In this document: one piece after another, positions 1 to 21,547 of the stretch
How positions within the stretch are numbered: position 1 is the first letter of the stretch
Layout of the letters: every line of letters starts with the position of its first letter
Position numbers and translations under genes: made by a program
The notes under the pieces: model-generated
Database searches by the model: none
Told to the model about the DNA's origin: nothing
What the model saw: the letters and a program-made list of their open reading frames with translations, nothing else
Virus record (IMG/VR): IMGVR_UViG_3300020347_000040
Location: 1 to 21,547 of that record
Length of the DNA: 21,547 bases
Origin: a virus
Reading direction: 5' to 3' (one strand)

Positions 1-480
1 ACTGGAGCGGCAGGGGAAGGGTAGATAGTGGGCTGAGGGTATACAGTCGCGCCCTTCGCCCTGCCGTCTGGTGTTCGTCAGCGCAGCCGCTGCGCGTGTG
101 ATGGGCTGGATCGAGGGCACGGCTGGGGCTTTTTTGTCGCTGCTTTTAAATTAATTGCACAATCTGCCAGCATTCTCTGCGCCGATTTATTCCAAGCATA
201 TGATTTTATTACACAAATCACGATCAGCCTATGAACTATTCAGTCGCCGGTTTATGTTTTATCTAATAAAATCAAGGACTTAAAGAAATCAGCCTCAATC
301 TAAAAAATCTGAGAGCGAGCGCAGCCGACCCCCGCATGTGCCACCCCCTCCCCCACTGGGTCCGTATACAACTCCCACCTATTTTTAGAAAATAGCAACT
401 GTAAATGGCTCCCAGCCGATTACTCCAGTAAATAATCCGTCAACGTACTACTCAGGTAGTTAGCAAATTAGCAAAGGCAC
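1..480. other. Gene-free left region with GC-rich hairpin block and C-rich tracts
   Basis: I found no supportable gene on either strand. Bases 40-130 are clearly richer in G and C than the rest of the window. They hold a compact hairpin (GCGCA 81-85 paired with TGCGC 91-95) and end in a T6 run at 130-135. CAGCCG (84-89) could also pair with CGGCTG (120-125) just before the T run, a weak candidate for a rightward terminator. The 10-mer AGCGCAGCCG occurs twice (80-89 and 318-327). Three C5 runs lie at 329-333, 344-348 and 350-354. The tandem TTAGCAAA copies near 460-475 sit just upstream of the first promoter. The region could be a genome end, a terminal repeat or the tail of an upstream non-coding region; the sequence alone does not decide. 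Confidence 0.5.
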
Positions 481-509
481 TTGTAAAGTGTTGCTAAGTA
501 GTATATACT
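481..509 (+). promoter_or_regulatory. Sigma70-like promoter P1
   Basis: A -35 box TTGTAA (481-486) and a -10 box TATACT (504-509) are separated by exactly 17 bases. The expected transcription start is near 516, about 30 bases before the ATG at 545. This also argues against using the upstream GTG at 488 as the start of the first gene. A perfect palindrome overlaps the -10 box. Confidence 0.6.
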
Positions 510-513
510 TAGC
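493..513. promoter_or_regulatory. Palindromic operator-like site over the P1 -10 box
   Basis: Arms GCTAAGTA (493-500) and TACTTAGC (506-513) are perfect inverted repeats of 8 bp with a 5-base spacer. The right arm covers most of the -10 box TATACT. A dimeric repressor bound here would block RNA polymerase. No repressor gene is recognised in the window, so the binding protein could be phage-coded elsewhere or a host factor. Confidence 0.55.
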
Positions 514-544
514 GGCATATTTTATTTATTTATTTGGATTACCT

Positions 545-883
545 ATGGCTAATGATAAAGACTTTGGAGAAGACGGCGTCCTGTTTGCTGACGGGCTACC
601 GTTTTTCTTAGACCACGACTTGCAAGTACCAGACTCAGGGATGCTGTACCTTCAGACTACTTTGGAAGTTGGTGAGGATGAGAAGGTTACTATCCAGAAA
701 CCATTTTGGGAGATTACTCAGTTTGTCTTGGACAATGCGGAGTCGGAGTACGGGGAGTTATACGACATAGCCTCTGAACTCACTAAGGAAGCTACTAAGC
801 TAAGGGAATTAGCTCAGACGATAGAAGTAAGCGACGAAGTAGTTGCTGATCTTTTTGACGCTGACTATGACCCAACAGCCTAA
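545..883 (+). CDS. Acidic hypothetical protein (112 aa)
   Basis: I do not recognise this family. The product is strongly acidic, with many Asp and Glu residues, no membrane segment and no cysteine. Its second half (about residues 60-95) looks helical and amphipathic. The ATG at 545 (MANDKDF) was chosen over the GTG at 488 because 488 lies inside the predicted promoter, upstream of the expected transcript start. The ribosome site is weak (GGA six bases before the ATG). The 3' end overlaps the endonuclease VII gene by 17 bases, suggesting joint translation. Position as the first gene behind an operator-controlled promoter suggests an early role. The acidic charge would suit a DNA-mimic or host-takeover protein, but that is speculation. 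Confidence 0.7.
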   Translation: MANDKDFGEDGVLFADGLPFFLDHDLQVPDSGMLYLQTTLEVGEDEKVTIQKPFWEITQFVLDNAESEYGELYDIASELTKEATKLRELAQTIEVSDEVVADLFDADYDPTA

Positions 884-1292
884 CCTATTTGGCTGGGAAG
901 ACGCTACTTCAGACGAAGCCTACTCTGGGGATACTAAGCGTTGTTCTGGCTGCAGACAGGTACTGCCAATAGACAGGTTTGGTTTCAACAAGTCTAAGAG
1001 CTTGGGCCGAGCCTGTACCTGCAAGAAATGTCTTAAAGTACACAACTCCAAGATGCGTGAGCTACACGACAGACATAAACTACCAGAAGAACATTCCTGC
1101 CCTATCTGCCAGAAGACTGCAGAGCATTTATATTCACCCGGTATGGGAAACAAGACACCATTCAGGTTAGACCATGACCACATCACAGGTAACTTTAGAG
1201 GGTTTCTCTGTGACTCCTGCAATACAGGCTTGGGTAAATTTAGAGATGACCCTGACCTGATACAGAGAGCTATCGATTACCTGAAGGCATAG
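867..1292 (+). CDS. Recombination endonuclease VII-type nuclease (HNH/His-Me fold, 141 aa)
   Basis: Members of this family (T4 gp49 is the type) cut Holliday junctions and branched DNA, clearing replication intermediates before packaging. Visible signatures, numbered from ATG 867: zinc ligands C78-x2-C81 and C115-x2-C118, the catalytic-loop motif DHDH at 102-105 followed by TG and an RGFLC stretch, and N119 directly after the last cysteine. The C-terminal stretch GLGKFRDD...A..YL is typical of the phage subfamily. An extra N-terminal cysteine set (C26-x2-C29, then C50, C52 and C55) suggests a second zinc knuckle. A TTG at 843 would add eight residues, but ATG 867 gives the usual start. No strong ribosome site is seen, so translation is probably coupled to the overlapping upstream gene. 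Confidence 0.9.
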   Translation: MTQQPNLFGWEDATSDEAYSGDTKRCSGCRQVLPIDRFGFNKSKSLGRACTCKKCLKVHNSKMRELHDRHKLPEEHSCPICQKTAEHLYSPGMGNKTPFRLDHDHITGNFRGFLCDSCNTGLGKFRDDPDLIQRAIDYLKA

Positions 1293-1333
1293 CGGGTATT
1301 CCACTTATCTATCTACTACCTAGTTGGCGTAGT

Positions 1334-1342
1334 TGGTATAAT
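1334..1342 (+). promoter_or_regulatory. Extended -10 promoter P2
   Basis: TG-n-TATAAT at 1334-1342 is a consensus extended -10 element. No convincing -35 box lies 17 bases upstream, as is common for extended -10 promoters. Transcription would start near 1349, ten bases before a strong ribosome site (AAGGAG, 1359-1364). A direct repeat TAGTTGG lies just upstream (1321-1336). Confidence 0.6.
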
Positions 1343-1349
1343 GATACCA
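1334..1349. promoter_or_regulatory. Palindrome over the P2 -10 element
   Basis: TGGTAT (1334-1339) and ATACCA (1344-1349) are perfect 6-bp inverted repeats around a 4-base centre. The palindrome covers the whole extended -10 element and reaches the expected transcription start, so it would make an effective operator. Its sequence differs from the P1 palindrome, so the two may answer to different regulators. Confidence 0.5.
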
Positions 1350-1370
1350 CATACAGCTAAGGAGATAGAT

Positions 1371-1556
1371 ATGTTTGGAAAGATGTTTGCAGTGATGGTC
1401 CACACTTTTGTAGGTGATGCAGCCATCGTCAAGAAGATGCAGGACATGCAGCAACGGCGGGTAGACTACTGGCAGTTGAAGAACCTGTCAGACAATCAGT
1501 TGAAAGATATGGGGATCAGTCGGGGAGAAATCTACCACAAGGTCTACGGCGGGTAG
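1371..1556 (+). CDS. DUF1127-like small protein (61 aa)
   Basis: The C-terminal half (about residues 29-59) matches the DUF1127 pattern: a basic-aromatic lead (RRVDYW), then LKNLSDNQLKDMGISRGEI. This corresponds to the family's L..L...L.D.GISR.EI core. In bacteria, DUF1127 proteins are short and often regulatory; some are reported to bind RNA. The N-terminal 20 residues are hydrophobic (MFGKMFAVMVHTFVG) and may touch the membrane or pack against the helix. ATG 1371 was chosen over 1341 because a perfect AAGGAG lies six bases before it. The gene stands alone between P2 with its palindrome and a 192-base gap. It may be of host origin, used to alter host gene expression. Confidence 0.8.
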   Translation: MFGKMFAVMVHTFVGDAAIVKKMQDMQQRRVDYWQLKNLSDNQLKDMGISRGEIYHKVYGG

Positions 1557-1646
1557 ACTACTTAAAGTAAACTACTACCCCCAACCATTACTAGGAAGAG
1601 TAGGCTATCTATATAGTTAACCACTCAACCGACAATTCATTATACA

Positions 1647-1694
1647 AATTAATCAGCTAGTTGTCAATAAAAATAGTTAACTAGCTGATTAATT
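1647..1694. repeat. Perfect 16-bp inverted repeat upstream of P3
   Basis: Arms 1647-1662 (AATTAATCAGCTAGTT) and 1679-1694 are exact reverse complements, with a 16-base AT-rich loop. There is no T run after the right arm, so this is not a standard terminator. It ends six bases before the P3 -35 box. The 9-mer ATAGTTAAC occurs at 1613-1621 and again at 1673-1681. It could be an operator, a protein-loading site or a structured DNA element. Confidence 0.65.
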
Positions 1695-1700
1695 AAGCTC

Positions 1701-1730
1701 TTGACTGAGAGCTATATAAAATGTTACAAT
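1701..1730 (+). promoter_or_regulatory. Promoter P3 for the packaging/structural operon
   Basis: TTGACT (1701-1706) and TACAAT (1725-1730) are 18 bases apart, and a TG precedes the -10 box at 1722-1723. It is placed to drive the coupled gene chain from 1749 to 12121. The expected start near 1737 leaves only about 12 bases before the first ATG, so the mRNA would be almost leaderless. Confidence 0.65.
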
Positions 1731-1748
1731 GAAGGGGTTAGTTAAATT

Positions 1749-2006
1749 ATGACATTCAATCTGTACTATATTCGTGCAGCCATCCAAGAACGAACAGGCC
1801 AAGTCCTGAAGTTCGATCACATCAGAAGACTACTACTGGAAGAAGGCCTGATCTCTGAGAAGGAGTTGAAGGATAATCCCTTAGCTCAAGAGTTCGACGG
1901 CTACGGGAGATACTTCGCAACAGAAGACTGTTCAGTAGAAGTTCCCATTGATCCAAAGAGATTCATACCAGAGTTATTAGAAGAGGAGTTTGATGATGAA
2001 GGGTAA
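1749..2006 (+). CDS. Small acidic hypothetical protein (85 aa)
   Basis: No known domain is recognised with confidence. Residues 5-40 look helical and could form a small helix-turn-helix-like unit (YYIRAAIQERTG...IRRLLLEEGLI), followed by a short aromatic segment (FDGYGRYF) and a very acidic C-terminus ending EEEFDDEG. Similar short proteins occur near the terminase genes of marine podoviruses, from memory only. It is the first gene behind P3. GAAGGGG at 1731-1737 could serve as a ribosome site, but lies at the predicted transcript start. Its last codons overlap the start of the lysine-rich gene that follows, and their GAGGAG (1983-1988) supplies that gene's ribosome site. Confidence 0.75.
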   Translation: MTFNLYYIRAAIQERTGQVLKFDHIRRLLLEEGLISEKELKDNPLAQEFDGYGRYFATEDCSVEVPIDPKRFIPELLEEEFDDEG

Positions 2007-2139
2007 TAAGAAGTGTGGAGCGGATGTAGCTCCCGCAAAGCAGCGTACCATGCCTAAGTTTGCTATGGGCGGTATGGCTATGAAGAAGAAGCCAGCTATG
2101 AGCTACGGCGGCATGGCTATGAAGAAAAAGAAGAAGTAA
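1996..2139 (+). CDS. Lysine/methionine-rich small basic protein with duplicated GGMAMKKK motif (47 aa)
   Basis: A short intact frame runs from ATG 1996 (ATG 1993 is also possible) to TAA 2137-2139. GAGGAG (1983-1988) lies seven bases before ATG 1996. The product is very basic. It carries the unit GGMAMKKK twice (codons 25-32 and 39-45, allowing one base of offset in the glycine pair), and DNA 2068-2091 and 2107-2130 are nearly identical copies. Gly/Met/Lys-rich micro-proteins of this kind are common, from memory, in marine phage genomes, with unknown role. Overlap with both neighbours (11 bases upstream, TAATG downstream) supports real translation. Nucleic-acid or membrane binding through the lysines is a guess. 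Confidence 0.7.
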   Translation: MKGNKKCGADVAPAKQRTMPKFAMGGMAMKKKPAMSYGGMAMKKKKK

Positions 2140-2336
2140 TGTTTATCGGTGCGTTACTGGTATGTTCGTCTATGGCAGACGTTAAGACCTGTGACGTTAA
2201 GATGAATACTAAAAACCTGTACGAGACTAAGCGAGAATGCGTACAGGAAATGCAGGGCATAGCTAAGTACGTTTTTAATATGCTTGAGCTAAACGCCAAG
2301 CCTTACTGCTTTCCGATAGGACAAAATCACATCTAG
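2139..2336 (+). CDS. Small cysteine-containing hypothetical protein, possibly exported (65 aa)
   Basis: The frame starts in a TAATG overlap with the preceding stop. The first 12 residues (MFIGALLVCSSM) are hydrophobic but short for a signal peptide and lack a basic N-terminus. The rest is polar and carries cysteines at 18, 34 and 57, in addition to C9. The segment YETKRECVQEMQGIAKYV looks like a helix. The spaced cysteines could form disulfides if the protein reaches the periplasm. I do not recognise the family. It lies just upstream of a tail-anchored membrane protein, so a role at the envelope is possible. Confidence 0.65.
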   Translation: MFIGALLVCSSMADVKTCDVKMNTKNLYETKRECVQEMQGIAKYVFNMLELNAKPYCFPIGQNHI

Positions 2337-2356
2337 TTATTTCTTCGGGGGGAGAG

Positions 2357-2827
2357 ATGATAGCAGAGACACTGGCGGTTATAGGAGCCGCCAATGCCGC
2401 TATCGGTCAGGTGAAGACTCTGATCGGGCATGGACAAGATATATCTGCTATGGGGCGACAGCTAGGGGCAATCCTTACTGCTGAAGAGACTCTAAAGGCG
2501 CAGGGTGACCGCAAGAAGAGAAGCTTATTCTCTGCGGCTCTAGGTAAAGACGAGAACTCTTTTGAGGAGTTTCTACACCTAGACAAGCTGAAGCAAGCCC
2601 GTAAGGAGATTGAGTCTCACATGCGCCTGTACGGGCGTCCGGGTCTCTACGATGACTGGGTAAAGTTTCAGGCTCAGGAGCGTGTTCGTAAGCGGGAAGA
2701 GGCTGAGGAGCAAGCCAAAGCCAGAGCCTTTCTAGTAAACATATTCCAGTGGTTCATAGTGGTTCTAATTGTAGGCGCTGGGTGTGCAGGTTTAATTTGG
2801 TGGGCTTGGGTGACCAGTGGCCGGTGA
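2357..2827 (+). CDS. C-terminally anchored membrane protein with helical cytoplasmic domain (156 aa)
   Basis: Residues 1-45 form an Ala/Gly-rich amphipathic region. Residues 50-124 are charged and helical, with a basic patch (DRKKRS) and a Glu/Lys/Arg-rich coiled-coil stretch before the membrane. Residues about 125-151 form one hydrophobic segment ending in WWAWV. The strong ribosome site GGGGGGAG stands just before ATG 2357. I recall proteins of this layout upstream of terminase in marine podoviruses, with no known function. The tail anchor would place the domain in the cytoplasm, unlike an inner-membrane spanin, which has an N-terminal anchor. A holin-related or membrane-docking role is possible but unproven. 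It overlaps the next gene by 11 bases. Confidence 0.8.
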   Translation: MIAETLAVIGAANAAIGQVKTLIGHGQDISAMGRQLGAILTAEETLKAQGDRKKRSLFSAALGKDENSFEEFLHLDKLKQARKEIESHMRLYGRPGLYDDWVKFQAQERVRKREEAEEQAKARAFLVNIFQWFIVVLIVGAGCAGLIWWAWVTSGR

Positions 2828-3077
2828 AACTCTCATAAGCCACTTCCCGCTGCCTAGTATGCCGTTTCAGACGCACGTTAATGTTATCTTTGAAAGCGGG
2901 CGTGGAGAGCAGGTTGAGAAGAAGGCACAGGCTGGAGAGGCTGGCTCAGTAGAACCGATAGATGAGCATACGCCAGTTGAGAACCTGAAGTTAGTTGATC
3001 AGCGGTATTCGTATAATCCTGACCCCAATAAGCTGAGAATGCCTGACGGTCAGATAGTAGATTTTGTGGTGGCGTAA
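2817..3077 (+). CDS. Hypothetical protein, GTG start (86 aa)
   Basis: The frame begins at GTG 2817, inside the 3' end of the membrane-protein gene, and runs to TAA directly before the next ATG. An ATG at 2859 would remove 14 residues but has no ribosome site. The upstream GGGTGA supports GTG. The product is soluble and has a Pro- and Glu-rich middle. Its C-terminal half (VDQRYSYNPDPNKLRMPDG) looks like an ordered beta segment. No family is recognised. Position in an unbroken chain of coupled genes supports its reality. Confidence 0.65.
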   Translation: MAGETLISHFPLPSMPFQTHVNVIFESGRGEQVEKKAQAGEAGSVEPIDEHTPVENLKLVDQRYSYNPDPNKLRMPDGQIVDFVVA

Positions 3078-3344
3078 ATGGCAAAGACTAAAGCAGAGAA
3101 GATAGCAGCCGGTAAGAAGCGACATGGTTTCACGGCGGTAAATAAGCCGCGCAGAGGTGGCCCTAAGAAGTTCGAGGTACTGGCTGTAGAGGGTGACACG
3201 GTAAAGTACATCACCTTTGGCGACCCAAATATGGAAATCCGCAAGGACAATCCCAAGGCGCGTAAATCATTCAGAGCTAGGCACAAGTGTGACACAGCCA
3301 AGAGTAAACTAACCGCCAGATACTGGTCATGTAAGAAGTGGTAA
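3078..3344 (+). CDS. Conserved basic phage protein with RARHKC...ARYWSCKKW C-terminus (88 aa)
   Basis: The N-terminal third is lysine-rich (MAKTKAEKIAAGKKRHGF). The middle (about 33-50) looks like two beta strands (FEVLAVEGDTVKYITFGD). The C-terminus has the ending RKSFRARHKC...TARYWSCKKW, which I recognise as very common in phage genomes, particularly marine ones. The two cysteines and one histidine in this ending might bind metal or form a disulfide. The function of the family is not known to me; a virion-linked DNA-binding role would fit its charge and position. The start follows the preceding stop with no gap. Confidence 0.8.
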   Translation: MAKTKAEKIAAGKKRHGFTAVNKPRRGGPKKFEVLAVEGDTVKYITFGDPNMEIRKDNPKARKSFRARHKCDTAKSKLTARYWSCKKW

Positions 3345-3348
3345 TAAA

Positions 3349-3498
3349 ATGTCCTTAGTTAAGAATATGAATGCTCGCAAGAAGGCTGGCACAAGCCGTT
3401 CAAAGTCAAAGAGTACTATCAGCGATAAGACCTACAAAGACCTGCAAGCCGGTAAGATGGCTAAGGGCGGTCTTGCTAAAAAAGCTAAAAGAAAATGA
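3349..3498 (+). CDS. Lysine-rich small basic protein (49 aa)
   Basis: A short intact frame starts at ATG 3349, four bases after the preceding stop, and ends in a TGA that overlaps the next ATG (ATGA at 3495-3498). The product is highly basic: a Ser/Lys-rich segment (SRSKSKSTISDKTYKDL) followed by AGKMAKGGLAKKAKRK. Similar short proteins with the S.STIS..Y..L pattern recur, from memory, near terminase genes of marine phages. Function unknown. With the 47-residue protein at 1996 and the 88-residue protein at 3078, it makes three very basic small proteins in this operon. Confidence 0.7.
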   Translation: MSLVKNMNARKKAGTSRSKSKSTISDKTYKDLQAGKMAKGGLAKKAKRK

Positions 3499-3770
3499 CT
3501 GATGAACGCCTCACTAGAATTGAGGACAAATTGGATAAGCTCTCACACGCAGTCGTAACTCTGGCCCGAATGGAAGAGCGTATGATTACTGTGTTTAAGC
3601 GTATGGATAATATCGACGATCAGCAAAAGGCTATGTGGGATCGTATAGTTAAACTGGACCAGATTACTGCTTCCAGAGGCCACAAGCTGCAATTCTTTGA
3701 GCGCATTTGGTGGATAGTCTTCACGGCATCTATCGGAGCAGCTTTTGTATACATGAGGACTATCGGATGA
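3495..3770 (+). CDS. Coiled-coil protein with C-terminal membrane anchor, XhlA-like layout (91 aa)
   Basis: Residues 1-55 form a heptad-rich coiled coil (LTRIEDKLDKL...MEERM...RMDNIDDQ). Residues 71-88 are one hydrophobic membrane helix (IWWIVFTASIGAAFVYM). This matches the layout of XhlA/hemolysin-type small phage proteins that help holins, and of several unnamed phage membrane proteins. No holin with several membrane spans or endolysin is seen nearby, so a lysis role is only a suggestion. The gene is joined on both sides by ATGA overlaps, with the 49-residue protein before it and the small terminase after it. Confidence 0.8.
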   Translation: MTDERLTRIEDKLDKLSHAVVTLARMEERMITVFKRMDNIDDQQKAMWDRIVKLDQITASRGHKLQFFERIWWIVFTASIGAAFVYMRTIG

Positions 3771-4141
3771 AGACTGAGAAGGAATACACCGACAAGCAAT
3801 TGCTCTTCTTAGACGCCCTGATGTCTGACGAGTGCAAGGGCAATATCAAGAAGGCTATGAATGCGGCTGGGTATGCAGAAACTACTCACAGCCGCGTAGT
3901 TGTATCTGCCCTGAAGGATGAGATTAACGAGCGGGCCTCTATGGTGCTTGCTATGAACTCCACTAAGGCAGCGTGGAGCATGGTTGATGTACTAGACGAT
4001 CCGGGGGCTATGGGCGCACGTAACTCAATTGCAGCCGCCTCTCAGCTACTGGACCGCACCGGTCTGATTAAGAAAGAACAGCTAGAAGTCAAGAACACAG
4101 GCGGGGCGATGTTTATTCTGCCACCGAAGAGCGACGATTGA
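3767..4141 (+). CDS. terS: Terminase small subunit (124 aa)
   Basis: The small terminase recognises phage DNA and presents it to the large subunit for packaging. The call rests on size, position directly upstream of the large terminase, and layout. Residues 8-55 resemble the N-terminal helix-turn-helix of small terminases (YTDKQLLFLDAL..., then KKAMNAAGYAETT.SRVV). A helical oligomerisation region follows at 56-100, with a flexible C-terminus ending MFILPPKSDD. ATG 3767 overlaps the preceding stop (ATGA); a longer frame from 3707 would run inside the upstream gene. The 3' end overlaps the large-subunit start (TTGA), so both subunits would be made together. Confidence 0.85.
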   Translation: MKTEKEYTDKQLLFLDALMSDECKGNIKKAMNAAGYAETTHSRVVVSALKDEINERASMVLAMNSTKAAWSMVDVLDDPGAMGARNSIAAASQLLDRTGLIKKEQLEVKNTGGAMFILPPKSDD

Positions 4142-6009
4142 GTATCTGGTTAGATAAATCAAGACCTAACAAGACAGCTAAAATACCCTACGCCTACAAG
4201 GAGTCAGAACACGATCCCTTAGTCGTAGTAGCTGACATGGAGAAGGCCGCTCTAGTCGAAGAGGCTATGGACTACTTGGAAGAGGGTCACTCCAGCCGTA
4301 AGACCGCTGAGTGGTTAACGTCTAAGACCGGAGATAGGATATCTCATCAGGGTCTTATACTCATTTGGAAGGCCCACAGAGGTCCAAAGAGTGACAACCC
4401 ATCCAAGCGCCTGAAGCAGCTTGCCAAGGATAACCGCAAGCGTAAGCCTAAGACTAAGGAAGAGAAGACCTTAGCAACTGCCAAGCGCAAGCAGTCGGAC
4501 GCCAAGCGCAGACTGACTATCGCTAAGAAGCAGTTAGCAGAGTTACAGCCTAACGAGGAGTTGGACACTGCCAATCTAGACTTCTCTGTGATTGAGAGCG
4601 AGAAGCAGAAGCAGGAAGTAGTCTTCGCACCTAACGAGGGTCCACAGACAGAGTTTCTAGCGGCCTCTGAGCGTGAAGTACTCTACGGTGGAGCAGCCGG
4701 TGGCGGCAAGTCGTTTGGCTTACTAGCAGACCCGATGCGCTACTTCAGCAACCCTAACTTCAACGGCTTAATACTTCGTAGAACCAATGACGAGTTGAGG
4801 GAGCTTATATGGAAGTCGCAGGAGTTATACCCCCGTGCATTCCAAGGAGCTAAGTGGGCTGAGAAGAAGTCACAGTGGACGTTCCCTAGCGGAGCCAAGC
4901 TCTGGCTAACGTACTTAGAAAGAGACCAAGACGTACTCCGCTATCAGGGTCAGGCCTTTAGCTACGTGGCCTTCGATGAGCTAACTCAGTACCCTACCCC
5001 CTTCGCGTGGAACTACATGCGCTCAAGACTTAGGACTACAGACCCTACGCTCCCTATTTACATGAGGGCGACTACCAATCCGGGCGGTAGTGGACATGGC
5101 TGGGTAAAGCGTACCTTCATAGACCCTGCCCCAGCCAACTCAAAGTTTGTTGCTAAGGACATAGAGACCGGCGAGGACATGGTCTACCCAGACAGTCATG
5201 AAAAGGCTGGAGAGCCACTGTTCTATCGTCGGTTTATACCGGCAAGCCTCAAGGATAACCCCTACCTGATGGACGGCGGTCAGTACGAGGCTAACCTGCT
5301 ATCTCTCCCTGAGATGCAGCGCAGACAATTACTAGAAGGAGACTGGGCAGTTGCAGACGGAGCGGCATTCTCAGAGTTCAGATCAAAGGTTCACGTTATT
5401 GAGCCGTATGAAATACCAACTGATTGGCGTAGGTTTCGGTCCTGCGACTACGGATATAGTTCTTATTCTGCTGTTCATTGGTTCGCTATTGACCCAAGCT
5501 ATAATACATTAGTCTGCTACAGGGAATTATACCTGAGTAAGCACACCGGAAGAGACTTGGCTAGGGCTGTACTGGAAGCTGAAGGCTCTGATCGCGTAGA
5601 CTACGGAGTTCTAGACTCCAGTTGCTGGCATCAGCGGGGCCAACTAGGGCCATCTATAGCTGAAGAGATGATTTCACAGGGTACACGTTGGCGTCCTAGC
5701 GACAGAACCAACGGCGCAAGAGTAGCTGGCAAGAACCGGCTGCACGAAGTCCTTAAAGTAGACGAGGACACAGGACTTCCGGGGATACAATTCTTTAATA
5801 CGTGCCGACAAATCATTGCCGACCTACCCGTCATACCGTCAGACCCTAGAGGCTCAGACGATATAGACCCTCGCTACGCCTCAGATCACGCATACGACAG
5901 CGTCAGGTACGCAGTTATGAGCAGACCGAAGGCATTCTCGCCCTTTGATATGGGCCACGGCGTTCCGCAATCAGTCTGGCGACCCGCAGACGCAACATTT
6001 GGATACTGA
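4138..6009 (+). CDS. terL: Terminase large subunit with N-terminal HTH extension (623 aa)
   Basis: This is the DNA-packaging motor: an ATPase that drives DNA into the prohead and a nuclease that cuts it. Walker A is GGAAGGGKS (184-192), Walker B is YVAFDE (276-281), and the coupling motif TTNPGG is at 312-317. RNase H-like nuclease aspartates are seen at D437 (SCDYGY), D493 (GVLDSS), and D583 and D587 (SDHAYDS). Ahead of the motor lie a helix-turn-helix-like segment (about 38-78) and a very basic helical linker (about 80-145). These make it roughly 100-150 residues longer than a standard large terminase. The start is TTG 4138, overlapping the small-subunit stop; the next ATG (4237) would remove the start of the HTH segment. 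Lysine is almost always AAG here (about 37 of 40 by hand count). Confidence 0.95.
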   Translation: MSIWLDKSRPNKTAKIPYAYKESEHDPLVVVADMEKAALVEEAMDYLEEGHSSRKTAEWLTSKTGDRISHQGLILIWKAHRGPKSDNPSKRLKQLAKDNRKRKPKTKEEKTLATAKRKQSDAKRRLTIAKKQLAELQPNEELDTANLDFSVIESEKQKQEVVFAPNEGPQTEFLAASEREVLYGGAAGGGKSFGLLADPMRYFSNPNFNGLILRRTNDELRELIWKSQELYPRAFQGAKWAEKKSQWTFPSGAKLWLTYLERDQDVLRYQGQAFSYVAFDELTQYPTPFAWNYMRSRLRTTDPTLPIYMRATTNPGGSGHGWVKRTFIDPAPANSKFVAKDIETGEDMVYPDSHEKAGEPLFYRRFIPASLKDNPYLMDGGQYEANLLSLPEMQRRQLLEGDWAVADGAAFSEFRSKVHVIEPYEIPTDWRRFRSCDYGYSSYSAVHWFAIDPSYNTLVCYRELYLSKHTGRDLARAVLEAEGSDRVDYGVLDSSCWHQRGQLGPSIAEEMISQGTRWRPSDRTNGARVAGKNRLHEVLKVDEDTGLPGIQFFNTCRQIIADLPVIPSDPRGSDDIDPRYASDHAYDSVRYAVMSRPKAFSPFDMGHGVPQSVWRPADATFGY

Positions 6010-6011
6010 AT

Positions 6012-8171
6012 ATGGCATTAATGGACAAACCCCTACCAGAAGACGTTACAGATACTGACATTGCAGTACCTCTTGCCGAAGACGGTGACGTAGTAGAGGA
6101 AAATATCAACTATTCTGGGGCAGTGGCCTTTGTTAATAGCCAGTATACCCGCTCAAAAGACGCCAGATATGCTGACGAAGAGCGTTGGCTGGATTCTTAT
6201 CGTAATTATCGTGGCCTATACTCCTCAGAAGTACAATTTACTGAAACTGAGAAGTCTAAGGCCTTCATTAAGGTAACTAAGACTAAAGTTTTAGCTGCCT
6301 ACGCCCAAGTTGTAGACGTATTATTTGCAGGATCAAAGTTTCCTATCGGTATTGAGGCCAGACAGTTCCCTAGTAACGTAGCTGGAGAGGTTTCCTACAA
6401 TCCAAACGCCCTAACCGACGAAAAAGTTAAGGAAACGGTAGACGTAGACTACAAAGTACCTACCTCAATCGCTCGACCGCAGCTTGCCAAGGAGTTAGGC
6501 CTCTATAAAGAGCGTCTGGAGCCAGTTAAAGACGAGCTAGAGCTAGGCGCAGGTACTATGCAAGGTTCTATTACCTTTGAGCCAGCTAAACGTGCCGCTC
6601 AGAAAATGGAAAAGCTTATGCACGATCAGTTGGATGAGACTGACGCCCCTAAGCACCTTCGATCAGTAGCATTTGAGTGTACCCTCTTTGGAACCGGCGT
6701 ATTCAAGGGTCCATTTGCTACCGACAAGGAATATCCTCGCTGGGATGAGGACGGTAACTACGATCCCATGTTTGAAACCATCCCAAAGATGGAATACGTC
6801 AGCATTTGGGATTTTTACCCTGACCCAGACGCCCGTAATATGTCTGAGGCTGAATTTACTATACAGAGACACCGCCTGAACCGCACTCAGATGCGCTCGC
6901 TAAAGAAACGCCCCCACTTCCGCGAAGAAAGCATAGAATTAGCGGTAGACTACGGCACAGATTACCAGCGTGAGTACTGGGAAGACGCCTTAGAAGACGA
7001 TTCAGTATCATCTTCTATGGAACGCTACGAAGTACTCGAATATTGGGGTATATTAGACGCAGAATTGGCTGAAGAAGCTGATATTGATATCCCCAAGGAA
7101 TTAAAGGATCAGGACGAAATACAGGTCAATATATGGGTCTGTAACGGACAAATACTGCGTCTAGTACTAAATCCGTTTACTCCTACCCGTATCCCCTACT
7201 TATCCGTACCCTACGAGCTTAATCCATACAGCTTCTTTGGAATCGGCGTAGCTGAGAACATGACAGACACGCAACTGCTTATGAACGGCTTTATGCGGAT
7301 GGCCGTAGATAACGGCGCTCTATCAGGAAACTTACTTATAGAGGTAGATGAGACTAACTTAGTACCCGGACAGGATATGTCTGTGTATCCGGGCAAAGTG
7401 TTCCGCAGACAAGCTGGAGCGCCCGGACAGGCTATCTTCGGTACTAAGTTCCCTAACGTATCTCAAGAGCTTCTAATGATGTTCGACAAGAGCCGACAGC
7501 TTGCTGATGAGGCCACAGGCATACCTAGCTACTCACATGGCTCTGGAGCCGTTGGTGGAGTAGGACGTACAGCGTCTGGTATGTCGATGCTGATGGGAGC
7601 AGCCGCTCAGAACATTAAGGCAGTGGTCAGGAATATTGATGACTACTTACTAGGGCCGTTGGGTAAGAGCCTCTTCGCATTCAACATGCAGTTTAACTTC
7701 GACAAGGAGTTTATCGGAGACCTAGAAGTTAAGGCACGGGGTACTGAGAGCCTGATGCGGAATGAGGTACGCAGCCAGAGGCTCCTGCAGTTCATGCAGA
7801 TGACTGCTAATCCCTCCATGCAGCCGTTTGTGAAATACGACTACATCTTACGTGAGCTTGCGTCCTCTATGGACTTGGATGAGGACAAGATACTCAACGA
7901 TCCGCGTGAGGCCGCTATACAACAAAAGATGATGTCTGAAATTCAGGCACTTATGCCTCAACCGCCGGTTCCCCCGCAAGGAGCCGCACCAGAAGGTGGA
8001 CCACCCTCACCCAATGACCCCACAGGCAACGGCGGCGGTAACATAGCCGCAGGAGCAGCCCCAGAGCCTGACGCAGCCGGTTTCACAGGCGGTGGTGGGG
8101 GAGCCAACGGGGGTAATGCACCGCAGCCACAGCAAGCTCCTCAGCAAGCGCCACAGGGTCCAGTACAGTGA
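6012..8171 (+). CDS. Portal protein (719 aa)
   Basis: The portal forms the ring at one capsid vertex through which DNA enters and leaves. The call rests on position directly after terminase, length (podovirus portals are about 550-750 residues) and local patterns: VWDFYPDP-like text (SIWDFYPDPDAR), a long acidic clip or wing region, NPYSFFGIGVAENM, RQLADEATGIPSYSHG, and a helical crown. Residues from about 650 to the end are a Pro/Gln/Gly-rich low-complexity tail, probably disordered. The gene starts two bases after the terminase stop and has only a weak GGA ribosome site. Its stop overlaps the next start. Confidence 0.85.
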   Translation: MALMDKPLPEDVTDTDIAVPLAEDGDVVEENINYSGAVAFVNSQYTRSKDARYADEERWLDSYRNYRGLYSSEVQFTETEKSKAFIKVTKTKVLAAYAQVVDVLFAGSKFPIGIEARQFPSNVAGEVSYNPNALTDEKVKETVDVDYKVPTSIARPQLAKELGLYKERLEPVKDELELGAGTMQGSITFEPAKRAAQKMEKLMHDQLDETDAPKHLRSVAFECTLFGTGVFKGPFATDKEYPRWDEDGNYDPMFETIPKMEYVSIWDFYPDPDARNMSEAEFTIQRHRLNRTQMRSLKKRPHFREESIELAVDYGTDYQREYWEDALEDDSVSSSMERYEVLEYWGILDAELAEEADIDIPKELKDQDEIQVNIWVCNGQILRLVLNPFTPTRIPYLSVPYELNPYSFFGIGVAENMTDTQLLMNGFMRMAVDNGALSGNLLIEVDETNLVPGQDMSVYPGKVFRRQAGAPGQAIFGTKFPNVSQELLMMFDKSRQLADEATGIPSYSHGSGAVGGVGRTASGMSMLMGAAAQNIKAVVRNIDDYLLGPLGKSLFAFNMQFNFDKEFIGDLEVKARGTESLMRNEVRSQRLLQFMQMTANPSMQPFVKYDYILRELASSMDLDEDKILNDPREAAIQQKMMSEIQALMPQPPVPPQGAAPEGGPPSPNDPTGNGGGNIAAGAAPEPDAAGFTGGGGGANGGNAPQPQQAPQQAPQGPVQ

Positions 8172-8386
8172 TGGATAAGCAGTTCTTCAAGGGTCTCCTA
8201 CCCTTAGTCAATGACAAGGATCAGTACGCCTCTCTGAAGGACTATGCCAATGCCCGTATCAAGCAGTATCACGGCCTCTTGGAGACCATGAAGGACCACA
8301 GCCGTGTGTTGGAGATTCAGGGTGCTATCGCTGAATTGAAACGGATCGAAACTCTTCGGGATGAAGTAATTAAGGGAGCCGAATAA
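8171..8386 (+). CDS. Conserved small helical portal-adjacent protein (71 aa)
   Basis: ATG 8171 overlaps the portal stop (TGATG); the GTG at 8168 is an alternative that adds one residue. The protein is wholly helical in appearance: MDKQFFKGLLPLVNDKDQY, then YANARIKQYHGLL and a final helix with LEIQGAIAELKRIETLRDEV. I recall this short protein as a regular neighbour of the portal gene in marine podoviruses. Its function is not known to me; a role in portal or prohead assembly is inferred from position only. Its stop overlaps the next start (TAATG), and AAGGGAG near its end provides the next gene's ribosome site. Confidence 0.75.
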   Translation: MDKQFFKGLLPLVNDKDQYASLKDYANARIKQYHGLLETMKDHSRVLEIQGAIAELKRIETLRDEVIKGAE

Positions 8387-10398
8387 TGGGTCTGTACGAG
8401 TTTATGTTTGGCGGCGGCGAGAAGGTAGAAGATGACCCTGAGGAAACCCAAAAAGGTATGGGCTACGGCGAGCTAATATTAGACAACGTCATTGGCCTAG
8501 ATAACGACTATGACAGCTTTGGTGAGAAGCTAGGACGGACCATCAACGAAGATGAAATTGGCTTTGTGAAACAGGCTGGTCAGGGCATCTACGAAGGGGC
8601 CAAAGACTTTATCAAGGCTCCAATAGAAACCACCAAGGAAGCGGTAAAAGAAGTAGCCACTAGCACTAAGGACTTATTCACTAAAGACTTGGATGAACGC
8701 CTACAGGAAATGTACGGCGTGGATATGACCTCTGCTACCGGAGATCAAATAACAGCCGCAAGAGAAAGCGTTATGAGTGATGCACTAGGTGCGTCTGCTC
8801 TTATCCCAGCGGCGGGTGTGGGTATCAAAGGTGCTAAGGTACTAGCCAGCGCAATGCCTGAAGTTGAGTTTGATCCTAGTACTGTAGGCATGAATATGGG
8901 TAATGTTTCATTTAAGCCTAAAGATTCTAAAGATGAAACCGTACCTGCCACCGTAGCCCAGCAAACAGAAAACATGCTCGACATAGATCGTCGGGTAGAT
9001 ACTCGACTACCCACCTCTGAAAAATCTCCAGATTTTGCTCGAATGGGGGAAGGTGAATTAGTCAGTGATGGCGATGCTATGTTTAGCGCCAATACGAATA
9101 TGGCAGAAAACTTTGCTATGATGGCAGAGTATTACCCCGGAATGAAGAACCTCTGGTCAGACGATGTAGCTGAAACTAGAGCTAATGTTACTGAGCAAAT
9201 GACAGGTAACATTGTTAGCCTGTATGATATGTCAGATCGTCTAGGTATAGCTGGGGAATCTAAGCAGTGGTACAAAGGTGCTAATCGAATTGCTTTAGGT
9301 CTATCTAGTCGTTTTGGAGTACAGGACACAAAAGCCGCTGGAGTATTAGCTGCATTATCGCCTCAGAAAAACTGGTTTGAGAACGTAGCATTAGCAGAAC
9401 GTCTAATTAAACATCATACTGAATTAGGGCCAAATGCGCCTTGGTCTCAGGCGATGGATGATATTACCATTACCGTACCACCAGCACGTAAAAAGCAGGG
9501 TACTACATCCTTCCAAGACCCACCTAAAAATGCTAAAATTTTAGAAAGCGTTAAAGGAAAAACGTGGGGCGAACTAGAAACTCCTGAGCAAAAAGGCATG
9601 TGGCTTAGAGCTTATGATGAAGCTCATTTTGGCAGACAGTTCAGAGAAGTTAGTCCTGAAGGGGATATACTAGGTTATTCTACTACAAATGACGGAACTC
9701 CTGCATTAGCTTCTCACCAAGGGTTCAGTACATTAGCTAAGGTAGTACGTATTTTAGAAGGTGACGGTACTCTCAATTCCATTTCACCGGAGCTAGGAAA
9801 AGAACACAAAGTTCGTAACTTCTTTAACAACATTCTTAATCCTGACAGCCCTAAAGACGTTACCGTCGATACGCACCAAATTGCGGCAGGTTTATTTAGG
9901 CCATTAGGTGCGGGTTCTGTCGAAGTTAAGCAAGGCCTCAGTGGAGGTAATGTAACGGGAAATCCCGCTATATTCTCTAATGAGGGTAAAGCTACTAGCG
10001 GAATGGGTGGAACATATGGCTTGTATTTTGATGCAACCAGCGAAGGTGCGAAGCTAAGGGGTGTACTTCCTAGAGAAATGCAGTCTGTTTCATGGGAACA
10101 GTTACGCACACTATTCCCAGACACCTTAAAAAGAGACAAGTCTTTTATCGCTGCTACAGAAGCTATTTGGAGAATGGTTGATGACAAGCAACTTGATCCT
10201 GAAGGCGCAAGAAATCTGATCATAGCTGAAGCAGAGAAGCGGGGTCAGACTGAAGATAAATTAATACCTTCTTGGAAAAACTATAAAGGCAAACGCAGAG
10301 ATATTGGTATTGCCACCACAGGTCTCATGGGAGCCGCTGGTCTAGCTACCGCAGAAGAAGCCCCTGCCGAAGAAGAAGGCTTTGCCACTCCCCAGTAA
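8386..10398 (+). CDS. Probable internal virion protein with HhH-GPD DNA-glycosylase-like domain (670 aa)
   Basis: Residues 1-165 are acidic and helical with a hydrophobic Ala/Gly stretch (ALGASALIPAAGVGIKG), as in proteins packed inside podovirus heads. Residues about 280-510 carry marks of the HhH-GPD fold: LAALSPQKNW with N333 (compare LLSAQATD in endonuclease III), a hairpin-like PELGKEHKVRNFF (468-480), and VTVDTH at 492-497. K475 and D495 line up with the lysine and aspartate of bifunctional glycosylases. Residues 500-625 are unrecognised; the end has a short hydrophobic segment (IGIATTGLMGAAGLATA) and an acidic tail. The gene sits between portal and scaffold, where virion proteins are coded. 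I recall related phage domains with the LSP..W..N and VTVD pattern (DUF7178-like), so the enzymatic reading is an inference. Confidence 0.6.
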   Translation: MGLYEFMFGGGEKVEDDPEETQKGMGYGELILDNVIGLDNDYDSFGEKLGRTINEDEIGFVKQAGQGIYEGAKDFIKAPIETTKEAVKEVATSTKDLFTKDLDERLQEMYGVDMTSATGDQITAARESVMSDALGASALIPAAGVGIKGAKVLASAMPEVEFDPSTVGMNMGNVSFKPKDSKDETVPATVAQQTENMLDIDRRVDTRLPTSEKSPDFARMGEGELVSDGDAMFSANTNMAENFAMMAEYYPGMKNLWSDDVAETRANVTEQMTGNIVSLYDMSDRLGIAGESKQWYKGANRIALGLSSRFGVQDTKAAGVLAALSPQKNWFENVALAERLIKHHTELGPNAPWSQAMDDITITVPPARKKQGTTSFQDPPKNAKILESVKGKTWGELETPEQKGMWLRAYDEAHFGRQFREVSPEGDILGYSTTNDGTPALASHQGFSTLAKVVRILEGDGTLNSISPELGKEHKVRNFFNNILNPDSPKDVTVDTHQIAAGLFRPLGAGSVEVKQGLSGGNVTGNPAIFSNEGKATSGMGGTYGLYFDATSEGAKLRGVLPREMQSVSWEQLRTLFPDTLKRDKSFIAATEAIWRMVDDKQLDPEGARNLIIAEAEKRGQTEDKLIPSWKNYKGKRRDIGIATTGLMGAAGLATAEEAPAEEEGFATPQ

Positions 10399-10407
10399 GG
10401 AAATTTT

Positions 10408-11313
10408 ATGAGCGAACAAGCTGAATACGAGAAGTACTTAGGTGACCTCTTTGAGATGGAGCAGAAGTACTTACGGGAACGCTACCCCGAAGACTTTGAG
10501 GAGCAGGACCGGCTGGATGCCTTAGAGGACGCCAGAGATGAAGACGGCAACGTAACCTTTAGAGATGTTGCGAAGCTAGGTCTCATGGGCGTGATGCTAG
10601 GCGGTCAGAAGTTAGGATTCAACATGGGTCCGGTCTGGGAGTCGATTAAGGGCAAGGGCTTTGCATTAGGCGGCGTAGCTACCGCCACTAAAGGAATTAC
10701 CACACAAGAGGGAAAAGACATGGCAGCTAAGAAATTTCAAAGGGATGACGCCAAGGCCGACACTAATGAAGACGGCGAACTATCCACCCGCGAAAAGGAA
10801 GTGGCTGATGCTGTTCAAAAAAATGAAGTGGTAGAGATGTATCACGGCGGCATGGCTTGTGGCTGCGAAGGAGACTGTGACGGCTCTTGTGGCGGTATGA
10901 TGGACGGTATCATGGGATATGACGAAGTCTCTGGTAATCCTATTCCCATTGGCTCTCACGCAGAGAATGTACGAGATGATATAGACGCCAAACTGAGTAC
11001 AGACGAATACGTCTTACCGGCTCACGTAGTTAAGTGGCACGGGCTGAAGCACATTCAGATGATGCAGTCCGAAGCGGAGATGGGTCTGATGTCTATGCAG
11101 ATGACCGGCCTAATCCAACACGCAGAAATGTCTGACGCTGAAGTAGTGGAAGACGAAGAAATCGATGAACCCGAAGAGGGTGTCGATATTGAGGTAGCTA
11201 CCGTTCAGGTGGATGACCTCTTGGATGATGAAGAAGCCTACGAAGAAGAAGCTTCCTCAACATCTAAACTCCCCGGAATGCTGAAAAAGCAGAAGTACGC
11301 ATTCGCAATTTAA
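10408..11313 (+). CDS. Structural-region protein with EF-hand-like loop and cysteine cluster (301 aa)
   Basis: Residues 1-110 are acidic and helical, then hydrophobic (VAKLGLMGVMLGG). Residues 118-129 (DTNEDGELSTRE) fit the EF-hand calcium loop at positions 1, 3, 5, 6, 8, 9 and 12. A poorer copy lies at 42-53 (ARDEDGNVTFRD), lacking the first acid. Cysteines 151, 153, 157 and 161 form a CxCx3Cx3C cluster. Residues 190-216 match a segment I know from many marine phage proteins, of the pattern DDI.A.LS..EYVLPA.VV.WHGL. The C-terminus is acidic and probably disordered. Ribosome site AAGGA lies six bases after the preceding stop region. The job is unknown; position between portal and scaffold suggests a virion or assembly protein. 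Confidence 0.75.
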   Translation: MSEQAEYEKYLGDLFEMEQKYLRERYPEDFEEQDRLDALEDARDEDGNVTFRDVAKLGLMGVMLGGQKLGFNMGPVWESIKGKGFALGGVATATKGITTQEGKDMAAKKFQRDDAKADTNEDGELSTREKEVADAVQKNEVVEMYHGGMACGCEGDCDGSCGGMMDGIMGYDEVSGNPIPIGSHAENVRDDIDAKLSTDEYVLPAHVVKWHGLKHIQMMQSEAEMGLMSMQMTGLIQHAEMSDAEVVEDEEIDEPEEGVDIEVATVQVDDLLDDEEAYEEEASSTSKLPGMLKKQKYAFAI

Positions 11314-11353
11314 TCTGGATACCCGAATATTATCGGACCCATAAGGAAATATT

Positions 11354-12121
11354 ATGCAGAAGCAAAAGTATAGTCGCACACCTGAAGCGGAAGATGAATT
11401 AACATACAGCCAAGAGATGGCACAACAGCAACCTACTGAGCAATTAGACGCTGAAGAGGAGAGCTACAAGAAACGCTATCAGGACATACAACGTCATATT
11501 CAGACGGTGCGTGATCAGAAGGATCAAGAGTTAGCCACAGTTAAGAAGCAACTAGACGCAGCAACTCGCAAGCAAATACGCTTCCCTAAAACCGATGCGG
11601 AAGTAGAGGCATGGTCTAACCGCTACCCCGATGTCGCTAAAATCGTCGATACTATTGCCCGTAAGCGAGCTAACGAGGCCTTACAGGAAGGTGAGCAGCG
11701 TCTTAAAAACGTAGAGAACTTTGAGAAGTCTCTTCACCGGCAAACCGCAGAGCAACAGCTTATGCAACTACACCCAGACTTCGCTCAGATTAGGTCTGAT
11801 CCAAAGTTCCATGAGTGGGTAGCTCTACAGCCGTCTGCAATGCAGGACAGCGTATATAAGAATAATACTGACGCTACTTGGGCATCACGTACAATTGATC
11901 TGTATAAAGCCGATACCGGCAAACGCCGCTCAAGCAAGTCGGCTGCTCAGGCAGTAAGCCGTACCTCATCCTCTGCCCCAAGCACAGGCGGTAAAGCTAC
12001 CTTCTCAGAGAGTATGGTACAGGCAATGAGTGACCGTGAGTACGAGGCTAACGAAGAAGCCATTAATGCTGCTATCTCCTCTGGAGCATTTGCATACGAC
12101 ATTTCTGGCGCTGCCCGATAA
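11354..12121 (+). CDS. Capsid scaffolding protein (255 aa)
   Basis: Scaffolds guide coat assembly and then leave the prohead. The call rests on position directly before the coat gene and on composition. The protein is highly charged and helical, with coiled-coil segments at about 30-75 (EESYKKRYQDIQRHIQTV...) and 100-135. The middle has the pattern LHPDFAQIRSDPKFHEWVALQP, which I associate with T7/N4-type phage scaffolds. A basic Ser-rich linker (about 188-215) and a final helical segment (about 220-250) could be the coat-binding end. A clear ribosome site, AAGGA, lies six bases before the ATG, after a 40-base gap. It is the last gene of the P3 operon before the coat promoter. Confidence 0.8.
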   Translation: MQKQKYSRTPEAEDELTYSQEMAQQQPTEQLDAEEESYKKRYQDIQRHIQTVRDQKDQELATVKKQLDAATRKQIRFPKTDAEVEAWSNRYPDVAKIVDTIARKRANEALQEGEQRLKNVENFEKSLHRQTAEQQLMQLHPDFAQIRSDPKFHEWVALQPSAMQDSVYKNNTDATWASRTIDLYKADTGKRRSSKSAAQAVSRTSSSAPSTGGKATFSESMVQAMSDREYEANEEAINAAISSGAFAYDISGAAR

Positions 12122-12125
12122 AAAA

Positions 12126-12175
12126 AGCCGTAGGCTTGGGTTGACAACTAAGCCACTTAACTATAGCCTACGGCT
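12126..12175. repeat. Perfect 11-bp inverted repeat after the scaffold gene
   Basis: AGCCGTAGGCT (12126-12136) and AGCCTACGGCT (12165-12175) are exact reverse complements with a 28-base loop. Read on the + strand, there is no T run after the right arm. Read on the - strand, the stem is followed by seven T, as in an intrinsic terminator, but there is no leftward gene to end. It may partly end scaffold transcripts or protect their 3' ends. Confidence 0.6.
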
Positions 12176-12200
12176 GCGCCCTTGGGGGTGCAGTAATATA

Positions 12201-12226
12201 TTAATTAACTATTGTATTAATTAACT
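12201..12226. repeat. Direct repeats TTAATTAACT at the coat promoter
   Basis: Two identical 10-mers at 12201-12210 and 12217-12226 have a 16-base period. The first lies just upstream of the -35 box like an UP element; the second lies within the spacer. TTAATTAA also occurs upstream of P3 (1689-1696). Confidence 0.5.
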
Positions 12227-12240
12227 CAATGTGTTATAAT
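12212..12240 (+). promoter_or_regulatory. Strong coat promoter P4
   Basis: TTGTAT (12212-12217) and TATAAT (12235-12240) are 17 bases apart, and TG at 12232-12233 makes an extended -10. The AT-rich region upstream is UP-element-like. It is the best promoter in the window and points at the major capsid gene. Transcription should start near 12247, giving a leader of about 240 bases. Confidence 0.75.
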
Positions 12241-12246
12241 GAAACC

Positions 12247-12485
12247 ATTGATTTCATAGATGTAGGACACTCTTAGTAGTATACCCCGCATCTCCCTCCC
12301 AGATAATAGATACAAAGTCTACCAGTGCGTTAGACCCGCTATTAGCGACACTCTAATCAAGCTGACACTGTTGTTTAATTGTCTGATCTAGCTGCTTCTA
12401 GAATTATTTAATCATTTTATTAATCACACAATTACGTGTGCCTAGAAGTTTATTTTAAGCCATTTCATACAAGGATTTTAAAGCA
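12247..12485 (+). promoter_or_regulatory. Structured 5' leader of the coat mRNA
   Basis: Short stems can be drawn: GTCTA/TAGAC (12317-12321 with 12331-12335), CGCT/AGCG (12337-12340 with 12344-12347), and CACAC/GTGTG (12425-12429 with 12436-12440). CTTCTAG (12395-12401) pairs with CTAGAAG (12442-12448), enclosing the CACAC hairpin. The same bases can instead form TCTAG/CTAGA (12387-12391 with 12398-12402). The ribosome site AAGGA lies about ten bases before the coat ATG. Whether the leader regulates translation or only stabilises the mRNA is open. Confidence 0.4.
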
Positions 12486-13544
12486 ATGGCATTTCCAAAG
12501 GCATCAGGTTATTCTAACCTCAATTCGGGCAATTTCAGCCCAGTAATCTACTCGAAAAAGGTCCAGAAGGCTCTGAGGAAGGCGTCTGTAGTAGAGTCAG
12601 TTACTAACACTGATTATTCTGGAGAGATCGCTAACTTCGGTGACTCTGTAAAGATTATTAAAGAACCAGATATCACTATCACAACATATGAGCGTGGTAC
12701 GGCTCTGGCTACTCAAGACCTTACAGACGCTGATTTCACTATGGTTGTTGATCAAGCCAACTACTTTCAGTTCGCTATCGACGATATTGAAGAGGCACAC
12801 TCTCATGTGTCTTTTGGTGATTTAGCAAGTGACCGTGCTGGTTACAAACTGCGTGATACTTTTGACGCAGAAGTACTTGGCTACCTATCAGGTTGGAAGA
12901 CACCTTCCTCATGGGCGCGGCGTTCAGCATCAGGCGATATTAACGGTACTAAAGCCGATACTAACGCTGGCAATGATGAAATGTTGGCTGCTAACAAGTT
13001 GGACATCACAGACTTCGGTGGTTCTGACTTAGGCAATGCTGGTGAAGTTACTTCTATCCCAATCGCCGTTGGCGGTGGTGCTGGTGGTATCACTTCTCCA
13101 TTGGCAATCTTAAACCGTATCGCACGGCAGATGGACCAAGCCAACGTAGACACAGATGGCCGCTGGGTAGTAATCGATCCAGTATTCGCAGAAGTGTTGA
13201 TGGACGAGTCTAGTAAGCTTATTAACGCTGACTTCGGTGGCGGCGATGAGTTGCGTAACGGACGCTTGCCCGGAACACTGCGTGGGTTCTCAATCTACAA
13301 GTCTAACAACCTTCCATACGAAGGCTCAGGCGCTGGCGTGGCACTCTCCACCGGCTCTGAAACTAACTTCGGTGTGATGGTTGCTGGTCATGCATCTGCG
13401 GTAGCTACGGCTCAACAGATTGCCAAGACTGAGACCTTCCGGTCACCTACTACATTCGCGGATGTGGTGCGCGGCATGAGCCTCTATGGTCGGAAGATTC
13501 TGAGACCAGAGGCGTTGTTCACAGCGAACTACAACCTCGCATAA
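12486..13544 (+). CDS. Major capsid (coat) protein, HK97-fold type (352 aa)
   Basis: The coat protein builds the icosahedral head. The call rests on position after the scaffold, typical length, and patterns I know from marine podovirus coats: NTDYSGEIANFGDSV near residues 42-56, ITTYERGTALATQDLTD, the helix VDQANYFQFAIDDIEEAHSH, and the C-terminal ...SLYGRKILRPEALF. Gly/Ala-rich loops and the long spine-like helix fit the HK97 fold, though no structure prediction was run. The gene stands alone: own promoter P4, long leader, and an intrinsic terminator 12 bases after the stop, which would allow high output independent of its neighbours. Confidence 0.9.
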   Translation: MAFPKASGYSNLNSGNFSPVIYSKKVQKALRKASVVESVTNTDYSGEIANFGDSVKIIKEPDITITTYERGTALATQDLTDADFTMVVDQANYFQFAIDDIEEAHSHVSFGDLASDRAGYKLRDTFDAEVLGYLSGWKTPSSWARRSASGDINGTKADTNAGNDEMLAANKLDITDFGGSDLGNAGEVTSIPIAVGGGAGGITSPLAILNRIARQMDQANVDTDGRWVVIDPVFAEVLMDESSKLINADFGGGDELRNGRLPGTLRGFSIYKSNNLPYEGSGAGVALSTGSETNFGVMVAGHASAVATAQQIAKTETFRSPTTFADVVRGMSLYGRKILRPEALFTANYNLA

Positions 13545-13555
13545 CACGTACTAAC

Positions 13556-13591
13556 AGGGGGCTGGCACAAGCTGGCCCTCTAACTCTTTTT
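13556..13591 (+). terminator. Intrinsic terminator after the coat gene
   Basis: Arms AGGGGGCTGGC (13556-13566) and GCTGGCCCTCT (13571-13581) form an 11-bp stem (three G-U pairs) with an ACAA loop. A short gap and TCTTTTT (13585-13591) follow. No downstream promoter is seen before the adaptor gene, so tail genes must rely on read-through past this site. Confidence 0.8.
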
Positions 13592-13605
13592 AGGACTGTT
13601 GCTTA

Positions 13606-14295
13606 ATGGCCTCTAATTACATCACGCTCTGCAATCAAGTACTGCGCCGCTTAAATGAGGTGGAGATACCTGAAGCTGATTTCCCTAATACAAGAGGTGT
13701 ACAGTCTTTAGTGAAAGACGCAGTAAAGGCGGCTATAGCCAAGATTAATCAGTCTGAGTTTGAGTGGCCTTTTAATGCCGCAGAATTTACACAGACATTG
13801 GCTGCAGGTCAGACAGAATACGCATGGCCTAACGCATTTAAAGTTGTAGATTGGAATAGCTTCCAACTACAGAAGAACGACAGTCTAGGCGCAGCTTATA
13901 AGTCTCTAGGCTATATGGAGCGCGATGAGTGGTATGCTTCCCACAGAGATGCCGACTACACGGCTGGTTCTAGTGGTAGAGATATACCAGCTAAAGTATT
14001 TCCCTCGCATGGTAATGGCTTTGGAGTTACACCTTCTCCCAACAAAGCATACTCTGTAAAATTTCGTTACTACTTGAATTACACAGACCTGACTTTGTTC
14101 AGCGATGTAACCCGCATTCCCCAAAGCTTCGACACCGTAATTATAGATGGTGCGCTTTATCACATGTACATGTTTAAAGATAACATGGAAGCTGCAGCTA
14201 CGGCGTTAGGAACTTTCCAATCTGGCCTCAAAGACCTGCAAACCCTGTTCATCAACAACTTTGAAAGCATCAGGGATACAAGGGTGGCCTTTTAA
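13606..14295 (+). CDS. Head-to-tail adaptor, P22 gp4 / T7 gp11-like (229 aa)
   Basis: Adaptors bind below the portal ring and link it to the tail nozzle. The N-terminal pattern (LCNQVLRRLNEVEI, then VQSLVKDAVKAAIAKINQSEFEWPF) resembles the helical start of tail adaptor proteins such as P22 gp4 and T7 gp11, and the length (about 170-230) fits. A beta-rich middle (about 65-165) and C-terminal helices (about 175-225) follow. The ribosome site is a moderate AGGA ten bases before the ATG. The stop overlaps the nozzle gene start (TAATG), and these two proteins act together in known podoviruses. The order coat-adaptor-nozzle is the usual one. Confidence 0.75.
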   Translation: MASNYITLCNQVLRRLNEVEIPEADFPNTRGVQSLVKDAVKAAIAKINQSEFEWPFNAAEFTQTLAAGQTEYAWPNAFKVVDWNSFQLQKNDSLGAAYKSLGYMERDEWYASHRDADYTAGSSGRDIPAKVFPSHGNGFGVTPSPNKAYSVKFRYYLNYTDLTLFSDVTRIPQSFDTVIIDGALYHMYMFKDNMEAAATALGTFQSGLKDLQTLFINNFESIRDTRVAF

Positions 14296-15950
14296 TGGCA
14301 GATTCCATTGAGTCCTTTAAACTTGTATGCTCTGGCGGTCTAAATTCTAATGAGAACCACCTAGACCTATCCGACAATAAGTCTGGTGCAGCTACCCGTT
14401 TAGTTAATTTTGAGCCAAGCCTCTACGGTGGATATCGCCGCCTAGAAGGGTACAACCACTACGGTGATATCAACGCTACTGTTGGTGGCTCTGCGACTGA
14501 AGGCAAAGTCCTTGGCCTAGCAATTTACGATAACTCCCATATAGGCAATCCATACGTTATTGCTGCTAGAAAAGTAGCTGGCTCTAACACATACAAATTC
14601 TACAAGTTTGTTGCTCTCAGTGGCTGGCAAGAGATTACTAGCGCCCCCGCAAGGTCTATGACGATTGGCAGTCGCTCTGTAGATAAGTTACGCCATGTAC
14701 AGTTTGATTGGGGCAGCGGCTCTACTATCTGCTTTGTAGATGGGGTAAACCCAGCGGTAATATTTGATGGCGCAAACTGGTATGAATTACTGCAAGCCAA
14801 TACAGGCGGCACTAGTTCTCCGGGCGGGGATCAGCTAGTAGACGCCCCATCTATCGTAGGCGAATATCAAAAGCACCTCTGGGTTGGTGGTGATAAGGTT
14901 TCAAGGGCAACTCTCAGACATTCAGCCGCTAATGATCCTTACACTTGGACAAATGGTGCGGGCGGCGGCTTAGTAAATCCAGCATTTAACGTAGTTCAGA
15001 TAAAGCCCTTTCGTGATAATTTATTTATCTTTGGAAGTAACGGCATAAAGAAAATAGTCACCTCTAGGACGAATGCTAGTCCACCAGCAACAGTTTTTAC
15101 CGAAGAGAATGTAACTAATAATGTAGGCTGTATAGCCAGAGACAGCGTAGTAGAAATTGCTGGCGACTTATTATTTCTAGCGCCTGATGGATTTAGACCT
15201 GTAAGCTCGACTTCTAAAATTGGTGACGTAGAACTGGAAACGGTGAGCAAACCTATTCAAGTTTCTCTCGTAAATCTTATTAAAAATAATGACATGGATA
15301 CTCTAAATTCCGTAGTCATTAGAGGTAAGTCACAGGTACGTTTCTTTGTAGGCGACGATACTACTGACCAAATAGATAGTACTGGAATTATAGGCGGCTT
15401 ATATGACCAAGATGGTAGCATTGCTTGGTCCTTTGGAGAGCTAACAGGGATCAGGGCTTCTGTCACAGAGTCAGGTTACATGGGTACGGAAGAGCTTGTA
15501 CTACACGGCGATTATGACGGGAAAGTTTACCAGCAAGAAAAAGGTAACAACTTCGCAGGTAATAATATTATTGCCGTGTACAGCACTCCATACCTAGACT
15601 TTGGAGATACTGAAGTCCGTAAGACTATTCGCAAAGTAAATACGTTTGTAAGGGCAGAAGGTCCGACAGAGTTTTACTTAAACGTAGACTACGATTGGGG
15701 TGACTATAATACTAGTAGGCCGTCTGAATATTTAGAATCCTCAGATGGCGGTCCTGTCGTATATAACGGATTAAATTTAGACTACGGAGATGCCAACGTC
15801 CTGTATGGGGGCAACTCAAAGCCGATCCTTACATCAGATATTCAAGGATCAGGTTTCTCAACAAGAGCTACCTTTGTGACGATAGGGCAGTCTGAGCCTT
15901 ATTCGATCCAAGGGATAGTATTTGAATTTTCGGTTTCGGGGAGAAGATAG
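14295..15950 (+). CDS. Tail nozzle / DNA-stabilisation protein, P22 gp10-like beta-propeller (551 aa)
   Basis: The protein is beta-rich throughout with repeated short-strand patterns of a propeller. The start (SFKLVCSGGLNSNENHLDLS) and the early GGYRRLEGY match a marine podovirus family I recall as stabilisation proteins. Later segments (IKPFRDNLFIFGSNGIKKI, then NVGCIARDSVVEIAGDLLFL and APDGFR) resemble P22 gp10 and T7 gp12, which form the end of the short tail and retain DNA. Length is near P22 gp10 (about 470) and shorter than T7 gp12 (about 790). AGGGTGG supplies the ribosome site. Translation is coupled to the adaptor by a TAATG overlap. Confidence 0.8.
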   Translation: MADSIESFKLVCSGGLNSNENHLDLSDNKSGAATRLVNFEPSLYGGYRRLEGYNHYGDINATVGGSATEGKVLGLAIYDNSHIGNPYVIAARKVAGSNTYKFYKFVALSGWQEITSAPARSMTIGSRSVDKLRHVQFDWGSGSTICFVDGVNPAVIFDGANWYELLQANTGGTSSPGGDQLVDAPSIVGEYQKHLWVGGDKVSRATLRHSAANDPYTWTNGAGGGLVNPAFNVVQIKPFRDNLFIFGSNGIKKIVTSRTNASPPATVFTEENVTNNVGCIARDSVVEIAGDLLFLAPDGFRPVSSTSKIGDVELETVSKPIQVSLVNLIKNNDMDTLNSVVIRGKSQVRFFVGDDTTDQIDSTGIIGGLYDQDGSIAWSFGELTGIRASVTESGYMGTEELVLHGDYDGKVYQQEKGNNFAGNNIIAVYSTPYLDFGDTEVRKTIRKVNTFVRAEGPTEFYLNVDYDWGDYNTSRPSEYLESSDGGPVVYNGLNLDYGDANVLYGGNSKPILTSDIQGSGFSTRATFVTIGQSEPYSIQGIVFEFSVSGRR

Positions 15951-15953
15951 ACT

Positions 15954-17807
15954 ATGGCAGGTTACACACGCCAATCCGTTAGCCAAATTCAGAATGGTGC
16001 GGATATTACGGCTCCACCCCTTAATGCTGAATTTAACCAACTACTCGCCGCCTTCAATGCCGCAAGCGGTCATGGACATACAGGTGCGACTGGCGATGCG
16101 CCACCTATTCCTCTAGCCACTTCTCTTTCTGGTTACTTACCTGCAGTACACGGTGGTACAGGCGGTAGAAATAATAACTCTGCTTCTAGCAACCCAACAG
16201 TGACAGATGACAGTGGATCAGGTTACGCAGTAGGTTCTGTATGGCTTAATACAGCTAACGACAGAATATTCATCTGTGTAAATAATACTGCCAATGCAGC
16301 TTTATGGAATGAAGTTGTAGCCAGTGACGGCTTAAAGTTTCATCCAGAAACAACTAATACGGTAGATATTGGTACAGCGTCTAACCGCTATAAGAATCTA
16401 TATCTGTCTGGTGGAGCTACGGTAGCTGGTACTCTAAATGTTACGGGTACAACTACCGCTACCCACATAGGCACTGGTACGATAACTAGTACAGGATTAG
16501 GTACGTTTGCTACCATTGACGCAAATGGTGGTCAGGTAGATGGCGCTGTAATCGGTGGTAACTCTCCTAGTGCAATCACTGGCACTCAAATCACAGCTAA
16601 CAGTGGATTTGTAGGTGGGTTAACTGGTGATTTAGTTGGTAATGTAACTTCATCTGGAACTTCTGGCTTCAATAACATTACTGCCAGTGGAACCATCCAA
16701 GGCGCTGTAACTGGTAATGTTTCTGGTAACGTCACCTCGACAGGTACATCTGCATTTAACAATGTGACCATAGCAGGTACATTGAATATGGATGGCTCTA
16801 CGACTGCTACCATCCAGAACCTGACTGATCCGACTAACCCTAAAGATGCTGCTACAAAAAGTTACGTCGATACAGGATTAGCTAATTTAGTAGATAGTTC
16901 TCCCGCCGCCTTAGACACTCTCAACGAGCTTGCTGCAGCCATTGGTGATGATTCTAACTTCTCTACCACCATGACCAATGCTCTTGCGGGTAAAGTAGCT
17001 GACACTGGCGACACGATGACAGGTGACCTGATTATGTCAGGCGGCGTTACTGTCACAGGTCTACCATTACCAACCGCCAATAGTGAGGCAGCAAGCAAAC
17101 AGTATACTGATCAGCAAGATGCTCTGCAGGTTACCAAAGCTGGCGATACCATGTCTGGCTCCTTGGCTATGGGTGGCAATAAGGTTACGGGTCTTGGAAC
17201 GCCCAGCGCTAATACTGATGCTTCCACAAAAGGCTATGTGGACGGGATACTAGGCTCTGCTACAGCGGCATCTGCTTCGGCAGCGGCGGCGGCTACATCT
17301 GCGGCTAATGCAGCCACTTCAGAGGCAAATGCTCAAACGCATGCTAATACAGCGGCTACTGCAATCACAACAAGTCAGCAATTTCTGGACACATATTTTG
17401 TATCAGCGAGCGCCCCCTCTGGGTCTAATTTAAGCACAGGCGATCTGTGGTTTGATACAGCCAATAACTTGATGAAAGTTTACGGGGCTAGTGGATTTCA
17501 AAACGCAGGTAGCTCAGTAAATGGTACGGCAGAACGTAGAGATTACACAGCATCCGCCAACCAAACTTCATTCGCCGCTACATATGACCCCAACTTCTGT
17601 GATGTATACTTAAACGGCGTAAAACTAGCACCGTCCGATTTCACCGCAACCAATGGTTCAAGCGTAGTATTGGCCTCTGGTGCGGTGGCGGGGGATGCGA
17701 TTTCTATAGTTTCTTACGGAACTTTTTTATTGGCAGATCACTACAGCAAAACAGCAGTCGATGCTTTGATCGACGATGTGGAAACATTAGCATTGGCAGG
17801 ATTATAA
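15954..17807 (+). CDS. Tail fibre protein with beta-repeat shaft and DxxTKxYVD repeats (617 aa)
   Basis: The N-terminus (about 1-70, MAGYTRQSVSQIQNG...HGHTG) resembles the virion-binding part of marine podovirus fibres. Residues about 110-290 are a Gly/Thr/Asn-rich beta shaft (GNVTSTGTS..FNN and GTLNMDGS units). Three tail-fibre motifs of the DAATKSYVD type lie at 298-306, 378-386 and 422-430; the first two are each followed by a DTM.G.L.M segment. Residues 434-472 form an Ala/Ser-rich helix, probably a trimer coiled coil. The last part (about 530-600) has the VDVYLNGVKL-like module DVYLNGVKLAPSDF, common in marine phage fibres. Ribosome site GGGGAGAAG. It likely carries or forms the main fibre. 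Confidence 0.9.
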   Translation: MAGYTRQSVSQIQNGADITAPPLNAEFNQLLAAFNAASGHGHTGATGDAPPIPLATSLSGYLPAVHGGTGGRNNNSASSNPTVTDDSGSGYAVGSVWLNTANDRIFICVNNTANAALWNEVVASDGLKFHPETTNTVDIGTASNRYKNLYLSGGATVAGTLNVTGTTTATHIGTGTITSTGLGTFATIDANGGQVDGAVIGGNSPSAITGTQITANSGFVGGLTGDLVGNVTSSGTSGFNNITASGTIQGAVTGNVSGNVTSTGTSAFNNVTIAGTLNMDGSTTATIQNLTDPTNPKDAATKSYVDTGLANLVDSSPAALDTLNELAAAIGDDSNFSTTMTNALAGKVADTGDTMTGDLIMSGGVTVTGLPLPTANSEAASKQYTDQQDALQVTKAGDTMSGSLAMGGNKVTGLGTPSANTDASTKGYVDGILGSATAASASAAAAATSAANAATSEANAQTHANTAATAITTSQQFLDTYFVSASAPSGSNLSTGDLWFDTANNLMKVYGASGFQNAGSSVNGTAERRDYTASANQTSFAATYDPNFCDVYLNGVKLAPSDFTATNGSSVVLASGAVAGDAISIVSYGTFLLADHYSKTAVDALIDDVETLALAGL

Positions 17808-17808
17808 C

Positions 17809-18597
17809 ATGGCTATAAATACGACTACTTTAGAAGCGAACCTCACAACTAAAATTAACGCAACCAGCGGAAGTACAGACGGCAAAGAGTTTTTGCTGCT
17901 AGGAAAAGCGGTTGAGGCACTAACCATTCCAGCATCCGTATCAGAAATGACAGCGGCGGGTACTACTCAGGTAGGTTTGGTTAATACAGCGGGTAGTACT
18001 CAGGTGGCGGCTGTAAATGCGGCTGGCTCCAGCTTTGCACCTAAAGCCGATCCTACTTTTACGGGTACGGTAACATTATCAGGAAATCTGGTAGTAAATG
18101 GTACAACCACTACGGTGAACAGCACTACACTAGATGTAGCGGATAAAAATATTACGATTGCTGATGGTGCGGCTGATGCGGCGGCGGCTAACGGTGCAGG
18201 GATTACGGTAGACGGTGCTTCGGCTAACATTACCTACACCTCTGCTACAGATAGTTGGGATTTTAACAAGGCCATCACAGGCACATATACGAACCTAAAT
18301 CCCGTAGTCGTTACTGCTACAGTAAACAGCGCCACCAACATAGACATGACTAAACCCAGTACGGTTACAACAATGTCTGGGGCAATGACTTTTACACCAA
18401 CAAATATGGCGGCTGGACGCTCTTCTATGATGATGCTGGATACGTCTACAGCCCCCCATGATCCGACTTTTGCGGCGGCTTTTAAATGGCCCGCTGACAC
18501 AGAGCCAACATGGGCTGATAGTCGTTACTGGGTGGTGAGCATGGTCTGTTTAAACGGAACTACAGTTCTCGCATCTGCATCGGGTTACACAGTTTAA
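17809..18597 (+). CDS. Tail fibre / fibre-associated protein (262 aa)
   Basis: The gene follows the main fibre after one base. Residues 45-75 hold two similar units (TTQVGLVNTAGSTQVAAVNA). Residues about 85-150 contain a module seen in many marine phage fibres: GNLVVNGTTTTVNSTTLDVA, then DKNITIADGA and GAGITVDG. The C-terminal third (about 165-262) is an Ala/Thr/Met-rich beta domain ending VLASASGYTV, perhaps a tip or a binding head. No chaperone or enzyme motif is seen. It could be the distal segment of the same fibre or a second fibre. It ends just before a ribosome site (AAGGGGG) for the next gene. Confidence 0.75.
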   Translation: MAINTTTLEANLTTKINATSGSTDGKEFLLLGKAVEALTIPASVSEMTAAGTTQVGLVNTAGSTQVAAVNAAGSSFAPKADPTFTGTVTLSGNLVVNGTTTTVNSTTLDVADKNITIADGAADAAAANGAGITVDGASANITYTSATDSWDFNKAITGTYTNLNPVVVTATVNSATNIDMTKPSTVTTMSGAMTFTPTNMAAGRSSMMMLDTSTAPHDPTFAAAFKWPADTEPTWADSRYWVVSMVCLNGTTVLASASGYTV

Positions 18598-18608
18598 GGG
18601 GGTAGCCA

Positions 18609-19811
18609 ATGAGTTTACCACATACATTTTTTATGGGTCGCGGCGGCACTAAGAAACTAGGATATAATCCTTTTGTAATGTCTTGGGTTTCGGGGCGGGG
18701 TAATGGTGAGCTAACAGCTTATTCTCCAGAAGCTCTAATTAAAAATTCCAATCAAGGAACCTCGTTTCTGACAACACACACTCTTATGTCTAATGGTAAT
18801 GTACAAATCTATGCAAATAGCCAAACAGGCATACAAGTAAGTACTGAAAAAAATCAAATTTATGTTTCTGATAATACTCATGGAAACTTAATAACTATAA
18901 ATTCGTTCAATGGCACTTCCATGAATACTTCATTCCAACATGATGCAAGTTACAGCTATACTGGTGGCTATAACTCTAGTTCTGTTTTTTTTGGGAAGAC
19001 GGACTTTGGAAATATAAGAGGTTCCAGTACCGCCAATATGTCTATTCATTTTAGAGCGGCTCTTGGCCTTGGTGGTTGGATTACTGATCCTACTCCAATT
19101 TCTTCACCTCTAACCGTTCATAAAGAAGATGCTACATTTAGGGCGGGTAAGTATCTTTTCTGTATGGGATATGACACAACAGAAGTATTTGATCTTTCAA
19201 TCAGCCCTTACAGACCTTCAGCACAAACTCATATTCTTTCTTATGGCGTTTTTAGCGCTGACATAGGAATTGTCATTTCACCAAGAGATAATATGTTGGG
19301 TTTAATAGAGGCTAACAGTACCGTTGGAAAATTTTGGGATTATGATACAGGTACTTTTTTAACACTGAATCATGGGATGGCTAACTGGAACAACAGCGAC
19401 AACGCAGGGCAGTATTTGTTCTGTTATGCTTTAAATCCTTCTGATAGTTTTAGCGGCACTTTTTCCAAAAGTAATTATAATATTGTGTCTTCTGGTTATG
19501 GTTATCCTAGTAAGTTTTCTAATTTTGTACAGGCTAATAATCAATGGACAAATGCTCCATCTGGATACAACTGGAGAGGTGGTACTTACAACGCCAATAC
19601 TCAAAGCATGTACTTAGTGGGCGCTGGTTCTGGCTCGCAGGGTGGCGGCGCGCCAGCTAGGGCTGTTTCGTTTGATCAACATATGGCAGCTGGTTCAGTG
19701 GGAACTTCTTTTGGAACAAATATTTATTTGGGAAACAGGGGGCCGTTTAGAGGCGATATGTTCTCACATAAATTAGATCATCAAGTATTTGATCAAGATT
19801 ACTACAATTAA
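18609..19811 (+). CDS. Putative receptor-binding tail protein, AT-rich (400 aa)
   Basis: I do not recognise a family. The protein is rich in Ser, Asn, Tyr, Gly and Thr with short beta-like runs and repeated turns (for example GNVQIYANS, NQIYVSDNTHGNLITI), the look of a beta-propeller or other all-beta adhesin. It has no signal peptide or membrane span. Its DNA is visibly more AT-rich than the genes on either side, and its lysine codons are mostly AAA. This suggests recent exchange, as is usual for receptor-binding genes. A strong AAGGGGG lies six bases before the ATG. Position among fibre genes supports a host-recognition role, which remains inference. Confidence 0.65.
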   Translation: MSLPHTFFMGRGGTKKLGYNPFVMSWVSGRGNGELTAYSPEALIKNSNQGTSFLTTHTLMSNGNVQIYANSQTGIQVSTEKNQIYVSDNTHGNLITINSFNGTSMNTSFQHDASYSYTGGYNSSSVFFGKTDFGNIRGSSTANMSIHFRAALGLGGWITDPTPISSPLTVHKEDATFRAGKYLFCMGYDTTEVFDLSISPYRPSAQTHILSYGVFSADIGIVISPRDNMLGLIEANSTVGKFWDYDTGTFLTLNHGMANWNNSDNAGQYLFCYALNPSDSFSGTFSKSNYNIVSSGYGYPSKFSNFVQANNQWTNAPSGYNWRGGTYNANTQSMYLVGAGSGSQGGGAPARAVSFDQHMAAGSVGTSFGTNIYLGNRGPFRGDMFSHKLDHQVFDQDYYN

Positions 19812-19831
19812 GAATATAACAGGATAGTGAT

Positions 19832-20446
19832 ATGAGCAAAGCAAGAGACTTAGCGAACCTTATCGCAGCGGGCAATCCTCTATCTGATGGGGCAATTTCT
19901 TACGCAGAAGTCACAGGTAAACCTACCTTAGCGGCTGTTGCTACTTCTGGCGCTTATGCCGATGTCACAGGTACGCCTACTATACCAACTGACTTTGTAA
20001 GTGCTGCAAATGGGGGTACGTTTGGGGGTAATATAGTTGCACCCCGTTTTGTGGATTCTGGAAACTCAGGTTATCATGTTGATCCGTTTGGTACATCTGT
20101 CATGGCTTATGCGTATCTGCAACAGTCGTATGCTTTGAACCTTGTACTGACAGGAACCACCCCAACAGTTACGGCGGGTACACATAGTAGTGCAAGCCTA
20201 ACGACTTCCGGTAATACAACATTTACCTTTAGCGTAACTGGGGCAAGCACAGGTTACTTACTTGGTTTTGTTTTACGATTAACATCAGGCGGTAGTCACA
20301 CGATTACATGGCCTAGCTCAGTAGATTGGGCTGGGGGTTCGGCCCCTGATGCACCAGCGTCTGGAGAGACTGACATATTAGTTTTTACAACTATTGATCA
20401 AGGTGCAAATTGGTATGGCGCAAGAGCCATCGACGCCGCTGCCTAG
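19832..20446 (+). CDS. Tail fibre protein, MSKARDLANL type (204 aa)
   Basis: The opening MSKARDLANLI is a hallmark, from memory, of marine phage fibre proteins. Two related units follow (about 20-52): AISYAEVTGKPTLA and GAYADVTGTPTIP, the short V.GTP/KPT repeats of fibre shafts. The rest (about 95-204) is a compact beta domain with the pattern HTITWPSSVDWAGGSAPDAP and then FTTIDQGANWYGARAI. This resembles a fibre-tip domain found in several phages. The gene starts 20 bases after the previous stop with AGGA seven bases before the ATG. It may form a short fibre or share a mount with neighbouring adhesins. Confidence 0.8.
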   Translation: MSKARDLANLIAAGNPLSDGAISYAEVTGKPTLAAVATSGAYADVTGTPTIPTDFVSAANGGTFGGNIVAPRFVDSGNSGYHVDPFGTSVMAYAYLQQSYALNLVLTGTTPTVTAGTHSSASLTTSGNTTFTFSVTGASTGYLLGFVLRLTSGGSHTITWPSSVDWAGGSAPDAPASGETDILVFTTIDQGANWYGARAIDAAA

Positions 20447-20460
20447 TAAAAAGGTACTTC

Positions 20461-21547
20461 ATGTCAAATAGAAATATATTTCAGGCTCTACAAAGTGCTG
20501 GTGGTGCTGGCGGTGCTGCGCTGAATGTTGAGGATGTGTTCAGCACTTATTTGTATACTGGGAATGGTTCTACTCAAACGATTACCAACGGTATTGATCT
20601 TGATGGCGAAGGTGGTTTGGTTTGGATTAAAAGTAGAAGCCATTCATATCCACATAACTTATACGATACAGAAAGAGGTGCCACAAAAAGGTTAAAGTCA
20701 TCAAGCACTGCTGCGGAAAGCACTTTGTCTACTGGCTTGACTGCTTTCAGTAGTAATGGGTTTACATTAGGTGGCGATAACGACACAAACGGTACATATA
20801 GTGACGCACAATACGCCTCTTGGACATTTTTAAAGTCTAAACGCTTTTTTGATATTCAAACTTGGACAGGAAACTCAACGGCAGGGCGTACTATAAGTCA
20901 CAATCTTGAAGCAGAAATAGGTTTTATAGCTATAAAATGCACATCAGCTAGTGGGGATTGGATGTCTTGGCACAGGTCTGCAAGTACTTATGCTGGCCGT
21001 GTTTTAAAACTTAACGCCACAGATGGCGCAGCTAATATTTCTTCAATATTTAACAGCACAAACCCTACCTCAACTGAGTTTACTCTTGGTTCCAGCTATG
21101 ACGTAAACGGAAATGGACAAACCTACGTAGCCTACCTATTCGCCCACAACGATGGTGACGGTGAGTTCGGCCCTACAGGGGATCAGGATATTATCAAGTG
21201 TGGGAGTTATACGGGTACTGGACATCCATCAACTCCATCAGCACAACAAACTATTGAGTTGGGTTTTGAGCCTCAGTGGTTTCTTACAAAGCGCACGAAT
21301 AGTGGGGCTAGTTGGCAGCTAGTAGATAACATGAGGGGTATGGCTGACGCATACGAGCGTCTTTACCCAGATCAAAGCGCTGCGGAAGACTACGAAGGCG
21401 ATGGAATGATACCTACGGCAACAGGTATTAAGTTTACTGGTGGTCAAGCCCAGCACAACGCCTCTGGTGGCACCTACATCTACATAGCCATACGCCGCCC
21501 TACTGCTGTGCCTGAGAGTGCGACTGATGTGTTTGGTATAAGCTACG
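20461..21547 (+). CDS. Tail adhesin with three tandem beta domains (DUF7483-like), cut by window end
   Basis: The frame opens at ATG 20461 and stays open for 362 codons to the right edge, so the C-terminus is missing. AAGG stands before the start. After a Gly/Ala linker (about 12-20), three similar segments begin near residues 28, 131 and 247. Each starts with a (Y/W)TGNG-type strand, continues with a GF..x.IK or WIK strand and a W-x-(S/D) motif, and ends with a YASWTFL- or TYVAYLFAH-like strand. This fits the DUF7483-type modules of marine phage tail proteins, probably surface-binding. The spacing of 100-116 residues suggests tandem duplication. Confidence 0.8.
   Translation, partial: MSNRNIFQALQSAGGAGGAALNVEDVFSTYLYTGNGSTQTITNGIDLDGEGGLVWIKSRSHSYPHNLYDTERGATKRLKSSSTAAESTLSTGLTAFSSNGFTLGGDNDTNGTYSDAQYASWTFLKSKRFFDIQTWTGNSTAGRTISHNLEAEIGFIAIKCTSASGDWMSWHRSASTYAGRVLKLNATDGAANISSIFNSTNPTSTEFTLGSSYDVNGNGQTYVAYLFAHNDGDGEFGPTGDQDIIKCGSYTGTGHPSTPSAQQTIELGFEPQWFLTKRTNSGASWQLVDNMRGMADAYERLYPDQSAAEDYEGDGMIPTATGIKFTGGQAQHNASGGTYIYIAIRRPTAVPESATDVFGISY

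Follow-up and report, generated by a model that had tools for sequence, protein, structure and literature searches.

A probable OGG/AGOG-like HhH-GPD domain in the DUF7178 protein encoded between the portal and scaffold genes of an HMO-2011-type marine phage

Why would a gene lying among the head genes of a tailed phage encode a protein with active-site residues resembling those of DNA glycosylases? The question is raised by IMG/VR record IMGVR_UViG_3300020347_000040, analysed over a stretch of 21,547 nucleotides (hereafter the window). The record is that of a 21.5 kb podovirus, kin of HMO-2011-type marine phages, in which the genes of terminase, head and tail come one after another (Table 1). 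The gene of interest occupies the slot between portal and scaffold and encodes 670 residues (P0001). An earlier note, made from the letters of this DNA, had read there the elements LSPQKNW..N (residues 324-333), K475 and D495, the last two being 20 residues apart, and all of them are present as it described. Elsewhere in the window, a small ORF (843-1292) resembles a recombination endonuclease VII / HNH protein, and the gene in the matching area of Roseobacter phage CRP-738 is annotated “putative endonuclease VII”.

Comparison with Pfam identified DUF7178 (PF23802) as the sole recognised domain of the slot protein (86.4 bits for a gathering score of 27, E 3e-24), making it a member of the very family that had been named for comparison. 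The protein also matches PHROG 3842 (E 4.5e-23), and both Pfam and PHROGs list the family as of unknown function. The nearest described protein, gp40 of CRP-738 (64% identity), is annotated “hypothetical”. The whole slot protein contains no cysteine, hence no Fe-S cluster, as had been noted earlier, and the C-terminal Fe-S cysteines of Nth and MutY are thus absent from it. A search of the literature retrieved no paper naming DUF7178, and the plasmid collection yielded just two Bradyrhizobium matches (79 residues).

Table 1. Features of the portal-to-coat region and of the slot protein (positions in the window)
Feature	Position	Strand	Basis and remarks
Portal protein, HMO-2011/SU10 type	6012..8171	+	Pfam SU10_portal; 90% identical to the portal of Roseobacter phage CRP-738
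Small gene (71 aa) after the portal and before the slot gene	8171..8386	+	position conserved in relatives
670-aa slot protein gene (P0001) with DUF7178 domain	8386..10398	+	Pfam PF23802, PHROG 3842
N-terminal region, residues 1-239	8386..9102	+	hydrophobic segment 129-147; variable among relatives, with inserts of ~80-250 aa
DUF7178 / HhH-GPD-like domain, residues 240-620	9103..10245	+	AlphaFold, Foldseek
Helix AGVLAALSPQ-K-NW..N, residues 315-333	9328..9384	+	equivalent of EndoIII LLSAQATD..VN; hhalign register
Insertion of ~95 residues, about 350-446	9433..9723	+	in the virion-type clade; lacking in solo DUF7178 proteins
K452	9739..9741	+	invariant; aligned with EndoIII SKAENI motif
K475 (catalytic Lys equivalent) and F479 at K+4	9808..9822	+	161/161 sequences; K475 codon 9808-9810
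D495-T-H497 (catalytic Asp equivalent)	9868..9876	+	D 161/161, H 99%; D495 codon 9868-9870
Q566-x3-W570	10081..10095	+	161/161; putative base-reading and base-stacking equivalents
301-aa neighbour (orf301)	10408..11313	+	fused C-terminal to the DUF7178 domain in L016, L054, CRP-3 and CRP-212
Probable scaffold protein	11354..12121	+	PHROG 13678, without assigned function there; role from position, since the gene precedes the coat gene
Major head (coat) protein	12486..13544	+	PHROG 267

The fold of the domain was predicted with AlphaFold from residues 240-620 together with 78 natural sequences, and the resulting model (pLDDT 94.1, pTM 0.90) displays the helix order of HhH-GPD: a helix ending in LSPQ, the W..N helix, the insertion and the K452 helix, then a helix (463-470), a short hairpin and a helix (474-484) beginning beside K475, which starts the second helix of the helix-hairpin-helix. 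D495 caps the N-terminus of helix 496-503 and the C-terminal helix bears Q566 and W570, the placement of K475 and D495 being that found in HhH-GPD enzymes. The earlier note had placed the site at 9301-9910, an interval which does lie within the domain but covers only its middle, leaving Q566 and W570 outside; as folded, the domain spans about 9163-10245 (residues 260-620). Against the PDB, the most probable Foldseek match of the window domain was Pa-AGOG (1xqp), with non-significant values (prob 0.38, TM 0.27). As the insertion spoils this comparison, a compact member of the family was folded instead, the free-standing (solo) protein of Anabaena phage A-4L (pLDDT 89.6, pTM 0.84). Its model retrieved Pa-AGOG at rank 1 (prob 1.00, TM 0.48/0.45, E 0.056), followed by many OGG1 structures (prob 0.66-0.98), with unrelated matches below 0.2; no E-value fell under 0.05 and the TM stayed just below 0.5, so that the AGOG/OGG1 result is strong by ranking and weak by significance.

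Profile comparison places the same elements in register, though weakly. With hhalign, the solo profile aligned over 156 columns with a profile of 32 Nth/MutY/AlkA-type members in the expected register, pairing SP..W..N with SAQ, KA with KA, G-K with G-K120 and VDRH with VDTH138; the score of 22.0 exceeds the best value of 100 column shuffles (20.2) and that of the reversed profile (13.1), at an HH probability of only 2.7%, the hhalign comparisons together giving 3-5%. No match to PF00730 (HhH-GPD) was obtained at E<=1 for the 78 DUF7178 members, nor at the DUF7178 loci of 10 virus records, and phmmer and profile searches of PDB sequences gave nothing relevant, their sole sequence match, the 1xju lysozyme (E 0.96), being noise.

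Conservation was assessed by aligning 161 non-redundant domains, whose identities go down to about 25%. A scan of viral contigs found 33 close relatives of the slot protein, and two alignment-based scans of viral contigs each gave at least 550 confirmed matches, of which 80 each were retained. K475, F479, D495, Q566 and W570 are identical in all 161 domains, conservation reaches 100% (rounded) for K452, S325, W330, N333 and Y296, and it is 99% for W295 and H497; S325, W330 and N333 are the invariant residues of the LSPQ..W..N helix. Since the patterns used for scanning (KVRNF and T[VI]DTH in one scan, VIAALS and QxxTWV in the other) included some of the pocket residues, a separate count was made for every residue in the set retrieved independently of it: the Lys, the Phe at K+4 and the Asp were found in 72/72 solo proteins, retrieved by patterns devoid of these residues, and the Gln and Trp of Q-x3-W in 57/57 long-form domains unselected for them. 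The copies of CRP-3 and CRP-212, so divergent that BLAST missed them, yet keep the Lys with Phe at +4, VDTH and QSMGW. The Phe at K+4 occurs in none of the 32 cellular Nth/MutY/AlkA-type proteins. The 83 long-form domains all fall in a single clade of the tree (support 0.915), and within the insertion R408, D411 and R420 are invariant (alignment A1, 11 sequences). The earlier note had staked its reading on the fold and on K475 and D495 being kept by homologues: the model is HhH-GPD-like, closest by Foldseek ranking to 8-oxoG glycosylases, and both residues are kept throughout.

The catalytic pair of endonuclease III is K120 and D138, and the residue that reads the N7-H of 8-oxoG in OGG/AGOG enzymes is of the G42, K207 or Q31 type. 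In Pab-AGOG, 8-oxoG is sandwiched by W212 and F146, with K142 and D174 as catalytic residues and D208 reading the base (PMC9638937), and the corresponding residues named for human OGG1 are K249, D268, H270, Q315 and F319 (PMC3397491). By order, spacing and fold ranking, K475, F479, D495 and Q566-x3-W570 appear to match these base-holding residues of 8-oxoguanine glycosylases. DUF7178 shares with AGOG, its top structural neighbour, the succession of Lys, Phe at K+4, Asp and acid/amide-x3-Trp, but has no significant sequence similarity to it, carries Gln where AGOG has Asp208 and shows a K-D spacing of 17-24 instead of 32. With human and bacterial OGG1, the equivalences are K249 to K475, D268-x-H270 to D495-x-H497 and Q315-x3-F319 to Q566-x3-W570, the D-to-Q distance being 47 in OGG1 and 46-55 in solo DUF7178 proteins (peaks at 48 and 53); however, DUF7178 lacks the N-terminal beta domain, has Phe instead of Cys at K+4, and Trp instead of Phe as the stacking residue. 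The insertion of the virion-type clade has no known counterpart in AGOG or OGG. The likeness to E. coli endonuclease III (Nth) put forward earlier holds for the order of its elements (LSxQ helix, KA motif, G-x-K hairpin, VDTH), whereas the nearest kin are OGG1 and AGOG. Nth possesses an Fe-S cluster, and its residue at K+4 is Val; neither is found in DUF7178, whose hairpin is also shorter and without the LPGVG sequence.

In the relatives of this phage, a conserved succession of genes runs from portal and 71-aa gene through the DUF7178 protein and orf301 to scaffold and coat, and the position that the earlier note had called unusual for a DNA-repair enzyme proves to be a recurrent cargo slot. 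Rhizobium/Sinorhizobium phages have a hydrolase-like domain alone as slot cargo, and CRP-235 has only orf301 there, indicating that the DUF7178 domain is dispensable in that place. In one relative (L038, 5692-7605), the slot protein shares only residues 139-205 with that of the window and lacks DUF7178; cargo was apparently swapped behind a common N-terminal segment, and the persistence of these residues makes the N-terminal region possibly a packaging or translocation module. A single polypeptide comprises both the DUF7178 domain and orf301 in L016, L054, CRP-3 and CRP-212, making orf301 a likely partner of the domain within one virion assembly. The orf301 product of the window contains a Cys-rich stretch, CGCEGDCDGSCGG, as well as LSTDEYVLPAHVV, which we take to be a motif of phage internal or tape-measure proteins.

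A cell-wall hydrolase (Hydrolase_2) precedes the DUF7178 domain in L016, L054 and CRP-3, and a Glucosaminidase is fused to it in L100. In farther relatives, DUF7178 is combined with ART-PolyVal, InPase, RadC, LPD22, LPD38 and methyltransferase domains, in proteins of up to 3313 aa; a survey of polyvalent proteins packaged in virions describes domains of these kinds, its main text mentioning no glycosylase domain (Iyer et al. 2017, PMC5512222). The window protein shows one recognised domain only but, as is the case for polyvalent ejected proteins, it is encoded among the virion genes of a phage with portal and terminase. From the portal-scaffold slot and the fusions with hydrolases and polyvalent-protein domains, we infer that the slot protein is likely packaged and ejected. 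The literature search retrieved no virion proteomics of HMO-2011-type phages.

DUF7178 also exists in a free-standing format. Solo proteins of about 200 aa, mostly encoded outside head gene clusters, retain all the pocket residues; they include SIO1 gp9, A-4L ORF03, S-CRES3 gp63 and mycobacteriophage “glycosylase” genes. Their neighbours (terminase, C5 methylase, ThyX, endonuclease VII, T7-like RNA polymerase) indicate no single function. ThyX-type genes occur near solo genes at 6 loci (raw count), with L146 and L164 among the methylase- or ThyX-adjacent cases. In phages CRP-1 (gp03, L041), CRP-207 and CRP-13, the family is represented by a solo gene close to the left end of the genome (MZ892987 13-588, MW514247 13-588) and not by the slot version found elsewhere, so that the HMO-2011-type group uses the domain in two formats. 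An apparent portal-DUF7178 fusion, suggested by the “portal protein” label of Tunturiibacter phage Tunturi_3 gp111 (L243, PP885686.1 74402-74998), was rejected, the product being a 198-aa solo protein and its label a probable misannotation; this gene adjoins one annotated as ATP-dependent DNA ligase.

Taken together, these data lead us to regard as probable that residues about 260-620 constitute a divergent, Fe-S-free OGG/AGOG-like HhH-GPD glycosylase, borne as cargo on a virion protein which exits the head along with the genome. Computation establishes the family, the conserved residues, a confident fold and the gene context, whereas catalysis, choice of base, packaging, ejection and purpose are put forward here as a proposal. 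The helix-hairpin-helix (463-484) and the SPQ..W..N helix would clasp the backbone of the DNA and occupy the gap, while the target base would be flipped, stacked between F479 and W570 and read by Q566. D495 would drive the breaking of the glycosidic bond, and an attack of K475 on C1' would give a Schiff base and then a strand nick; the domain would perhaps combine glycosylase and AP lyase activities. Arriving with the incoming DNA, such an enzyme could already be at work in the opening minutes of infection, and its simplest purpose would be to clear, before replication, the oxidised purines gathered by free virions in sunlit sea water.

The main rival to repair keeps the same fold and chemistry and turns them to conflict: the enzyme would excise bases, whether normal or modified by the host, from the DNA of the host or from competing DNA, or would strip a defence-installed modification from incoming DNA, as a mirror of bacterial Brig1. 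Bacterial DNA glycosylases are indeed known as anti-phage weapons (PMC11078745), the domain occurs in polyvalent proteins along with the conflict effectors ART-PolyVal and RadC (PMC5512222), and a C5-cytosine methylase family gene lies, as a raw count, within 2.5 kb of the solo gene at 9 of ~78 loci. The pocket is however of the oxidised-purine type, with an F/W sandwich and a Gln on the Watson-Crick face, and not obviously suited to modified pyrimidines, and Brig1 is a member of the uracil-DNA glycosylase superfamily, whose fold is another (PMC11078745). We consider such a role unlikely.

Still less credit is given to the idea that the fold merely binds DNA, in packaging, genome organisation or threading, and excises no base. 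HhH motifs grip the DNA backbone non-specifically (PMC3397491) and the gene does sit among head genes; on the other hand, a Lys, an Asp and a full base pocket that are invariant in 161 sequences and persist in CRP-3 and CRP-212 would be unexpected for a mere binder, and the solo members are found outside head gene clusters.

An unpackaged enzyme, expressed late and nicking or repairing DNA inside the cell, for example during head filling, is a further reading. Packaging of the slot protein is deduced from its context, and in some relatives (L061, L065, L066) the DUF7178 gene is upstream of the portal gene and not downstream; the single-polypeptide fusions with peptidoglycan hydrolases and polyvalent domains nevertheless point to ejection and make this explanation improbable. 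Thymine hypermodification involves HhH-fold pyrophosphorylase/transferases (aG/PT-PPlase), which are relatives of HhH-GPD. A base-hypermodification role of this type is very improbable in spite of the occurrence of these enzymes in marine phages (PMC9599517), as DUF7178 members have no Pfam match to aG/PT-PPlase at E<=1, as the candidate enzymes of phage M6, gp51 and gp55 (identified by gene order), could not be aligned with DUF7178 and were ruled out as its kin, gp51 having Met at K+4 and gp55 Glu in place of the Lys, and as modifying newly made DNA needs no ejection.

Returning to the reading of an ejected OGG/AGOG-like glycosylase, the enzymatic guess taken by itself has precedents, since “glycosylase” or “N-glycosylase/DNA lyase” is already the label of solo DUF7178 proteins in some phage records; the virion-borne form, in turn, seems undescribed. 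The analysis offers a testable function for a Pfam family with at least 550 confirmed matches in each of two viral-contig scans, and would extend the set of enzymes seemingly injected by phages along with their DNA by a domain of the base-excision type. Evenly poised is the broader proposition that tailed phages inject base-excision enzymes, with one OGG/AGOG-like clade, in proteins of about 500 to more than 3000 aa, editing phage or host bases before phage gene expression. As the cultured marine phages CRP-738, CRP-3 and CRP-212 have the domain in the virion slot, both its packaging and its activity are directly testable. If active, the domain could provide genome repair in transit, or a new means of attack or counter-defence at entry.
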